From Rhodoluna sp. (GTDB lineage: Bacteria > Actinomycetota > Actinomycetes > Actinomycetales > Microbacteriaceae): a stretch of 64,000 bases of DNA. The notes beneath the pieces are model-generated. The model had not been told where the DNA came from and ran no database searches. It saw only the letters and a program-made list of their open reading frames with translations. The position numbers and the translations under genes are program-made. Shown in pieces: positions 1 to 64,000 of the stretch (positions are counted from its first letter, which is position 1; each line of letters starts with the position of its first letter). The stretch covers positions 62,001-126,000 of the forward strand of contig JAHEBZ010000003.1 in the NCBI GenBank assembly GCA_024641985.1. The letters are read 5' to 3'.

Positions 1-2
1 AA

Positions 3-605
3 ATTGCACAAGCCTTTCAAATAACGCAGGCACCAACCGTGTTGGCGGTGTTGAAGGGGCAACCGGTGCCGTTATTTAGCGGCGACCAGCCAAATGAGGC
101 TTTGATTACCGTGCTCGATCGCATGCTGCAGGTGGCAGGCGAAAACGGGCTGGCTGGGGTGGTTGAAGTCGACGAGAACATGGTTGAAGAAGCGCCGCGT
201 TTGCCGCCGCGTCACGAGGCTGCATATGCGGCCATCGATTCTGAAAACTATGCCGAGGCAATTGCCCAATATGAGGCCCAGTTGGCCGAAAGCCCAGCCG
301 ATTCGCTGGCCAAGAGCGGCCTTGCCCAAGCCAAATTGCTATTTCGCACCGACAAAATTGATTTCGAAGCTGTCTTGGCATCGACGCCTCTCGATCTAAA
401 AGACTTATTGCTAAAAGCCGACGCGTTTGTTGCTGTGGGTCACCCTGCTCAAGGTTTTTCAGTCATACTCACCAGATTTGCCAACTCAGAAAACGCAGAT
501 CGCGAAACCTTGAGAAAGCACCTCGTTGAACTATTTGAGGTGTGCCCACCAGAGTCACCCGAAGTCGCGGCTGCTCGACGGGCTCTCGCCTCGATGCTCT
601 ATTAA
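3..605 (+). CDS. Thioredoxin-fold/TPR co-chaperone (YbbN/CnoX-like), 5' truncated
   Basis: The reading frame is open to the window edge, so the N-terminal part is missing and about 200 residues remain. The first visible residues (QAPTVLAVLKGQPVPLFSG) are the end of a thioredoxin fold, with the conserved cis-Pro strand. After a linker come helical tetratricopeptide-like repeats (YAAIDSENYAEAIAQYEAQL). This order, a thioredoxin domain followed by TPRs, is that of YbbN/CnoX, which hands oxidation-damaged proteins to GroEL/DnaK. A GTG at 39 could be taken for a start but lies inside the fold. The gene converges on glgB, with a small hairpin between them. The active-site motif is outside the window. 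Confidence 0.8.
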   Translation: MAQAFQITQAPTVLAVLKGQPVPLFSGDQPNEALITVLDRMLQVAGENGLAGVVEVDENMVEEAPRLPPRHEAAYAAIDSENYAEAIAQYEAQLAESPADSLAKSGLAQAKLLFRTDKIDFEAVLASTPLDLKDLLLKADAFVAVGHPAQGFSVILTRFANSENADRETLRKHLVELFEVCPPESPEVAAARRALASMLY

Positions 606-611
606 CTGGTT

Positions 612-631
612 CCCGACTTTAATTTGTCGGG
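612..631. terminator. Hairpin between convergent ybbN-like gene and glgB
   Basis: A CCCGAC / GTCGGG 6-bp stem with an 8-nt AT-rich loop sits in the short gap between two convergent stop codons. A weak T-rich stretch follows on the plus side. It probably acts as a modest bidirectional terminator. Confidence 0.5.
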
Positions 632-637
632 TGTTAT

Positions 638-2845
638 TCAGTTAGCTGGCCTAAACCAAACGGCGCCCAGCGGTGGAACCGAAATGTTGGCCGAGTGTGG
701 CTGACCGTGACTGCCATCGCCATTCGCCTCGATTCTGCCAAAGTTGCCCACTCCAGAGCCGCCGAACTCGGTTGCATCCGTGTTCAAAATTTCTTCCCAG
801 ACACCTGCCTTTGGCAAACCCAGCTTGAAGTTGTGGTGCGGGTGCCCAGCAAAATTGATTACCACTGCAATCGGGTTTCCGGCTTCGTCATAACGCAAGA
901 AACTGAGCAAGTTTCCATCGGCATTTCCACCATCGATCCACACAAAACCACGGTGATCGTGATCCAGTTGCCACAGTGCCGGAATTTCTACATAAAGTTT
1001 GTTCAAAGTGGCCACCAAATTTAGTAGACCGCGGTGGCTAGGCTGGTCGAGAATCCACCATTCCAAACCGCGCTCCTGCGACCACTCCGACTGTTGGCCA
1101 AACTCTGAGCCCATAAAGATGAGCTGTTTGCCCGGGTGCGACCACATGAAAGTTAGATAGGCGCGCACGTTGGCAAGCTGCTGCCAGCGATCGCCAGGCA
1201 TCTTTGAAAGCAGCGAACCCTTGCCATGCACAACTTCATCGTGGCTGATTGGCAAAACGAACTTCTCGTCGTATGCGTAGAGCATCGAGAAAGTCAGCTC
1301 ACCGTGGTGATATTTGCGATAGGCAGGGTCTTTTTCTATGTATTGCAGGCTGTCATTCATCCAGCCCATGTTCCACTTGAAACCAAAGCCCAAACCTCCA
1401 CCATCGGTTGGCGATGAAACTCCGCCCCAGCTGGTTGATTCTTCGGCAATCATCATGATTCCAGGGTGTCGGCGGTAGGCGGTTGCGTTAACTTCTTGCA
1501 TGAACGCAATTGCATCTAGGTTTTCACGACCACCAAATTGGTTTGGCAACCAATCGTTGCCTTCGCGAGAATAATCGAGATACAGCATCGAGGCAACGGC
1601 ATCAACGCGCAGGCCATCGATGTGGAATTCTTCGAACCAGTAGAGTGCGTTGGCAACCAAGAAATTGCGAACCTCGTTTCGACCGAAGTCAAAAATGTAG
1701 GTTCCCCAATCGGGGTGCTCGCCGCGACGGGGGTCTTCGTGTTCGTAAAGGGCGCGACCATCAAAGCGGCCAAGAGCCCACTCATCCTTCGGAAAGTGCG
1801 CTGGAACCCAATCGAGAATTACTCCGATGCCTGCCTCGTGAAGTCGATCGATCAGGTATCGCAGATCATCTGGTGAACCAAAACGACTGGTCGGTGAATA
1901 ATAGCCGGTAACTTGGTATCCCCAAGATGGCGCATAAGGGTGTTCGGCCAGCGGCATGAACTCGACGTGAGTAAAGCCGAGTTCTTGCATGTAGGGGATT
2001 AGCTCATCGGCCATCGAGCGATAGGTCAATCCTTGGCGCCACGAACCTGCGTGCAATTCGTAAATTGACATCGGTGACTTCAGTGCATCGTGCTTGGTGC
2101 GCTTCTCAATCCACTTTTTATCGTTCCACTTATAACTTGATTCGGTGATGATTGATGCAGTTGATGGGGGAGTTTCGGTTTGGCGAGCTAGTGGATCGAT
2201 CTTGGTAATCCACGCGCCATCCTGGGTCAAAATTTCATATTTGTAGTGTGTTCCGGCCGTAAGACCCGGAATGAATAGTTCCCAAACACCCGATGCGCCC
2301 ATTACTCGCATGGCATGGCCAACACCATTCCAATGGTTGAACTCGCCGACCACACGCACGGCCTTGGCGTTTGGCGCCCAAACCGCAAAGCGGCAACCGT
2401 GGCTAAGCCCTGCCTCGCCCTTTATAGAGGTGAGGTGCGAGCCGAGGGCCTTCCACAATTCTTCGTGCCGACCCTCTTTGATCAAGTGCAGGTCAAATTC
2501 GCCAAGGGTAGGTGCGTGGCGATAGCTGTCGTCTGCAGACCAAACTGTGTCGCCGCCTTCACCCGCATAGCTAGCCGAAATTCGATAGTCGGGTGCGTGT
2601 TTTGTCTTTACAAAACCCTGCCACAAGCCGTTTTCGAGGTGTTCGAGGGCCAGTTCGGGTTGGTCTAGAAACACCACCGAAACTGCCTTGGCCATTGGGC
2701 GAAGTGTGCGAATTACCCAGCCTTTTTCGTGCGGGTGCGCACCCAATAGTGAGTGCGGGTCGTGGTGTGAACCCGATGTAACTTGCCAAAGAAAATCGTT
2801 GTTGATTGCAGGAAGTTCTTGTTCGGTGCGCTTGCGAATAGCCAT
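638..2845 (-). CDS. glgB: 1,4-alpha-glucan branching enzyme GlgB
   Basis: 735 residues. It transfers alpha-1,4-glucan segments to form alpha-1,6 branches. An N-terminal CBM48 module (about residues 110-210, including FAVWAPNAKAVRVVGEFNHW) precedes a GH13 barrel. The catalytic regions are visible: the WVPAHFPKDEW loop, GLRVDAVASMLYLDYSRE with the nucleophile Asp, MMIAEEST with the acid Glu, and PISHDEVVHGKGS. I chose the ATG at 2845 because AAGGAG lies just upstream on the minus strand and the frame upstream of it encodes unconserved sequence. The glgE stop is 8 nt upstream, so glgX-glgE-glgB form one transcription unit and GlgB branches the linear chains made by GlgE. Confidence 0.96.
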   Translation of the reverse strand: MAIRKRTEQELPAINNDFLWQVTSGSHHDPHSLLGAHPHEKGWVIRTLRPMAKAVSVVFLDQPELALEHLENGLWQGFVKTKHAPDYRISASYAGEGGDTVWSADDSYRHAPTLGEFDLHLIKEGRHEELWKALGSHLTSIKGEAGLSHGCRFAVWAPNAKAVRVVGEFNHWNGVGHAMRVMGASGVWELFIPGLTAGTHYKYEILTQDGAWITKIDPLARQTETPPSTASIITESSYKWNDKKWIEKRTKHDALKSPMSIYELHAGSWRQGLTYRSMADELIPYMQELGFTHVEFMPLAEHPYAPSWGYQVTGYYSPTSRFGSPDDLRYLIDRLHEAGIGVILDWVPAHFPKDEWALGRFDGRALYEHEDPRRGEHPDWGTYIFDFGRNEVRNFLVANALYWFEEFHIDGLRVDAVASMLYLDYSREGNDWLPNQFGGRENLDAIAFMQEVNATAYRRHPGIMMIAEESTSWGGVSSPTDGGGLGFGFKWNMGWMNDSLQYIEKDPAYRKYHHGELTFSMLYAYDEKFVLPISHDEVVHGKGSLLSKMPGDRWQQLANVRAYLTFMWSHPGKQLIFMGSEFGQQSEWSQERGLEWWILDQPSHRGLLNLVATLNKLYVEIPALWQLDHDHRGFVWIDGGNADGNLLSFLRYDEAGNPIAVVINFAGHPHHNFKLGLPKAGVWEEILNTDATEFGGSGVGNFGRIEANGDGSHGQPHSANISVPPLGAVWFRPAN

Positions 2846-2853
2846 GATGCTCC

Positions 2854-4875
2854 TTAGAGAACTTTGCCGATGTGAAGAATGTGCACTGGTTCTAAAAATG
2901 CATCTAGGCGAACATAGTTTGATGCCGACCACTCGTAGGTTTCTCCGGTGATCAGATCGCTAACCGCAAACCTTGCGTTGGAGTCTAAACCGAGTTTTTC
3001 AAGGTTTAGGTGCACCGTGGTTTCGCGCACGGCATGCGGGTCTACGTTGGCAATTACCAAAATCGTGTCTGCTTTGCCATTGGCCGTGTGCTGGCCAGAT
3101 AGGTGCTTTGAGAACGCCAAAATAGCCGAGTCTTCGGTGTGATGAATTTCAAGATTGCGAAGCTGCCTAACCGCCGGGTGCGATTTTCGAATATTATTCA
3201 ATTTGGTTATGTATGGCGCAATGCTTCTACCGCTCTTATCGGCTGCTTGCCAATCTCGGGGTCTAAATTCAAATTTCTCGGAGTCAATGTGCTCTTCGGC
3301 ACCAGGTCTTGCCACAGATTCGCAAAGTTCATAACCGGCATACATGCCCCAGCTTGCGCCGGCCATGGCTGCAATGGCAGCGCGAATTTTGTGTGCCGCG
3401 GGGCCACCAAACTGTAGGTATTCGGTGAGAATATCGGGAGTGCTAACCCAAAGATTTGGTCTGAAAAAATCGGCCGATTGCTTAGAAAGCTCGGTCAGGT
3501 AGCTCTCAAGTTCGGCCTTGCTGTTTCGCCAGGTGTAGTAGGTGTAAGACTGCTGAAAACCGGCTTTTCCTAAGGCATGCATCATGGCAGGTCGGGTAAA
3601 TGCCTCTGCCAAGAACACCACCTCGGGGAACTCTGCATTAACCTCGCCAATTAGCCATTCCCAAAAAGCAACAGGCTTGGTGTGCGGGTTGTCGACTCTG
3701 AAAATCTTCACACCGCGTCCAATCCACAGGCGCATTATGCGCAGCACTTCGAAGTGGATGCCCTCGGGGTCGTTGTCAAAGTTGACGGGGTAAATATCCT
3801 GGTATTTCTTTGGTGGATTTTCGGCGTAGGCAATTGTGCCGTCAGCGCGCGTGGTGAACCATTCGGGGTTGGTCTTTACCCAGGGGTGGTCGGGGGAGGC
3901 TTGTAGGGCAAGGTCGAGGGCAACCGCTATGCCAAGTGCATTGGCAGATTTAACGAATGCGGCAAAATCTTTTTCGGTGCCTAGCTCGGGGTGAATCGCA
4001 TCGTGGCCACCGGCCTCAGAGCCAATTGCCCATGGCGAGCCGGGGTCTTGAGGGCCAGCAATGAGCGTGTTGTTTGGGCCTTTGCGGTGTGCAAAACCTA
4101 CCGGGTGAATTGGAGGCAAATACAGCACGTTAAAACCCATTGCGGCAACGGCCGGCAAACGTTTGGCTGCCGTCTTAAAGTTTCCCGATGTCCAGGTTTT
4201 GCTTTTTTGGTCAAATTTTGCGCCTTCGCTGCGCGGAAAGAACTCATACCAGGCACCAACCCCAGCTAGTTCACGTTCGGTTTTCACGGTGAAGGTTTCG
4301 CTGAGTGTGATCAGGCTGCGAATAGGTTGGGCGCTGACGGCCTTCACCACTTCGGGGGCCTCGGCATCGGCCATGCGCGCCTTTGCCGAACGCGAGTTGT
4401 CTGCAAGCTTTTGGGCAAGCTCGTTCAATAATTTGGCGTTGGCTTTGGTGCGTGTTTTTTCTGCCGCAGCATTTGCGAACAGCACCTGACCCTCTAGCAG
4501 CATTAGGTCTTCATCTATTCCGACAGCAATTTTGACACTTGCGTTGTGATGCCAGGTTTCGTATTCGTCGGCGAAAGCGCGAATTTTGAAGGTGTAGTCG
4601 CCGATCAGGTTCAGTTGAACCTCGGCGTGCCATTTATCTGAACCAGACGAGCCAGCAACCATGCGGCAGGTCAATTCTTTGCCGGTCGGGTCGGTCAATA
4701 GCAGTTCAACGCCTAGGGCATCGTGCCCTTCGCGAAACACGGTGGCGCTAAACGGGATAACTTCTCCGGCAAAAGCCTTAGCGGGCCAGCGCCCGGCTTC
4801 AACTACTGGGCTAACCGCCAAAATTGGAAGCCGACCAAATGGGAGAGTGTGTCTAAATGCGATCGTTTTACTCAC
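2854..4875 (-). CDS. glgE: Alpha-1,4-glucan:maltose-1-phosphate maltosyltransferase GlgE
   Basis: 673 residues. GlgE extends alpha-1,4-glucans using maltose 1-phosphate as donor. A beta-sandwich N-terminal region is followed by a GH13 barrel. The family signature FRVDNPHTKPVAFWEW places the nucleophile at about Asp395, and VVFLAEAFTRP places the acid/base at about Glu424, close to the numbering known for Streptomyces GlgE. The start is a GTG. A GGAG lies only 1 nt before it, unusually close, so translational coupling to the glgX stop 10 nt upstream is more likely than free initiation. No treS, pep2 or glgM occurs in this window, so the donor must be made by genes elsewhere. Confidence 0.95.
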   Translation of the reverse strand: MSKTIAFRHTLPFGRLPILAVSPVVEAGRWPAKAFAGEVIPFSATVFREGHDALGVELLLTDPTGKELTCRMVAGSSGSDKWHAEVQLNLIGDYTFKIRAFADEYETWHHNASVKIAVGIDEDLMLLEGQVLFANAAAEKTRTKANAKLLNELAQKLADNSRSAKARMADAEAPEVVKAVSAQPIRSLITLSETFTVKTERELAGVGAWYEFFPRSEGAKFDQKSKTWTSGNFKTAAKRLPAVAAMGFNVLYLPPIHPVGFAHRKGPNNTLIAGPQDPGSPWAIGSEAGGHDAIHPELGTEKDFAAFVKSANALGIAVALDLALQASPDHPWVKTNPEWFTTRADGTIAYAENPPKKYQDIYPVNFDNDPEGIHFEVLRIMRLWIGRGVKIFRVDNPHTKPVAFWEWLIGEVNAEFPEVVFLAEAFTRPAMMHALGKAGFQQSYTYYTWRNSKAELESYLTELSKQSADFFRPNLWVSTPDILTEYLQFGGPAAHKIRAAIAAMAGASWGMYAGYELCESVARPGAEEHIDSEKFEFRPRDWQAADKSGRSIAPYITKLNNIRKSHPAVRQLRNLEIHHTEDSAILAFSKHLSGQHTANGKADTILVIANVDPHAVRETTVHLNLEKLGLDSNARFAVSDLITGETYEWSASNYVRLDAFLEPVHILHIGKVL

Positions 4876-4885
4876 ACTCCATAAC

Positions 4886-6937
4886 TTAGCGACAAATAGC
4901 CCGGAAAAGTTGAATTGAGGTGCCTGAAAGCATTACGTTGCTGAGCGGCGCCTGTTTTTCGAATTCTGTTGGAGGCAATTCCAATGCGCTGTTCCAGATC
5001 AACTCATAGCCAACCACGTCATCGTGTTCGGGCAAAGTTACTGACAACGCTTTTTCAGAACCGTGGATGACCAGCACAAAAGCCTCTGTTGAACCCTTTG
5101 AAACGTGCTTGGTGAGGCGTTGGATGGTTCGACATTCTTGATCGTGCCAATTTTCTTCGGTCATAATTTCGCCGTCCGAGTTGTACCACTTGATCATGTC
5201 GTGGTCTTCGGTGGCATGGTTGAAATCGCCGAAGTTCTTTGGTCGAAGTGATGGGTTTTCACGTCTAAGGCTGGTCAGGTAGGCGAAAGTGGTTTCGAAG
5301 TCTTCTTGCTGTCTGCTCAGATCCCAGTTGACCCAACTCATAACGTTGTCTTGACAGTATGCGTTGTTGTTTCCGTTTTGAGTTTTGCCACGTTCGTCGC
5401 CGGCGGTGATCATTGGCACACCCGCCGAGAACAACAGAGTTGCCATCAGGTTGCGGGCAGCTTTGCGTCGCACTGCTCTAATCTCGGGGCTCTCACCGAT
5501 GCCTTCGTGGCCGTGGTTAAAAGAGTGGTTGCCGTTGGTGCCATCGCGATTGCTCTCGCCGTTGGCTTGATTGTGTTTCACGTCATAACTAACCAAGTCT
5601 TTTAGGCAAAAGCCATCGTGGGCGGTTATAAAGTTCACGCCGCCAAGAGGCCCACTTGGGCCGTCAACTATGTCGCGTGAGCCAGCAAGGCGAGTTGCCA
5701 AATCGGCAACGCCGTTCCAGTGGCTGCCACTATTTCTTGCGGCAGCAATATCAGACAACCAAAAACGCCGGATGCTGTCGCGGTAGCGATCGTTCCACTC
5801 GCTAAAACGGTCAGGAAAATTGCCGGTTTGCCAGCCGCCGAGGCCAATGTCCCAGGGCTCAACAATCATCTTGGTGTCTTTGAAAGTTTCATCTTCGACG
5901 ATTGCACTTAAAAGCGGGTGGTTGGCATCAAAGTGGTTGATTTCGTTTCGAGCCAGGGTAGCCGCAAGGTCGAACCGGTATCCGTCTACCTGAAGCTCTG
6001 TGGTCCAATAGCGAAGACTCTCGAGGACCATGTGAACAACATGCGGGTTACCAAAGTTCAGTGAGTTTCCGCAACCGGTGGTGTCTTGAAAATATCCGTT
6101 GTCATCCATGCGGTAATAACTTGAGCTGTCTAGCCCGCGATAAGAGTAGGTCAGGCCGCCACCGCCGCCTTCGGCTGTGTGGTTGTAAACCACATCGAGA
6201 ATCACTTCGATGCCATTTCGGTGCAGCTCGCGAATAGAAGTCTTGAGCTCGGCAATTATTGCCTCGGGCCCTTGTTCCCACGCTTTAGCCGATGCATACC
6301 GCGGGTGCGGGCTGAAGAAGTTGATGGTGTTGTAGCCCCAGTAGTTGATCAGGCCCATGTTCATGAGTCGAGGCTCAGAAATAAACATGTGAATCGGCAA
6401 CAGCTCGACCGCGTTTACGCCAATTTTCTTTAGATGCGCAATGGTGGCGGGGTGGCCGAGCGCGGCATACGTGCCACGAATGTCATCGGGAATTTCGCTA
6501 TTATTTCGAGTCAGACCACGAGCGTGCGCTTCGTAGATGATGAGTTCATCCATTGGAATGTTCGGCTTTTGCACGCCTTGCCAGTCAAAGCTGCCGTCGA
6601 TCACTACGCAGTGATACTCTCTGGCGCTCTCGCGAACCACGCCTTTTGCGTAAGGGTCGATTAGATGAAGCGAAGAGTTGAATGAGTTTCTGGGCGCGTC
6701 TGGGCCATCGGCACGAAGCGCATATTTGGCACCAGCTTTTAGATCTGGGTGGCTAACCTGCCAAATGTGGTTTTCGCCTCTAACCAGGTTCAGAATTAGA
6801 TCTGTCTGAGTCGAATCTGCGCTGTCTAGCAGGCAGAGTTCGATGCCGGATGCGTTTTCGGAGTAAACCCTGAGGGTTCCAACTCCGCCGCTCACGGTCA
6901 CACCCATTGTTCCGGGGGTTGGCATCGAATCAGACAT
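4886..6937 (-). CDS. glgX: Glycogen debranching enzyme GlgX (isoamylase type)
   Basis: 683 residues. It hydrolyses alpha-1,6 branches of glycogen or limit dextrins. An N-terminal CBM48-like domain (VSGGVGTLRVYSENASGIELCL) is followed by a GH13 barrel with VILDVVYNHTAEGG, VDGYRFDLAATLAR (nucleophile Asp), MIVEPWDIGLGGWQTGNFP (acid Glu) and FITAHDGFCLKDLVSY. It is first in the glgX-glgE-glgB unit. The ATG at 6937 has no Shine-Dalgarno. A TAGGCT hexamer ends 7 nt before it, so the mRNA is probably leaderless from the ATG. In-frame ATGs at codons 5 and 11 are possible alternatives. It is transcribed divergently from the cysteine desulfurase gene. Confidence 0.94.
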   Translation of the reverse strand: MSDSMPTPGTMGVTVSGGVGTLRVYSENASGIELCLLDSADSTQTDLILNLVRGENHIWQVSHPDLKAGAKYALRADGPDAPRNSFNSSLHLIDPYAKGVVRESAREYHCVVIDGSFDWQGVQKPNIPMDELIIYEAHARGLTRNNSEIPDDIRGTYAALGHPATIAHLKKIGVNAVELLPIHMFISEPRLMNMGLINYWGYNTINFFSPHPRYASAKAWEQGPEAIIAELKTSIRELHRNGIEVILDVVYNHTAEGGGGGLTYSYRGLDSSSYYRMDDNGYFQDTTGCGNSLNFGNPHVVHMVLESLRYWTTELQVDGYRFDLAATLARNEINHFDANHPLLSAIVEDETFKDTKMIVEPWDIGLGGWQTGNFPDRFSEWNDRYRDSIRRFWLSDIAAARNSGSHWNGVADLATRLAGSRDIVDGPSGPLGGVNFITAHDGFCLKDLVSYDVKHNQANGESNRDGTNGNHSFNHGHEGIGESPEIRAVRRKAARNLMATLLFSAGVPMITAGDERGKTQNGNNNAYCQDNVMSWVNWDLSRQQEDFETTFAYLTSLRRENPSLRPKNFGDFNHATEDHDMIKWYNSDGEIMTEENWHDQECRTIQRLTKHVSKGSTEAFVLVIHGSEKALSVTLPEHDDVVGYELIWNSALELPPTEFEKQAPLSNVMLSGTSIQLFRAICR

Positions 6938-6944
6938 AGGTCAA

Positions 6945-6950
6945 AGCCTA
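6945..6950 (-). promoter_or_regulatory. -10 box (TAGGCT) of glgX, leaderless type
   Basis: TAGGCT on the minus strand lies 7 nt before the glgX ATG and there is no ribosome-binding site. Transcription would start at or next to the A of ATG. No convincing -35 is visible. Confidence 0.55.
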
Positions 6951-6993
6951 CCCAACCTTAAGTTTCAAGCGGATTAACCGGTGGCTCGGAAAG

Positions 6994-6999
6994 TAGTGT
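6994..6999 (+). promoter_or_regulatory. -10 box (TAGTGT) of the cysteine desulfurase gene, leaderless type
   Basis: TAGTGT ends 6 nt before the ATG at 7006, with no Shine-Dalgarno between. The spacing matches the same arrangement at other genes of this window. Confidence 0.5.
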
Positions 7000-7005
7000 T
7001 GAAGC

Positions 7006-8178
7006 ATGGCTATTTATCTCGACCATGCTGCAACCACGCCGCTGCGCCCCGAAGCGCTTCGGGTGCTTCAAGCGCATCTAGAGATAGTGGGCAACCCCTC
7101 TTCGGTGCATCAATTGGGGCAAGCCGCTCGTCGAGTTTTGGAGGAAGCTCGAGAATCTCTGGCGGCCACGATCGATTGCAATCGCAGCGAGGTTATTTTC
7201 ACTTCGGGTGGCACCGAGAGCAATAATTTGGCAATCAAAGGCCTCTTTTGGCAACAAAATTCCCTCGATTCGGGCAAGCGCTTGATTGTTAGTGCCTATA
7301 CCGAACACCATGCTGTGATCGATGCAATCGAGTGGCTCGAGCGTGAACAGGGAGCAGAGACGATTTGGTTGCCGGTTTCAGATGCCGGCGTGGTCGATTT
7401 AGTTGCTCTCGAAACACTCGTTGCCGAGCGCGGCGCCGAAATCGCTCTAATCACGCTGATGTGGGCAAACAACGAGACCGGGGTTTTGACCGACATTGGG
7501 GCTGTCACCCGAATCGCCGCCACCTCGAACATTGCGGTGCATTCAGATGCCGTTGCGGCACTTGGGCACTGCGAGATTAATTTTTCTAAATCAGGCCTTG
7601 CGGCCATGTCGCTTTCGGCTCATAAGGTTGGCGGGCCGGTGGGTGTTGGCGCACTTATAGTTGCGCGTTCGGCCAAATTGACTTCGCTAACGCACGGCGG
7701 TGGTCAAGAACGCGGAATGCGCTCTGGAACCATGAATTCGGCGGGAGCAGCAGCCTTTGCAGAGGCGGCCAAGCAGGCCACGATGGGGCAAGTTGCTTTG
7801 CAAGCAAGATTGGTTCCCTTAGTTGCCAAGTTGCGCGCTGCAATTGAGGGGGCAGCAACTGAAGCTCGATTTAGTCGTGGTGATGCACCTGGTTTGCTCG
7901 AAACAATTCATTACACCTTTGATGGCTGCAGCGGCGATTCGCTCTTGTTTATGCTCGATTCGGCCGGCGTTGCAGTCTCGACAGGTTCGGCATGCACTGC
8001 GGGCGTCGCCTCGGCATCACACGTTCTGTTGGCTATGGGGCGCAGCGAGCGCGAGGCTACTGGCACATTGAGAATCAGTCTGGGCTACACCACTACCGAA
8101 GCCGATGTTGAGGCATTCATTGGGGCGTTTCCGGCTGCGCATGCGCGAGCAAAAATGGCTGGCTTGGCAGCTGGCTAG
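7006..8178 (+). CDS. Cysteine desulfurase (NifS/IscS-type)
   Basis: 390 residues. This PLP enzyme removes sulfur from cysteine as a persulfide. MAIYLDHAATTPLRPEAL is the classic N-terminus. TSGGTESNNLAI binds the cofactor phosphate, LSAHKVGGPVGVG carries the PLP lysine (about residue 205), and STGSACTAGVASASHVL carries the persulfide-forming cysteine in a mobile loop. mnmA starts 39 bp downstream on the same strand, so it most likely donates sulfur for MnmA-dependent tRNA 2-thiolation. In actinobacteria the nearby suf operon usually has its own SufS, so a tRNA role fits better than general Fe-S assembly. That last point is inference. Confidence 0.93.
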   Translation: MAIYLDHAATTPLRPEALRVLQAHLEIVGNPSSVHQLGQAARRVLEEARESLAATIDCNRSEVIFTSGGTESNNLAIKGLFWQQNSLDSGKRLIVSAYTEHHAVIDAIEWLEREQGAETIWLPVSDAGVVDLVALETLVAERGAEIALITLMWANNETGVLTDIGAVTRIAATSNIAVHSDAVAALGHCEINFSKSGLAAMSLSAHKVGGPVGVGALIVARSAKLTSLTHGGGQERGMRSGTMNSAGAAAFAEAAKQATMGQVALQARLVPLVAKLRAAIEGAATEARFSRGDAPGLLETIHYTFDGCSGDSLLFMLDSAGVAVSTGSACTAGVASASHVLLAMGRSEREATGTLRISLGYTTTEADVEAFIGAFPAAHARAKMAGLAAG

Positions 8179-8204
8179 CCCGCCAAAAAGTCGCCCTTCG
8201 AAAG

Positions 8205-8210
8205 TAGACT
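8205..8210 (+). promoter_or_regulatory. -10 box (TAGACT) of mnmA, leaderless type
   Basis: TAGACT ends 7 nt before the mnmA ATG. The 7 nt between (TGAGGCT) do not form a Shine-Dalgarno at usable distance. Confidence 0.55.
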
Positions 8211-8217
8211 TGAGGCT

Positions 8218-11459
<3,242 letters not shown>

Positions 11460-11469
11460 CCGCCCGAAA

Positions 11470-11491
11470 CCTGTTTGAAACTCCAAACAGG
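11470..11491 (+). repeat. Perfect 8-bp hairpin after ligA, abutting the gatC -10 box
   Basis: CCTGTTTG, a 6-nt loop, then CAAACAGG. It ends directly against the TAAACT hexamer at 11492-11497. There is no T-tract, so it is not a classical intrinsic terminator. It could end ligA transcripts weakly or be an operator for gatCAB. Confidence 0.4.
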
Positions 11492-11497
11492 TAAACT
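11492..11497 (+). promoter_or_regulatory. -10 box (TAAACT) of gatCAB
   Basis: TAAACT lies 34 nt before the gatC ATG. Start of transcription near 11504 would leave a leader of about 28 nt holding the GA-rich ribosome site (GAGAGA). Confidence 0.45.
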
Positions 11498-11531
11498 TGA
11501 GTCTAAACAACTCCCGTTCTGAGAGAGATTC

Positions 11532-11831
11532 ATGTCTGAAATTACCCCCGACCTAGTTAGGCACCTTGCCGGCCTCAGCCGCATCCTGGTGACAGACCAA
11601 GAGGTTGAACAATTTGCCGAGCAGCTTTCGCTGATTGCTGATTCAGTTGCAACCGTGAGTGCTGCAATTGAAGGCGGCCATGTGCCAGCCACCAGCCACC
11701 CCATCCCAATGGCAAACGTTTTTCGCGAAGACATCGTTGAGCCTTCGCTAACTCAAGAGCAGGCGCTATCGGGCGCACCTGATTCAGGCGATGGCCGTTT
11801 TCGGGTTGCTGCAATTCTGGATGAGGAGTAA
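11532..11831 (+). CDS. gatC: Asp/Glu-tRNA amidotransferase subunit C
   Basis: 99 residues, normal for GatC. It wraps around GatA and stabilises the GatCAB complex that converts Glu-tRNA(Gln) to Gln-tRNA(Gln), and often Asp-tRNA(Asn) to Asn-tRNA(Asn). The N-terminal helix ITPDLVRHLAGLSRILVTDQEV and the PxxVFREDIVEPSLT stretch are typical. GAGAGA precedes the ATG. It is first in gatC-gatA-gatB, with gatA 3 nt downstream. Confidence 0.94.
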   Translation: MSEITPDLVRHLAGLSRILVTDQEVEQFAEQLSLIADSVATVSAAIEGGHVPATSHPIPMANVFREDIVEPSLTQEQALSGAPDSGDGRFRVAAILDEE

Positions 11832-11834
11832 CCC

Positions 11835-13340
11835 ATGTCGGATCTAATTCGCAAAAACGCTAGCGAGCTTGTTGAACTGCTCAACAACGGCAATGTGTCT
11901 TCGGTTGAGGTCACCCAAGCCCACCTAGACCGCAGTGCTGCGGTCGATGGCGCCGTGCACTCTTATCTTTACCAAAACCCCGAAACCGCGTTGGCTACTG
12001 CAGCTAACATCGATCGTCGTCGTGCAGCGGGCGAAAAACTGCACCTCTTGGCGGGTCTGCCGATCGCGGTCAAAGACAACCTCACCACAACCGATGCGCC
12101 AACCACTTCTGGGTCAAAAATTCTTGAGGGCTGGGTTCCTCCTTACGATGCAACCGTGGTTAGCAAGCTTCGTGAAGCGGGCATGCCTATTTTGGGCAAG
12201 ACCAACCTCGATGAATTTGCAATGGGTTCATCAACCGAATTTTCGGCTTATGGTGCAAGCCACAACCCATGGGATCTAGATCGCATCCCAGGCGGTTCTG
12301 GCGGAGGTTCGAGCTCTGTGGTTGCTTCATTCCAGGCTCCGTTGGCAATCGGCTCAGACACCGGTGGTTCGATTCGCTTCCCGGCATCGGTCACCGGAAC
12401 TGTGGGGATCAAGCCCACCTACGGTGCTGTTTCGCGCTATGGCTTGATTGCTTTGGCCAGCTCGCTCGACCAGATTGGCCCAGTTAGCCGCAATGTTCTC
12501 GACTCTGCTCTCTTGCAAGATGTGATTGCCGGGCACGACCCTCACGACAGCACATCGTTGCCCGAATCGCTTGGCTCGATGGCAGAGGCTGCCCGCAAAC
12601 TCGATGTCAAGGGCATGCGCGTTGGCGTAATCAAAGAGTTGATGGGCGAAGGTTTTCAACCTGGCGTTATGGCCCGATTCAACGAAAGCCTAAATCTGTT
12701 GCAGCAGGCCGGCGCCGAAATCGTCGAGGTTTCGTGCCCAAACTTTGAATACGCCATTGCCGCGTATTACCTAATTTTGCCGGCCGAGGCATCCTCGAAC
12801 TTGGCAAAATTTGATTCTGTTCGCTTCGGATTGCGTGTTGCGCCAGAGGGTAACCCAACCATTGAGCGAGTGATGGCCGCCACCCGCGAGGCCGGTTTTG
12901 GCCCCGAGGTGAAGCGTCGAATCATCCTTGGAACCTATGCTTTGTCGAGCGGTTCTTACGAAAAGTATTATGGCGCGGCGCTCAAGGTTCGCACGCTAAT
13001 TCAGCGCGACTTTGATGCAGCCTTCGCCAAGGCTGATGTGTTGGTTTCTCCAACTGCGCCAACCACGGCGTTCAAGCTTGGCGAAAAGCTAGATGACCCA
13101 TTGGCCATGTATCTAAACGACATCGCAACCATTCCCGCAAACCTTGCTGGAATCCCAGGCATGTCGATTCCAAACGGTTTGGCCGAAGAAGATGGCTTGC
13201 CAGTTGGCATCCAGATTTTGGCACCAGCCCGCGAAGATGCCCGCCTCTACCAAGTTGGCGGTGCTCTCGAAAAGATGCACGAAGAAATTTGGGGCAAACG
13301 AATGATTGATTTTGCACCCGAGCTGGAGGTTCGCGGCTAA
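11835..13340 (+). CDS. gatA: Asp/Glu-tRNA amidotransferase subunit A
   Basis: 501 residues. This amidase subunit releases ammonia from glutamine. The Ser-cisSer-Lys triad is visible: Lys in [11 protein letters not shown], the GGSGGGSSS stretch, and the nucleophile Ser in [12 protein letters not shown] (about residues 75-185). The stop overlaps the gatB start by 1 nt (TAATG). The ammonia is channelled to GatB. The presence of gatCAB suggests that at least Gln-tRNA is made indirectly; no glnS or asnS lies in this window. Confidence 0.97.
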
Positions 13341-14842
13341 TGGCTAAAGACGAATTGATGAATTACGAGAAGGCTCTAGAACAGTTCGAGGTCGTAATCG
13401 GCCTCGAGGTTCACATTGAGCTGAACACTAAGACCAAGATGTTCTGCGGTTGTCGCAACGAGTTTGGCGATGAGCCGAACACAAATGTTTGTCCAATCTG
13501 CATCGCCCTTCCGGGTGCGCTGCCTGCCGTAAACCGCAAAGCTGTCGAATCTAGCATCGCTATTGGTTTGGCGCTTGGCTGCGACATCGCCCCCAACGGG
13601 CGGTTTGCGCGCAAGAACTACTTCTATCCAGACCTAGCCAAGAACTTCCAAACCTCGCAATACGATGAGCCGATCGCGTTTAACGGTTCGCTCGAAGTAG
13701 AGATTCCGTCTGGGGCGGTGCACGTAATCGACATCGAGCGCGCCCACATGGAAGAGGATGCCGGCAAGTTGACCCACATTGGTGGCTCAACCGGGCGCAT
13801 TCAGGGTGCCGAATACTCGCTAGTCGACTACAACCGAGCCGGCGTGCCGTTGGTTGAAATTGTTACCCGGCCAGTGTTTGGTGCCGGCAGTGAGGCGCCA
13901 GAGTTGGCTGCGGCCTATGTGCGTTCGATTCGCGAAATCGTTAAGGGTCTGGGTGTTTCTGACGCCAAAATGGAGCGTGGCAATGTGCGCTGTGACGCAA
14001 ACGTTTCACTTCGACCTCATGGTCAAGAAAAACTTGGAACTCGCACCGAAACCAAGAATGTTAACTCGCTTCGCTCTATCGAGCGTGCGGTTCGCTACGA
14101 AATTCAGCGTCAGGCTGCAATTCTGGCCAAGGGCGGCAGCATCATCCAAGAAACACGTCACTGGCACGAAGACAAGGGCGCAACAAGCTCTGGTCGTCCA
14201 AAATCCGACGCCGATGATTACCGCTACTTTCCTGAACCTGACTTGGTTCCGGTTCAGCCTTCTAAAGAGTTGATCGAGTCAATTCGTGCAACTCTGCCCG
14301 AAAAGCCAGCCGATCGGCGCAAGCGTTTGCAAAACGATTGGGGCTTTGCCGAGCTCGAGTTTCGCGATGTTGTAAACGCCGACCTGCTAGATGTTATCGA
14401 AGAAACGGTTGCCGCCGGCGCCAAGCCTCAATCGGCCCGCAAATGGTGGTCTGGCGAGCTGGCGCGTGCAGCCAACAACGAAGACAAAGATGTTGCCGAT
14501 TTGGCTATCACCCCGATTCAGGTTGCCGAATTGGCTTCGCTGGTTGAGGCAGGCAAATTGAACGACCGACTGGCCCGTGAGGTTTTGACATATGTTCTGG
14601 CCGGCGAGGGCAACCCCGCCGAAATCGTGTCGGCACGTGGCCTAGAGGTGGTATCTGATGATGGCGCTCTAATCGCCGCTATCGATGCAGCGCTGGCAAA
14701 ACAGCCAGATGTTCTAGATGCTATTCGCGAGGGCCGCATGCAGGCTGCTGGCGCTGTTATCGGCGCTGTTATGCAGGCAATGAAGGGCTCAGCCGATGCA
14801 GGTCGAGTTCGTGAGTTGTTGATCGAAAAAGCCAACGCCTAA
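13340..14842 (+). CDS. gatB: Asp/Glu-tRNA amidotransferase subunit B
   Basis: 500 residues. It activates the misacylated tRNA carboxylate with ATP and amidates it. VVIGLEVHIELNTKTKMFCGC near residue 20 is the GatB hallmark and the cysteines bind zinc. The C-terminal YqeY-like helical tail ends in MKGSADAGRVRELL. The start lies in the gatA stop. A strong terminator follows within 15 nt. Confidence 0.97.
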   Translation: MAKDELMNYEKALEQFEVVIGLEVHIELNTKTKMFCGCRNEFGDEPNTNVCPICIALPGALPAVNRKAVESSIAIGLALGCDIAPNGRFARKNYFYPDLAKNFQTSQYDEPIAFNGSLEVEIPSGAVHVIDIERAHMEEDAGKLTHIGGSTGRIQGAEYSLVDYNRAGVPLVEIVTRPVFGAGSEAPELAAAYVRSIREIVKGLGVSDAKMERGNVRCDANVSLRPHGQEKLGTRTETKNVNSLRSIERAVRYEIQRQAAILAKGGSIIQETRHWHEDKGATSSGRPKSDADDYRYFPEPDLVPVQPSKELIESIRATLPEKPADRRKRLQNDWGFAELEFRDVVNADLLDVIEETVAAGAKPQSARKWWSGELARAANNEDKDVADLAITPIQVAELASLVEAGKLNDRLAREVLTYVLAGEGNPAEIVSARGLEVVSDDGALIAAIDAALAKQPDVLDAIREGRMQAAGAVIGAVMQAMKGSADAGRVRELLIEKANA

Positions 14843-14852
14843 GTTTCAAATC

Positions 14853-14891
14853 AAAAACCCCGCCAGAGCTTTTGCTCTGTGCGGGGTTTTT
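14853..14891. terminator. Strong bidirectional intrinsic terminator after gatB and tRNA-His
   Basis: A-tract, CCCCGC plus CAGAGC, TTTT loop, GCTCTG, GCGGGG, T-tract. The A- and T-flanks make it work in both directions, so it can end gatCAB on the plus strand and tRNA-His on the minus strand. Confidence 0.9.
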
Positions 14892-14894
14892 CTT

Positions 14895-14971
14895 TGGGGT
14901 GAGTAACGGGGCTTGAACCCGCGGCCTCCTGGACCACAACCAGGCGCTCTACCAGCTGAGCTATACCCACC
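14895..14971 (-). tRNA. tRNA-His (GTG), CCA encoded
   Basis: The minus strand folds as a full cloverleaf: acceptor GTGGGTA/TACTCAC, D-loop AGCTCAGCTGGTAGAGC, anticodon loop TTGTGGT, T-arm GGGTTCAAGCCCC. The base before the acceptor stem is G and the discriminator is C, giving the G-1:C73 pair specific for tRNA-His. CCA is encoded. It reads into the shared terminator. Confidence 0.96.
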
Positions 14972-15018
14972 ATGTGATGCGCTTGCGCACAACAACTCAT
15001 AGAGTCTAACAGGTTTAG

Positions 15019-15627
15019 TTAGATCGTGCTTTTGATAGTTTGGGCGGCTAGCTTAGCCTCATCGGTGGTTGGGCCAGGCAAGGGCACCAATACGGTTTGC
15101 CGATAATAGCGAAGTTCGTCTATCGATTCGAGGATGTCGGCTAATGCCCTGTGGCCGCCATCTTTTTTAGGTAGCTGAAAGTAGGCCCTTGGATACCAGC
15201 GGCGCGATAGTTCTTTGATTGAAGACACATCGATGTTGCGGTAATGCAAGTGCTGATCTAGTGCAGGCATGTATTTATTTAAGAACATGCGATCGGTGCC
15301 AATGCTGTTGCCAGCCAAAGGGGCCTCTTTTGGGTTGGGAACAAATTGCTTGATGTAATCGAGAACAACCTGCTCAGCCTCGGCCAATTCGATACCGCCA
15401 TCGACCTCGTTGATGAGACCAGAATCGGTGTGCATTTGGCGAACAAAATCACCCATGCCAGCCCAAGAGTCTTCACTTGGCTTGATAACCACGTTAAGCC
15501 CGGCATCCAGAACCTCAAGTTCAGAGTTGGTTATGACCACTGCTATCTCAACCAGACAATCGGCTTCGAGGTTCAACCCCGTCATTTCACAGTCGATCCA
15601 AACTAGGTTGTCAGAAATTTCAATCAC
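15019..15627 (-). CDS. orn: Oligoribonuclease
   Basis: 202 residues. This DEDDh 3'-5' exonuclease degrades 2-5 nt RNAs and pGpG. Exo I is LVWIDCEMTGLNLEADCLVEIA, Exo II PLAGNSIGTDRMFLNKYMP, and Exo III HRALADILESIDELRYY with the catalytic His. The start is a GTG with no Shine-Dalgarno. A TATTTT hexamer ends 6 nt before it, suggesting a leaderless mRNA. This hexamer lies in the T-tract of the hairpin that ends the upstream permease gene. Confidence 0.94.
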   Translation of the reverse strand: MIEISDNLVWIDCEMTGLNLEADCLVEIAVVITNSELEVLDAGLNVVIKPSEDSWAGMGDFVRQMHTDSGLINEVDGGIELAEAEQVVLDYIKQFVPNPKEAPLAGNSIGTDRMFLNKYMPALDQHLHYRNIDVSSIKELSRRWYPRAYFQLPKKDGGHRALADILESIDELRYYRQTVLVPLPGPTTDEAKLAAQTIKSTI

Positions 15628-15633
15628 AATCCA

Positions 15634-15639
15634 AAAATA
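15634..15639 (-). promoter_or_regulatory. Putative -10 box (TATTTT) of orn inside a terminator T-tract
   Basis: TATTTT on the minus strand ends 6 nt before the orn GTG. The same T-run follows the 15642-15671 hairpin. Confidence 0.4.
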
Positions 15640-15641
15640 GG

Positions 15642-15671
15642 GGAGGCCTCCGACAATAGCCGGAAGCCTCC
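15642..15671 (-). terminator. Intrinsic terminator of the RND permease gene
   Basis: An 11-bp stem (GGAGGCCTCCG / CGGAAGCCTCC, one C-A mismatch, 8-nt loop) 17 nt after the permease stop. On the minus strand it is followed by CCTATTTTT. Confidence 0.65.
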
Positions 15672-15688
15672 AATTCTACCTACTAGTT

Positions 15689-18600
15689 TTAGGCGCTCTT
15701 CCAGAGCTTGTCGCGCTTGCTCTTTAGGGCCCGGTTGCCTCGCTTGAGTTGGCGTCTTTCTTTGCGGCCCTCAACCAGCCAATAAAGCACTGGAACGATA
15801 ACCAGGGTCAGCACTGTCGATGAGAACAGTCCGCCAATTACCACGACTGCTAGTGGTTGCGAGATGAATCCGCCACCGCCGGTAATGCCGAGCGCCATTG
15901 GCGTCAATGCGAAAATCGTGGCCAGTGCAGTCATCAAGATGGGTCGCAAGCGCTGACGCGAGCCATCCATGATCGCTTCTTGCATTGGTCGACCTTGCTT
16001 GCGATATTGATTGATCAAGTCGATCAGCACAATCGCGTTTGTAACCACGATGCCAACCAGCAACAGCATGCCGATCAGCGAAGGCACACCCAGCGGAGTG
16101 TTGGTGATCAAGAGCATGCCCAAAGCGCCCGTTGCCGCAAATGGAATTGAGATCAACAAAATTAGCGGTTGGATGAGGCTCGAGAACGTAGCCACCATGA
16201 CGATGAATACGATAGCGATGGCCGCAAGCAAAGCAAGCCCAAGCTGTTGGAATGAGCTGGCTTGATCGGCGCTTACGCCGCCAAGTGTGGCAGTTGCGCC
16301 GGCCGGAAGCTCTACCGTTGCAAGTCGCTTGGTAACTTCGGCCGAAATGGCGCCTAGGTTATCTCCGGTTGGGGTTAGTGAAACCTTTGCGGTGCGGTCG
16401 CCCTTCTCGCTGGCTATCGAAACGGGCACTGATGCCAATTCAATCTTGGCCAAACTCGAAAGCGAAACTAAGCCGCTTGAGGTTGGAATTTGAATGGCCT
16501 TTACTTCGGCAATAGTGTCTGGAACATCCGTTTGCACAACATAAAGGGGGGTCTCAACGCTTTCTAGGTTCAGCTTTCCGATGCTGGCTGGGCGCAGTTT
16601 TGAAGCCACAATTCCTCCAACTGCCACCTCGGTTAGGCCCTTTTGGGCTGCGGCTTTGCGGTCAACGGTCACTTTGAGAGTGCGCTGTTTTTCGGCGAGC
16701 GAGTTGGTAACCTCAGAAACATTAGGTGTGCCGCTCATGGCATTTTGAATCGAAACGATTGCCTGATTCAATTTTTCATCGGTGGTGGCAATCACCTTGA
16801 TGTCAATGGTGCTAGATGAACCAAAGCCGGGGCCGCCGCCAGATGAAAACTTGACTGTGCCAACCTCAGAATTTGCCGCGAAGGTCTTTTCTAGTTTGGC
16901 CTGAAGCGCAACCTGATCGGTGCCCTCAATCATGGTGACTTGAATCGAGGTGCCACCTGCTGATGCACCAAAGGCCACGCGGCCATCGCCCGATGAGCCG
17001 ATCGAGGTTTGCACAACCTCTACAGAATCTTCGGCCAACAAAATGGCTTCTACCTTGGCTGCGGCCTGGTCTTGCTGCGCAAAGGTTGCCCCCGGTTCGA
17101 GCGTTTGATTCAGCACAAAACTGGTTGAACCAGATGAGCCGATGAAGTCTGTCTTTAGCTGCGGAACCAAACCGAAAGTAAAAATAAGAACCACGAACGC
17201 CGAGATGATGGTGATTACAGGGCGCTTTTGAGTCCAGCTCAAAATCGGCAGATAGCCTCGTTGCAGCCAGCTCTTGCGTTCTTTAGCCTCTTCGGCCTCG
17301 CGCGCCTCGGCAGCAAACTTTGCAAGGTCATCACCCGAGGCCTCGGCTAGCGCCTTGGGGTTCTTCAAGAACCAGAACGCCAAAACGGGAACAATGGTTA
17401 GCGAGACAAACAAGCTGGCTACAAGAGCAATTGCGAAAGTGAAGGCAAACGGACGGAAGATTTCGCCGATAAGCCCGCTTACCAGTGCAATCGGCAGGAA
17501 CACGGCCACGGTAGTGATGGTGGCTGCAGTGATGGCGCCAGAAACCTCTTTAACGGCGTGCAGCACGGCCTTCTTTTTGGGTTCGCCGTATGCCAAGTGG
17601 CGGTTGATGTTTTCGATTACCACAATGGAGTCGTCAACCACACGCCCGATAGCGATGGTGAGTGCGCTCAAGGTCAAGATGTTGAGCGAGTAGCCAAATT
17701 GGCTGAGGCCAATGAATGTGATCAGAACCGAAGTTGGAATCGAAATAGCGGTTACTAGCGTTGACCTGACCGATAGCAAGAACAAGAGAATTACGATGAT
17801 GGCGAAGCTCAAGCCAAGCAAGCCTTCAGTGGTTAGGTTTTCAAGTGATTTCTCGACAAACGGAGCCTGGTCGAAGATTGTCACGATGGTCACATCGCCC
17901 AATTTCTTCTTTAGTTCTTCGATTTTGTCTTGAACCCCGTGAGACACCGCAACAGTGTTTCCATCCTGGGTTTTAACTATAGAAATTGACAGCGCTTCTT
18001 TGCCGTTGGTGCGCGAAATGCTTGTTACCGGAGCGTTCTCGTAGGTAACTTGGGCGACCTGATCAACTGTGAGAACCACGGTCTTTGTGGTTGAGGTAGT
18101 TGTTGAGCCAAAGCCCGAAGGAATGGTGAAACCTGAAGGCAGGCTGCCGGCTAAGCCGGCTGGAATTTGAGATGACGAAGTAGCTACAGAAGTTTTGCTG
18201 CCGATGAGCGGCAGTTTCTTGAAGGCAGCTAGGCTTTCGACCGGTGTTCCTACTTCAACCGAAATTGAACCTTTCGAATCTTTTACAGAACCCGCCGGAA
18301 TAACGAAGCCGTTGGCTTGCAGTGCACTAACAATCGACTGCTGGCTTAGGCCATTTGCCGATAGCACCGATTGCTTCAACTTAAGATTTATGCGTTTTTC
18401 GGTAAAGCCCGCAACGGTGACATCGCGAACGCCAGGAACCGAGGCTAAAAGCGGAGTTGCGATGTCGGCAAGGGTTTGGCCCAGTGCCTCGTTGTCGCCA
18501 TTATTGGCCGATACGCCAAGGGCAATGATTGGCACTGAATCGAAACTGCCTGAAAGAATGTTTGGCTCTACATCGGCTGGCAGGGTGTTTTTGATGCCGG

Positions 18601-18940
18601 CTAGAGCAGCCGCCAAGTCTTCTTTGACTTTTGACGACTTGGTGCCGTATTCAAATTCGACACGAACAATCGACAGGTTGTTTTGTGATGTTGACGACGA
18701 GTTAACTAGGCCGTCGATCTGACGAACAGCACCCTCGATTGCCTGGCTCACCTGTGCGTCTACAACCTCGGGTGAAGCACCCGGGTAGGCCGTTACGATC
18801 GCCGCCTGTGGCACCTCGAACGAGGGAATCAACTCTTGCTTGAGCGAGCCAAGCGAGATAAAGCCGGCTATGGCAACAATCACGGTTATCAGCGCGACTA
18901 CTGAGCGGTTGGCAACGCTGAGTTTGGCAAGACGAAACAC
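15689..18940 (-). CDS. RND/HAE1-family efflux permease (SwrC/AcrB-like)
   Basis: 1083 residues. This is an inner-membrane proton-driven exporter. The standard 12-TM RND layout is visible: TM1 (VVALITVIVAIAGFISLG), a large periplasmic-type loop, TM2-6, a second loop, TM8-12. VVDDSIVVIENINRH in TM4 holds the paired acidic residues used for proton relay. LIPSFEVPQAAIVTAYPGASP is typical of the family. I chose the GTG at 18940 because AAAGGGG lies 5 nt upstream; a start 16 codons earlier lacks this. No membrane-fusion partner or outer-membrane channel gene lies beside it, as for Bacillus SwrC. Substrate unknown. Confidence 0.88.
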   Translation of the reverse strand: MFRLAKLSVANRSVVALITVIVAIAGFISLGSLKQELIPSFEVPQAAIVTAYPGASPEVVDAQVSQAIEGAVRQIDGLVNSSSTSQNNLSIVRVEFEYGTKSSKVKEDLAAALAGIKNTLPADVEPNILSGSFDSVPIIALGVSANNGDNEALGQTLADIATPLLASVPGVRDVTVAGFTEKRINLKLKQSVLSANGLSQQSIVSALQANGFVIPAGSVKDSKGSISVEVGTPVESLAAFKKLPLIGSKTSVATSSSQIPAGLAGSLPSGFTIPSGFGSTTTSTTKTVVLTVDQVAQVTYENAPVTSISRTNGKEALSISIVKTQDGNTVAVSHGVQDKIEELKKKLGDVTIVTIFDQAPFVEKSLENLTTEGLLGLSFAIIVILLFLLSVRSTLVTAISIPTSVLITFIGLSQFGYSLNILTLSALTIAIGRVVDDSIVVIENINRHLAYGEPKKKAVLHAVKEVSGAITAATITTVAVFLPIALVSGLIGEIFRPFAFTFAIALVASLFVSLTIVPVLAFWFLKNPKALAEASGDDLAKFAAEAREAEEAKERKSWLQRGYLPILSWTQKRPVITIISAFVVLIFTFGLVPQLKTDFIGSSGSTSFVLNQTLEPGATFAQQDQAAAKVEAILLAEDSVEVVQTSIGSSGDGRVAFGASAGGTSIQVTMIEGTDQVALQAKLEKTFAANSEVGTVKFSSGGGPGFGSSSTIDIKVIATTDEKLNQAIVSIQNAMSGTPNVSEVTNSLAEKQRTLKVTVDRKAAAQKGLTEVAVGGIVASKLRPASIGKLNLESVETPLYVVQTDVPDTIAEVKAIQIPTSSGLVSLSSLAKIELASVPVSIASEKGDRTAKVSLTPTGDNLGAISAEVTKRLATVELPAGATATLGGVSADQASSFQQLGLALLAAIAIVFIVMVATFSSLIQPLILLISIPFAATGALGMLLITNTPLGVPSLIGMLLLVGIVVTNAIVLIDLINQYRKQGRPMQEAIMDGSRQRLRPILMTALATIFALTPMALGITGGGGFISQPLAVVVIGGLFSSTVLTLVIVPVLYWLVEGRKERRQLKRGNRALKSKRDKLWKSA

Positions 18941-19048
18941 AGAAACCCCTTTCGTGGGTGCTCCAAATCTAACGCTTTTAGCAATCAAGTTATTCCGATT
19001 GCTTGGCGGATGGGAATGTTATTCGCCAATTCCAAGGTTGCAAGACTC

Positions 19049-19528
19049 ATGAATCTAAATGACGCAAAGCTCACGATGCTTGATGGCCGCGAGACCTCGT
19101 TCGCCGAATTTGCAGGCAAGGCAGTCTTGATAGTTAACGTTGCATCCCGCTGCGGTCTTTCTCCGCAGTATGAGGCGCTTGAGCAGTTGCAAAAAACATA
19201 TGCGGCCCGCGGCTTTACTGTTCTGGGCCTGCCCTCGAATCAGTTCATGCAAGAACTCAGCACCGAGGATGCAATCGGGGAGTACTGCTCAACGACTTGG
19301 GGAGTCACATTTCCGATGACCTCAAAGGTCAAGGTGAACGGCCGTGAACGCCACGAACTTTACAAAGAGCTTGTCAAGGCAAAAGATTCAGCTGGGCTTG
19401 CTGGCCCGGTGTTGTGGAACTTTGAAAAGTTCTTAGTTTTGCCAGACGGTTCGATAAAGCGATTCAGGCCAACAACTAAGCCTGATTCACCAGAAATTGT
19501 TGCAGCCATTGAGGCTGCTCTTAGCTAA
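19049..19528 (+). CDS. Glutathione peroxidase-family thiol peroxidase
   Basis: 159 residues. It reduces hydroperoxides, in actinobacteria normally with thioredoxin. NVASRCGLSPQYEALEQL carries the peroxidatic Cys (not selenocysteine: the codon is TGC). LGLPSNQF holds the conserved Gln, and VLWNFEKFLV the Trp and Asn of the catalytic tetrad. The ATG at 19049 gives the usual family N-terminus. An in-frame ATG at 19010 would add 13 atypical residues. The 3' end overlaps terC by 4 nt on the opposite strand. Confidence 0.88.
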   Translation: MNLNDAKLTMLDGRETSFAEFAGKAVLIVNVASRCGLSPQYEALEQLQKTYAARGFTVLGLPSNQFMQELSTEDAIGEYCSTTWGVTFPMTSKVKVNGRERHELYKELVKAKDSAGLAGPVLWNFEKFLVLPDGSIKRFRPTTKPDSPEIVAAIEAALS

Positions 19529-20511
19529 ACCTCTTTTGTTGCTTTTATGCGTGCGCTGATTATGCTCGCAACAGCCGAAATCGCAATGGCTCCAACAATT
19601 ACAACCAAAGACATGTTCGTGGTGATCTCTGGTGCCCACTCAATGTGCTTGCCGCCGTTAACGAACGGCAGCTCGTTAACATGCATCGCATGCGCTACCA
19701 GCTTGAAGCCGATGAAGGCAAGGATGAATGCAATGCCGTACTTGAGGTACTCGAGCTTATCTACCAGGTCACCAAGTAGGAAGTAAAGCTGGCGAAGACC
19801 CATCAGAGCGAACACGTTTGCGGTGAACACAATGAACGGGTCGGTGGTGATTCCGAAAATCGCCGGAATTGAATCAAATGCAAACATTACGTCTGTCAAT
19901 GCAATGGCAGCGAAAACAACCAGCATTGGCGTAAATAGTTTCTTGCCGTCAACCTTGGTGCGAATCTTTGCGCCGTCGAAGTTCTTTGAGACCTCGATGT
20001 GATTGCGAAGCCACAAAATCAACTTGCTTTCACTCTCTTCTTCGTCTCCATGCGAGCGGAACGCCTGGTGCCATGCTGTGTAGAGCAAGAAAGCACCGAA
20101 TAGGTAGAAAATTGCGCTGAATGACTCGATTAGGGCCGCTCCGATAACGATGAAAATACCGCGCAAAACTAGGGCCAAAACAACGCCCACCATAAGCACT
20201 TCTTGCTGATATTTCTTTGGAACCGAGAAGCGGCTCATGATGATGACGAACACGAACAGGTTGTCGATGCTCAAACTGTATTCGGTGAGCCAACCCGCAT
20301 AAAACTCGGTGGCCTTGGCTTGGCCAAAGAACTGCCAAATAACCAGGCCAAATAGAACGGCGAGAAGCGCATAAGCCAGAATCCAGATGGTTGACTCGCG
20401 ATTACTAGGAATGTGCGGACGTTTGAAGATGATCAAAACATCGGCCATCAAAATGGCAGTCAAGAGTGCCATCGAAATGATTTCGAACCAGAAATAAGAG
20501 TTTTCAGCCAT
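19525..20511 (-). CDS. TerC-family integral membrane protein
   Basis: 328 residues with about nine TM segments. Members (TerC, Alx) have been linked to tellurite resistance and manganese export. The family motifs are WLTEYSLSIDNLFVFVIIMS and ALTDVMFAFDSIPAIFGIT, with acidic residues in the membrane that probably bind metal. GGAG lies 5 nt before the ATG. A TAGACT hexamer ends 9 nt before the ATG. The stop shares the tetranucleotide CTAA with the convergent peroxidase stop. Confidence 0.9.
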   Translation of the reverse strand: MAENSYFWFEIISMALLTAILMADVLIIFKRPHIPSNRESTIWILAYALLAVLFGLVIWQFFGQAKATEFYAGWLTEYSLSIDNLFVFVIIMSRFSVPKKYQQEVLMVGVVLALVLRGIFIVIGAALIESFSAIFYLFGAFLLYTAWHQAFRSHGDEEESESKLILWLRNHIEVSKNFDGAKIRTKVDGKKLFTPMLVVFAAIALTDVMFAFDSIPAIFGITTDPFIVFTANVFALMGLRQLYFLLGDLVDKLEYLKYGIAFILAFIGFKLVAHAMHVNELPFVNGGKHIEWAPEITTNMSLVVIVGAIAISAVASIISARIKATKEV

Positions 20512-20626
20512 AGTGCTCCAAGTCTAAGCAGAGATTCGACCTAGTGCCTTGTAGCACGAATGAAACGGTTGAGAGTTGTAGTCTGAAACAAGTGAATCAA
20601 CTAGAAGTGCAGTCAAAGGAGACCCA

Positions 20627-21430
20627 ATGAAAGTTGTTGACAAAGTTGTCGTAGTTACTGGTGCTGGTGCGGGCATGGGGCGCGAACTAACTCTCGAACT
20701 TGTTCGTCGCGGAGCCAAGGTTGCCGCCATCGACCTTCGGCCCGAGGGGCTTGCCGAGACAAAAACTCAGGCAGAACAAATCGGTGGGCGAATCGAAACA
20801 TTCGTCGTTGATGTGACCGATGGTGATGCTGTGGCAAAACTGCCAGCACAAGTCGAATCGACTCTCGGATCTGCCGATGTTCTGTTGAATAACGCCGGAA
20901 TCATCCAGCCGTTTGTGAAAATCAACGAACTAACCATCGAACAAGCAGCTCGCGTAATGAACGTGAATTTCAATGGGCCTTTTTTGATGGTCAAGGCTTT
21001 TCTGCCGGGTCTGCTAGCCAAAAGCCAGGCGCACATCTTGAACGTCTCATCTATGGGCGCTTACGCTCCCGTTCCGGGCCAAAGCGTTTACGGCGCTTCT
21101 AAGGCGGCTGTCAAGTTGTTCACCGAGGGGCTTCGCTCAGAGATGATTGGCACCAATGTTGGGGTCACAATTGTGTTCCCTGGCGCAATTCACACCAATA
21201 TCGCCCAAAATTCGGGCATGGCAATGCCAGCCAATGCCGATGCCGCAGAATCTAAATTTAAGATGACCGAGCCGGGCGTGGCTGCCAAGGCAATGATTGA
21301 CGCCATCGAAAACAATAAGGCTCGCATTTGTATAGGCGGCGACGCCACTCTTATGGACAGGTTGAGTCGACTGAACCCGGTTTTCGCGGCCAATTTGATT
21401 GCCAAGCAAATGGCCTCACTTTTAAAGTGA
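20627..21430 (+). CDS. Short-chain dehydrogenase/reductase
   Basis: 267 residues. VVVVTGAGAGMGRE is the TGxxxGxG nucleotide motif, DVLLNNAGI the NNAG motif, and VSSMGAYAPVPGQSVYGASKAAV the catalytic Ser-Tyr-Lys. Asp at the end of beta-2 (VAAIDLRPEG) suggests NAD+. The substrate cannot be read from the sequence. AAAGGAG precedes the ATG. TAGTCT at 20579-20584 is a likely -10. The DoxX-like gene overlaps its stop (GTGA), so the two are probably cotranslated. Confidence 0.88.
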   Translation: MKVVDKVVVVTGAGAGMGRELTLELVRRGAKVAAIDLRPEGLAETKTQAEQIGGRIETFVVDVTDGDAVAKLPAQVESTLGSADVLLNNAGIIQPFVKINELTIEQAARVMNVNFNGPFLMVKAFLPGLLAKSQAHILNVSSMGAYAPVPGQSVYGASKAAVKLFTEGLRSEMIGTNVGVTIVFPGAIHTNIAQNSGMAMPANADAAESKFKMTEPGVAAKAMIDAIENNKARICIGGDATLMDRLSRLNPVFAANLIAKQMASLLK

Positions 21431-21846
21431 GGCCTTTCGCTCGAGTTGCCCTTGCTGTTGCGTTGGTATTTGCCGGAACCGCGCATTTGAGCTTTGCACG
21501 CCAAAGTTTTCAGGCCCAGGTGCCAAGCTGGTTGCCATTGGATGCCGATTTTGTGGTTCTCGCTTCGGGCTTCGTGGAGCTAGCTCTTGGTCTTGGCTTG
21601 GCGGCGGTGAAGCGTTATCGATGGCAAATTGGATTGCTCACGTCATTCTTTTTTGTGGCCATTTTCCCTGGCAATCTATCCCAGTGGCTAACCGGCACAT
21701 CTGCCTTCGGTTTAGAAACAGATCAGGCCCGATTCATCCGCCTGTTTTTTCAACCTATGCTTGTAATGTGGGCCATTTGGTCAACGAGCGCCATCGCTGG
21801 TTTCAGAGCTTGGCTGGTGCAAAGACGCATGGTTAGCGGGCTGTAG
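21427..21846 (+). CDS. DoxX-like small membrane protein
   Basis: 139 residues with four TM helices (VALAVALVFAGTAHL, a GFVELALGLGLAA segment, a LLTSFFFVAIFPGNL segment, and FFQPMLVMWAIWSTSA). The pattern fits the DoxX/MauE family of putative redox-partner membrane proteins. The GTG start overlaps the SDR stop. The last three codons and the TAG lie inside the tRNA-Pro acceptor region, so processing of a joint transcript would cut off the stop codon. Function unknown. Confidence 0.7.
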   Translation: MRPFARVALAVALVFAGTAHLSFARQSFQAQVPSWLPLDADFVVLASGFVELALGLGLAAVKRYRWQIGLLTSFFFVAIFPGNLSQWLTGTSAFGLETDQARFIRLFFQPMLVMWAIWSTSAIAGFRAWLVQRRMVSGL

Positions 21847-21913
21847 CGCAGTTTGGTAGCGCACTTGTCTGGGGGACAAGGGGTCGCCGGTTCAAATCCG
21901 GTCAGCCCGACCA
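21837..21913 (+). tRNA. tRNA-Pro (GGG), CCA encoded
   Basis: Cloverleaf with acceptor CGGGCTG/CAGCCCG, anticodon stem CTTGT/ACAAG around loop CTGGGGG, T-arm CCGGTTCAAATCCGG, then ACCA. The first 10 nt overlap the end of the DoxX-like coding region. A T-run follows within 10 nt. Confidence 0.95.
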
Positions 21914-21938
21914 TTGTGTTTTTTAGGTTTCAAAAACC

Positions 21939-22238
21939 TCATAAAACAAGGGCCGCTAGACCCAGAATTATCACCTGAGCAACTAATAGCGCATTGTCGA
22001 TTGCAGATCCAATTGATGCGTCGATGCCCGCGCTCAGCGCTAGCTTTCGCTTATTTGCCAGATAAAGATGGCCAAGCATCAGTGCGCCGCAAATTAACAA
22101 AATTATTATCGCCAGCAAAGATTCGCCAATAAAAGCCAATCGGCACACCCAGATTGTTGCTGCAAACAGCGCTAAGCTGCTTCGCGACCAGGCTAAAGCC
22201 GTGCGCTCGGGTTGCGTGTCGTTTGTTAAGTAGCCCAT
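21939..22238 (-). CDS. DUF202 membrane protein (YidG-like)
   Basis: 99 residues, three TM helices (SLALFAATIWVCRLAFIG, LLAIIILLICGALMLGHLYL, LLVAQVIILGLAALVL). The start PERTALAWSRSSLALFA matches the DUF202 ERTxLAWxR motif. It abuts the preceding DUF202 gene (TAA then ATG with no gap). Two adjacent DUF202 genes next to sulfatase and maturase genes recall E. coli yidG-yidH. Molecular role unknown. Confidence 0.82.
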   Translation of the reverse strand: MGYLTNDTQPERTALAWSRSSLALFAATIWVCRLAFIGESLLAIIILLICGALMLGHLYLANKRKLALSAGIDASIGSAIDNALLVAQVIILGLAALVL

Positions 22239-22604
22239 TTATGCGATGGTTAGCAGCGCAACTAGCAAGGCAATTGCTGCAACCGCGATAGCAAAACCGA
22301 TCCCAGATGCCAGCGACGGCAGCGGTTTAGAGTGGCGCATAGCCTTTTCGATTTTTGCCCAGCGAACAAACGAAAACACGGCAATTAAAATGCCTGTGAT
22401 AATCAACGCTGCCACTACAACCGCTCGCAACGTTGCGTTGCCTCCAATGCCAAGTTCGTTAATGGCCACACCGATTGCGATTACCGCAATTGCGCTTCGA
22501 ATCCAAGCCAAAAACGTCCGCTCGTTTGCGAGTGTAAATCTTGGGTCTGGTTCAGAACCGGTTTCATACACCGATTTTGGCCAACGATTCTGATCTGAAG
22601 TCAT
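22239..22604 (-). CDS. DUF202 membrane protein (YidH-like)
   Basis: 121 residues, three TM helices (SAIAVIAIGVAINELG, AVVVAALIITGILIAVFSFV, IGFAIAVAAIALLVALLTI). The cytoplasmic N-terminus has DPRFTLANERTFLAWIRS, the YidH-type DUF202 motif. The ATG is 27 nt after the sulfatase stop on the same strand, with AAAGGA about 10 nt upstream, so it is probably in the sulfatase operon. Function unknown. Confidence 0.85.
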   Translation of the reverse strand: MTSDQNRWPKSVYETGSEPDPRFTLANERTFLAWIRSAIAVIAIGVAINELGIGGNATLRAVVVAALIITGILIAVFSFVRWAKIEKAMRHSKPLPSLASGIGFAIAVAAIALLVALLTIA

Positions 22605-22631
22605 CTAGATGGTTTCCTTTATGATTTCGAT

Positions 22632-24506
22632 TTAGTTTCGAGGTGTAGACATCGACTTGACCACGTTAGGGTTATTTTTTTGCAACCGCTTCATGAAAAG
22701 CTCTAAATCGAAAACCTGTGCCGACGGGACGTATTTGCCTTCGAGCGTTAGGTCTAGATAACGAAGTCCGGTGTAGGCGTTGAAATAGCCTTGGTCTTCA
22801 AAATCATCGGTTCGAAGTTGTTGAAGCAATGTTTTCACACTTGCCGACAGCTCCGCCAATTTTGGTTCTATCGACGCCGCCGATTTCGCAGCCCGAATGA
22901 GCACCTGATATGTGGAGCTTGAAGTCAGTAGTTGTTGGTAAGCGCCAATCGCTAGATCTCGGTGTTCTAGCCGAGCCAAACATTCTGCGATTATGGCCTT
23001 TACATGCCCATTCGAGTCGGTGAGAGCTTCAACAATGTCAACCAGGGCAGGCATCGCATTTTGGCCAAGCATCAACAAACCCTGTGCGCCCCAAAAGCGC
23101 AACACCTCGTTGTCTTTTTTGAGTGCGGCAACAAAGGTGGGCAGGTTGGTTGCATCACCGTGAATGGTTAAATTAGCCAAGTGTAAAACTTCTGCAAGTG
23201 GGTACAAACGAGGGTTTCGCGAGTTGGGCAGGCCCTCGATGGGTGAATTCTCAGGTATGAATCCGTTGTCAAATATTTCCATTATTCGGCTGTCGATGGC
23301 ATCGCGAAAACGTTGAATGGTAGCCGAAAACTCAGACTCTCCAATCAAGTTATTTACTTGGTGAGGGTCTGCATGGTTATCGTAAAACTCTTCAGCCGGC
23401 TTCGTGCCAAAATAGCGCGACTGCATTTCATCAGTTCGCTGGGCCAAAAATTCGGTTTCCCAAGATTGGTAGCCCTTAGCTTGCCATGCAAATGCCTGAT
23501 TTTGCAACCATGGGCGATTTGGAAAATAGTTTCGCACATACAAATAGCGAGATGTTCGAGCAGACCGAATCATGTCGTAGTTTTCGTCCATGCGATCCCG
23601 ACCAGAAAATACGATCTGATCGTCGTCGGCAGGTGCAACCGAGAGTAGCGATTTGCCGATCATGGTATCGGGGGCCGGCAGCCCACCAGCAATATCAAAC
23701 ACGGTTGGTGCCAGATCAATGAGGCTAACTGCCGTCGAGATGCTTTGCGGTTCTCGCCAAATGCGTGAGCTTCTCATGCTCTCAGGAATCTTGATCACCA
23801 ACGGAACCTTGGCTCCGCTGTCATATATGAACCGCTTCGACCTGGGGGTTGATCCGCCATGGTCTGAAATTTGAATTATGACAGTTTGGTCTGCCAAACC
23901 GTCATGTTCGAGTTCATCCAGAATTTGAGCGATGTGGTCGTTCGATTTTTGCATCGCGGTGTAATAGCGGGCGAAATCTTCGCGAATTTCTGGTGTGTCT
24001 GGCAAATATGGTGGCAGCTCTATTTGATCCGCGGTTACTAGTGTTACCTGCTCGCGAAAAATCGACGACTCATGAGTTTCTACGAGATTGAAGAACGCGA
24101 AAAAGGGCTGATCGCTGGCCCGATTGCGCCAATGTGCCGACATCGATGAGTCGTGCCAAGTCGCCTTCATGTCGGGTTCGAAATTATAGTCAGCTTTGCC
24201 AACGTTTAGGCAATAATAGCCCTCGTCTTGAAGTGGCTTAGTGATCAGTTTCACAGATGCTGGCACCACAGCATCGCCTCGCATGTGCATGGCCGGTCCA
24301 ACGCTTGCAGGCTCCATGCCTGTGATCATTGAAAATCTTGAAGGCGAGCAAACCGGAGAACTGCAAAAAGCGTTCTCAAAGATGATGGCGTCTTTTGCGA
24401 TTGCATCCACCGCATTCATCGCAGATAAAGTTTCGCCATAGGTGGCCGAGTGCGGTGAGAGGTCTTCGGTGAGAATAATCAAGATATTTGGCTGAAATTT
24501 TGACAT
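22632..24506 (-). CDS. Type I sulfatase with C-terminal HEAT-like repeats
   Basis: 624 residues. SSPVCSPSRFSMITG is the C-x-P-S-R motif whose Cys (about residue 52) is converted to formylglycine. Metal ligands appear in NILIILTEDLSPHSATYG and VIIQISDHGGSTPRSKR. No signal peptide is seen, so it is probably cytoplasmic. Residues from about 430 to 600 look like helical HEAT/Arm repeats (RFWGAQGLLMLGQNAMPAL, VKAIIAECLARLEH). Such tails occur in some planctomycete sulfatases; that comparison is from memory. The start overlaps the maturase stop by 1 nt. Substrate unknown. Confidence 0.88.
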   Translation of the reverse strand: MSKFQPNILIILTEDLSPHSATYGETLSAMNAVDAIAKDAIIFENAFCSSPVCSPSRFSMITGMEPASVGPAMHMRGDAVVPASVKLITKPLQDEGYYCLNVGKADYNFEPDMKATWHDSSMSAHWRNRASDQPFFAFFNLVETHESSIFREQVTLVTADQIELPPYLPDTPEIREDFARYYTAMQKSNDHIAQILDELEHDGLADQTVIIQISDHGGSTPRSKRFIYDSGAKVPLVIKIPESMRSSRIWREPQSISTAVSLIDLAPTVFDIAGGLPAPDTMIGKSLLSVAPADDDQIVFSGRDRMDENYDMIRSARTSRYLYVRNYFPNRPWLQNQAFAWQAKGYQSWETEFLAQRTDEMQSRYFGTKPAEEFYDNHADPHQVNNLIGESEFSATIQRFRDAIDSRIMEIFDNGFIPENSPIEGLPNSRNPRLYPLAEVLHLANLTIHGDATNLPTFVAALKKDNEVLRFWGAQGLLMLGQNAMPALVDIVEALTDSNGHVKAIIAECLARLEHRDLAIGAYQQLLTSSSTYQVLIRAAKSAASIEPKLAELSASVKTLLQQLRTDDFEDQGYFNAYTGLRYLDLTLEGKYVPSAQVFDLELFMKRLQKNNPNVVKSMSTPRN

Positions 24507-25408
24507 TAGTTTTCCTTACTGTCGGTAACCAAGCGAAAACCGGTGTGTGACAAAGCGCTGTCTGGAGTGTTTTTTATCCTCGCGCTTACTCGATAGCGGT
24601 TGCAATACGAGTCGTGGCACAAATAAGACCCACCCTTAAGAACTTGCTGGCCATCCCAGGTCGATGATGTCCATTCCCACACATTTCCAACGAGATTGTA
24701 AAGCCCATAGCCGTTGACTCTAAATGATTCGGCAGGAGCGGTCGCCAGAAAGCCATCAGCCAAAGTGTTGAACCTCGGAAACTCGCCCTCCCAAATGTTG
24801 GCGCCCGCAACCGCGCCTTCAAAGAAATCATTTCCCCATGGGTATGTCTTTTGCTCGAGCCCTCCGCGAGCGGCGCATTCCCACTCTGCCTCAGTGGGCA
24901 GCCGTTTGCCAGACCATCTGGCAAAAGCGTTGGCATCATTGAACGAAACATGCACAACCGGATGATCTTGAATTTCGTTAACGTCAGAATCTGGGCCGAA
25001 AGGGTGCGCCCAGTCGGCTCCATCAATGGCAAGCCACCAATTTGGCGACTGCAGCCTGCCTCGCGTGTGCTTTGCCAAGACTTCTTCAGACACCAGACCA
25101 TCAAAAACGTAGGACCAGCCGAAGGATTCAGATTCGGTTTCATAACCGGTAGCTGCAACAAATTCTACGAACTGGCGGTTAGTCACGGTTGTGCGATCGA
25201 TCCAGAATTCGTTCACTTCGACTTCACGAACAGGCCCTTCATTGTCAGCGTGAAAAACGTGGTGCGAATCCGAGCCCATTAGAAATGTTTGAGCGGGTAT
25301 GAGCGCCATGCCCTCGGTGTTAAAGGTTGGCAAAATTGAATCAGAATGAGCTAACTCACGCCCGCCTCTTGAGGGTGAGCAGCAGCCTTGCTTAGTCGAT
25401 TCACTCAA
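24506..25408 (-). CDS. Formylglycine-generating enzyme (sulfatase maturase)
   Basis: 300 residues. Copper- and O2-dependent FGE oxidises the sulfatase Cys to formylglycine. Conserved blocks: IPAQTFLMGSDSHH, HPVVHVSFNDANAFARW, LPTEAEWECAARGG, NVWEWTSSTWDGQ and GGSYLCHDSYCNRYR. The last holds two Cys five residues apart, as in the copper site of active FGEs. Oddly the N-terminus contains QGCCSPSRGG, a copy of the CxPxR substrate motif. It sits between two sulfatase genes (1-nt overlap downstream, 3-nt gap upstream), so it surely matures both. Confidence 0.92.
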   Translation of the reverse strand: MSESTKQGCCSPSRGGRELAHSDSILPTFNTEGMALIPAQTFLMGSDSHHVFHADNEGPVREVEVNEFWIDRTTVTNRQFVEFVAATGYETESESFGWSYVFDGLVSEEVLAKHTRGRLQSPNWWLAIDGADWAHPFGPDSDVNEIQDHPVVHVSFNDANAFARWSGKRLPTEAEWECAARGGLEQKTYPWGNDFFEGAVAGANIWEGEFPRFNTLADGFLATAPAESFRVNGYGLYNLVGNVWEWTSSTWDGQQVLKGGSYLCHDSYCNRYRVSARIKNTPDSALSHTGFRLVTDSKEN

Positions 25409-25411
25409 CTG

Positions 25412-26884
25412 CTAAAGGTATTCCTTGAGTAATCCAGAGATGTTCAAACCTTTGAAATTCAGATGCTTAACCTTCGCTCCGGGGTAATACGGTTCGTCGC
25501 CAACTTCACGTTGAATCTCGAATAGTTGCTGCAAAAGGTCTTCCTGAATTTCCTTGTATGCAGGCTCGCCATAAACACTCCGCATTTCTTTGGGGTCGTT
25601 TTCAAGATCAAACAGTTCCCACTCAATTGGATACTTTGTGTCGCCGGTCAACTCCAAACCCATGCCATCGCTGTAGTAGCAAATCAGTTTGTATTTGTGC
25701 GTTCGAATGCCGTAGTGCGAGCAGGCAGCGTGAATTGGGTCATCGTGCTCCCAATAGCGGTAGTACATGGATTGAGGCCAATTCTCTACGGTTGTTTGTT
25801 CGAGCAAGCCCTTGAAGCTTCTGCCCTGAGCTCCTTCGTGAACCTCAACTCCGGCGAAGTCGCAAAAAGTTTTGGCAAAGTCAACGTTTGTAACTATCTC
25901 GTCGATTTTTGTGCCTGGCGCAATTGCACGCGGGTATCGCATCAAGAGTGGCATGCGGATCGATTCGTCATACATGTATCGCTTGTCGAACCAGCTGTGC
26001 TCGCCCAAAAAGAACCCTTGGTCGGAGGTGTAAATAACCAAGGTGTCTTCTTCGAGGCCGTTTTCGGCCAAATAATCTAGAAGGCGCCCGGTGTTTTCAT
26101 CTATAGATGCAACGCACCGCAAATAGTCTTTGATGAAAAGTTGGTAGCCCCACTTTTGACCTTCGTATTGGGGGAGGTCTGGCTTAAAGGCACCGGTCTT
26201 TTCTTTAACAACAGCCTTTGGCATGTGTTTATAGATGTTCATCTTGGCGTTTTTTACACCCTCAACGCGCGGTGACAAATCTTCGTGCAGGTTGTCAGGC
26301 TCTGGAATATCGAAGTCGGTGTAAAGATCTTTATGCTTTTCATCGGGTGTCATAGGCAGGTGAGGGGCCTTGTGATGAACCAAAAGGCAGAACGAATCAT
26401 CTTTATCGAGCCCGTCTAGCCAATCAATCGCTAGGTCGGTTGTGATTGTGGTTACATAACCCTTGTGCTGCACTTCGCCTTCGGGGGTTATGAACATCGG
26501 GTCGTTGTAGTCGCCCTGCCCAGGCAGCACCTCCCAGCGATCGAAGTGGGTGGGGTCAGATTTTTCACCGTGACCCAGGTGCCACTTGCCAAAAATCGCG
26601 GTCTTATAGCCGGCGCCCTTTAAATCTCCAATGAATGTGGGTCGAGTGTTGTCGAGGTCTTCCCAGATGGTTCGCACTTCGTTCACATGGTTATATGTGC
26701 CCGTAAGAATGGCGGCTCGGCTTGGAGCGCAAATTGAGTTGGTGCAAAAGGCTCGATCTAGCAGCGCGCCACCGGTTGCAATGCGATCGATGTTGGGAGT
26801 TTTGTTGATTTTGCTGCCATAGGCGCTGATGGCCTGCGTGGTGTGGTCGTCACACATTATGAAAATAATATTTGGCCGCTTCAT
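25412..26884 (-). CDS. Type I sulfatase
   Basis: 490 residues. TNSICAPSRAAILTGTY is the CxPSR formylglycine motif (Cys at about residue 52). Metal-site residues are in NIIFIMCDDHTTQAISAYG and VIYTSDQGFFLGEHSWFDKR. GKWHLGH is typical. The ELFDLENDPKEM C-terminal motif is also conserved. The length is that of E. coli YidJ-type and polysaccharide sulfatases. No signal peptide. First gene of the cluster: GGAG lies 5 nt before the ATG, and TAAACT about 30 nt upstream is a likely -10. Substrate unknown. Confidence 0.9.
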   Translation of the reverse strand: MKRPNIIFIMCDDHTTQAISAYGSKINKTPNIDRIATGGALLDRAFCTNSICAPSRAAILTGTYNHVNEVRTIWEDLDNTRPTFIGDLKGAGYKTAIFGKWHLGHGEKSDPTHFDRWEVLPGQGDYNDPMFITPEGEVQHKGYVTTITTDLAIDWLDGLDKDDSFCLLVHHKAPHLPMTPDEKHKDLYTDFDIPEPDNLHEDLSPRVEGVKNAKMNIYKHMPKAVVKEKTGAFKPDLPQYEGQKWGYQLFIKDYLRCVASIDENTGRLLDYLAENGLEEDTLVIYTSDQGFFLGEHSWFDKRYMYDESIRMPLLMRYPRAIAPGTKIDEIVTNVDFAKTFCDFAGVEVHEGAQGRSFKGLLEQTTVENWPQSMYYRYWEHDDPIHAACSHYGIRTHKYKLICYYSDGMGLELTGDTKYPIEWELFDLENDPKEMRSVYGEPAYKEIQEDLLQQLFEIQREVGDEPYYPGAKVKHLNFKGLNISGLLKEYL

Positions 26885-26931
26885 CGCTGCTCCATACTCC
26901 GAGGAAGTTTAAATCTATCAAAGCGTTGAGG

Positions 26932-27004
26932 CGCCCTCGGTAGGAATCGAACCTACGACCAAGAGATTAGAAGGCTCCTGCTCTATCCACTGAGCTACGA
27001 GGGC
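26932..27004 (-). tRNA. tRNA-Arg (TCT), no encoded CCA
   Basis: Minus strand: acceptor GCCCTCG/CGAGGGC, D-arm AGCTCAGTGGATAGAGC, anticodon loop CTTCTAA, T-arm GTAGGTTCGATTCCTAC, discriminator G. The anticodon stem (GGAGC against TCTCT) has a C-U mismatch at position 31-39 and a G-U at 27-43. CCA must be added after transcription. Confidence 0.9.
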
Positions 27005-27043
27005 ATGTTGCCAGGCAACCTGACAAGTTTATCTGTTGACCAG

Positions 27044-27535
27044 CTAGAAGGCCGAGTCGCCAAGGTTCACGCCAAGCAAGTCGGCGATGGCGTCGATAAC
27101 AACCTTGTGGTCGTCGCGCTGCGGCAAACCTGAAACGGTGCAGGTGGCAACAACTCCGGCGCCAGCAACCCTGATCGGCACACATCCGCCGGCAGGCGCG
27201 TGATCGCGCGGGTCGAGTGCCATAAATTCGAGAATGTTTTGCCCAATCAAAATGTGCAAACCAATGCCATATGAGCTGGTTTCGAGCTTGTTCACCAGAT
27301 TGCGTTTGCGACGTGCCCAATCGGCGTTTGCCGGTGTGGTGCCCGGAAGTGCGCAATAGAAAAGCGGCGTTTCGCCGGCTCTAATATCGACAACTATCGG
27401 CCAATCGTTTTGAATTGCCCGTTCGTGCAGCAAAGAACCCAGCTGCCAAGCCGTGTTTTGGTCGAAGCTGCTAAAAACTAGCAGTTCTTCTTGGCGCTTA
27501 ATCGCCTCAATGTCGCGTTTTGCCTGGTCAGTCAT
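27044..27535 (-). CDS. UPF0303 / HbpS-GlcG-like heme-associated protein
   Basis: 163 residues. The fold pattern (helical start, then WPIVVDIRAGETPLFYCALPG and a Gly-rich VPIRVAGAGVVATCTVSGLPQRDDHKVVIDAI) matches the UPF0303 family (PF03928, HbpS/GlcG). Members bind or degrade heme in some species; the role here is not known. Its ATG is 2 nt after the argG stop, so it is probably cotranscribed with argG. Confidence 0.78.
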   Translation of the reverse strand: MTDQAKRDIEAIKRQEELLVFSSFDQNTAWQLGSLLHERAIQNDWPIVVDIRAGETPLFYCALPGTTPANADWARRKRNLVNKLETSSYGIGLHILIGQNILEFMALDPRDHAPAGGCVPIRVAGAGVVATCTVSGLPQRDDHKVVIDAIADLLGVNLGDSAF

Positions 27536-27537
27536 GT

Positions 27538-28872
<1,335 letters not shown>

Positions 28873-29358
28873 CTAAACGGCTGGCCCCTTGTGAAAGTGT
28901 TCGAACACAAGGTTGGTGCGGGTTGAGGCCACAGTGGCGTTGTTTGAAAGGTTTTCGAGCACGAACTCGCGCACTTCATCGGGGTTAGCAACTGCAAGGT
29001 GCACTATAAAGTCTTCGGCGCCGCCCAAAAAAAACACCTGAATGACTTCGGGGCGTGTGCGCATGTCGTTCATAAACTCGCTCAGGTGGGCCCTAGCGCC
29101 AGCTCGAAGTGTGACCGAAATTAGCACTTGCGTGCCAAGCCCTAGGGCTGCCGGCTCGACGTTGGCAGAAAAACCAGAAATTATGCCGCGGTCGATGAGT
29201 GACCGAACTCGGGTTATGCAGGTTGACTGTGCAATGCCAACCGAAGCTGCCAAATCGGCGTTGGTGCTGCGGGCGTTCTGGGTTAGCAAGCGAATCAACG
29301 CGTGATCTATTTCGTCAAGCTCGATTCGTGACAGAAGATTCTTCGTTTGCCCGACCAT
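28873..29358 (-). CDS. Lrp/AsnC-family transcriptional regulator
   Basis: 161 residues. An N-terminal winged helix-turn-helix (DEIDHALIRLLTQNARSTNADLAASVG, with recognition helix near AQSTCITRVRSLIDRGI) is followed by a RAM ligand domain (FFLGGAEDFIVHLAV). GAGAGAGG precedes the ATG. Its start faces the alanine dehydrogenase gene across 127 bp. In several actinobacteria a divergent Lrp-type protein (AldR) controls ald in response to alanine, so that role is likely here. Confidence 0.9.
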   Translation of the reverse strand: MVGQTKNLLSRIELDEIDHALIRLLTQNARSTNADLAASVGIAQSTCITRVRSLIDRGIISGFSANVEPAALGLGTQVLISVTLRAGARAHLSEFMNDMRTRPEVIQVFFLGGAEDFIVHLAVANPDEVREFVLENLSNNATVASTRTNLVFEHFHKGPAV

Positions 29359-29406
29359 TTTTGCCTCTCTCTTTGCAATTATTAACTAAATTACGGCATT
29401 TGTTGT

Positions 29407-29430
29407 AGAAAGTGCGGAATTTACCTTTCT
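29407..29430. promoter_or_regulatory. Inverted repeat between lrp and ald, possible Lrp operator
   Basis: AGAAAG, 12-nt spacer, CTTTCT, in the middle of the divergent intergenic region. It lies upstream of the ald -10 candidates (TTTAGACAGG region). Its position fits an operator read by the divergently encoded Lrp protein. Confidence 0.35.
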
Positions 29431-29485
29431 GTAACGCAATTTCTGCAAACTTTAGACAGGTTTAAATCAGACTTCAGGAGTGAAA

Positions 29486-30604
29486 ATGCGTGTAGGAATT
29501 CCAACCGAAATCAAAAACAACGAAAACCGGGTGGCAATCACGCCTGCTGGCGTGCACGAGCTCGTTCGCCGAGGTCACGAAGTTTTTATTCAGGCCGGTG
29601 CCGGTGTTGGCTCGGGCTTCGCCGATGAGGTTTATTTGGCCGAAGGCGCAACCATTGTGGCTACGGCCGACGAGGTATGGGCCAAGGGCGATCTTTTGCT
29701 GAAGGTTAAAGAGCCAATCGCTGCCGAATATGGTCTTTTGCGCAAAGACCAAGTGCTCTTCACCTACCTTCACCTCGCTGCTTCACGCGCTTGCACCGAT
29801 GCACTTCTAAAGGCCGGCACCACCGCAATTGCCTACGAAACAGTTCAGCTTCCAAACCGAGCGCTTCCGCTACTTCAGCCAATGAGTGAGGTTGCTGGGC
29901 GCCTATCGGCACAAATAGGTGCATACCAGTTGATGAAAAACGAAGGTGGCCCAGGCGTGTTGATGGGTGGCGTGCCCGGTGCGCCGAAGGCAAAAGTGGT
30001 TGTAATCGGCGGTGGCGTAGCCGGTGAACACGCGGCAACAATGGCTCACGGCCTGCAAGCCGATGTAACCGTGATTGACATTTCGTTGCCTAAACTTCGC
30101 GAAATCGATGCACACTTTAATGGTGCCGTAAAGACTCGAGTTTCGACCGCTTACGAAATAGCCGATCAGCTTAAAGACGCCGATCTTGTTATTGGTTCGG
30201 TGCTCATTCCAGGTGAGAAGGCCCCCAAGTTGGTCACCGATGCCATGGTGCGAGCAATGAAGCCAGGATCTGTTTTGGTCGACATCGCTATCGATCAGGG
30301 CGGTTGTTTTGAGCACTCAAAGCCAACTACTCACGATGACCCAACCTTCAAGGTGCACAACAGCACCTATTACTGCGTGGCAAATATGCCCGGCGCAGTG
30401 CCGGCAACATCAACTCGTGCCCTAACCAACGCAACTCTGCCCTATGTTTTGGCCCTAGCCGATAAAGGCTGGAAGGCTGCTCTGGCGGCCGATGAGTCTC
30501 TGGCTAAAGGTCTCAACACGCACAACGGCATGGTTACCTACGCGGGGGTGCAACACGCCTTTGCAGATGTGCCATTTATCGAACTTGCAAGCGTGCTCGC
30601 TTAA
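29486..30604 (+). CDS. ald: Alanine dehydrogenase
   Basis: 372 residues. It catalyses NAD-linked interconversion of alanine with pyruvate and ammonium. MRVGIPTEIKNNENRVAITPAGV is the family start. The catalytic Lys is in LLKVKEP and the His in YLHLAAS. GAPKAKVVVIGGGVAGEHAA is the Rossmann glycine motif. I chose the ATG at 29486 with AGGAG 5 nt upstream; a GTG two codons earlier overlaps that ribosome site. The 3' end shares TTAA with the convergent agmatine deiminase stop. Confidence 0.96.
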   Translation: MRVGIPTEIKNNENRVAITPAGVHELVRRGHEVFIQAGAGVGSGFADEVYLAEGATIVATADEVWAKGDLLLKVKEPIAAEYGLLRKDQVLFTYLHLAASRACTDALLKAGTTAIAYETVQLPNRALPLLQPMSEVAGRLSAQIGAYQLMKNEGGPGVLMGGVPGAPKAKVVVIGGGVAGEHAATMAHGLQADVTVIDISLPKLREIDAHFNGAVKTRVSTAYEIADQLKDADLVIGSVLIPGEKAPKLVTDAMVRAMKPGSVLVDIAIDQGGCFEHSKPTTHDDPTFKVHNSTYYCVANMPGAVPATSTRALTNATLPYVLALADKGWKAALAADESLAKGLNTHNGMVTYAGVQHAFADVPFIELASVLA

Positions 30605-31602
30605 GCAGGTTGTTGCTGGGTAATGCAGTGAATTCCGCCACCTCTAGCAAAGATCGCTCTGGCATCAACTAATACAATTTCGCGACCAGGATAGGCCAGC
30701 TGCAGTGCAGCAATGGCTCGCTTGTCGTTGGGGTCGTCGAATCCGCAAAGAATTACGCCCCCGTTAACGATGTAGTGGTTGATGTAGCTGTAATCGACGA
30801 AACCTTCATGGTCGCTAAGTGTGGTTGGAGCTGCAATCGGCACCAGTGTGAACTCGGCAAATTGCTCGAGTGTTTTGCGAACCTGTTGGCTAACGGCAAA
30901 GTCGGGGTGCTTGGGGTTTTCTTGATTGTGATACAAAATCGTGGTTTCATTTGCGAAACAAGCCACTATGTCGATGTGTCCCCGAGTGCCAAACTGGCCG
31001 TAGTCGCGGGTTAGACCGCTTTGGATCCAAATGGCTTGATTTGTGCCAAGTTTTTCATGAAGTTCGTTTTCAACTTCTTCTCGGCTGAGATTGCTATTTC
31101 TGCCTTCACCCAGCTGCACCGTTTCGGTGAGCAAAACGGTTCCAGAACCGTTAACAGCAATTCCGCCGCCTTCGTTTATTAAATTCGAGTTCAAAATAGG
31201 TATTTCAAGTTTTTCACCGATGAACCGAGCCACTTGGCTGTCTTTATCCCACCGCGCCCAGCTTTGCCCGCCCCATCCGTTGAACACCCAATTGACTGCA
31301 GCCACTTGGCCGTCGCTTGCTTTAACGAACGTTGGCCCGATGTCTCTCATCCAAGCATCATTTAGCTGGGCCGAAATAATCGTTATGTTTTTATCTAAAA
31401 ATGCTCTAGCTAGCTCTAAATCTTGTTCTTCGCAAAGCATTGTGACAGGTTCAAAACGAGCAATTGCGTTGGCTACGGCTGCCCACGCAGATCTAGCCTC
31501 AAAGTGCTCTTCAGGCGTTTCGCCCAAGGTGTAGCCGTTGCTCGGCCAAGCCATCCAGGTTCGTTCGTGTGGTTGCCATTCGGCCGGCATCTGCCAAGGC
31601 AT
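30601..31602 (-). CDS. aguA: Agmatine deiminase
   Basis: 333 residues. It hydrolyses agmatine to N-carbamoylputrescine and ammonia. The fold is that of the guanidine-modifying (PAD) superfamily. Key motifs are AWMRDIGPTFV, VNWVFNGWGGQ, INEGGGIAVNG, the catalytic His in RGHIDIVACF, and the Cys nucleophile in the terminal FARGGGIHCITQQQ. The start overlaps the upstream amidohydrolase stop (TGATG), so the two consecutive pathway steps are translationally coupled. Confidence 0.94.
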   Translation of the reverse strand: MPWQMPAEWQPHERTWMAWPSNGYTLGETPEEHFEARSAWAAVANAIARFEPVTMLCEEQDLELARAFLDKNITIISAQLNDAWMRDIGPTFVKASDGQVAAVNWVFNGWGGQSWARWDKDSQVARFIGEKLEIPILNSNLINEGGGIAVNGSGTVLLTETVQLGEGRNSNLSREEVENELHEKLGTNQAIWIQSGLTRDYGQFGTRGHIDIVACFANETTILYHNQENPKHPDFAVSQQVRKTLEQFAEFTLVPIAAPTTLSDHEGFVDYSYINHYIVNGGVILCGFDDPNDKRAIAALQLAYPGREIVLVDARAIFARGGGIHCITQQQPA

Positions 31603-32600
31603 CAGTAACTCACGCCAGCAATGCCACCGTGTTCGCCATCGCCCGATTCTGTGCGTCGGTTCACAACATCTTCTACGAGCATGTCGTAGCTATCGGGGCG
31701 GCGGGTAGCCAAAAACGGAAATAGGTCTAGCCAGTCACGACGCATATCAAGATCTAACTCGGCTACTAAAACTTCGTCGGTGTCGCGGCCGGCTCTTGCC
31801 AAGATTCGACCGTATGGGTCGCTAATAAAGCTGCTGCCGTAGAAATTTATTGAACCTTCGTTGCCATAACGGTTTGGCACCACCATGAAAGTTCCATTGG
31901 CAATTCCGTTGCCAACAATCACCTGGCGCCACAGTGGCTCGGTGTCAAAGTCTGGGTGATCTGGTTCTGAACCAATAGCGGTTGGGTAGGCAAGAATCTC
32001 TGCTCCACGCAAACTGTAGTTTCGAGCAACCTCCGGAAACCATTCGTCCCAGCAGGTTGGCAGGCCGATCAACGCTTCAACTCCGCCAAGCTCCACCTCA
32101 TAAACCGGGTATGGTTCGCCGTCGGCTGGGCCGGGAGCAAAATATTGATCCTCATAATATCCGGCGGTTACCGGAATATGAAGTTTCGGAGTTCGGGCAA
32201 CGATTTCGCCGGTTGGAGCCACAATAATGGCCACATTTAACCCTCGACCGTCAGCGCGGTCTTCATATTCAAAGAGCGAGGCGTGCACATAAACATCGTT
32301 TTCGGCTGCGGCTTTGGCCACAAAAATGTGGGTAGGCCCGCCATCTAGCGGTTCGGCCGTCGAGTTTGCGATGTCGGTTGGCCTAACATCAGCCGGGTAA
32401 CGGCTCAAAGTTAATTCAGGCAGAAATACGATTTGGGCGCCCGCCTCCGCCGCCAGGCTAATGCCCTCAGCCAGCTTGCTTTGATGTTGCACCGGGTCGC
32501 TGTGCCACTTGGTTTGTACTAATCCCACTCGCACAGGCTCGCGAAATGCCGGCTTGGCTCTTGCAAGGCTGATGAGCTGTTCTGCGACCGTGAGTTTCAT
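31602..32600 (-). CDS. Nitrilase-family hydrolase, likely N-carbamoylputrescine amidase
   Basis: 332 residues. The Glu-Lys-Cys triad is visible: Glu in VFLPELTLSRYP, Lys in ARTPKLHIPVTAGYYEDQYF, Cys in LIGLPTCWDEWFPEVAR. YYEDxYFxPG and CWDxWFPE are the pattern of plant/bacterial AguB-type N-carbamoylputrescine amidases. The enzyme would yield putrescine, CO2 and ammonia. The start at 32600 has AGGAG 4 nt upstream; an ATG 5 codons earlier overlaps the decarboxylase stop. Its position before aguA supports the assignment. The N-terminus is about 25 residues longer than usual. Confidence 0.85.
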   Translation of the reverse strand: MKLTVAEQLISLARAKPAFREPVRVGLVQTKWHSDPVQHQSKLAEGISLAAEAGAQIVFLPELTLSRYPADVRPTDIANSTAEPLDGGPTHIFVAKAAAENDVYVHASLFEYEDRADGRGLNVAIIVAPTGEIVARTPKLHIPVTAGYYEDQYFAPGPADGEPYPVYEVELGGVEALIGLPTCWDEWFPEVARNYSLRGAEILAYPTAIGSEPDHPDFDTEPLWRQVIVGNGIANGTFMVVPNRYGNEGSINFYGSSFISDPYGRILARAGRDTDEVLVAELDLDMRRDWLDLFPFLATRRPDSYDMLVEDVVNRRTESGDGEHGGIAGVSY

Positions 32601-32607
32601 CCTGCTC

Positions 32608-33969
32608 CTATTCATCCATGCTGTTCAAAATGGCTACAAGCTGTTCGAAGGTTGTTTGTGGGTTAACGATTGCAAAACGGGCGTTTGGCTGGCCAAGGTG
32701 AGAGCTGGGCACCACAAAGGCCTCGCCGCGGGCTAACAATTTAGCCGACCAAGCTTCGTAATCGGCAAGCTGCCAGCCACGTTTGGTAAACACAACTACC
32801 GAGAGTTCAGGTTTGCGCACCAAGTCGAGAGTGTCTGACTGTTCTATAAATGTCGAAATCTGGCGGGCAACGCGGTTATTGGATTCGATTGCCTCGCGAT
32901 ATGCGGCAACACCATGGGTTGCTAACGAGAACCAAAGCGGCAAACCACGAGGGCGCCTAGTCAGGTTGTAGGCGTAGTCGCTCGGGTTCCAATCGCCAGT
33001 TTCGGTCAGAATATCGAGATATTCGCCATGTTGGGTGTGTGCCTTGCGCCCATCCTCAGGGTCGCGATAAACAAGCGCGCAGGCATCGAACGGAGCATAA
33101 AGCCATTTGTGGGGGTCGACTATGAAACTATCGGCACGATCTAAGCCCTTGAAGAGCGATTTTGTGCTTTCTGCCAACATCGCCGCCAAACCATACGCAC
33201 CGTCAACGTGAAACCAAAGCCCCGCCTGCTTGGCTACTTGTCCAATCGCATCAAGGTCGTCAACTATGCCAAAGTTTGTTGTGCCTGCGGTGGCCACAAC
33301 TGCAAACACACCATCGCCGGCACCAGCAAGAGCTTCAGCAACCGAGGTGCCCCTAAGTTTTCCGTTTGAATCGACCGCTGCTTTAATTATTTCTACGTCC
33401 ATTACAGCCGCTGCCGCCTTCAACGATGAGTGCGCTTCAGAACTACAGATGAACTTCCAGGTTTGAGGCATGGCTTTGCCAGCAAGAACTCTGGCTGCTT
33501 TGGCTTTGTGCCGGGCCGCAACCAGCGCGCTGAGGTTGCCAAGTGTGCCGCCTTGCACAAAAACGCCGCCGGCGGTTACCGGCAAACCCGCCTCCGATGC
33601 CAGCCACGACAAGACTTGATTTTCGGCGAACACGGCGCCGGCGCCTTCCATCCATGAGCCTCCATAGATGGCTGACGCAGAAACAATCAGGTCAAAGAGT
33701 TTCGACGCTTCGGTGGGTGCGCAAGGAATGAACGAAAGGTAGCCGGGGTGATCTGTAGAAATGGTTGCGGGGGCAAGCACTTGGCCAAACAAATCGAGTG
33801 ATGCCAGGCCACCAAGACCAGATTCGGTTATAGTTTGGCCAGCCTTTGAAAAAAGGTCTGCCTCAGGTAGCGGTGAATCAAGCGGAGGTGGGCTGAAATT
33901 CATGCGGGTTCGGGCGTATTCGAAAACTTTCTCGCGCAGCTCGACCGAGGCGTCATTGACCTTGTGCAT
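32608..33969 (-). CDS. Group II PLP-dependent amino-acid decarboxylase (candidate arginine decarboxylase)
   Basis: 453 residues. It resembles the aromatic amino acid/glutamate/diaminobutyrate decarboxylase family. HPGYLSFIPCAPTEASKL and GGVFVQGGTLGNLSALVAAR form the substrate and phosphate sites. FHVDGAYGLAAML holds the Asp that contacts the pyridine N, and FIVDPHKWLYAPFDACA holds the PLP Lys. The exact substrate cannot be read. Its position directly before aguB and aguA suggests arginine to agmatine. No other arginine decarboxylase is in the window. The ATG has TAGAAT ending 6 nt upstream and no Shine-Dalgarno, so the mRNA is probably leaderless. Confidence 0.85.
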   Translation of the reverse strand: MHKVNDASVELREKVFEYARTRMNFSPPPLDSPLPEADLFSKAGQTITESGLGGLASLDLFGQVLAPATISTDHPGYLSFIPCAPTEASKLFDLIVSASAIYGGSWMEGAGAVFAENQVLSWLASEAGLPVTAGGVFVQGGTLGNLSALVAARHKAKAARVLAGKAMPQTWKFICSSEAHSSLKAAAAVMDVEIIKAAVDSNGKLRGTSVAEALAGAGDGVFAVVATAGTTNFGIVDDLDAIGQVAKQAGLWFHVDGAYGLAAMLAESTKSLFKGLDRADSFIVDPHKWLYAPFDACALVYRDPEDGRKAHTQHGEYLDILTETGDWNPSDYAYNLTRRPRGLPLWFSLATHGVAAYREAIESNNRVARQISTFIEQSDTLDLVRKPELSVVVFTKRGWQLADYEAWSAKLLARGEAFVVPSSHLGQPNARFAIVNPQTTFEQLVAILNSMDE

Positions 33970-33975
33970 GGGCCA

Positions 33976-33981
33976 ATTCTA
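33976..33981 (-). promoter_or_regulatory. -10 box (TAGAAT) of the decarboxylase-aguB-aguA cluster
   Basis: TAGAAT on the minus strand, 6 nt from the ATG, with no ribosome-binding site. The thioredoxin gene upstream ends 31 nt away. Confidence 0.55.
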
Positions 33982-34000
33982 TTGGGCTATTTGATGCGGT

Positions 34001-34393
34001 TTAGGCCTGAGGTTCTGAAACGTCGCCGGCTTCGCCGCCCTGTGATTCAATCTCTTTGCGAATCTCATCCATATCTAAACCCTGTACAGCCTCGATTAGT
34101 TCGTCAAGGGCAGCCGCGGGAAGAGCACCGGCCTGATTGAAAAGTAGAATTCCGTCGCGGAAGACCATGAGTGTTGGGATTGATGAAATTCCGGCTTCGC
34201 CTGCAAGTTGCTGCTCTGCTTCGGTGTCTACTTTGGCGAATCGGATGTCTTTGTATTTGTCTGAAGCGGCTTCAAAAATAGGGCCAAATTGCTTGCAAGG
34301 GCCGCACCATTCTGCCCAAAAATCAACCACGGTGATGCCATCGTGCACAACTGCGTCGCCAAAGGTTGCTGCGGTTAGGTCTACGGTTGCCAT
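34001..34393 (-). CDS. Thioredoxin
   Basis: 130 residues. VVDFWAEWCGPCKQFGPIF is the canonical active site (CGPC near residue 32) and SSIPTLMVF holds the cis-Pro. A C-terminal acidic extension of about 25 residues (MDEIRKEIESQGGEAGDVSE) goes beyond the ~105-residue core. I chose the ATG at 34393: GGAG lies 8 nt upstream and the family N-terminus begins there. The EamA stop is 4 nt upstream, making this the last gene of an AKR-EamA-thioredoxin unit. It may reduce MsrA, encoded just across the divergon; that is inference. Confidence 0.93.
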   Translation of the reverse strand: MATVDLTAATFGDAVVHDGITVVDFWAEWCGPCKQFGPIFEAASDKYKDIRFAKVDTEAEQQLAGEAGISSIPTLMVFRDGILLFNQAGALPAAALDELIEAVQGLDMDEIRKEIESQGGEAGDVSEPQA

Positions 34394-34397
34394 TTGG

Positions 34398-35342
34398 CTA
34401 CTCCATTCTCGGTTCGGAGCGCGCTTTTTGCGCCCGCGAAGTTTGGGCAATTATGATGCCCGCTATTACTAACAAACCACCAACGGTTTGTAATCCATCA
34501 ATTTTCTCACCTAGCCAGAGATAGCCGAACAAGAAAGCAAAAATTGTTTCGGCGGTCGAAACAATGCCTACGCCAGTGGCGTTTAAGTGACCTAGGGCAA
34601 CATAACTGAGCGCCATCGGGGCAAACGAGCCCATCACACCAAGCCAAATCAACAAAATCCAGGCCGAAATTTCGATTCCTTTGAGGTTTCCTGAAAGGTT
34701 GATAGCTGAGTTAAGTCGGTTGGTGTCGAATTGCCACCAAGGGCTCGCGAACAACCAAAAAATCGTGGCGATCAACATTGTGTAAAACAGTGTCGACATT
34801 GGGTCTCGGCCAAGGTGGCTACGTTCGCCCATGATGAAGTAAACGCTCAAAAACACTGCGGCGGCAATAGCAAATAGCACACCAATGGTGTTAAGGTCAC
34901 TTTGCCAAAGCTTCGAAACAACCGCTAAGCCGCCAAGAACTAAGCCAACACCAAACCAGAGGCGAGTGCGAAATTTGGTTCCGAAAAGCAAAATCGAAGC
35001 AACCGGAACCATCACGATTGCGGTGTATTCGATCAGAAGTGCGATGCCAACCGGCAAGTTCTTCACAGCATTCGAATAAGCCCATTGCATGAGAGCTACG
35101 CCAATGATTCCGAAGGCAAACAAAAACTTCCACTCGGCTAAACGCACTTTAAATGCGGCCGGGTTTCGAACCAAAACTATGAGGCCGGCAATCAGTGCTG
35201 TGGCAAGCGATCGAAAGATCACCATTTGCTCGGGTGATACGCCGCTTTGCATGATCACTTTAGAGGTGCTGGCGTTTAGCCCAAAAAGCAGAGCTGCAAT
35301 AAAAGCTAGAACTATGCCAAGGCTGGGGCTTTTGCGGGGCAT
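34398..35342 (-). CDS. EamA/DMT-family transporter
   Basis: 314 residues, ten TM helices in two EamA repeats (repeat 1 from LGIVLAFIAALLFGLNAS, repeat 2 from TIGVLFAIAAAVFLSVYFIMG). This is the RhtA/YdcZ-like metabolite exporter layout. The C-terminal tail is short and basic. It starts 2 nt after the aldo/keto reductase stop. Substrate unknown. Confidence 0.9.
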   Translation of the reverse strand: MPRKSPSLGIVLAFIAALLFGLNASTSKVIMQSGVSPEQMVIFRSLATALIAGLIVLVRNPAAFKVRLAEWKFLFAFGIIGVALMQWAYSNAVKNLPVGIALLIEYTAIVMVPVASILLFGTKFRTRLWFGVGLVLGGLAVVSKLWQSDLNTIGVLFAIAAAVFLSVYFIMGERSHLGRDPMSTLFYTMLIATIFWLFASPWWQFDTNRLNSAINLSGNLKGIEISAWILLIWLGVMGSFAPMALSYVALGHLNATGVGIVSTAETIFAFLFGYLWLGEKIDGLQTVGGLLVIAGIIIAQTSRAQKARSEPRME

Positions 35343-35344
35343 GG

Positions 35345-36355
35345 TTAGCCGCGAGCCCCCGTGCCATGCACTGCAAATTGTTCGATCGCTGCAAGTTCAT
35401 CGAAACTAAGTTTTGGAGACTTTAGTGCGGCAATATTTGATTCGAGCTGCTTAACGCTGCTTGCACCGATGAGCGCACTCGTAACCGTTGGATGACGAAG
35501 CACCCAGGTAAGTGCCAGCTGAGCAAGGCTTTGCCCGCGATCGGCAGCTATGTCGTTGAGGCCCTTGGCTCGGGCCAAGTAATCATCGGTGAATTGGCTA
35601 ACCTTCAAGAAGTGATCGCGCGCTGCTCGTGAGCCCTTAGGTGCCTTGCCATTCAGATATCTATCGGTCAATAAGCCTTGCGCAAGTGGAGAGAACACAA
35701 TCGAACCCACGCCCTCGGCACCGAGCGTGCCAAGCAGAGAGGTTTCGGCAGTGCGGTCGAACATCGAATAACGCGGCTGATTGATAAGCAAATCAACGCC
35801 CATTGAGGCAAGAATGCGTTTTGCCTCGCGGGTTTGGGTGGCATCGTAGTTAGAAACGCCCGCATAAAGGGCCTTGCCAGAATGCACGGCGTGAGCCAAT
35901 GCACCCATGGTTTCTTCGAGGGGTGTATTTGGGTCAAAACGGTGACTATAGAAAATGTCTACATAATCGAGCTGCATGCGCTTCAAACTTTGATCAAGCG
36001 AAGACAGCAAGTATTTGCGCGAACCCCACTCGCCATAAGGCCCAGCCCACATGTCATAACCAGCTTTGGTCGAGATGATGAGCTCATCGCGGTAAGGCTT
36101 GAAATCTTTGGTGAAGTGAACGCCAAAATTGGTTTCGGCGCTGCCATAAACCGGCCCATAGTTATTTGCCAAGTCAAAGTGCGTCACACCAAGGTCGAAC
36201 GCCCGGCGCAAGATGGCCTTTTGGTTGCGCATCGAATCGACCGAGCCAAAGTTGTGCCAAAGCCCAAGAGATAGAGCAGGCAGAAGCAAACCGCTCTTGC
36301 CAGAGCGTCGATACTCGATTGAGTCGTAGCGGGTCTTGTCGGCCTTATAAGTCAT
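35345..36355 (-). CDS. Aldo/keto reductase, L-glyceraldehyde 3-phosphate reductase type (YghZ/Gpr-like)
   Basis: 336 residues. The tetrad is visible: Asp and Tyr in FDLANNYGPVYGSAE, Lys in LIISTKAGYDMW, His in DIFYSHRFDPNTP. PALSLGLWHNFG and SRKYLLSSLDQSLKRM are almost the same as in E. coli YghZ/Gpr, which reduces L-glyceraldehyde 3-phosphate and methylglyoxal with NADPH. No Shine-Dalgarno: TAGGCT ends 6 nt before the ATG and is shared, as a palindrome, with the divergent msrA promoter. Confidence 0.92.
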   Translation of the reverse strand: MTYKADKTRYDSIEYRRSGKSGLLLPALSLGLWHNFGSVDSMRNQKAILRRAFDLGVTHFDLANNYGPVYGSAETNFGVHFTKDFKPYRDELIISTKAGYDMWAGPYGEWGSRKYLLSSLDQSLKRMQLDYVDIFYSHRFDPNTPLEETMGALAHAVHSGKALYAGVSNYDATQTREAKRILASMGVDLLINQPRYSMFDRTAETSLLGTLGAEGVGSIVFSPLAQGLLTDRYLNGKAPKGSRAARDHFLKVSQFTDDYLARAKGLNDIAADRGQSLAQLALTWVLRHPTVTSALIGASSVKQLESNIAALKSPKLSFDELAAIEQFAVHGTGARG

Positions 36356-36361
36356 GTGTTC

Positions 36362-36371
36362 AGCCTAGGCT
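36362..36371. promoter_or_regulatory. Palindromic double -10 box for the divergent AKR and msrA genes
   Basis: AGCCTAGGCT reads TAGGCT on both strands. Each hexamer ends exactly 6 nt before the ATG on its own side (36355 minus, 36378 plus). Neither gene has a Shine-Dalgarno. The two promoters overlap almost fully, so RNA polymerase can serve only one at a time. Confidence 0.6.
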
Positions 36372-36377
36372 AGAGCC

Positions 36378-36902
36378 ATGACTAGTTTTGTTCTTGGCGG
36401 AGGTTGTTTCTGGTGCCTCGATAGTTCGTTCATGCAGTTTTCGGGCATAAGTGACGTAGAAGTTGGCTACATGGGTGGCAAGAACCCAAACCCGACCTAC
36501 GAGCAGGTTTGTGGCGGCAACACCGAGCATGTCGAGGTGGCTCGCGTGAACTTCGATGAAACGGTGATTCCAGCCGAGGTAGTGCTCGATATCTTCTTCA
36601 CCCTGCACGATCCAACTCAACTAAATCGCCAAGGCAACGACATCGGCACGCAATACCGTTCGGCAATGTTCTATGCCGACCAAACTCAGCGTCAACTCTT
36701 CGAGGCGGCGCTAGATCGCGCTGCGCAAATCTGGGATGGCCAAATCGTTACGGCCATCGAGCCGGCGAGCGAATGGTGGATGGGCGAAGAATATCACCAA
36801 GACTTTTTCGCAAAAAACCCGCTGCAGGGCTACTGCAACGCGGTTGTGGCACCAAAAATGGCCAAGGTGCGCAAAGCATTCACAGGCTACCTAAAGCCCT
36901 AG
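36378..36902 (+). CDS. msrA: Peptide-methionine (S)-S-oxide reductase MsrA
   Basis: 174 residues. It repairs methionine-S-sulfoxide. FVLGGGCFWCLDSSF holds the catalytic Cys in GCFWC (residues 9-13). VEVGYMGG, NTEHVEVARVNFDE and QYRSAMFY are conserved. A recycling Cys is near the C-terminus (LQGYCNAVVAPK). It is divergent from the AKR-EamA-thioredoxin unit, giving a repair enzyme beside a possible reductant. It is probably read from a leaderless mRNA. Confidence 0.96.
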   Translation: MTSFVLGGGCFWCLDSSFMQFSGISDVEVGYMGGKNPNPTYEQVCGGNTEHVEVARVNFDETVIPAEVVLDIFFTLHDPTQLNRQGNDIGTQYRSAMFYADQTQRQLFEAALDRAAQIWDGQIVTAIEPASEWWMGEEYHQDFFAKNPLQGYCNAVVAPKMAKVRKAFTGYLKP

Positions 36903-36911
36903 TTATCCACA
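36903..36911 (+). promoter_or_regulatory. Single perfect DnaA box (TTATCCACA)
   Basis: The exact consensus 9-mer begins directly after the msrA stop codon and 98 bp before the ssb-like gene. No second box was seen nearby and no dnaA/dnaN genes are present, so it is not an origin. It could be a DnaA titration or regulatory site, or chance. Confidence 0.45.
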
Positions 36912-37008
36912 TTTAGAGGCTTTCTTGGCGCTCGCCGAATCGGCCCAGCCAAACTCAATTCAGAACCACACGACACTGGGTCGGTGGTCTGTTTGAGAAA
37001 GGCACAAG

Positions 37009-37461
37009 ATGTCTGAAGCACTTGCTGTTGCCGGTTTGGTAGCAACAACCCCTCGCCACCTGGTTACTCAGGATGGTCTGCCAATCACCTCGTTTCGCCT
37101 AGCTTCGTCGACTCGCAGGTTTGATCGTGCTCAAAACAAGTGGATCGACGGTGAGACAAATTGGTTCACGATCACCGCGTTTAGGCAACTTGCCGTCAAC
37201 TCGTCGACCTCTATAAAAAAAGGCGATCGAATTTTGGTTACCGGCAAATTGCGAGTTCGCGACTGGGATAACGGCGAGCGCAGCGGCACATCGGTTGAGG
37301 TTGAAGCCGACTCGCTTGGGCACGACCTAAGTTGGGGCAGTGCCGTGTTCACCCGAACCGTTATGGTTCGCGAAAGCGAACCAGCCGAGCAGTCGGTGTT
37401 TGATGACGGCGAGGCCGAGGTAGAACTTGAAAAAGAATTGGTTGGCGCAAAAAAGCGCTAA
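37009..37461 (+). CDS. Single-stranded DNA-binding protein paralogue
   Basis: 150 residues. An OB-fold SSB domain covers about residues 1-115 (LAVAGLVATTPRHLV, NWFTITAFRQLAVN, GDRILVTGKLRVRDWDNGERSGTSVEVEADSLGHDL). The acidic tip that recruits partner proteins (DDDIPF type) is missing; the protein ends EKELVGAKKR. It is therefore a secondary SSB rather than the replicative one. GAGAAAGG lies 6 nt before the ATG. A perfect DnaA box is 98 bp upstream. Confidence 0.88.
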   Translation: MSEALAVAGLVATTPRHLVTQDGLPITSFRLASSTRRFDRAQNKWIDGETNWFTITAFRQLAVNSSTSIKKGDRILVTGKLRVRDWDNGERSGTSVEVEADSLGHDLSWGSAVFTRTVMVRESEPAEQSVFDDGEAEVELEKELVGAKKR

Positions 37462-37471
37462 TCGCTAGTTG

Positions 37472-37503
37472 CCGAGCCAATCCACCCCCTCGGTTTGGCT
37501 CGG
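37472..37503 (+). terminator. Terminator-like hairpin after the ssb paralogue
   Basis: CCGAGCCAA, 14-nt loop, TTGGCTCGG: a 9-bp perfect stem 10 nt after the stop. No T-tract follows, so it may be a factor-dependent or mRNA-stabilising hairpin. Confidence 0.45.
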
Positions 37504-37527
37504 TGCTCCTCTCTCATTCGAGAGCCC

Positions 37528-37629
37528 ACGGCATCCTCAACATCGCAAGCTTGCATTAAGGCTCATTTGCAGCCACTACAGGTCGGGTAAACTTATACCC
37601 AGAAGCAAGCCAGATGTTGAGGATGCCGT
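37528..37629. repeat. 17-bp perfect inverted repeat flanking the ettA promoter
   Basis: The left arm at 37528-37544 (ACGGCATCCTCAACATC) and right arm at 37613-37629 are exact reverse complements, 68 nt apart. Between them lie GCAAGCTTGC at 37545-37554 and a TAAACT -10 hexamer at 37588-37593. The right arm falls in the predicted ettA leader, about 55 nt before the ATG. No other function of this 221-bp gap is apparent. Confidence 0.6.
37588..37593 (+). promoter_or_regulatory. -10 box (TAAACT) of ettA
   Basis: TAAACT within GGGTAAACTTATACCC. Transcription from about 37600 would give a leader of about 80 nt, unusually long for this window. Confidence 0.45.
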
Positions 37630-37682
37630 TTTCTTTCGGTTCCGGTTGGCGGCTAAACCAATGCGAAAGAGACAGATTTTTC

Positions 37683-39365
37683 ATGGCTGAATTCATCTAC
37701 CAGATGATCAAGGCGCGCAAGGCGCACGGCGAAAAGGTAATTCTTGACGACGTAACTTTGGCGTTTTACCCTGGCGCCAAAATTGGTGTGGTTGGGCCTA
37801 ACGGCGCCGGCAAGTCAACCGTGCTAAAAATTATGGCCGGCCTCGACACCCCAAGCAACGGCGAGGCCCGCTTGAGCCCAGACCACACGGTTGGCATTTT
37901 GATGCAAGAGCCGCCACTCGACGAATCGCTTACGGTTCTTGGCAACGTTGAGCTTGCAGTTAAAGACACCAAGGCAATGCTTGATCGTTTCAACGAAATT
38001 TCGGCGCTTATGGCAGAGCCAGATGCCGATTTTGATTCACTTCTAGAAGAGATGGGCACGCTTCAGGAGCGCATCGACCACCTAGACGCCTGGGATCTAG
38101 ACAGCCAACTTGAGCAGGCTATGGATGCCCTTCGATGCCCACCAAGTGACACCCTGGTAACAAACCTCTCTGGTGGAGAGCGCCGCCGCGTGGCACTTTG
38201 CAAGCTGCTTCTAGAAAAACCAGACCTGCTTCTTCTTGACGAACCAACTAACCACCTCGATGCAGAGTCAGTTCTTTGGCTAGAACAACACCTGGCTAAA
38301 TACCCGGGTGCCGTTCTTGCGGTTACTCACGACCGATACTTCCTCGACAATGTGGCCGAGTGGATTCTTGAGCTCGACCGTGGTCGCGCCTACCCATACG
38401 AAGGAAACTACTCGACTTACCTCGAAAAGAAGCGCGAGCGCCTCGAGGTTCAGGGCAAGAAAGACGCCAAGCTTGCTAAGCGTCTATCAGACGAACTCGA
38501 TTGGGTTCGTTCTAGCCCCAAGGCACGTCAAACCAAGTCGAAGGCTCGTTTGGCTAAATATGAAGAGATGGCCGCCGAGGCCGATCGCACCAGAAAGCTC
38601 GACTTCGAAGAGATTCAGATTCCGATGGGCCCGCGTCTTGGCGATATCGTTATCGAAGCGAAGAACTTGCAGAAGGGGTTCGATGGGCGTTCGCTCATCA
38701 ACGGCCTAAGCTTCAGTCTTCCGCGCAACGGAATCGTAGGTGTGATTGGCCCTAACGGTGTCGGAAAGTCGACTCTCTTCAAGACAATTGTTGGGCTCGA
38801 AACCCTTGATGGCGGTGACTTGAAGGTTGGTGAGACCGTCAAGATCTCATATGTCGACCAGTCTCGTGGCGGCATCGACCCGAACAAATCGCTTTGGGAG
38901 GTCGTTTCGGGCGGGCTTGACTATATTCAGGTCGGTAACCAAGAGATGCCTTCGCGTGCATATGTTGCAGCTTTCGGCTTTAAGGGCCCAGACCAGCAAA
39001 AGGCAGCCGGCGTTCTTTCTGGCGGCGAGCGCAACCGCCTAAACCTGGCTCTCACTCTCAAAGAGGGCGGAAACCTGTTACTTCTCGACGAACCAACCAA
39101 CGACCTTGATGTTGAAACCCTCGGCTCGCTCGAGAATGCTCTGCTTGAGTTTCCGGGTTGTGCCGTTGTGATCACTCACGATCGGTGGTTCCTCGACAGA
39201 GTTGCCTCGCACATTCTTGCCTACGAGGGTTCTGATGAAAACCCCGACAAGTGGTATTGGTTCGAGGGTAACTTCGAGGCATACGAAGAAAACAAGATTG
39301 CACGCCTGGGTGCCGATGCCGCAAAGCCTCATCGCTCGACCTATCGCCGCCTAACCCGCGACTAA
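37683..39365 (+). CDS. ettA: Energy-dependent translational throttle protein EttA (ABC-F)
   Basis: 560 residues. This ribosome-bound ABC-F ATPase gates entry into elongation according to ATP level. There are two ABC domains: Walker A GPNGAGKST and GPNGVGKST, signatures LSGGERRRVALCKLL and LSGGERNRLNLALTL, Walker B LLLLDEPTNHLD and LLLLDEPTNDLD. The arm and P-site linker lie between them (rich in Lys and Arg). MAEFIYQMIKARKAHGEKVIL is the EttA N-terminus, which fixes the ATG at 37683; the open frame to 37614 is leader. A weak GA-rich ribosome site is present. The leader holds one arm of a long inverted repeat. Confidence 0.95.
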   Translation: MAEFIYQMIKARKAHGEKVILDDVTLAFYPGAKIGVVGPNGAGKSTVLKIMAGLDTPSNGEARLSPDHTVGILMQEPPLDESLTVLGNVELAVKDTKAMLDRFNEISALMAEPDADFDSLLEEMGTLQERIDHLDAWDLDSQLEQAMDALRCPPSDTLVTNLSGGERRRVALCKLLLEKPDLLLLDEPTNHLDAESVLWLEQHLAKYPGAVLAVTHDRYFLDNVAEWILELDRGRAYPYEGNYSTYLEKKRERLEVQGKKDAKLAKRLSDELDWVRSSPKARQTKSKARLAKYEEMAAEADRTRKLDFEEIQIPMGPRLGDIVIEAKNLQKGFDGRSLINGLSFSLPRNGIVGVIGPNGVGKSTLFKTIVGLETLDGGDLKVGETVKISYVDQSRGGIDPNKSLWEVVSGGLDYIQVGNQEMPSRAYVAAFGFKGPDQQKAAGVLSGGERNRLNLALTLKEGGNLLLLDEPTNDLDVETLGSLENALLEFPGCAVVITHDRWFLDRVASHILAYEGSDENPDKWYWFEGNFEAYEENKIARLGADAAKPHRSTYRRLTRD

Positions 39366-39372
39366 TAATTGA

Positions 39373-39413
39373 GCAAAGCTAAACCCCGATCAATGATCGG
39401 GGTTTAGCTTTGC
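39373..39413. terminator. Perfect 19-bp bidirectional hairpin between ettA and the aminotransferase
   Basis: GCAAAGCTAAACCCCGATC, loop AAT, and its exact reverse complement, placed between two convergent genes. It lacks a long T-tract but the stem is very stable, so it should stop or protect transcripts from both sides. Confidence 0.8.
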
Positions 39414-39432
39414 TTCCATTGGCAACTTCGCT

Positions 39433-40785
39433 CTAGGCAACCAATTCGCGAATCGCTTTCTCAAACACCTCATGGTGCATTCGCACATCTGCCAGCGTGG
39501 TGGTTGGGCACATGAGTGCCATGTTGTGAAAAGGAGTTAGCAGCACGCCTCGGTTAGCAAGATACAGATGCAAAAAGTCTTCCAACTCGGCATCGGCCGA
39601 ATCGAAGGCCTCGGTGCCATTGATTGGGTACGGTTTTGCAAATCGATACTCGGCTCGGGCTCCAAGTTGGTTGATCGACCAGGGTAGGTCGTATTTTTCG
39701 AAGAGTTCATTCACCCCAGCTGTGAACTCGGTGGCTAGGTCAATCATGCGCTCGAAAGCCTCTTCGGTCAGCACATGTTCAAGGGTCGCCCGCATTGCCG
39801 CAACCGAAAGCGGGTTTCCGGCTAGCGTTCCACCAACGCCACCCATATCAACCAGGTCAAGGTCGCTACGCGCCAATACTTTCTCGGCAAAATCTTTGCT
39901 CAAGCCGTAGGTACCCGTAGGGATTCCGCCGGCAATAGCCTTGCCGATCACGAACAAATCTGGGTCGAGGTTGTCGCGCTTTGTCATGCCGCCATACCCG
40001 GCTGAAAAGGTGTGAGTTTCGTCAATAATTAGCAGTGCTTCGTATTTGTGGGTGAGCTCGCGAACCCCTTGCAAATAGCCAGGTTCGGGCAAAACAATGC
40101 CGATGTTGGTGAGTGCAGGCTCCATCAACACAGCCGCAACATCGCCACGCTGCAATTGACGTTCTAGGCCTTCAAGGTCATTAAATTCGGCCACCCGCGA
40201 AGTTTCAGTTACGTCAACCGGCGAACCCACGTTTCCGGGCCTGCTCATGCCTTCGCCATCAGGGCCAACCACAATCAGCGCCTCATCAACCGATCCGTGA
40301 TAGCAGTAGCTGTTGAACAGAATTTTAGGTTTGCCGGTTATGGCGCGCACCAATCGAATCGCCCATCGGTTGGCGTCGGTTGCGGTTAGCGAGAAACTCC
40401 ATTTGGCCATTCCAAAACGTTCGCTCAGGTTGGCTGCAACCCACTCGGCATCTTCGGTGGGCAGCATGGTGGTTAGCCCGCCAAGGGTTTCGATTCTTTG
40501 CTTAATTGCGGCAACAACCACGGGGTTCGAGTGCCCAGCCATTGCTCCGGTATCGCCCAAGGCAAAGTCGATGTATTCGTTTCCATCAATATCCCAAATG
40601 CGATTGCCTTGAGCTCGATCGAAATACACCGGAAAACCGCCGGCTTTTTTGTTCATCCAGGTCATAGGAACTCGGCCAAAAAGGTGGTCGGCTTTATCGT
40701 AGGCAGCCCGAGATTTTGGGTTTCTGGCAGCAAACGTTTCTAATTCACGGCTATTAAGGGTTGCCAAAATTTCGCGATTAATCAT
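39433..40785 (-). CDS. Class III aminotransferase (GSA-aminomutase-like)
   Basis: 450 residues. VYFDRAQGNRIWDIDGNEYIDFALGD and GAMAGHSNPVVVAAIKQRIE are typical of the glutamate-1-semialdehyde aminotransferase-like group. LIIDETHTFSAGYGG holds the cofactor Asp, and FVIGKAIAGGIPTGTYG the PLP Lys. It differs from true HemL around the gating region and is probably an amino donor:keto-acid/aldehyde transaminase of unknown substrate. The ATG at 40785 lies 4 nt after the tesB stop and has no Shine-Dalgarno, so it depends on coupling. Confidence 0.85.
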   Translation of the reverse strand: MINREILATLNSRELETFAARNPKSRAAYDKADHLFGRVPMTWMNKKAGGFPVYFDRAQGNRIWDIDGNEYIDFALGDTGAMAGHSNPVVVAAIKQRIETLGGLTTMLPTEDAEWVAANLSERFGMAKWSFSLTATDANRWAIRLVRAITGKPKILFNSYCYHGSVDEALIVVGPDGEGMSRPGNVGSPVDVTETSRVAEFNDLEGLERQLQRGDVAAVLMEPALTNIGIVLPEPGYLQGVRELTHKYEALLIIDETHTFSAGYGGMTKRDNLDPDLFVIGKAIAGGIPTGTYGLSKDFAEKVLARSDLDLVDMGGVGGTLAGNPLSVAAMRATLEHVLTEEAFERMIDLATEFTAGVNELFEKYDLPWSINQLGARAEYRFAKPYPINGTEAFDSADAELEDFLHLYLANRGVLLTPFHNMALMCPTTTLADVRMHHEVFEKAIRELVA

Positions 40786-40789
40786 GAGG

Positions 40790-41680
40790 TTAGTTTGCCA
40801 GTTCTGGAACCCGAACCATGCCCTCTTGAGCAACAGTTGCTAGAAGCCTGCCATCTTGGCTGAAGATTTTGCCCAACGCTAAACCGCGTCCACCGCTGGC
40901 GCTCGGTGATTCTTGAACATAAAGCATCCATTCGTCTACTTTTGGTTCGCGGTGAAACCACATCGCATGGTCAAGGCTTGCCGATTTTAAGCCCGGATGT
41001 GACCAGGCAATCGAGTGCCTGCGATAGATGCTTTCGAGAATTGAATAGTCGCTTGCGTAGGCGAGTGCTGCCATGTGTAGTTCAGAATCGGCGGGCATTT
41101 CGCCGAGCGATTTAATCCAAACTGCCTGGTGAGCCACTGGTTCGCCTTCAACCGAAAAATAAATCGGCGAATCGACGTGCCGCATGTCGAAAGGCCTGGC
41201 TTTTGCCCAATACTGCGCAACTGGATGCGGGTTATCGCCGATAAGTTCGGCTGCGCTTGGCAACGTTTCAGGGTCGGGAATGTTGGCTGGAAGACCATCT
41301 TGATGATCTAGGCCCGCGTCTAACTCTTGAAAAGAGGCAATCATCGAAAATATTGGTTCGCCTTTTTGATATGCCTGCACGCGTCGAGTGCTAAATGATC
41401 GCCCATCTCGCAATCGGTCAACTGAGAAGGTTATTGGCAATTCAATGTCGCCCGGCCTCAAAAAATAGCCATGCAAAGAGTGAACTGGCCTGCCGGCTAC
41501 GGTGCGGTTTGCTGCCACAAGGCTTTGGGCAAGCACTTGTCCACCAAAAACTCTTCCGTGAGGCATCCACTGAGATGGTCCTGTGAAGATGTCTTCGCGG
41601 GTGCGAGCCCCGGCGGCATCGGTGAGGTTTAGGGCCTCAAGCATCTCGGCTAAAGGGTCAGCTGGTATCGGAACGTTCAC
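40790..41680 (-). CDS. tesB: Acyl-CoA thioesterase II (TesB)
   Basis: 296 residues with a double hot-dog fold. It hydrolyses medium- and long-chain acyl-CoAs. FTGPSQWMPHGRVFGGQVLAQSL, VHSLHGYFLRPGD, RVQAYQKGEPIFSMIASFQ and KSASLDHAMWFHREPKVDEWMLY are TesB hallmarks; the last holds the active-site Asp. The start is a GTG. The class III aminotransferase follows after 4 nt. The hypothetical gene at 41736 is divergent. Confidence 0.93.
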   Translation of the reverse strand: MNVPIPADPLAEMLEALNLTDAAGARTREDIFTGPSQWMPHGRVFGGQVLAQSLVAANRTVAGRPVHSLHGYFLRPGDIELPITFSVDRLRDGRSFSTRRVQAYQKGEPIFSMIASFQELDAGLDHQDGLPANIPDPETLPSAAELIGDNPHPVAQYWAKARPFDMRHVDSPIYFSVEGEPVAHQAVWIKSLGEMPADSELHMAALAYASDYSILESIYRRHSIAWSHPGLKSASLDHAMWFHREPKVDEWMLYVQESPSASGGRGLALGKIFSQDGRLLATVAQEGMVRVPELAN

Positions 41681-41735
41681 TTTGGCTCGTTTCTATGGGC
41701 ATCTTCGCCCAACACAGGCTAGTTTAGACAGAGTC

Positions 41736-42413
41736 ATGAATAACCCGATTTATCTCGCCGACCAACAGACCGCGGCTGACCTTCAATCCTTCCTTAGTCG
41801 AGCCAAGCGCCTCGATCAAGAAGGCCTAGTTCGCCTGCGTGCTTATGGCCGGGTTTTGGCTGCCTACGTTGCCCCAATATTTTCTGGAAACTTGATGGAC
41901 CAAGGGCCGACAATTCTTGGGCTGCGAACTTGCGAACTCGGCCGAGACTGCGAAGTTGACGCGGTTGTGCCGATTGCCGCTGTGGTTGAACGACTGGCCA
42001 AAATTGTTTCTGAAGGCATCAATGCGCCAGAGGGTTTGAAAATAGTTCTTCCAGATTCGTCTCGAGCGCCATGGATAGGTATTTCGCCCCCGCGTCAGGG
42101 TTGGCAATCGATCGGCACAATCAATGAAACCCGACTTACACAGATTGCCCGCGACGGAATTTCTGAGGTGGCAGGTACCTTGCCCGAAGCTGTGGGTGGG
42201 CCTATCGCGGCGCGAATCCGTGGCGAAATTTGGGGCAGAGGAATCGATCTTGAATTGCGGGTTCCAACTGGCGCAGCATTCGTTGCCGCAGGCCTTGGTT
42301 TTCTTACCGAAAATGAAGAAGTTGGCGTTTATCAGTCTGAGGGTTGGGTTCGCCTTAGCAGCGAGCACGGGCACGTGCTGGCCAAGGCCTCGACAAAATT
42401 CGCTTCGATTTAA
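41736..42413 (+). CDS. Conserved-looking protein of unknown function
   Basis: 225 residues. I do not recognise it. There is no signal peptide or TM segment. It begins with an alpha-helical stretch (TAADLQSFLSRAKRLDQEGLVRLRAYGRVLAAYV), then mixed sequence with SSRAPWIGISPPRQGW and a C-terminal part with GEIWGRGIDLELRVPTGAAFVAAGLGFL. Codon use is like the neighbours and it ends exactly at the convergent globin stop, so it is a real gene. TAGTTT lies 10 nt before the ATG. It is probably an actinobacterial core hypothetical. Confidence 0.75.
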   Translation: MNNPIYLADQQTAADLQSFLSRAKRLDQEGLVRLRAYGRVLAAYVAPIFSGNLMDQGPTILGLRTCELGRDCEVDAVVPIAAVVERLAKIVSEGINAPEGLKIVLPDSSRAPWIGISPPRQGWQSIGTINETRLTQIARDGISEVAGTLPEAVGGPIAARIRGEIWGRGIDLELRVPTGAAFVAAGLGFLTENEEVGVYQSEGWVRLSSEHGHVLAKASTKFASI

Positions 42414-42859
42414 TCTTCGAAAGTGTTAAGCATGGCTGTGGCAGCGCGGTCAAGATAGGCCCACATTTCGGCCTCGCGCAGCGGTGGCAAATTAAGCGAC
42501 TCAACTGCCACTCGCATGTGCAGCAACCAGCGTTCACGTGCCTGCGGGTTGATTTTGTATGGCGCGTGGCGCATGCGCAAACGCGGGTGTCCACGCTGCT
42601 CTTGATAGGTTGTTGGGCCGCCCCAATATTGCTCTAGAAAGAGCTGCAGTCGTTCGGCTGCTGGGCCTAGGTCTTCTTCGGGATACATTGGCTTCAAAAT
42701 TTCATCGCCGGCAACGCCCTCATAAAACTTTGCAGCCAGCGCCTTGAAGACATCCGAACCGCCTACCTGTTCATAAAAATTGCCGCCAACGCGTTCGCCA
42801 TCCAAACCCTTGATGCGAACCGGCTCCACGCGGCCGGCGTCTTCGAACCCGTTGCTCAA
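42410..42859 (-). CDS. glbO: Group II truncated hemoglobin (GlbO-type)
   Basis: 149 residues. This 2-on-2 heme protein is linked to O2/NO/peroxide handling. FYEQVGGSDVFKALAAKFYEGVAGD holds the B10 Tyr, RLQLFLEQYWGGPTTY and RGHPRLRMRHAPYKI lead to the proximal His on the F helix, and RERWLLHMRVAVESL has the Trp at G8 typical of group II. The start is a TTG overlapping the mscS stop (TTGA). It is the third gene of pepN-mscS-glbO. About 20 residues precede the globin core. Confidence 0.92.
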   Translation of the reverse strand: MSNGFEDAGRVEPVRIKGLDGERVGGNFYEQVGGSDVFKALAAKFYEGVAGDEILKPMYPEEDLGPAAERLQLFLEQYWGGPTTYQEQRGHPRLRMRHAPYKINPQARERWLLHMRVAVESLNLPPLREAEMWAYLDRAATAMLNTFED

Positions 42860-43758
42860 GATTTTGCCTGGCTGGTATTGACATCTACAAAAATCGATTG
42901 CCTATTGCTTGCAAGCTCAATTTTTGATTCATCGAGAGAGTTCTTTATCGCCAATCTCAGCGCCCTGGCAATTTCGTCGGCGTGCGCTGGTCGCACTTGC
43001 TGCACCATTCGAACAACAAGCTGGTCGCCGCTTAGAGCCTCGATTCCCCAAACCTCGGGTTGCCCAATGATCATGCTTGCAAATTCATCGCGTTTGGCTA
43101 AGGCAGTTGCGGCGCTGGCAATGGTTGATTGCGCAGCCGCGACATCGGTTTGATAAGGCAATGCGATGTCAAGAACTACACGTGACCAGCCTTGCGACTG
43201 GTTGCCAACTCGGTTCACTTCGCCGTTGCGCACATACCAAAGGGTGCCCGAAGCGTCTCGAACCTGAGTAACCCTTAGACCAACGGTCTCTACGACACCG
43301 CTTGCCTGGCCAAGGTCGACCGAGTCACCCACGCCGTATTGGTCTTCAAACACTATGAAGAGGCCCGAAATTAGGTCTTTTACAAGGCTTTGAGCTCCAA
43401 AACCAATAGCCGCACCAAGAATTCCGGCACCGGCAATTAGCGCTCCGATGGCTACGCCTAATTCGCTAAGCACCATGCTGACAGCAACTATAGATAGGCC
43501 CCAGGTTATGAAATTGCTAAGCACCGAACCCATTGTTCGAGCGCGTTGCACTACGCGTTCTTTAGCAAGAGGAGAGGCGTCGGCAGCCATGGCGGCCGCT
43601 CGGCCAACCTTCGTTTTAGCGCCCGAAACAATGCCCTTAACAACTCGCTTTACCGACAAAAGCAATAGCGATCGCAGCACAATCGTTGCGCCAATAACCA
43701 GCAAAATTCGAATCAGGGTTTGCCAAGTGTCCCAAATATCGATCAACCAAGCCGGCAT
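42856..43758 (-). CDS. MscS-family mechanosensitive channel
   Basis: 300 residues. Three TM helices (LIRILLVIGATIVLRSLLLLSV, FITWGLSIVAVSMVLSELG, GALIAGAGILGAAIGFGAQSLVKDLISGLFIVFE) end in the Gly/Ala-rich pore helix TM3. A beta domain follows (YGVGDSVDLGQASGVVETVGLRVTQVRD). It releases solutes under hypo-osmotic shock. Its start overlaps the pepN stop by 1 nt (TAATG). Confidence 0.92.
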   Translation of the reverse strand: MPAWLIDIWDTWQTLIRILLVIGATIVLRSLLLLSVKRVVKGIVSGAKTKVGRAAAMAADASPLAKERVVQRARTMGSVLSNFITWGLSIVAVSMVLSELGVAIGALIAGAGILGAAIGFGAQSLVKDLISGLFIVFEDQYGVGDSVDLGQASGVVETVGLRVTQVRDASGTLWYVRNGEVNRVGNQSQGWSRVVLDIALPYQTDVAAAQSTIASAATALAKRDEFASMIIGQPEVWGIEALSGDQLVVRMVQQVRPAHADEIARALRLAIKNSLDESKIELASNRQSIFVDVNTSQAKS

Positions 43759-46304
43759 TAGATGTCAGCCTTTTGTGCCTTTAGTGCGCGGTCTACTCCG
43801 TCTAGGTTTTCAAGCATTATGCGCTGCAGTGCTGGCTTTGCGGCAACTTGGGCGCTGTTGGCAAAAGCTCTGGTTCGCTGCGCCAAGGGTTCATTGGCTA
43901 GATAGAACGGAAACGCTCCGCGCAAAATGTATTCGGCAATCTTGAAGGTTCGGGTGTTCCACACGTCTAAGGCGGCCTCAAAGTACCAATCAACCATCGG
44001 CGCAAGCAAACTTACATCGTGCGCCCGAATCAGACCCTGAGAGCCAAAATTGATGTCGGTGTTAGAGAGGTTTTGATCATTTAGCACCAGATCCCAACCT
44101 GCCTTTTTGCCTTCGACAGTAGCAATCGAAGTTCTGGCCATAATGGCCTGCTTTGCTCCGTTTGCTGTGTTGTCGTTGGCGGCTTCGGCGTCGATTTGTT
44201 CGGCGCCCATTAGCCCGGCCATTACCAAACCATTGATTAGATCCCAGCGCATGTCTTGGTCTAGAGCTAAGCCATCTAAAACCTCTGAGCCGTTAAAAAT
44301 CGATTCGAGTTTGCTGGCGCTGACTTCATCGTTGGCAAAGAATGTGGCGAAACGAACGAACAAAAGCTGATTGTCTGAGCCAGGCTTTGCTGTTTCAGCC
44401 AGATTCAATAGAGTTTTGGCGATGTGAGCCCAGTGTTCGGCCCTCGAATCTTCGCGCGTATAAATTTTCGCAGTGGTCACCAATTGGCGAAGCAGAGTGA
44501 TCAACATGGTGCCTTGATCTTCGTTTTCAACATTGGCTAGAACTAGTTTGATGAAATCGCTTGCCGATGCCTCTCCGTCACGGGTGGCATCCCAGGCAGA
44601 ACCCCAAACTTGAGCTCTAGCCAGTGGGTCGGTCAGTTTGCCAAGGTTTGCCAGAGCAAATTTCCACGAATCGGCATCCAATCGAACTTTTGCATAGGTT
44701 AGATCGTCGTCGTTGAGCAGAATCAACGCCGGTCGAACGAGTCCAAGTAATTCAGGCACCTCGGTGCGAACGCCATCCACATCGAGTTCGAGTTGATGGG
44801 TGCGAACCAATTGCTCGCCAACCATGTTGTAAAAACCGATGGCCATGCGGTGTGGGCGAATGGTTGGGTAGTGCGGGTGGGCACTCTGGTCAATTGCAAA
44901 TGCGGTGATGGTTCCGTCAACGCTGGTTACATCGGCCCTCAGCGTGTTCACGCCTGCGGTTTCTAGCCAAGCTTTGCTCCAAGCGGTTAGGTCTCGACCG
45001 CTAGTGGCTTCAAGCTCAACCAGCAGATCGTTTAGAACCGTGTTCTCGAATGCGTGTTTTTTGAAATAAACCGAAACACCATCTTCAAATGCGGCGCGGC
45101 CAACGGTTGCACCAAGCTGCTTTAGTACCGAAGCGCCCTTTGCGTAGGTTATGCCGTCAAAATTAACCTGCACATCTTCGAGGTCTCGAATTTCGGCCAC
45201 AATCGGGTGGGTCGATGGCAGTTGGTCCTGCGTGTATGCCCAGGCTTTTTCGCTGAAAGCGAATGTTGTCCATGAGTCAACCCATTCGGTGGCCTCGGCA
45301 ACGGCAAGGTGCGAGGTGTATTCGGCAAACGACTCATTTAGCCAAAGGTCATTCCACCAGCGCATCGTGACCAGGTCGCCAAACCACATGTGAGCTAGTT
45401 CGTGCAGCACTGTCACAACGCGGCGCTCTTTTAGAGCCTCGGCAACTGCGCCTCTAAAGACATATGTTTCCGTGAAGGTGACCGCGCCAGCGTTTTCCAT
45501 GGCACCCGCGTTAAAGTCAGGCACAAAGAGTTGGTCATACTTTGCAAACGGATATGGGTAGTTGAAGGTCTTTTCGAAGAACTCAAAGCCCTGGCGAGTC
45601 TTCTCAAACATGTAGTCGGCTTCAAGGAACGGCTCTAGCGAAGCGCGGCAAAAAACGCCAAGCGCAATCTCGCGGCCATCAGCCGAAGTTAGGCTCGAAT
45701 GCCTAGAAACATATGGGCCAGCAATTAGCGCTGTGATGTATGAAGAGATTCGTGGAGTCGGTTCGAAGTTCCATCTGGCCTTTTTATCGCCCAATTCAAT
45801 CTGGTCAGGGCTTGGCTGGTTCGAAACAACCTTCCAGTGGTTAGGTGCCGTGATCTGAAACTCGAAGGTTGCCTTTAGGTCGGGCTGCTCAAACACGGCA
45901 AACATGCGTCGAGCGTCTGGAACCTCGAACTGGGTGTAAAGGTAAACCTCGTTATCAACCGGGTCTACGAAGCGGTGCAAACCCTCGCCGGTGTTCATAT
46001 AAAGCGCATCCGCCTCAATGATGAGCTCGTTACTCGATGCCAGATTTGCGAGTTCAATGCGAACTCCATCCGAAACCTGCTGTGGGTTTAGCTCTTCGCC
46101 GTTCAGGCAAACTCGGTGCACTTTGGCCGTTATCGCATCAATAAATGTTGATGAGCCGGGCTGGCTTGAAGCAAATTTTACGGTGGTGTTCGAGGCAAAG
46201 GTTTTGTCACCCGAAGTTAGGTCAAGATCAACCTTGTAGCTTTCTACGCGGATGTGTTCGGCGCGCTCTGCGGCTTCGATGCGGGTTAGGTTTTCTCCAG
46301 GCAA
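43758..46304 (-). CDS. pepN: Aminopeptidase N (M1 family)
   Basis: 848 residues. This zinc exopeptidase removes N-terminal residues. GAMENAGAVTFTETYVF is the GxMEN substrate motif. VLHELAHMWFGDLVTMRWWNDLWLNESFAEY gives HExxH plus the third ligand Glu. The C-terminal ERAP1-like helical domain covers about 530-848. The N-terminus MPGENLTRIEAAERA matches actinobacterial PepN, so the TTG at 46304 is the start, with TGGAG 5 nt upstream. TAGGCT at 46338-46343 on the minus strand is its likely -10. Confidence 0.95.
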   Translation of the reverse strand: MPGENLTRIEAAERAEHIRVESYKVDLDLTSGDKTFASNTTVKFASSQPGSSTFIDAITAKVHRVCLNGEELNPQQVSDGVRIELANLASSNELIIEADALYMNTGEGLHRFVDPVDNEVYLYTQFEVPDARRMFAVFEQPDLKATFEFQITAPNHWKVVSNQPSPDQIELGDKKARWNFEPTPRISSYITALIAGPYVSRHSSLTSADGREIALGVFCRASLEPFLEADYMFEKTRQGFEFFEKTFNYPYPFAKYDQLFVPDFNAGAMENAGAVTFTETYVFRGAVAEALKERRVVTVLHELAHMWFGDLVTMRWWNDLWLNESFAEYTSHLAVAEATEWVDSWTTFAFSEKAWAYTQDQLPSTHPIVAEIRDLEDVQVNFDGITYAKGASVLKQLGATVGRAAFEDGVSVYFKKHAFENTVLNDLLVELEATSGRDLTAWSKAWLETAGVNTLRADVTSVDGTITAFAIDQSAHPHYPTIRPHRMAIGFYNMVGEQLVRTHQLELDVDGVRTEVPELLGLVRPALILLNDDDLTYAKVRLDADSWKFALANLGKLTDPLARAQVWGSAWDATRDGEASASDFIKLVLANVENEDQGTMLITLLRQLVTTAKIYTREDSRAEHWAHIAKTLLNLAETAKPGSDNQLLFVRFATFFANDEVSASKLESIFNGSEVLDGLALDQDMRWDLINGLVMAGLMGAEQIDAEAANDNTANGAKQAIMARTSIATVEGKKAGWDLVLNDQNLSNTDINFGSQGLIRAHDVSLLAPMVDWYFEAALDVWNTRTFKIAEYILRGAFPFYLANEPLAQRTRAFANSAQVAAKPALQRIMLENLDGVDRALKAQKADI

Positions 46305-46361
46305 AATGACTCCAATGTCGTTTCGGTTTTCGCAACAAGCCTAAACCCGATTTTCGTCTGG

Positions 46362-46367
46362 GATAAT
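46362..46367 (+). promoter_or_regulatory. -10 box (GATAAT) of the membrane protein-rpiB-nei unit
   Basis: GATAAT ends 7 nt before the ATG at 46375, with no Shine-Dalgarno; leaderless type. It is divergent from the pepN promoter, whose TAGGCT lies about 20 nt away. Confidence 0.45.
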
Positions 46368-46374
46368 CGAACGC

Positions 46375-46791
46375 ATGAGACTAAAACCTGGCGTACTAAC
46401 CGAAGCCTCCGCAGTGTTCTCATTTGCCTGGATGTTTATTTTGATAAGTTTTCTGGTCATCTCTGGCGACATCGGTAAGGCGATTACGGCAGCCACGGCT
46501 TCGTTGCTGTTCTTGGTTCCCTGCTACATGCTTTGGGGTTTGCTTGGCCTGGCTGTTCGCAAGCGATCTCGCAATGTGAAGTTCTTTATGAACGTCTCCA
46601 TCAGCTCGTTCATCGTGCTGGGTGGGGCAGCTGCCATGAAGCTCATAACCGACTCGTTTGATGGCCCTCGAATTCAGGCAGAAACAGCGCTTAGCTACAT
46701 CAGTGCAGTTGCCGCAATAACCTACCTGTCGGTTGTTGCTGCCTCGGCTTTCACCTACTTCTGGCTTACCAAAACTAAAAAGGGAATCTAA
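46375..46791 (+). CDS. Small membrane protein of unknown function
   Basis: 138 residues with four TM helices (FAWMFILISFLVISGDIG, AATASLLFLVPCYMLWGLLGLAV, FFMNVSISSFIVLGGAAAM, ISAVAAITYLSVVAASAFTYFWL). There is a basic loop after TM2 (RKRSRNVK) and a lysine-rich C-terminus (TKTKKGI). I do not recognise a family. It is first in a unit with rpiB, whose ATG overlaps its stop (TAATG). Confidence 0.75.
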   Translation: MRLKPGVLTEASAVFSFAWMFILISFLVISGDIGKAITAATASLLFLVPCYMLWGLLGLAVRKRSRNVKFFMNVSISSFIVLGGAAAMKLITDSFDGPRIQAETALSYISAVAAITYLSVVAASAFTYFWLTKTKKGI

Positions 46792-47264
46792 TGCGCATTC
46801 ACATCGCCACCGACCATGCCGGGCTAGACCTAAGCCACTTTTTAATTCGTGAACTAACTAAGTCTGGTCACGAAGTCTTTGATCACGGGCCGGCCTCTTA
46901 TGACCCCTTGGATGACTATCCAAGTTTCTGCATCAACGCGGGCTTGGCCGTGGTTGCAGATCAGCGCGTAGGTGTTGAGGCACTGGGCATTGTGCTGGGT
47001 GGTTCAGGAAACGGTGAGCAGATTGCGGCAAACAAGGTAGAAGGTATTCGTGCGGCTTTGGCTTGGAACGAATCTACGGCCAAGTTGGCACGTGACCACA
47101 ACGATGCAAACGTAATTGCCATCGGCGCGCGTCAGCACACCCAAGATGAAGTGCTGCACCTAATTGAGTTGTTCATTGCCGAGCCCTTCAGCCACGATGA
47201 AAGACACGTGCGACGCATCGGAAAAATTGCAACCTATGAACAAACCGGCGAAATAATCGCCTAA
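46791..47264 (+). CDS. rpiB: Ribose-5-phosphate isomerase B
   Basis: 157 residues. It interconverts ribose 5-phosphate and ribulose 5-phosphate. MRIHIATDHAGLDLSHFLI and LGIVLGGSGNGEQIAANKVEGIRAALAW match the mycobacterial-type RpiB that uses Glu as the base. ARDHNDANVIAIGARQHT is also conserved. It is cotranslated with the upstream membrane protein. nei begins 8 nt downstream. Confidence 0.95.
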   Translation: MRIHIATDHAGLDLSHFLIRELTKSGHEVFDHGPASYDPLDDYPSFCINAGLAVVADQRVGVEALGIVLGGSGNGEQIAANKVEGIRAALAWNESTAKLARDHNDANVIAIGARQHTQDEVLHLIELFIAEPFSHDERHVRRIGKIATYEQTGEIIA

Positions 47265-47272
47265 CCGCACTT

Positions 47273-48073
47273 ATGCCAGAGGGCCACACCGTTCATAGAA
47301 CCGCAAACGACTTCAATCGTCTGTTCGCCGGCAAATCGGTGTTCGTATCTTCGCCTCAGGGCAGATTCGATGCTGGCGCCAAATTGCTCGACGGGCGCGA
47401 ATTAGTCAAGGCAAAAGCCATCGGCAAGCAGTTGTTTCTAAACTTTGACAATGATTTGACCCTTCGAATTCACCTCGGCATTTATGGCAAGTGGAACATT
47501 CACGGCGTTGGGCGATTGGATGCGCCCGATCCGGTAGGGCAGGTTAGGGCCAGATTCGCCAATGATTCTGTGGTTTCAGACCTTCGAGGCCCAACGGTTT
47601 GTGAAGTAATAACCCGCCGTGAGGTCGAATTAGTCGAGCAACGGCTTGGCCCAGACCCGCTAAACCCTGATTTCAAGGGGTTCGAGCGGGAACGTTTTGT
47701 GTCTCGTGCGTTGGCATCAAAGTCGGCCATCGGGCTGCTGCTAATGAATCAAGATGTCATTGCCGGCATTGGCAACGTGTATCGAGCCGAAATTCTTTTT
47801 AGGGCCGGCATCGACCCGCATAAGCCGGGCAACCAGTTAACCAGGCAAGAACTCGAAGCAATCTGGCTCGATTCGGTTGAGCTGCTAAAAGTTGGCGTGA
47901 AGACCGGGTTCATGATTACCCGAGACGAACTGCGCACGAAACACCCTGGCAAATCTGAACGCAATTTCATCTACAAGCGTGAAGGGCTAGCGTGCCGGGT
48001 TTGTGGCACAAACATCTCAATCGAGCTAATGGCTGGGCGCAAACTCTATTTCTGCGTCGGTTGCCAAAGCTAG
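47273..48073 (+). CDS. nei: Endonuclease VIII-type DNA glycosylase (Nei/Nei2)
   Basis: 266 residues. This bifunctional glycosylase/AP lyase acts on oxidised pyrimidines. The start MPEGHTVHRTANDFNRLFAG gives the catalytic Pro2 and Glu3; MPEGHT distinguishes Nei from Fpg (MPELPE). The H2TH region is NQDVIAGIGNVYRAEILFRAGI. A C-terminal zinc finger has CRVCGTNI and CVGCQS. No clear ribosome site precedes the ATG. A terminator follows 10 nt after the stop. Confidence 0.93.
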   Translation: MPEGHTVHRTANDFNRLFAGKSVFVSSPQGRFDAGAKLLDGRELVKAKAIGKQLFLNFDNDLTLRIHLGIYGKWNIHGVGRLDAPDPVGQVRARFANDSVVSDLRGPTVCEVITRREVELVEQRLGPDPLNPDFKGFERERFVSRALASKSAIGLLLMNQDVIAGIGNVYRAEILFRAGIDPHKPGNQLTRQELEAIWLDSVELLKVGVKTGFMITRDELRTKHPGKSERNFIYKREGLACRVCGTNISIELMAGRKLYFCVGCQS

Positions 48074-48083
48074 CGGTTAAAGC

Positions 48084-48116
48084 AAAACACCACCGCCAAA
48101 GCGATGGTGTTTTTTT
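48084..48116. terminator. Intrinsic terminator after nei
   Basis: AAAACACCA(CCGC) and (GCGA)TGGTGTTTT around a small loop, then a T-tract. The A-tract on the other side lets it also end tRNA-Gly on the minus strand. Confidence 0.85.
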
Positions 48117-48118
48117 AG

Positions 48119-48189
48119 AGCGGATGACGGGAATCGAACCCGCATCATCAGTTTGGAAGACTGAGGCTTTACCACTAAGCTACATCCGC
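48119..48189 (-). tRNA. tRNA-Gly (TCC), no encoded CCA
   Basis: Minus strand: acceptor GCGGATG/CATCCGC, anticodon stem TCAGT/ACTGA around loop CTTCCAA, T-arm GCGGGTTCGATTCCCGT, discriminator T. The next bases are not CCA. Confidence 0.93.
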
Positions 48190-48243
48190 ATTGCTGCCAG
48201 AACTTTTTTTCAAAAAGCGAAGCAACATGTCTATCTTATGGGA

Positions 48244-48249
48244 TAGACT
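48244..48249 (+). promoter_or_regulatory. -10 box (TAGACT) of tRNA-Pro(TGG)
   Basis: TAGACT ends 33 nt before the mature tRNA 5' end, giving a short 5' leader to be removed by RNase P. No clear -35. Confidence 0.4.
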
Positions 48250-48282
48250 CAACGAGGTTGTTCAGCCTGGCTGAAAATCAAC

Positions 48283-48358
48283 CGGGGTGTAGCGTAGTGG
48301 CTAGCGCGCCTGCTTTGGGAGCAGGATATCGCAGGTTCGAGTCCTGTCACCCCGACCA
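48283..48358 (+). tRNA. tRNA-Pro (TGG), CCA encoded
   Basis: Acceptor CGGGGTG/CACCCCG, anticodon stem CCTGC/GCAGG around loop TTTGGGA, T-arm GCAGGTTCGAGTCCTGT, then ACCA. It is the second proline tRNA of the window. It is followed by two hairpins and then tig. Confidence 0.95.
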
Positions 48359-48361
48359 TTC

Positions 48362-48427
48362 GGTTCAGATCCACACTGAACCATTGAAAATAAAAGGCCT
48401 GTCTTCTTAAGAAGGCGGGCCCTTTTC
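48362..48427 (+). terminator. Two hairpins, the second a strong terminator, between tRNA-Pro and tig
   Basis: The first is GGTTCAG / CTGAACC (48362-48382, 7-nt loop). The second (48392-48427) folds as AAAAGG-CCTG-TCTTC, loop TTAA, GAAGG-CGGG-(C)CCTTTT, about 15 bp with G-U pairs and one bulge, then TTTTCTTG. It should end the tRNA transcript. It leaves only 17 nt before the tig start, so it may also act as an attenuator for tig. Confidence 0.7.
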
Positions 48428-48444
48428 TTGTCTAGGAGAAGACT

Positions 48445-49758
48445 TTGAAAACTGCAGTAGAGCGCATCAAGCCAACCCGTGTGAAGCTAACCATTGAGGT
48501 TACGCCCGAAGAGTTCAAGCCAAGTCTTGACCACGCATACGAGCACATCGCCGAGAGCGTCAACGTTCCTGGCTTCCGAAAAGGAAAGATTCCGGCTGCA
48601 ATTCTTGACCAGCGCGTTGGCCGTCCGGCAATTTTGGCTCATGCCATCAACGACGGCCTTGACACCATCTACCGTGAGGCAATCGAGGCCGAAAAGCTTC
48701 GCCCACTTGGTCAGCCTCAGGCAGACATTAAGCAGACACCAGACGAAAAAACCTTTGCTGGCAACCTGATCGTTGAGATTGAAGTCGAAGTTCGACCAGA
48801 GCTCAAGCTAAACGAATACAAGGGTCTAAAGGTCAAGGTCGACGACATCAAGGTTGAGGCCAAAGAGGTTGACGCAGAGCTCGATGCACTTCGTGCACGC
48901 TTTGGTTCGCTAAAAACCGTCGAGCGCGCCGCCAAGAAGGGTGATTTCACCACTATTGACCTAACCGCAACCATCGATGGCGCAACCATCGACTCTGCCC
49001 AAAACATTTCTTACGAAATCGGCGCCGGAAACCTTCTGGATGGCATCGATGAGGCCCTAGACACCCTTACCGCGGGCGAATCAACCACTTTCAAGTCGAA
49101 GCTGGTTGGCGGCGACAAGGCCGGCCAGGAGGCCGAAATTGCTGTCACTCTGACTGCTGTTAAAGAGCGCGAACTACCTAACGCCGATGACGCGTTTGCT
49201 CAGCTTGCCAGCGAATTTGACACACTTAAAGAGCTAAAGGTTGACCTAGAGGCTCAGATCGCCCGCTCAAAGACCTATGGTCAGGGCATCCAGGCTCGCG
49301 ATTTGGTTACCAAGCAGCTTCTCGAGCTAATCGATGTTCCTGTTTCTGATGAACTCGTCGAGGCCGATGTTAACCGTCACCTCGAGGGTGAGGGTCGCCT
49401 AGAGGACGACAAGCACCGCGCCGAGGTTCTAGAGCAGAGCACCGAATCATTCAAGGTTCAGATGTTGCTCGACGCAATTGCTGAAAAAGAAGAACTTCAG
49501 GTTGGCGAAGAAGAGCTTATCCAGTACCTAGTTCAGGCTTCTCAGCAATACGGCATGAACCCTAACGACTTCATTAAGACCGTTAGCGAAAACGGTCAGG
49601 TGCCTGCATTCGTCGGAGAGGTTGCCCGTCGCAAGGCTCTAACAGTTGTGCTCGAGGCAGCTGTGGTTACTGATGGCAAGGGCAACGCAGTCGACCTAGC
49701 CGAGTTCACCAAGTCTGATGTTGAGGCCGCTGACGCACACGCTGGTCACGACCACTAA
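48445..49758 (+). CDS. tig: Trigger factor
   Basis: 437 residues. This chaperone binds the ribosome exit tunnel. The N-terminal domain holds the binding loop VPGFRKGKIPAAIL (the GFRxGxxP signature, about residues 43-50). The FKBP-like PPIase domain is about 150-240 and a helical C-terminal domain follows, ending in a His-rich tail (HAGHDH). The start is a TTG with AGGAG 6 nt upstream. A strong terminator-like hairpin ends 17 nt before the start. It stands before clpP1-clpP2-clpX in the usual order. Confidence 0.95.
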   Translation: MKTAVERIKPTRVKLTIEVTPEEFKPSLDHAYEHIAESVNVPGFRKGKIPAAILDQRVGRPAILAHAINDGLDTIYREAIEAEKLRPLGQPQADIKQTPDEKTFAGNLIVEIEVEVRPELKLNEYKGLKVKVDDIKVEAKEVDAELDALRARFGSLKTVERAAKKGDFTTIDLTATIDGATIDSAQNISYEIGAGNLLDGIDEALDTLTAGESTTFKSKLVGGDKAGQEAEIAVTLTAVKERELPNADDAFAQLASEFDTLKELKVDLEAQIARSKTYGQGIQARDLVTKQLLELIDVPVSDELVEADVNRHLEGEGRLEDDKHRAEVLEQSTESFKVQMLLDAIAEKEELQVGEEELIQYLVQASQQYGMNPNDFIKTVSENGQVPAFVGEVARRKALTVVLEAAVVTDGKGNAVDLAEFTKSDVEAADAHAGHDH

Positions 49759-49769
49759 ATAACTCATTG

Positions 49770-49798
49770 AAAGGCCCGGGCTTAGGCTCGGGCTTTTT
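49770..49798 (+). terminator. Intrinsic terminator after tig
   Basis: GCCCGGGC, TTAG loop, GCTCGGGC (8 bp, one G-U), then TTTTT, 11 nt after the tig stop. It separates tig from the clpP unit. Confidence 0.85.
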
Positions 49799-49800
49799 CA

Positions 49801-49818
49801 TTTTCGTCATTGGCGAAC
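49801..49818. promoter_or_regulatory. Candidate ClgR operator upstream of clpP1
   Basis: TTTTCGTCATTGGCGAAC agrees with the published corynebacterial ClgR consensus (WNNWCGCYNANRGCGWWS, from memory) at 16 of 18 positions. On the minus strand it begins GTTCGC, the core of the Streptomyces site. It lies 68-85 nt before the clpP1 ATG. Directly after it is a second inverted repeat, AACACGC-(10)-GCGTGTT at 49816-49839. Confidence 0.55.
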
Positions 49819-49885
49819 ACGCACCGGCAAAGGCGTGTTGTGCGGTTATGTTTGACAGGCAACCTTTAGAAACTAGGAGTACTTC

Positions 49886-50467
49886 ATGGCAGATCAGGCA
49901 AAGGGCCCAAGCAGCACCTTCGATCGTTTGCTCAAAGATCGCATCATCTGGCTTGGTTCAGAGGTTCGCGACGACATGGCGAATGAAATCTGCGCCAAGA
50001 TTTTGCTTCTGGCAGCAGAAGATTCGCAAAAGGACATCTACCTTTACATAAATTCGCCGGGTGGGTCAATCACCGCGGGCATGGCCATTTACGACACCAT
50101 GCAATACGTGCCAAACGACATCGTTACCGTGGGCATTGGCATGTGTGCCTCAATGGGGCAGTTCTTGCTTTCATCAGGCACCAAGGGCAAGCGCTACGCC
50201 ACCCCAAACACTCGTGTGTTGCTTCACCAGCCGCATGGTGGCTTTGGTGGCACCGCCTCCGACATCCAAACCCAGGCCGAGCTAATTATGTCGATGAAGC
50301 GCCAGTTGGCAGCTATCACCGCCGAACAGACCGGCAAAACTCTCGAGCAGGTTATGGCCGACGGCGATCGCGATCGCTGGTTTAGCGCCGAAGAGGCACT
50401 CGAGTATGGCTTTATCGATCACATTCAGAAATATGCAGCCAGCGCCACCGGCGTCGGAAGTAACTAA
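49886..50467 (+). CDS. clpP1: ATP-dependent Clp protease proteolytic subunit ClpP1
   Basis: 193 residues. [23 protein letters not shown] holds the catalytic Ser, [17 protein letters not shown] the His, and [13 protein letters not shown] the Asp. Actinobacteria need two ClpPs that form a mixed 14-mer. TAGGAG lies 7 nt before the ATG. clpP2 follows 14 nt later. The region upstream has a candidate ClgR site. Confidence 0.95.
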
Positions 50468-50481
50468 GGGAGACAAAAATC

Positions 50482-51114
50482 ATGACTAACCCGAATGTTT
50501 TCCAGAGTCCAGAGTCACGCTACATTCTTCCTACCTTCGAAGAGCGCACCTCATACGGTTTCAAGCGCCAAGATCCATACAACAAATTGTTCGAAGACCG
50601 CATTGTGTTCTTGGGTGTTCAGGTCGACGATGCCTCTGCCGACGACATCATGGCCCAGCTTTTGGTTCTCGAGTCGCAAGATCCAGACCGCGATATCACC
50701 ATGTATATCAATTCACCTGGTGGTTCATTCACCGCGATGACCGCAATTTACGACACCATGCAATACATTCGCCCTCAAATTCAAACCGTGTGTCTAGGTC
50801 AGGCTGCTTCTGCTGCGGCAGTTCTTTTGGCGGCCGGTGCACCAGGCAAGCGCCTTGCGCTGCCAAACGCCAGAGTGCTTATTCACCAGCCTTCAACCGG
50901 TGATGCCGGTCGCGGGCAGGCTTCAGACATCGAGATTCAGGCCCGCGAAATCATGCGTTTGCGTGAATGGCTAGAAAGCACGCTATCTAAGCACTCAAAG
51001 CGTTCGGTTGCCGAGATCAACAAAGATATCGATCGCGACAAAATTCTTACTGCTCCTGAGGCACTCGAATTCGGTTTTATCGATCAGGTTCTTACTTCGC
51101 GCAAAAACGCCTAA
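50482..51114 (+). CDS. clpP2: ATP-dependent Clp protease proteolytic subunit ClpP2
   Basis: 210 residues. CLGQAASAAAVLLAAGAPGKR holds the Ser, VLIHQPSTGDAGRGQASDIEIQA the His, and INKDIDRDKILTAPEAL the Asp. The N-terminal extension (about 30 residues) fits actinobacterial ClpP2, the partner that docks ClpX/ClpC1. It is in operon with clpP1 and ends in a terminator before clpX. Confidence 0.95.
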   Translation: MTNPNVFQSPESRYILPTFEERTSYGFKRQDPYNKLFEDRIVFLGVQVDDASADDIMAQLLVLESQDPDRDITMYINSPGGSFTAMTAIYDTMQYIRPQIQTVCLGQAASAAAVLLAAGAPGKRLALPNARVLIHQPSTGDAGRGQASDIEIQAREIMRLREWLESTLSKHSKRSVAEINKDIDRDKILTAPEALEFGFIDQVLTSRKNA

Positions 51115-51124
51115 AACAGACCAA

Positions 51125-51153
51125 AAAGCGGGTGGGCGAGGCTCACCCGCTTT
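51125..51153. terminator. Intrinsic terminator between clpP2 and clpX
   Basis: AAAGCGGGTG, 9-nt loop, CACCCGCTTT: a 10-bp perfect stem 10 nt after the clpP2 stop. The T-tract is short. clpX has its own -10 box 15 nt downstream. Confidence 0.75.
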
Positions 51154-51168
51154 GTCGTAACTGGGCTA

Positions 51169-51174
51169 TAGGCT
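51169..51174 (+). promoter_or_regulatory. -10 box (TAGGCT) of clpX, leaderless type
   Basis: TAGGCT ends 6 nt before the clpX ATG and there is no Shine-Dalgarno, the same hexamer and spacing as at msrA and the AKR gene. Confidence 0.55.
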
Positions 51175-51180
51175 TTTGGC

Positions 51181-52458
51181 ATGACAAAGTTGGGCGAATC
51201 AGGCGACCTTCTAAAGTGCTCTTTCTGCGGAAAGAGCCAGAAGCAGGTTCGCAAGCTAATTGCTGGTCCAGGTGTTTACATCTGTGATGAATGCATCGAA
51301 CTTTGCAATGAAATCATCGAAGAAGAACTTGGCTCTGCGGTTGCCGAGGGTGTTGAAGAACTTGACCTACCAAAGCCTCGCGAGATCAAAGGTTTCCTCG
51401 ACGACTACGTGATCGGCCAAGATCAAGCTAAAAAAGCTTTGGCTGTTGCCGTTTATAACCACTACAAGCGTCTTCGTTCGCGGGGCACGCTAACCGCGGC
51501 TGGCAAAGAGCACGATTCAATCGAAATCGCCAAGTCAAACATCCTCATGATTGGCCCAACCGGTTGTGGCAAAACATATTTGGCTCAAACGCTTGCCAAG
51601 CGCCTCAATGTTCCGTTTGCAGTTGCCGATGCAACTGCCCTAACCGAGGCGGGCTATGTCGGCGAAGATGTCGAGAACATCCTGTTAAAGCTGCTTCAGG
51701 CAGCAGATTTCGACGTAAAGCGAGCCGAAACCGGCATAATTTACATCGACGAAATTGACAAAATCTCACGCAAAGCCGAGAACCCATCTATAACGCGCGA
51801 TGTGTCGGGCGAGGGCGTGCAGCAGGCCCTACTAAAAATTCTTGAAGGCACAATTGCCTCGGTTCCACCTCAGGGCGGCCGCAAGCACCCTCAGCAAGAG
51901 TTCATTCAGATCGACACAACTAATGTGCTGTTCATCGTTGCTGGCGCATTTGCCGGCCTCGAAGAAATAATCTCGGCACGTGCGGGCAAAAAAGGCATTG
52001 GCTTCGGATCACCGATCGCCGGCAAAAACGACAACATCGAGATCTTCACCGAGGTGCAACCCGAAGATCTGCGAAAGTTTGGCTTGATTCCCGAGTTCAT
52101 CGGGCGATTGCCTGTAATCGCCTCGGTCACACCACTCGACCGTTCTGCTTTGATGCAAATCTTGACTGAACCTAAAAATGCACTCGTAAAGCAATACCAG
52201 CGCATGTTCGAACTCGATGGTTTCGAACTCGAATTTGATGCGTCGGCACTCGAGGCAATAGCCGATTTGGCTGTAACCCGAGAAACCGGTGCCCGCGGCC
52301 TGCGAGCCATCATGGAGGAAACCCTCGGGCAAGTTATGTTCGACATTCCAGGCAGCGACATTCAGGGCACAGTGCTAATCACAGCCGATGTAGTGGCTGG
52401 CAAGACGCAACCCGAAATTGTTCCAGCGAAAAGCCTTCGTCAAGACAAGTCTGCCTAA
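51181..52458 (+). CDS. clpX: Clp protease ATP-binding subunit ClpX
   Basis: 425 residues. This AAA+ unfoldase feeds ClpP1P2. An N-terminal zinc domain has four Cys (CSFCGKS...[11 protein letters not shown]). Walker A is [16 protein letters not shown], the pore loop [11 protein letters not shown], Walker [33 protein letters not shown] is the sensor-2 region. It probably starts from a leaderless mRNA. benE follows after 3 nt. Confidence 0.97.
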
Positions 52459-52461
52459 TAA

Positions 52462-53628
52462 GTGCGCCGCTTCGCCGACCATAAGGCTCCATTCCTAGCC
52501 GGCGCCGTAGCGTCGATTACAGGCACTGCCGCAAGTGCTGGCCTAGTTTTAGCCGCGTTTAGCTCACTCGGAGCAACCAAGGCGCAAACTACCTCGGCTA
52601 TTTTTGTGCTGATTGCGCTCTACGGTCTGCTATCAATTGGCCTCAGCATGCGTTTCAAGATGCCTATTTCTATAGTCTGGAGCACCCCTGGGGCGGCGTT
52701 GCTGATAGCTTCGGGAACACTCGGTTTGCCATTTTCAGATGCCGTTGGCGCTTTCATGGTTACCGGTGCTTTACTCGTATTAACTGGCATGTGGCCAGCG
52801 CTGGGTCGCATGGTTTCATCAATTCCAAAACCGATTGCCTCGGCCATGCTGGCAGGCGTAATTTTCAATTTTTGTGTTGCCCCGTTCAAATCTGCGGCCA
52901 CGTTTCCGCTCATCGTATTGCCGGCCATTTTGGTGTGGTTGGTGCTCTACAAATTCGCCACAGTTTGGGCAACACCGGCGGCCATGGTCATCGTGTTCGC
53001 TCTCACGGCAATCGATCTAGGCATCACAATCAACCCAACCGAAGTGTTGCCTTCCATCGAGTTTGTAGCACCAACCTTTGATCTGGCAGCCATAATAAGC
53101 ATCGCAATCCCGCTCTATTTAGTCACCATGGCTAGTCAAAACATTCCGGGCATAGCCATCATGAAATCCTTCGGCTACCAGGTTCCGTTCAAGCCAGTGT
53201 TAGTGACAACCGGCCTGGCCTCGATTGTTGGGGGTTTTTTTGGTGGTTTTGCAATGAACTTGGCCGCGATCACTGCAGCTCTAAATGCCAACGAACATGC
53301 GCACACAGATTCAAAGCGCCGTTGGCTTGCCTCGGTTTATGGCGGTTATGTTTACCTTGTGATAGCCGCTTTGGCTGGAGTTACGGTGACGTTTGTGCTG
53401 CAAGCACCCCGCGATTTGGTTTTGGCTGCAGCCGGCATCGCTTTGATCGGCACAATCATTTCGGCACTCAGTTCAGCAGTCGAAGAACCGTCACTTCGTT
53501 TGCCAGCCATGGCAACTTTCTTGATCACTGCATCGGGTCTGTCAGCCTACGGCATTGGCTCGGCTTTTTGGGCCTTGCTTGCGGGCCTCATCGCCTGGGG
53601 TTGGCTAAGCCTTCGTCCAAAAAACTAG
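52462..53628 (+). CDS. BenE-family (benzoate/H+ symporter-like) transporter
   Basis: 388 residues, about 11-12 TM helices. FLAGAVASITGTAASAGLVLAA, ISIVWSTPGAALLIASGTLG and the internal VTMASQNIPGIAIMKSFGY are BenE hallmarks. The substrate may be an aromatic acid but cannot be fixed. The start is a GTG right after a double stop TAATAA of clpX; there is no ribosome site, so it probably depends on coupling. It shares CTAG with the convergent dcp stop. Confidence 0.88.
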   Translation: MRRFADHKAPFLAGAVASITGTAASAGLVLAAFSSLGATKAQTTSAIFVLIALYGLLSIGLSMRFKMPISIVWSTPGAALLIASGTLGLPFSDAVGAFMVTGALLVLTGMWPALGRMVSSIPKPIASAMLAGVIFNFCVAPFKSAATFPLIVLPAILVWLVLYKFATVWATPAAMVIVFALTAIDLGITINPTEVLPSIEFVAPTFDLAAIISIAIPLYLVTMASQNIPGIAIMKSFGYQVPFKPVLVTTGLASIVGGFFGGFAMNLAAITAALNANEHAHTDSKRRWLASVYGGYVYLVIAALAGVTVTFVLQAPRDLVLAAAGIALIGTIISALSSAVEEPSLRLPAMATFLITASGLSAYGIGSAFWALLAGLIAWGWLSLRPKN

Positions 53629-55670
53629 TTCAACCCGCGGCGCTTTAGCAAAGGTTCGATGGTTGCATCCTGGCCTCTAAAGTTTCGATACATCTGCATC
53701 GAATCGAGTGAGCCACCGCGCGACAAAAGTTGGTTTCTGAACCGATCACCATTCACACGGGTTAAGCCGCCGTTGTCTTTAAACCACTGCACAGTCTCGG
53801 CATCTAGAACTTCAGACCATATGTAGCCGTAGTAGCCGGCCGAATAACCGCCTGCAAAGATGTGTGAGAAATAGGTGCTTCGATAGCGGGTTGGCACCGG
53901 CGCGAAATCTAAGCCATAGCCCGCAATGGCTCCAGCCTCAAATGACTCAACATCTGTGACAACTTCGCCAGCACCAATAGAGTGCCAGGCCAGGTCAAGC
54001 ACCGTGGCCGCCAAGTAAGACACGGTTGCGTGACCCTGGTTAAATGTCTCGGTTTTCTTTAGGTTTTCGACCCATTCCTGGGGCAAAGCCTGTCCGGTTT
54101 GGTAATGCTTGGCAAAATTAGCCAACACCTCTGGCCAAAGCATCCACATTTCGTTTACCTGCGACGGAAATTCGACAAAGTCTCGCTGAACGCTCGTGCC
54201 GCTAAACCGGGGGTACTTCACATCTGAAAAGAGCCCGTGCAATGCATGGCCGAATTCGTGAAATAGGGTGGTGGTCTCGTCGAAGGTTAATAACGTAGGT
54301 TCGCCATTGGCTGGCTTTGGAATGTTGAGGTTGTTTACTACAACCGGAAGCTGACCAAGAAGGTGGTTTTGGTCAACCAAATTATTCATCCATGCGCCAC
54401 CGCGCTTCGAATCGCGAGTGTAGAAGTCTCCGATGAACAGGCCAACGGCCGAACCGTCTTCGTTCAAGACTTCAAAAACACGAGCCTCTGGGTGATATGC
54501 CTGCAGATCTTTTCGTTCTTCAAATGTGATTCCGAACAACTTGGTTGCTGCAAAGAACACGCCGTTTTGAAGAACTCTCTCGAGTTCAAAGTATGGCTTG
54601 AAGGCAGTCGTGTCAACGTTGTATTTTTCTACCCGAACGCGCTCGGTATAAAGATCCCAATCCCAGCTAGCTAGCTTGAAATTGCCCTTTTCTGCATCGA
54701 TAGATTTTTGCAGATCTGCCGCTTCGGTTTTTGCATTCGCAACCGCCGCCGGAGCAATTTTTCTTAGCATCTGATGCACATTTTGCAGGTTTGAAGCTGT
54801 TTGCTCAGACAGAACATAGGCGGCGTGACTTTCGAAACCAAGCAGTTTGGCTCGCTCAGCACGCACGGTTGCCATCTCGGTTAATACCAAACGGTTGTCG
54901 TTGTCGTTTGGTCGCTCACCCTTTTGCATCGAAGCCTTCATGATGCGCTCGCGCAAGGGGCGGTTTGTGAGGCTATCGAGAAGTGGGTTTCCGGTGAAAT
55001 TTACCATACCCAAAAGCCACTTGCCGTCAAGCCCGCGATCGGCGGCGGCGGTTGCTGCCGCAGCAATTTGGCCAGTGGTTAGGCCGTCAAGCTCGGCAAC
55101 ATCGTCGACAACTATGGCCAAATCGTTGGTGTCATTGAGCAGGTTTTGGCTGAACTTGGTTTCGAGTTTCGAAAGTTGCTCGTTAAACGCCTTGAGCTGC
55201 TCTCGATCGTTCGAACCAAGATTCGCGCCGGCGTGAACGAAGTCTCGATAGTAACGCTCTAGAAGCCAGGCAGATTCTTCGTCGAGTTCAAGCGAGTCTT
55301 TAGCATCTTTCAGGTGCCGAATGCGCTCGAAGAGCTCTGGGTTTAGGCGAATAGCATCGCTGTGGGCCGCTAATTTTGGCGCAATTTCGGCTTCAATTTC
55401 GTCTAGGCGTGCAGTGGTGTCGCTTGACGATTTGTTGTAAAAAACGAAAAGCATGCGTTCGAGGTATTTTCCAGAACGCTCTAGAGCCACAATTGTGTTT
55501 TCGAAGCTTGGTGCGCCAGATTCTAAGATCGAGGTGACCTCTAAGAGCTGTTGTGCACAACCCTCATCAAATGCCGGCAAATAGTGATCTTCGGTGATCA
55601 GGTGAAATGGAGGCAGCTCGTATTCGAGATCGCTTCTCAGTTCGAACGGGTTTCGAGTTTCGGAACTCAT
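53625..55670 (-). CDS. dcp: M3 family metallopeptidase (Dcp/oligopeptidase A-like)
   Basis: 681 residues. This zinc dipeptidyl carboxypeptidase or oligopeptidase degrades short peptides. FDETTTLFHEFGHALHGLFSD gives HEFGH, and the third ligand Glu is in FVEFPSQVNEMWM. FIGDFYTRDSKRGGAWMNN and FSHIFAGGYSAGYYGYIWSEVLDA are conserved. It overlaps valS by 4 nt (ATGA), so it is cotranslated with it. Confidence 0.93.
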   Translation of the reverse strand: MSSETRNPFELRSDLEYELPPFHLITEDHYLPAFDEGCAQQLLEVTSILESGAPSFENTIVALERSGKYLERMLFVFYNKSSSDTTARLDEIEAEIAPKLAAHSDAIRLNPELFERIRHLKDAKDSLELDEESAWLLERYYRDFVHAGANLGSNDREQLKAFNEQLSKLETKFSQNLLNDTNDLAIVVDDVAELDGLTTGQIAAAATAAADRGLDGKWLLGMVNFTGNPLLDSLTNRPLRERIMKASMQKGERPNDNDNRLVLTEMATVRAERAKLLGFESHAAYVLSEQTASNLQNVHQMLRKIAPAAVANAKTEAADLQKSIDAEKGNFKLASWDWDLYTERVRVEKYNVDTTAFKPYFELERVLQNGVFFAATKLFGITFEERKDLQAYHPEARVFEVLNEDGSAVGLFIGDFYTRDSKRGGAWMNNLVDQNHLLGQLPVVVNNLNIPKPANGEPTLLTFDETTTLFHEFGHALHGLFSDVKYPRFSGTSVQRDFVEFPSQVNEMWMLWPEVLANFAKHYQTGQALPQEWVENLKKTETFNQGHATVSYLAATVLDLAWHSIGAGEVVTDVESFEAGAIAGYGLDFAPVPTRYRSTYFSHIFAGGYSAGYYGYIWSEVLDAETVQWFKDNGGLTRVNGDRFRNQLLSRGGSLDSMQMYRNFRGQDATIEPLLKRRGLN

Positions 55671-58291
55671 TCGGTGACCTCGGCAAAGATGATGTCTGTC
55701 ATGGCCACATCGGTTGCTTCGGCGTATGCCAAGGTTACGATGCGTCCAACCGACTTCAAGTCGCCTTCTAGCAGCCGAAGGCTAGTGAGCACGGCAGCCG
55801 GAGCCTCAAGCGTTGCTGATTCAACAACGGCCTTCATCGAAACCTTTGCGTCTGACTTTGCTTTTCGAACGCCAGAGACAGCCTGCGAGGCCAAGCCAAG
55901 CAGGCTTGCGTTGCCAGCATCAAGGCCAACGGTCAACTCTTGTTCGGTTGGCCATGCTGCTCGGTGAATCGAGCCCGAGCCCGTTTGCCACCAGCTCCAA
56001 ACCTCGTCGGTGGCGAACGGCAAGAACGGCGCGAATAAGCGCAGAATCACGTGCAAGGCGCGACGCAGAGCGATTGCGGCGGATGCCTGTTGCGCGGTCG
56101 AGTATTTGCCCTCGGCGTTGTAAGCACGCTCTTTAACGAGCTCGAGGTAGTCATCAGTGAAGCTCCAGAAGAAGTGTTCGGTGAGCTCTAGTGCCTTGGT
56201 GTGGTCGTATGAGTTGAAGGCCGCGGTTGCGCCTCGCACTACATCGGCAAGGCCTAAAAGCATGGCTTGGTCGAGTGGTTCGCTAACCTCATCGATTGCT
56301 TCCGGAACTTCGAACGACAGAGCAAACTTTGCAGCGTTCAAAACCTTGATGGCTAGGCGTCGGCCAACCTTCATCTGGCCTTCGTCAAAAGCAGCGTCGG
56401 TGCCCAGCCTTGCTGAAGCCGCCCAGTAACGAACTGCGTCTGCGCCGTGATTGTCGATTGGTTCAGCCGGAACAACAACGTTGCCCTTTGACTTTGACAT
56501 TTTCTTTCGATCAGGGTCCAAAATCCAACCTGAAAGCGCGGCATTCTTCCATGGCAGTTGGCCGTGCTCTTGTTCGCTGCGAAGCACTGTAGAGAAGAGC
56601 CAGGTTCTAATGATGTCTTGGCCCTGCGGGCGAAGGTCATAAGGGTAAACCTTGGCGAATTTTTCTGGGTCAGATATCCATCCGCCAGCCAATTGTGGGG
56701 TTAGCGACGATGTTGCCCAGGTGTCCATGATGTCCATCTCGCCAACGAATCCGCCGGCAACGCCACGCTGAGCCTCGGTGTATCCGGCTGGCACATCGAT
56801 AGACGGGTCGATGGGCAGGTTGCTGGCGTCTGGAACTAGCGGCGTTTCGTGAAGCGTTTCGCCGTTTTCATCCAGGGCATACCAAACCGGGATAGGCACA
56901 CCGAAGAAGCGCTGGCGCGAAATTAGCCAGTCGCCGGTTAGCCCGTTAACCCAGTTTTCGTAACGAACGCGCATGAAGTCGGGGTTGAAATTGAGCTGTT
57001 TGCCCAGCTCGATTAACCGCTCGCGCAGGCTGGCATCGCGGCCACCGTTGCGGATGTACCACTGACGAGTCGACACGATCTCAAGTGGCTTGTCGCCCTT
57101 TTCGAAGAATTTAACATCGTGGCTAATTGGGCGCGGGTCACCAATCATGTCGCCAGAGGCTTGCAGCAGTTCGACCATTTTTTGCTTTGCCGAGAATACG
57201 GTTTTGCCAGCTATTTCTGCGAAAGCGGCCTTGCCTGTTTCGCTGGTAATAACGTCTGGCATTTCATCAAGAATTCGGCCATCCCAGCCGATGATTGCAC
57301 GGTTTGGAAGGTCTAGTTCGCGCCACCAAATCACGTCGGTTACATCGCCAAAGGTGCAAATCATGGCGATTCCAGAACCTTTGTCGATTTGCGCGAGTCG
57401 GTGTGCGACAACCGGAACCTCGACGTCGAAGATCGGTGTGGTTACGGTTTTTCCGAAGAGCTGCTGATAGCGCTCGTCATCTGGGTGTGCAACCAGTGCA
57501 ACACAAGCCGCCAACAACTCTGGGCGAGTGGTTTCGATGAAGATTTTGCCATCGGGGCCATTGAAGCCAACCCGGTGGTAGGCGCCAGGTTGTTCACGGT
57601 CTTCGAGTTCGGCTTGCGCCACGGCCGTGCGAAAGGTCACATCCCAGAGTGTTGGCGCCATTGACTGGTATGCCTCGCCGCGAGCAAGGTTGTTCAAGAA
57701 GGCCTTCTGTGAAACGGCAATCGCGTCTGGAGAAATGGTTTGGTAGGTCTGAGCCCAGTCGACCGAAACGCCAAGCTTGCGCCATAGGGCCTCAAACTGT
57801 TTTTCATCTTCGGTGGTTAGCTTTTCACAAAGCTCGATGAAGTTACGGCGAGAAATTGCGATTTGGTCTGCAGCCTTAGAGCTCTTGTTGTCGCCACCCT
57901 CAAAAGGCGGTACGAAATTTGCTTGGTAGGGCAGCGATGGGTCGCAGCGCACACCAAAAAAGTTCTGCACTCGTCGCTCGGTTGGCAGACCGTTGTCATC
58001 CCAACCCATCGGGTAGTAGACCTCTTTGCCTGTCATTCGCTGGTAGCGAGCCACAACATCGGTGTGGGTGTAGCTAAACACGTGCCCCACGTGCAGTGAA
58101 CCAGAGACTGTTGGTGGGGGAGTATCGATTGAGTAAACCTGGTCGCGGGTGGCCTCGCGGTTGAATCTATAGGTGCCGTCAGACTCCCAGCGAAGGCCCC
58201 ATTTTTCTTCGAGACCCTCGAGACTCACCTTGTCGGGTGCTGTCGCGGGTGCTAGATAGTTGGTGGTCGAGCCATCAGGGGCATTATTCAT
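55667..58291 (-). CDS. valS: Valyl-tRNA synthetase, type 2 (archaeal-like)
   Basis: 874 residues. It charges tRNA-Val. The first nucleotide motif is [16 protein letters not shown] (HVGH) and the second [11 protein letters not shown]. The editing domain lies in between ([18 protein letters not shown]). [20 protein letters not shown], a short C-terminus and no coiled-coil arm mark the archaeal/rickettsial type rather than the usual bacterial one. I chose the ATG at 58291 with GGAG 9 nt upstream; an ATG five codons earlier overlaps this site. It is divergent from ileS. Confidence 0.94.
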
Positions 58292-58373
58292 GCGAAAAGT
58301 CTCCAAAAAACGGGTTTGTTACAGGTTAACATTGTTAGAGAAAATCATTTGCTTACGTCGACGAAAGCCGTGC

Positions 58374-61300
58374 ATGTATCCCAAGAATCAAGACGCTTCT
58401 AAAGCCGCGCGCGAAGGGGTAAACCCGAGCCCAAGTTTTCCGGCGGTAGAAGAAGCAATTCTTGACTTCTGGGCTAAAGACGACACCTTTCAGACCTCGA
58501 TCGATCAGCGCAAAGCCGCTGGCGCCGAAGAATTCGTTTTTTATGATGGCCCTCCCTTTGCAAATGGTCTTCCTCACTATGGCCACCTGCTCACCGGTTA
58601 CACCAAAGACATGGTTCCGCGATTCAAAACAATGCAGGGTTATCGAGTAGAGCGCCGCTTCGGCTGGGACACCCACGGTTTGCCGGCTGAGGTTGAAGCC
58701 GAACGCCAATTGGGCATCTCGGGTCGGCACGACATTGAGCGAATCGGCGTGGCCAAGTTCAATGAGGTCTGCAAAACTTCGGTTTTGAAATTCACCGAGG
58801 ATTGGCGCACCTACGTAACTCGTCAGGCGCGTTGGGTTGATTTCGATAACGACTACAAAACCCTCGATGCCGACTACACCGAGAGCGTGCTCTGGGCATT
58901 TAAAGAGTTGCATAACAAGGGTCTGGTCTACGAAGGTTTCAAAGTGCTTGCATACTGCTGGCGCTGCGAAACTCCTCTTTCCAACCACGAATTGCGCATG
59001 GATGACGAGGTCTACAAGAACCGTCAAGACCAAACGCTAACTGTCACATTTCCAATTTCTGAGGGGCAGCCGCTAGCCGGTGCGCGCCTTCTTGCCTGGA
59101 CAACCACCCCATGGACACTTCCGACCAACTTTGCGTTGGCCGTTGGCCCAGAAATCGAGTATGCGGTAGTTGCGGCAGGCCCTGCAGGCGCGGCCGATGG
59201 CGGAGCTGCAGGCACGCGCTACATATTGGCCTCATCGCTTTTGGGTGGCTATGCAAAAGACCTCGGCTACGAAACCGCCGAAGAGGCGCAAGCCGGAATT
59301 TTGGAAACCTATCGAGGCAGCCAACTTGGCGGCATCAAATATGAGCGTTTGTTCGACTACTACGCCGACCAAGACAAATACGATGTGGCTAACGCCTGGA
59401 CTGTTTTGGTTGATGCTTATGTTGGCGATGGTGACGGCACAGGAATTGTTCATCAGGCGCCTGCCTATGGTGAAGACGACCAAAGAGTTTGTTTGGCAGC
59501 CGGCATTGCAACTTATGTCTCGGTAAACGAGCGAGGCGAGTTCAACTCGATCATCACCGACTTCGAGGGGCAGCACGTATTCGAAGCCAATAAGCCAATA
59601 TCTCAGCAGCTTAAAGCAGCAGGCAGAGTGCTTCGTCAGGCTTCATATGAGCACTCTTACCCGCACTGCTATCGCTGCAAGAACCCGCTGATTTATAAGG
59701 CTGTTTCATCGTGGTTCGTAGAAACCACCAAGCTTCGCGACCGCATGCTCGAACTGAACCAAGAAATTAACTGGACGCCAGATCACACCAAAGATGGCTC
59801 TTTTGGCAAGTGGCTCGAAAATGTGCGCGACTGGGCGATTAGCCGAAACCGATTCTGGGGAGCCCCGATTCCGGTATGGAAATCGGATGACCCGGCCTAC
59901 CCGCGCGTAGATGTTTATGGATCTCTAGAAGAAATGGAGCGTGACTTTGGTGTCGCGCCTTCAGACTTTCACCGCCCGGTAATCGACGAGCTCACTCGCC
60001 CGAACCCCGACGACCCAACCGGCCGCTCGACCATGCGTCGAGTTCCGGAGGTGCTCGACTGCTGGTTCGAATCGGGTTCTATGCCATTCGCGCAGGCCCA
60101 CTATCCGTTCGAAAATCGTGACTGGTTTGACACCCACAACCCTGGCGATTTCATCGTTGAATATGTCGGCCAGACACGGGGTTGGTTCTATACACTGCAC
60201 GTTTTGTCAACAGCACTCTTCGATCGCCCAGCTTTTAAGTCGGCCGTTTCGCACGGCATCATTCTTGGCAACGACGGCCAAAAGATGTCAAAGTCGCTGC
60301 GCAACTATCCAGATGTGAACGAGGTTTTTGACCGCGACGGCGCCGATGCAATGCGCTGGTTCTTGCTGTCTAGCCCAATTCTTCGAGGCGGCAATTTGGT
60401 TGTCACCGAGCAGGGTATTCGCGAAGGCGTTCGCCAGTTCTTGCTTCCGCTCTGGAACACCTGGTATTTCTTCTCGCTCTATGCAAATGCATCCAACTAC
60501 GAGGCGAAGTGGTCTACCGAAAGCACAGACGTGCTCGATCGTTACCTTCTCTCGAAGGCACACGACGTGGTTGTCGAGGTAGAGGGGCACTTCAACCGTT
60601 TCGATTCCTACTCTGCTGCCGCAAGCCTTCGCGATTTCGCTGATGTTCTAACCAACTGGTATGTGCGCCGTTCGCGCGATCGTTTTTGGGATGGCAACGC
60701 AGAAGCATTCGACACCCTCTACACCGTTCTCGAGGTAATCACTCGTGCTGCGGCTCCACTTTTGCCGATGGTTGCCGAAGAAATTTGGCGCGGGCTAACT
60801 GGTGGCCGAAGCATTCACCTCGAAAACTGGCCAAATGCAAAGTTGTTGCCGCATGATCAAAGCTTGGTTGCCGCAATGGATCAGGTGCGCACCGTAAGTT
60901 CGGTGGCCTCTAGCCTGCGTAAAGGCAATGGTTTGCGAGTGCGTTTGCCATTGGCAAAACTAACCGTAGTAACCAAAGAGGCCGAGTCGCTGCGGGCGTT
61001 TGCAGACATCATTGCCGAAGAGCTAAACGTGAAGACGGTTGAACTGGTCGAGTTGTCGCTCGATTCAACAACCGAGTTTGGTGTGGTTAAGCGTCTATCG
61101 GTTAACTCACGTGCTGCAGGGCCTCGAATTGGCAAGTCAGTTCAGGCTGTAATCCAGGCGGCCAAAGCCGGCGACTGGGATGAGGTTGATGGCGTGGTAA
61201 TTGCCGGTGGCGTGGCCCTCGTCGAAGGCGAATACACCATCGATTTGGTTGCCGATTTGGCAGAGGCAGTTGGCGCCGAGGCTCCAACCGAATTCATTGG

Positions 61301-61613
61301 CATCTTGCCTTCGGGTGGGTTCCTTATTCTCGATGGCAAAGTTACCCCCGAGCTTGCTGCCGAAGGCCTAGCACGCGATGTCATCCGTGCGGTTCAACAG
61401 GCTCGAAAAGAAGCTAACTTTGACGTCAGTGATCGAATCAAGCTGACACTTAGCGCTAACGACGAGGTGCTCTCGGCAGTTGCAGAGCACGCTGCGTTGG
61501 TGAAATCAGAGACTCTGACCCTCGAACTTGAAACTTTCAGCAACACTGTGCTTACTGAGCCGGTGGCGGTTGGCGATGGGCAGCAAGTAGAAATTTTGGT
61601 GCAAAAACTTTGA
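58374..61613 (+). CDS. ileS: Isoleucyl-tRNA synthetase, type 2
   Basis: 1079 residues. It charges tRNA-Ile. [24 protein letters not shown] gives HYGH and [14 protein letters not shown] the KMSKS loop. The editing domain is around [19 protein letters not shown]. These motifs and the long C-terminus are those of the eukaryote-like IleRS2 class, which is usually less sensitive to mupirocin. The ATG at 58374 has no good ribosome site. The 82-bp gap to valS has no room for a T-box. folC overlaps its stop (TTGA). Confidence 0.95.
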
Positions 61614-62989
61614 GCGATTTAGGTTCGTCTCGCCAAGACGATTATTGGGCCGAGAAGGCTGCATCTGTTGAAGCCGATCTGCTGACTCGAATACCCGAAA
61701 ACAAGCTGCGCCCGCGTTTAGAGCCAACGCGCCGTGCTGTCGAATTGTTGGGCGACCCGCAAAAGCTGTATCGAATTGTGCACGTAACCGGAACTAACGG
61801 CAAAACCAGCACGACACGTTTCATCGAGCGTCTGCTGCGCGAACACGGTCTCAAAACCGGTCGTTTCACAAGCCCACACCTAGTCAAAATTAATGAGCGT
61901 CTTTCGCTCGATGGTGAGCCCGTTTCTGATGAGCGCCTGTTTGCCGTGTGGCAAGACATCGCACCAATTCTTGACATAGTCGATGCCGAACTTGAGGCAG
62001 CCGGCGACACAAAGCTAACGTTTTTTGAGGCCCTAGCCGTGCTTGGTTTTGCTATTTTTGCCGATGCCCCCGTAGATGTTTTGGTGCTCGAGGTTGGCAT
62101 GGGCGGCGAATGGGATTCTACAAACGTGGCCGATGGTGATGTAGCTGTTTTTACGCCCATAGATCTAGACCATGTCGAGCGGCTTGGCGCAACAATCGAT
62201 GAGATAGCAAAGACTAAATCAGGCATCATCAAAACCGATGCCATTGTGGTCTCGGCAAAGCAACCAGCAGCTGCGGCAGATGTTTTGCGCACCATCGCAG
62301 AACAACGAGCAGATTCGATCTCGTTCTTCGGTAAAGACTTCGATGTTCTTTCATCAGAAATAAATTCCCTCGGGCAAACGGTCACGATCAAAAGTCTCGC
62401 GGGTGAATACGAAGGCCTAAACCTGCCGGTGCACGGCGCATACCAAGCCGAAAATGCGGCATTGGCCGTTGCAGCTGTAGAGGCCTTTTTGGGCGGTGGC
62501 AAGCAGCGAATCATGGATGACGTTGTGCGAGCCGCTTTTGCCGATTTCTCGTCGCCGGGCAGGCTTCAAGTGGTTAGTCGCGAACCGCTCACAATTCTCG
62601 ACGCGGCTCACAACCCAAGCGGCGCAGAGTCGCTAGCTATTGCACTCAAGCAAACTTTCGGTTCACCATATGCCATTGCTGTAATTTCGGTGCTTGCCGA
62701 CAAGAACGCACGTGGTCTATTGGAGGCGCTCGACGACAGTTTTGTTGAGTTTGTGATTACGCAGTCTTCGTCGCCGAGAGCCTTGCCAGCCGAAGAGCTT
62801 GCAACCCTTGCCCGCGAAGTTTTTGGGGCAGACCGAGTCAAGGTGCAAGCTAACCCGCAGTGGGCAATTGCAGAGGCAGCCGGGTCGTTGCCTCAGGGGC
62901 AGTCCTCGGCAATCGTGGTTACTGGCTCGATAACCTTGGTGGGCGATGTGTTAAAACTGAAACAGATTGAGGCAGAACAAGATGCGTAA
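61610..62989 (+). CDS. folC: Folylpolyglutamate/dihydrofolate synthase FolC
   Basis: 459 residues. It adds glutamate to (dihydro)folates. The P-loop is [17 protein letters not shown], followed by [33 protein letters not shown], and [12 protein letters not shown] in the C-terminal domain. The start is a TTG inside the ileS stop. DUF4233 begins before its stop (8-nt overlap). ileS-folC-DUF4233-ndk is a common actinobacterial order. Confidence 0.95.
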
Positions 62990-63347
62990 CCGCTCAACTC
63001 AACGAACCCTTGGCTCAATGCTGATGGCTTTCGAATCGTTTGTTGTGATTTTTGCAACACTCGTGGCTTTTGGTCTAAAGGTCGCCGACCCAGCCGCGGT
63101 TTGGGCCGTTGGCCTCACGATTTCATTCGCGCTCATCGTCACTCCGGCCATTTTGGGCAAGCAGGGTTCATACCTGTTTGGCACGTTTTTGCAGGTTGCT
63201 GTTGTGGCATTGGGCATCTGGGTGCCATTAATGTATGTGGTTGGCGGCATCTTTGTTTGCCTTTGGGCCTGGGCAATGATTGCTGGCACAACCATCGACA
63301 AGGCTCGAGCCGCACTCGATCGTTCGGCCTCAGAAAATCAAATTTAG
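62982..63347 (+). CDS. DUF4233 membrane protein
   Basis: 121 residues, about four TM helices (FESFVVIFATLVAFGL, AVWAVGLTISFALIVTPAIL, LFGTFLQVAVVALGIWVPL, VVGGIFVCLWAWAMIAG). RTLGSMLMAFESFVVIFATLVAFGL is the DUF4233 signature. It lies between folC and ndk, its usual place in actinobacteria. The ATG at 62982 overlaps folC. Function unknown. Confidence 0.88.
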   Translation: MRNRSTQRTLGSMLMAFESFVVIFATLVAFGLKVADPAAVWAVGLTISFALIVTPAILGKQGSYLFGTFLQVAVVALGIWVPLMYVVGGIFVCLWAWAMIAGTTIDKARAALDRSASENQI

Positions 63348-63421
63348 TTTCAACACAGAACCGCAACAGCGCTTCACAAAGAACCACCATCGCTTCGCAA
63401 AAGCCTTCAAAGGAGAATCAC

Positions 63422-63838
63422 ATGTCAGAAATTCAGCAGACACTAGTGCTCATCAAGCCAGATGGCGTTAGGCGCAATCTGATTGGCGAAATCATCGCCC
63501 GGGTCGAGGCAAAGGGCTATGTTGTAGCCGATTTGAAGAAGATCACACCTTCGACCGACTTGCTCGCGGCTCACTATGCAGAGCACGAAGGCAAGCCTTT
63601 CTATCAGCCGCTGGTTGATTTTATGAAGAGCGGCGATGTCGTTGCCATCAAGCTCGAAGGCAATCGAGTCATCGAAGGCTTTCGTTCGTTAGCCGGAGCA
63701 ACCGACCCGACTGTTGCCGCGCCTGGCACGATTCGTGGCGATCTTGGTCGCGATTGGGGCCTAAAGGTTCAGCAGAACTTGGTTCACGGTTCAGATTCGC
63801 CTGAGTCGGCGACTCGTGAGCTTGCCCTCTGGTTCTAA
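63422..63838 (+). CDS. ndk: Nucleoside diphosphate kinase
   Basis: 138 residues. It balances NTP pools by phospho-His transfer. TLVLIKPDGVRRNLIGEIIAR is the start, and NLVHGSDSPESATRELALWF carries the active His (about residue 117). GTIRGDLGRDWG is usually RGDFG/RGDL. AAAGGAG lies 6 nt before the ATG. Longer upstream extensions in frame are not coding. Confidence 0.96.
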   Translation: MSEIQQTLVLIKPDGVRRNLIGEIIARVEAKGYVVADLKKITPSTDLLAAHYAEHEGKPFYQPLVDFMKSGDVVAIKLEGNRVIEGFRSLAGATDPTVAAPGTIRGDLGRDWGLKVQQNLVHGSDSPESATRELALWF

Positions 63839-63842
63839 TCGG

Positions 63843-63998
63843 CTAAAAAAGCGTTGGCCAGAAATTCCAAAAACGCCAAACGATGATTGCAACCACAATG
63901 GCTTCTGTAGCCAGCGTGAAGAGCCAAGCTTTGCTTGCAGCTCGGTCAAAGAAACCGACTAATTTAAGCGGCGTTTCAATAAAGCCGTCGTTAGCGCC
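63843..63998 (-). CDS. C-terminal end of a membrane protein (possibly VKOR family), truncated by the window
   Basis: 51 codons run from the edge to a TAG 4 nt from the ndk stop. They include KLVGFFDRAASKAWLFTL and a final TM segment, EAIVVAIIVWRFWNFWPTLF. Vitamin K epoxide reductase-like proteins often lie beside ndk in actinobacteria and end in a Trp-rich TM segment, which suggests this family. The fragment is too short to be sure. Confidence 0.4.
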   Translation of the reverse strand, partial: GANDGFIETPLKLVGFFDRAASKAWLFTLATEAIVVAIIVWRFWNFWPTLF

Positions 63999-64000
63999 AA

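Follow-up and report, generated by a model that had tools for sequence, protein, structure and literature searches.

DUF202 membrane proteins in a sulfatase–maturase cassette of Rhodoluna: a VTC-like pair that might release sulfate

Why should two small membrane proteins of the DUF202 family be encoded beside sulfatases and their maturase? The family has no assigned function in Pfam, though it is common in bacteria, and we know of no function for its Escherichia coli members YidG and YidH. The question is raised by five reverse-strand genes in a 64 000 nt stretch of a Rhodoluna sp. genome (the window), which form a compact, operon-like cassette. In the direction of transcription they encode sulfatase 1 (25412..26884, 490 aa), a formylglycine-generating enzyme or FGE (24506..25408, 300 aa, with an uncertain TTG start), sulfatase 2 (22632..24506, 624 aa), a YidH-type DUF202 protein with three long helices (22239..22604, 121 aa) and a YidG-type DUF202 protein, also of three helices (21939..22238, 99 aa). 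Pfam searches returned all five families that a preliminary description had assigned to these positions, and its gaps of 3, −1, 27 and 0 nt were reproduced from the ORF coordinates. The cassette occupies the interval between a forward-strand tRNA-Pro(ggg) gene downstream (21837-21913) and a reverse-strand tRNA-Arg(tct) gene upstream (26930-27004), both found with ARAGORN and Rfam. No promoter or terminator that would set the DUF202 genes apart stands out, since the 21700-27100 segment contains four promoter-like and six terminator-like sites, against 4.7 and 6.6 expected from shuffled sequences.

The enzymes are readily classified. Both sulfatases have the C/S-x-P-x-R motif and the Pfam score of type I sulfatases (PF00884), and sulfate ester hydrolysis is their predicted activity. 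Sulfatase 1 (Sulfatase, 4.6e-51, plus SGSH_C) carries CAPSR at C52, and its best PDB match is the N-acetylglucosamine-6-sulfatase 5g2v (7.8e-114), which we take to represent the S1_11 type. Sulfatase 2 (Sulfatase, 1.2e-30) carries CSPSR at C53, matches the S1_8C sulfatase 9bba best (2.5e-66) and human SGSH 4mhx at 3e-23, and may have a C-terminal HEAT region, the HEAT_2 match lying below the Pfam cut-off. The maturase (FGE-sulfatase, 5.6e-75; best PDB match the FGE 6s07, 8.2e-86) has the CX4C active-site pair C264/C269 and belongs to the copper-type enzymes. Inspection of the sequences revealed no hydrophobic N-terminus in either sulfatase, consistent with the earlier claim that neither has a signal peptide, nor in FGE, and no transporter gene adjoins the module within the window, again in agreement with the earlier claim.

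Searches of the genome (1.38 Mb, 91 % complete) yielded no sulfatase, FGE or DUF202 gene besides these five, and FGE is absent from the other 61 of the 62 genomes sampled in the genus. No source of the cassette was found among the loci fetched, where the best identities are 55 % for sulfatase 1, approximately 52 % for FGE, 35 % for sulfatase 2 and 49 % for YidH. The site between the two tRNA genes seems to be rearranged in genus-mates, because a similar SDR gene adjoins argG in several of them; simple insertion between tRNA-Pro and tRNA-Arg is thus unsupported, the loci compared (4.3 kb or less) being too short.

Linkage of DUF202 genes to sulfatase maturases extends well beyond the window. 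Of the 64 DUF202 clusters in 199 genomes drawn from the family, 12 have a full-length FGE gene at a distance of 2 kb or less (11 of 63 with the window left out), whereas 0.144 would be expected by chance within 5 kb; gene order and strand vary among these loci. The two families also co-occur by genome (34 with both, 28 with DUF202 only, 20 with FGE only and 117 with neither; p 1e-8, with kinship ignored). In a phylum-wide set, the matches listed include DUF202 pairs at distances of 4.4-6.3 kb from an FGE gene in G309, G574 and G556 and twice in G285. In 349 genomes centred on a Pseudomonas there are 15 DUF202 pairs, three of which lie next to a full-length, over-cut-off gene for anSME, a radical-SAM maturase of a family unrelated to FGE (0.024 expected), and a fourth genome has an anSME fragment at the same spot; at L183 of G829 YidK, YidJ, YidH, YidG and anSME are encoded in a single run. 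The enrichment near maturases that one would expect from the preliminary description is therefore present in two phyla and for two unrelated enzymes.

FGE is also the largest family among the immediate co-directional neighbours of 119 DUF202 pair loci (14 of 173, one genome being counted twice), with six sulfatases and three anSMEs. Three further clusters of neighbours also reach six; two of these occur only where one fixed setting recurs, and the third only at six Pseudomonas/Stutzerimonas loci. Among 119 further neighbours, from which FGE, sulfatase, anSME and part of the recurrent clusters had been removed beforehand, no Pfam family has more than three members among the matches listed. Within 3 kb, 32 of 157 YidH loci are linked to a sulfatase or maturase, and on the tree this label changes 20 times, at least seven of the changes being forced by starred branches. 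Since the remaining 125 loci have neither gene within that distance, YidH and YidG are not subunits reserved for sulfatases. The earlier proposal that DUF202 proteins work with cytoplasmic sulfatases is supported by the linkage; joint action of the proteins, and the role of the pair in it, we infer. FGE needs copper and anSME is a radical-SAM enzyme, so the pair should serve a factor common to both settings, either the sulfatase or the compounds that this enzyme consumes or releases. Delivery of copper to FGE was considered and ruled out, as the pair adjoins anSME too.

Both small proteins belong to DUF202 (PF02656; 61.5 bits, 1e-16 for YidH and 27.3 bits, 4.9e-06 for YidG, against a curated cut-off of 23.4). 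The AF2 model of YidH (pLDDT 89.6) has the three-helix transmembrane domain seen in Vtc1 of the VTC polyphosphate polymerase, and its 12 best Foldseek matches are all VTC chains, but with E-values of 0.015 or worse; a profile comparison with Vtc1 gives 3.6e-7. Judged by profile and predicted fold together, YidH is a homologue of Vtc1. The YidG model (pLDDT 84.8) has little outside its helices and resembles VTC weakly (best E-value 0.82). The polyphosphate pore of VTC is built of TM1 helices and lined by K24 and R31, as described in a section of PMC9911596. Among aligned proteins chosen by profile score and de-duplicated, a choice that favours conserved rows, the equivalents of both residues are arginine in 95 of 95 YidH sequences, and the R31 equivalent (R12) is retained in 72 of 72 YidG sequences, in which the K24 position lacks a basic residue and is aspartate in 64. 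Parts of the same source report that K24A/R31A in yeast Vtc1 raises VTC activity in vitro and that mutants in basic residues of Vtc3 and Vtc4 lower it (PMC9911596).

We propose that the cassette may enable intracellular use of small sulfated compounds. Sulfate esters, perhaps of amino sugars, would enter by a transporter encoded elsewhere in the genome and be split by the cytoplasmic sulfatases, whose active-site cysteines FGE would have turned into formylglycine. YidH and YidG would co-assemble into a heteromeric VTC-type (Vtc1-like) channel with an arginine-ringed pore of TM1 helices, through which the freed sulfate would leave, driven by the inside-negative membrane potential, so that product inhibition and sulfate accumulation would be averted. 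At such a potential a passive channel passes a divalent anion outward, not inward, and among transport roles efflux fits the pair better than uptake. The linkage to two unrelated maturases and the homology to Vtc1 make this sulfate-channel hypothesis for YidG and YidH a testable one; co-assembly, conduction, sulfate as the ion, its outward direction and the substrates are what we infer. We advance a VTC-type anion channel for sulfate exit tentatively, as a reading that may well prove wrong; if true, it would explain how cells with cytoplasmic sulfatases dispose of sulfate.

The strongest rival explanation makes YidH and YidG a membrane anchor that holds a cytoplasmic sulfatase or maturase beside an uptake transporter. 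The module enzymes appear soluble, having no hydrophobic N-terminus, the transmembrane domains of VTC likewise carry a cytosolic enzyme, placed by the N-terminus of Vtc1 (a section of PMC9911596), and the conserved segment of YidH that precedes TM1, in which G16, P19 and D20 are invariant, could bind a partner. We nevertheless consider an anchor unlikely: the sulfatases at linked loci are of several subfamilies and the maturases of two unrelated families, YidG has little beyond its helices, and the most conserved part of both proteins is the TM1 motif (ERTxLxW, with its arginine). The pair might instead be a general membrane module that came to lie beside sulfatase genes and shares no function with them, as the many YidH loci elsewhere would suggest, together with 12 genomes in which the pair stands in a glmU-prs-gnd-like setting (gene names by sequence reading). 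Such hitch-hiking seems decidedly improbable, as no other neighbour family recurs at as many loci as FGE, the linkage label changed at least seven times on the tree, and the sole sulfatases and FGE found in this small genome have the pair beside them. Import of the sulfate ester by YidH and YidG themselves would suit the lack of a transporter gene next to the module, yet an anion cannot be concentrated by a passive channel and several linked loci have transporter genes of their own (YidK at L183, TctA at L135, NMT1-like at L149 and, at L072 and L112, what we presume to be MHS-like), which makes import very improbable. Least probable of all is a helper that supplies a need of the sulfatase such as calcium, for although linkage to both maturase classes would suit something that the sulfatase itself requires, the fold resembles that of an anion channel, and a task in supplying FGE with copper would leave the anSME linkage unexplained.

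The loci of the same family that have FGE without DUF202 (L199-L238) bear on the sulfate exit reading. Whether or not DUF202 is present, the sulfatases encoded at FGE loci have N-termini of cytoplasmic appearance (by eye, in the 45 of 73 sulfatase frames in which an N-terminal motif was found; the N-termini alone were used, as the listing left out DUF202 frames shorter than 150 aa and its linked and unlinked labels are unreliable). The pair is therefore no marker of a cytoplasmic sulfatase, and a specific tie to cytoplasmic as opposed to secreted enzymes was ruled out. In favour of a need for sulfate exit, Sulfate_transp (SulP/SLC26) is the commonest membrane-protein family beside FGE at these 40 loci (5 of 69 neighbours), though convergent with it in all five cases, which are perhaps one inherited arrangement. 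Mutual exclusion of SulP and DUF202 was considered and dropped, SulP being present at none of 12 FGE loci with DUF202 and at 5 of 40 without (p 0.58, not significant); at L038 and L050 SulP adjoins FGE and a DUF202 match lies 7-8 kb from it. An S1_8-type sulfatase is present at 0 of 26 loci without DUF202 and at 6 of 24 linked loci (p 0.008, with a cut-off chosen after the matches were seen and a linked set that covers more taxa).

In the open-licence literature searched, YidH and sulfatase were not found together, and an apparent match of DUF202 with sulfatase in part of PMC10434189 is to DUF2023 or DUF2027. We note that DUF202 and sulfatase are both named in PMC5819568, and that papers in this literature name YidJ together with sulfatase, and yidH together with yidG.

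Among related arrangements, the FGE loci without DUF202 share FGE and cytoplasmic-looking sulfatases with the module and differ from it in having no DUF202 pair, in the SulP gene beside some of them and in the missing S1_8-type sulfatase. The yidF-yidG-yidH / yidJ-yidK region of E. coli K-12 likewise combines a DUF202 pair with a gene for a sulfatase and another derived from a maturase gene. The parallel drawn in the preliminary description, in which the same four functions recur, stands at the level of function and not of maturase family: yidF is a 165 aa fragment of anSME (it matches best over positions 160-245 of 363), whereas the module has FGE. The E. coli region has, moreover, a single sulfatase, yidI interposed on the opposite strand between yidGH and yidJ, and the transporter gene yidK adjoining yidJ. 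E. coli YidH has been a candidate D-alanine exporter, for which an accumulation assay was without effect, as stated in a passage of PMC10299036. The proposed role itself has a counterpart in lysosomes, where efflux of sulfate prevents competitive inhibition of the sulfatases; the exporter, SLC26A11, likewise clears sulfate made by sulfatases, but is a lysosomal carrier of the SLC26/SulP family, unlike YidH and YidG (part of PMC13408680). The closest structural relative is VTC (Vtc1 and the transmembrane domains of Vtc3 and Vtc4; PDB 7ytj, 8i6v and 9umg), which has the same three-helix domain with an ANERTFLxW motif and the basic residues K24 and R31, paralleled in YidH. VTC is moreover an anion (polyphosphate) channel coupled to a cytosolic enzyme. 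The module differs from it in having two bacterial subunit types and no SPX or TTM polymerase domain that Pfam detects in any of its five proteins. It is conceivable, though doubtful, that YidH/YidG pairs are two-subunit members of a VTC channel family for small oxyanions, passing sulfate where they lie in sulfatase operons and other anions in other settings, in which case the eukaryotic polyphosphate channel would belong to a bacterial family whose channels release the products of cytosolic enzymes.

The compact sulfatase-FGE-sulfatase-DUF202-DUF202 run claimed in the preliminary description is borne out: five reverse-strand genes (21939–26884), with gaps of 3, −1, 27 and 0 nt, encode sulfatase 1 (25412–26884), a formylglycine-generating enzyme (FGE; 24506–25408), sulfatase 2 (22632–24506) and the DUF202 membrane proteins YidH (22239–22604) and YidG (21939–22238). 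The sulfatases also look cytoplasmic, in line with that description, and neither they nor the FGE have a hydrophobic N-terminus; both sulfatases carry the cysteine motif for maturation, and the FGE has the CX4C pair. Sulfatase 1 most closely matches the N-acetylglucosamine-6-sulfatase 5g2v, and sulfatase 2 matches S1_8C, a name also used for a sulfatase in a lambda-carrageenan paper (PMC12549532), and, more distantly, human N-sulfoglucosamine sulfohydrolase; an amino-sugar sulfate is our guess at the substrate. Promoter- and terminator-like sites around the module are not above chance, and two tRNA genes border it. An SDR gene and argG (20627–28860) stand about 6 kb apart on opposite strands, whereas several other genomes of the genus have a similar SDR gene immediately beside argG and in the same orientation.

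Two DUF202 genes, two sulfatases and one FGE were found in the host genome (1.38 Mb, 91 % complete, 6 contigs), all of them in the module. FGE was not found in the 61 other genomes of 62 sampled from the genus (completeness is 90 % or higher and contamination 5 % or lower in 20 of the 62), nor were DUF202 matches found in the three other genus members within the family draw of 199 genomes; it is therefore likely that the cassette was acquired in one piece and that the DUF202 pair arrived with it in this small genome.

The enrichment test proposed in the preliminary description came out in its favour, with 12 of 64 DUF202 clusters in the 199 family genomes lying within 2 kb of an FGE gene (11 of 63 with the window excluded); over the 36 clusters whose genomes carry an FGE, 0.144 would be expected within 5 kb. 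The 64 clusters over the cut-off occur in 62 genomes and comprise 59 tandem pairs and five singles, those in G003 and G089 being low-scoring and missed by our own DUF202 profiles; FGE matches above 200 bits number 64, in 54 genomes. Neighbourhoods were fetched for 60 clusters, leaving aside those of G192, G193 and G197, with the window serving for its own genome (G000). In 10 of the 12 FGE-linked loci the FGE and the pair point the same way, FGE being upstream of the pair in five of these and downstream of it in the other five, so the linkage is not one frozen block.

Outside the family draw, we took the 80 loci with the YidH sequences closest to the window's; 13 of them have sulfatase or FGE genes in the fetched flanks, including Georgenia, Labedella (one locus of which repeats a family-set genome), Microbacterium, Nocardioides, Demequina, Cryobacterium, Amycolatopsis, Actinocorallia and Pseudonocardia. 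A locus of Cryobacterium tagatosivorans (L135, 218–18336) combines two separate YidH/YidG pairs with an FGE and five ORFs that match sulfatases; it also has a gene for a TctA transporter and, by sequence reading, ABC-type genes. A set of 349 genomes centred on a Pseudomonas has 15 DUF202 pairs, together with 24 over-cut-off genes, in 14 genomes, for anSME, a radical-SAM sulfatase maturase unrelated to FGE. Four genomes have both; a full-length anSME adjoins the pair in three (G696, G829 and G873) and an anSME fragment does so in the fourth (G796), a situation also seen in E. coli, whose YidF is a 165 aa fragment with its best stretch matching positions 160–245 of 363. The single run of YidK, YidJ, YidH, YidG and anSME in G829 resembles a more complete version of the E. 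coli region. Short anSME-derived genes, whose matches begin near position 160 of 363, lie directly 3′ of yidG at L182 (8476–8964, 162 aa) and L097 (5115–5612, 165 aa), the hosts being E. coli and another genome of this set. At L186 an FGE and two sulfatases lie within 8 kb of the pair, and profile searches found no sulfatase, FGE or anSME within 8 kb of the remaining fetched pairs of the set. Two contigs titled Bifidobacterium breve MAG (L149 and L151) have sulfatase-YidH-YidG followed by an NMT1-like gene. Sulfatases of S1_8 type, by a cut-off chosen once the hits were seen, occur in six of 24 DUF202-linked loci with a sulfatase (L040, L055, L057, L094, L095 and L131) and in none of 26 such unlinked FGE loci (p 0.008).

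Of the 157 loci in a YidH tree (a non-random sample, with many forks unresolved), 32 are linked at distances of up to 3 kb, close to that limit in two cases. The linkage label requires 20 changes, at least seven of them forced by well-supported branches, while shuffled labels average 29.4 changes and none of 500 shuffles is as low as 20; linkage is therefore clustered as well as recurrent. The immediate co-directional neighbours at 119 pair loci, 173 in all and identified with a rough coding score, include FGE more often than any other family (14 times, with one genome counted twice); sulfatase accounts for 6 and anSME for 3. Three other clusters reach six, each confined to one setting: two belong to a 6-phosphogluconate-dehydrogenase-like context and the third to Pseudomonas and Stutzerimonas. 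Among the Pfam families listed for 119 further neighbours, chosen after removal of FGE, sulfatase, anSME and part of the repeated clusters, none exceeds three members. Another fixed setting of the pair is shared by one set of 12 genomes. Given these counts and that setting, the DUF202 pair is a general module, and the partner that recurs most often within the sample is sulfatase maturation.

The AF2 model of YidH (pLDDT 89.6) has three long helices, and its best 12 PDB matches are all chains of VTC, the yeast polyphosphate complex (E 0.015–0.19, TM by target up to 0.78). Vtc1 is also found with a profile built from 96 YidH sequences (E 3.6e-7), and the YidG model (pLDDT 84.8) matches VTC only weakly. 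PMC9911596 describes a VTC channel of five TM1 helices lined by Vtc1 K24 and R31, the latter at the constriction. In the profile alignment R31 falls on the Arg of ANERT in YidH, and K24, one residue ahead of the alignment start, maps to the Arg seven residues before it, assuming a gap-free extension and numbering of chain 8i6v_A from residue 1. All 95 aligned YidH have Arg at both positions, and all 72 aligned YidG keep the ERT Arg; each set was selected by profile score. YidH and YidG might form a VTC-type anion channel through which sulfate made by cytoplasmic sulfatases would leave the cell, a tentative mechanism whose chances we put a little short of even; the reality of the gene linkage itself is far more secure. 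Against such a channel, most DUF202 pairs in the sample lie away from sulfatase and maturase genes, YidG, unlike Vtc1, is without the second basic position, and the yeast Vtc1 double mutant was reported to be more active in vitro (PMC9911596).

Occurrence beside two unrelated maturases points to a role for the pair with the sulfatase itself, with its substrate or with its product. The inside-negative membrane potential would, with a passive anion channel, favour sulfate exit and not ester entry, and several DUF202-linked loci have transporter genes of their own. SulP, an SLC26-superfamily sulfate permease, occurs within the fetched ~17 kb in nine of 40 family FGE loci without DUF202 (a subset of such loci), and directly beside FGE in five (L202, L212, L213, L218 and L238), always convergent; this tail-to-tail order is possibly one inherited arrangement. 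By Pfam, only the sulfatase domains are commoner than SulP among the 69 neighbours of FGE at loci without DUF202. It occurs in none of 12 DUF202-linked FGE loci, a contrast with the unlinked loci that is not significant. At L038 and L050 SulP is beside FGE although a DUF202 match lies 7–8 kb from FGE, and in a MAG titled Microbacteriaceae (L117, 5396–7842) SulP is directly upstream of YidH-YidG. These observations, with the transporter argument and the lysosomal parallel, favour sulfate release, short of proof: in lysosomes, according to PMC13408680, sulfate efflux keeps sulfatases from being competitively inhibited, a role assigned there to an SLC26 protein.
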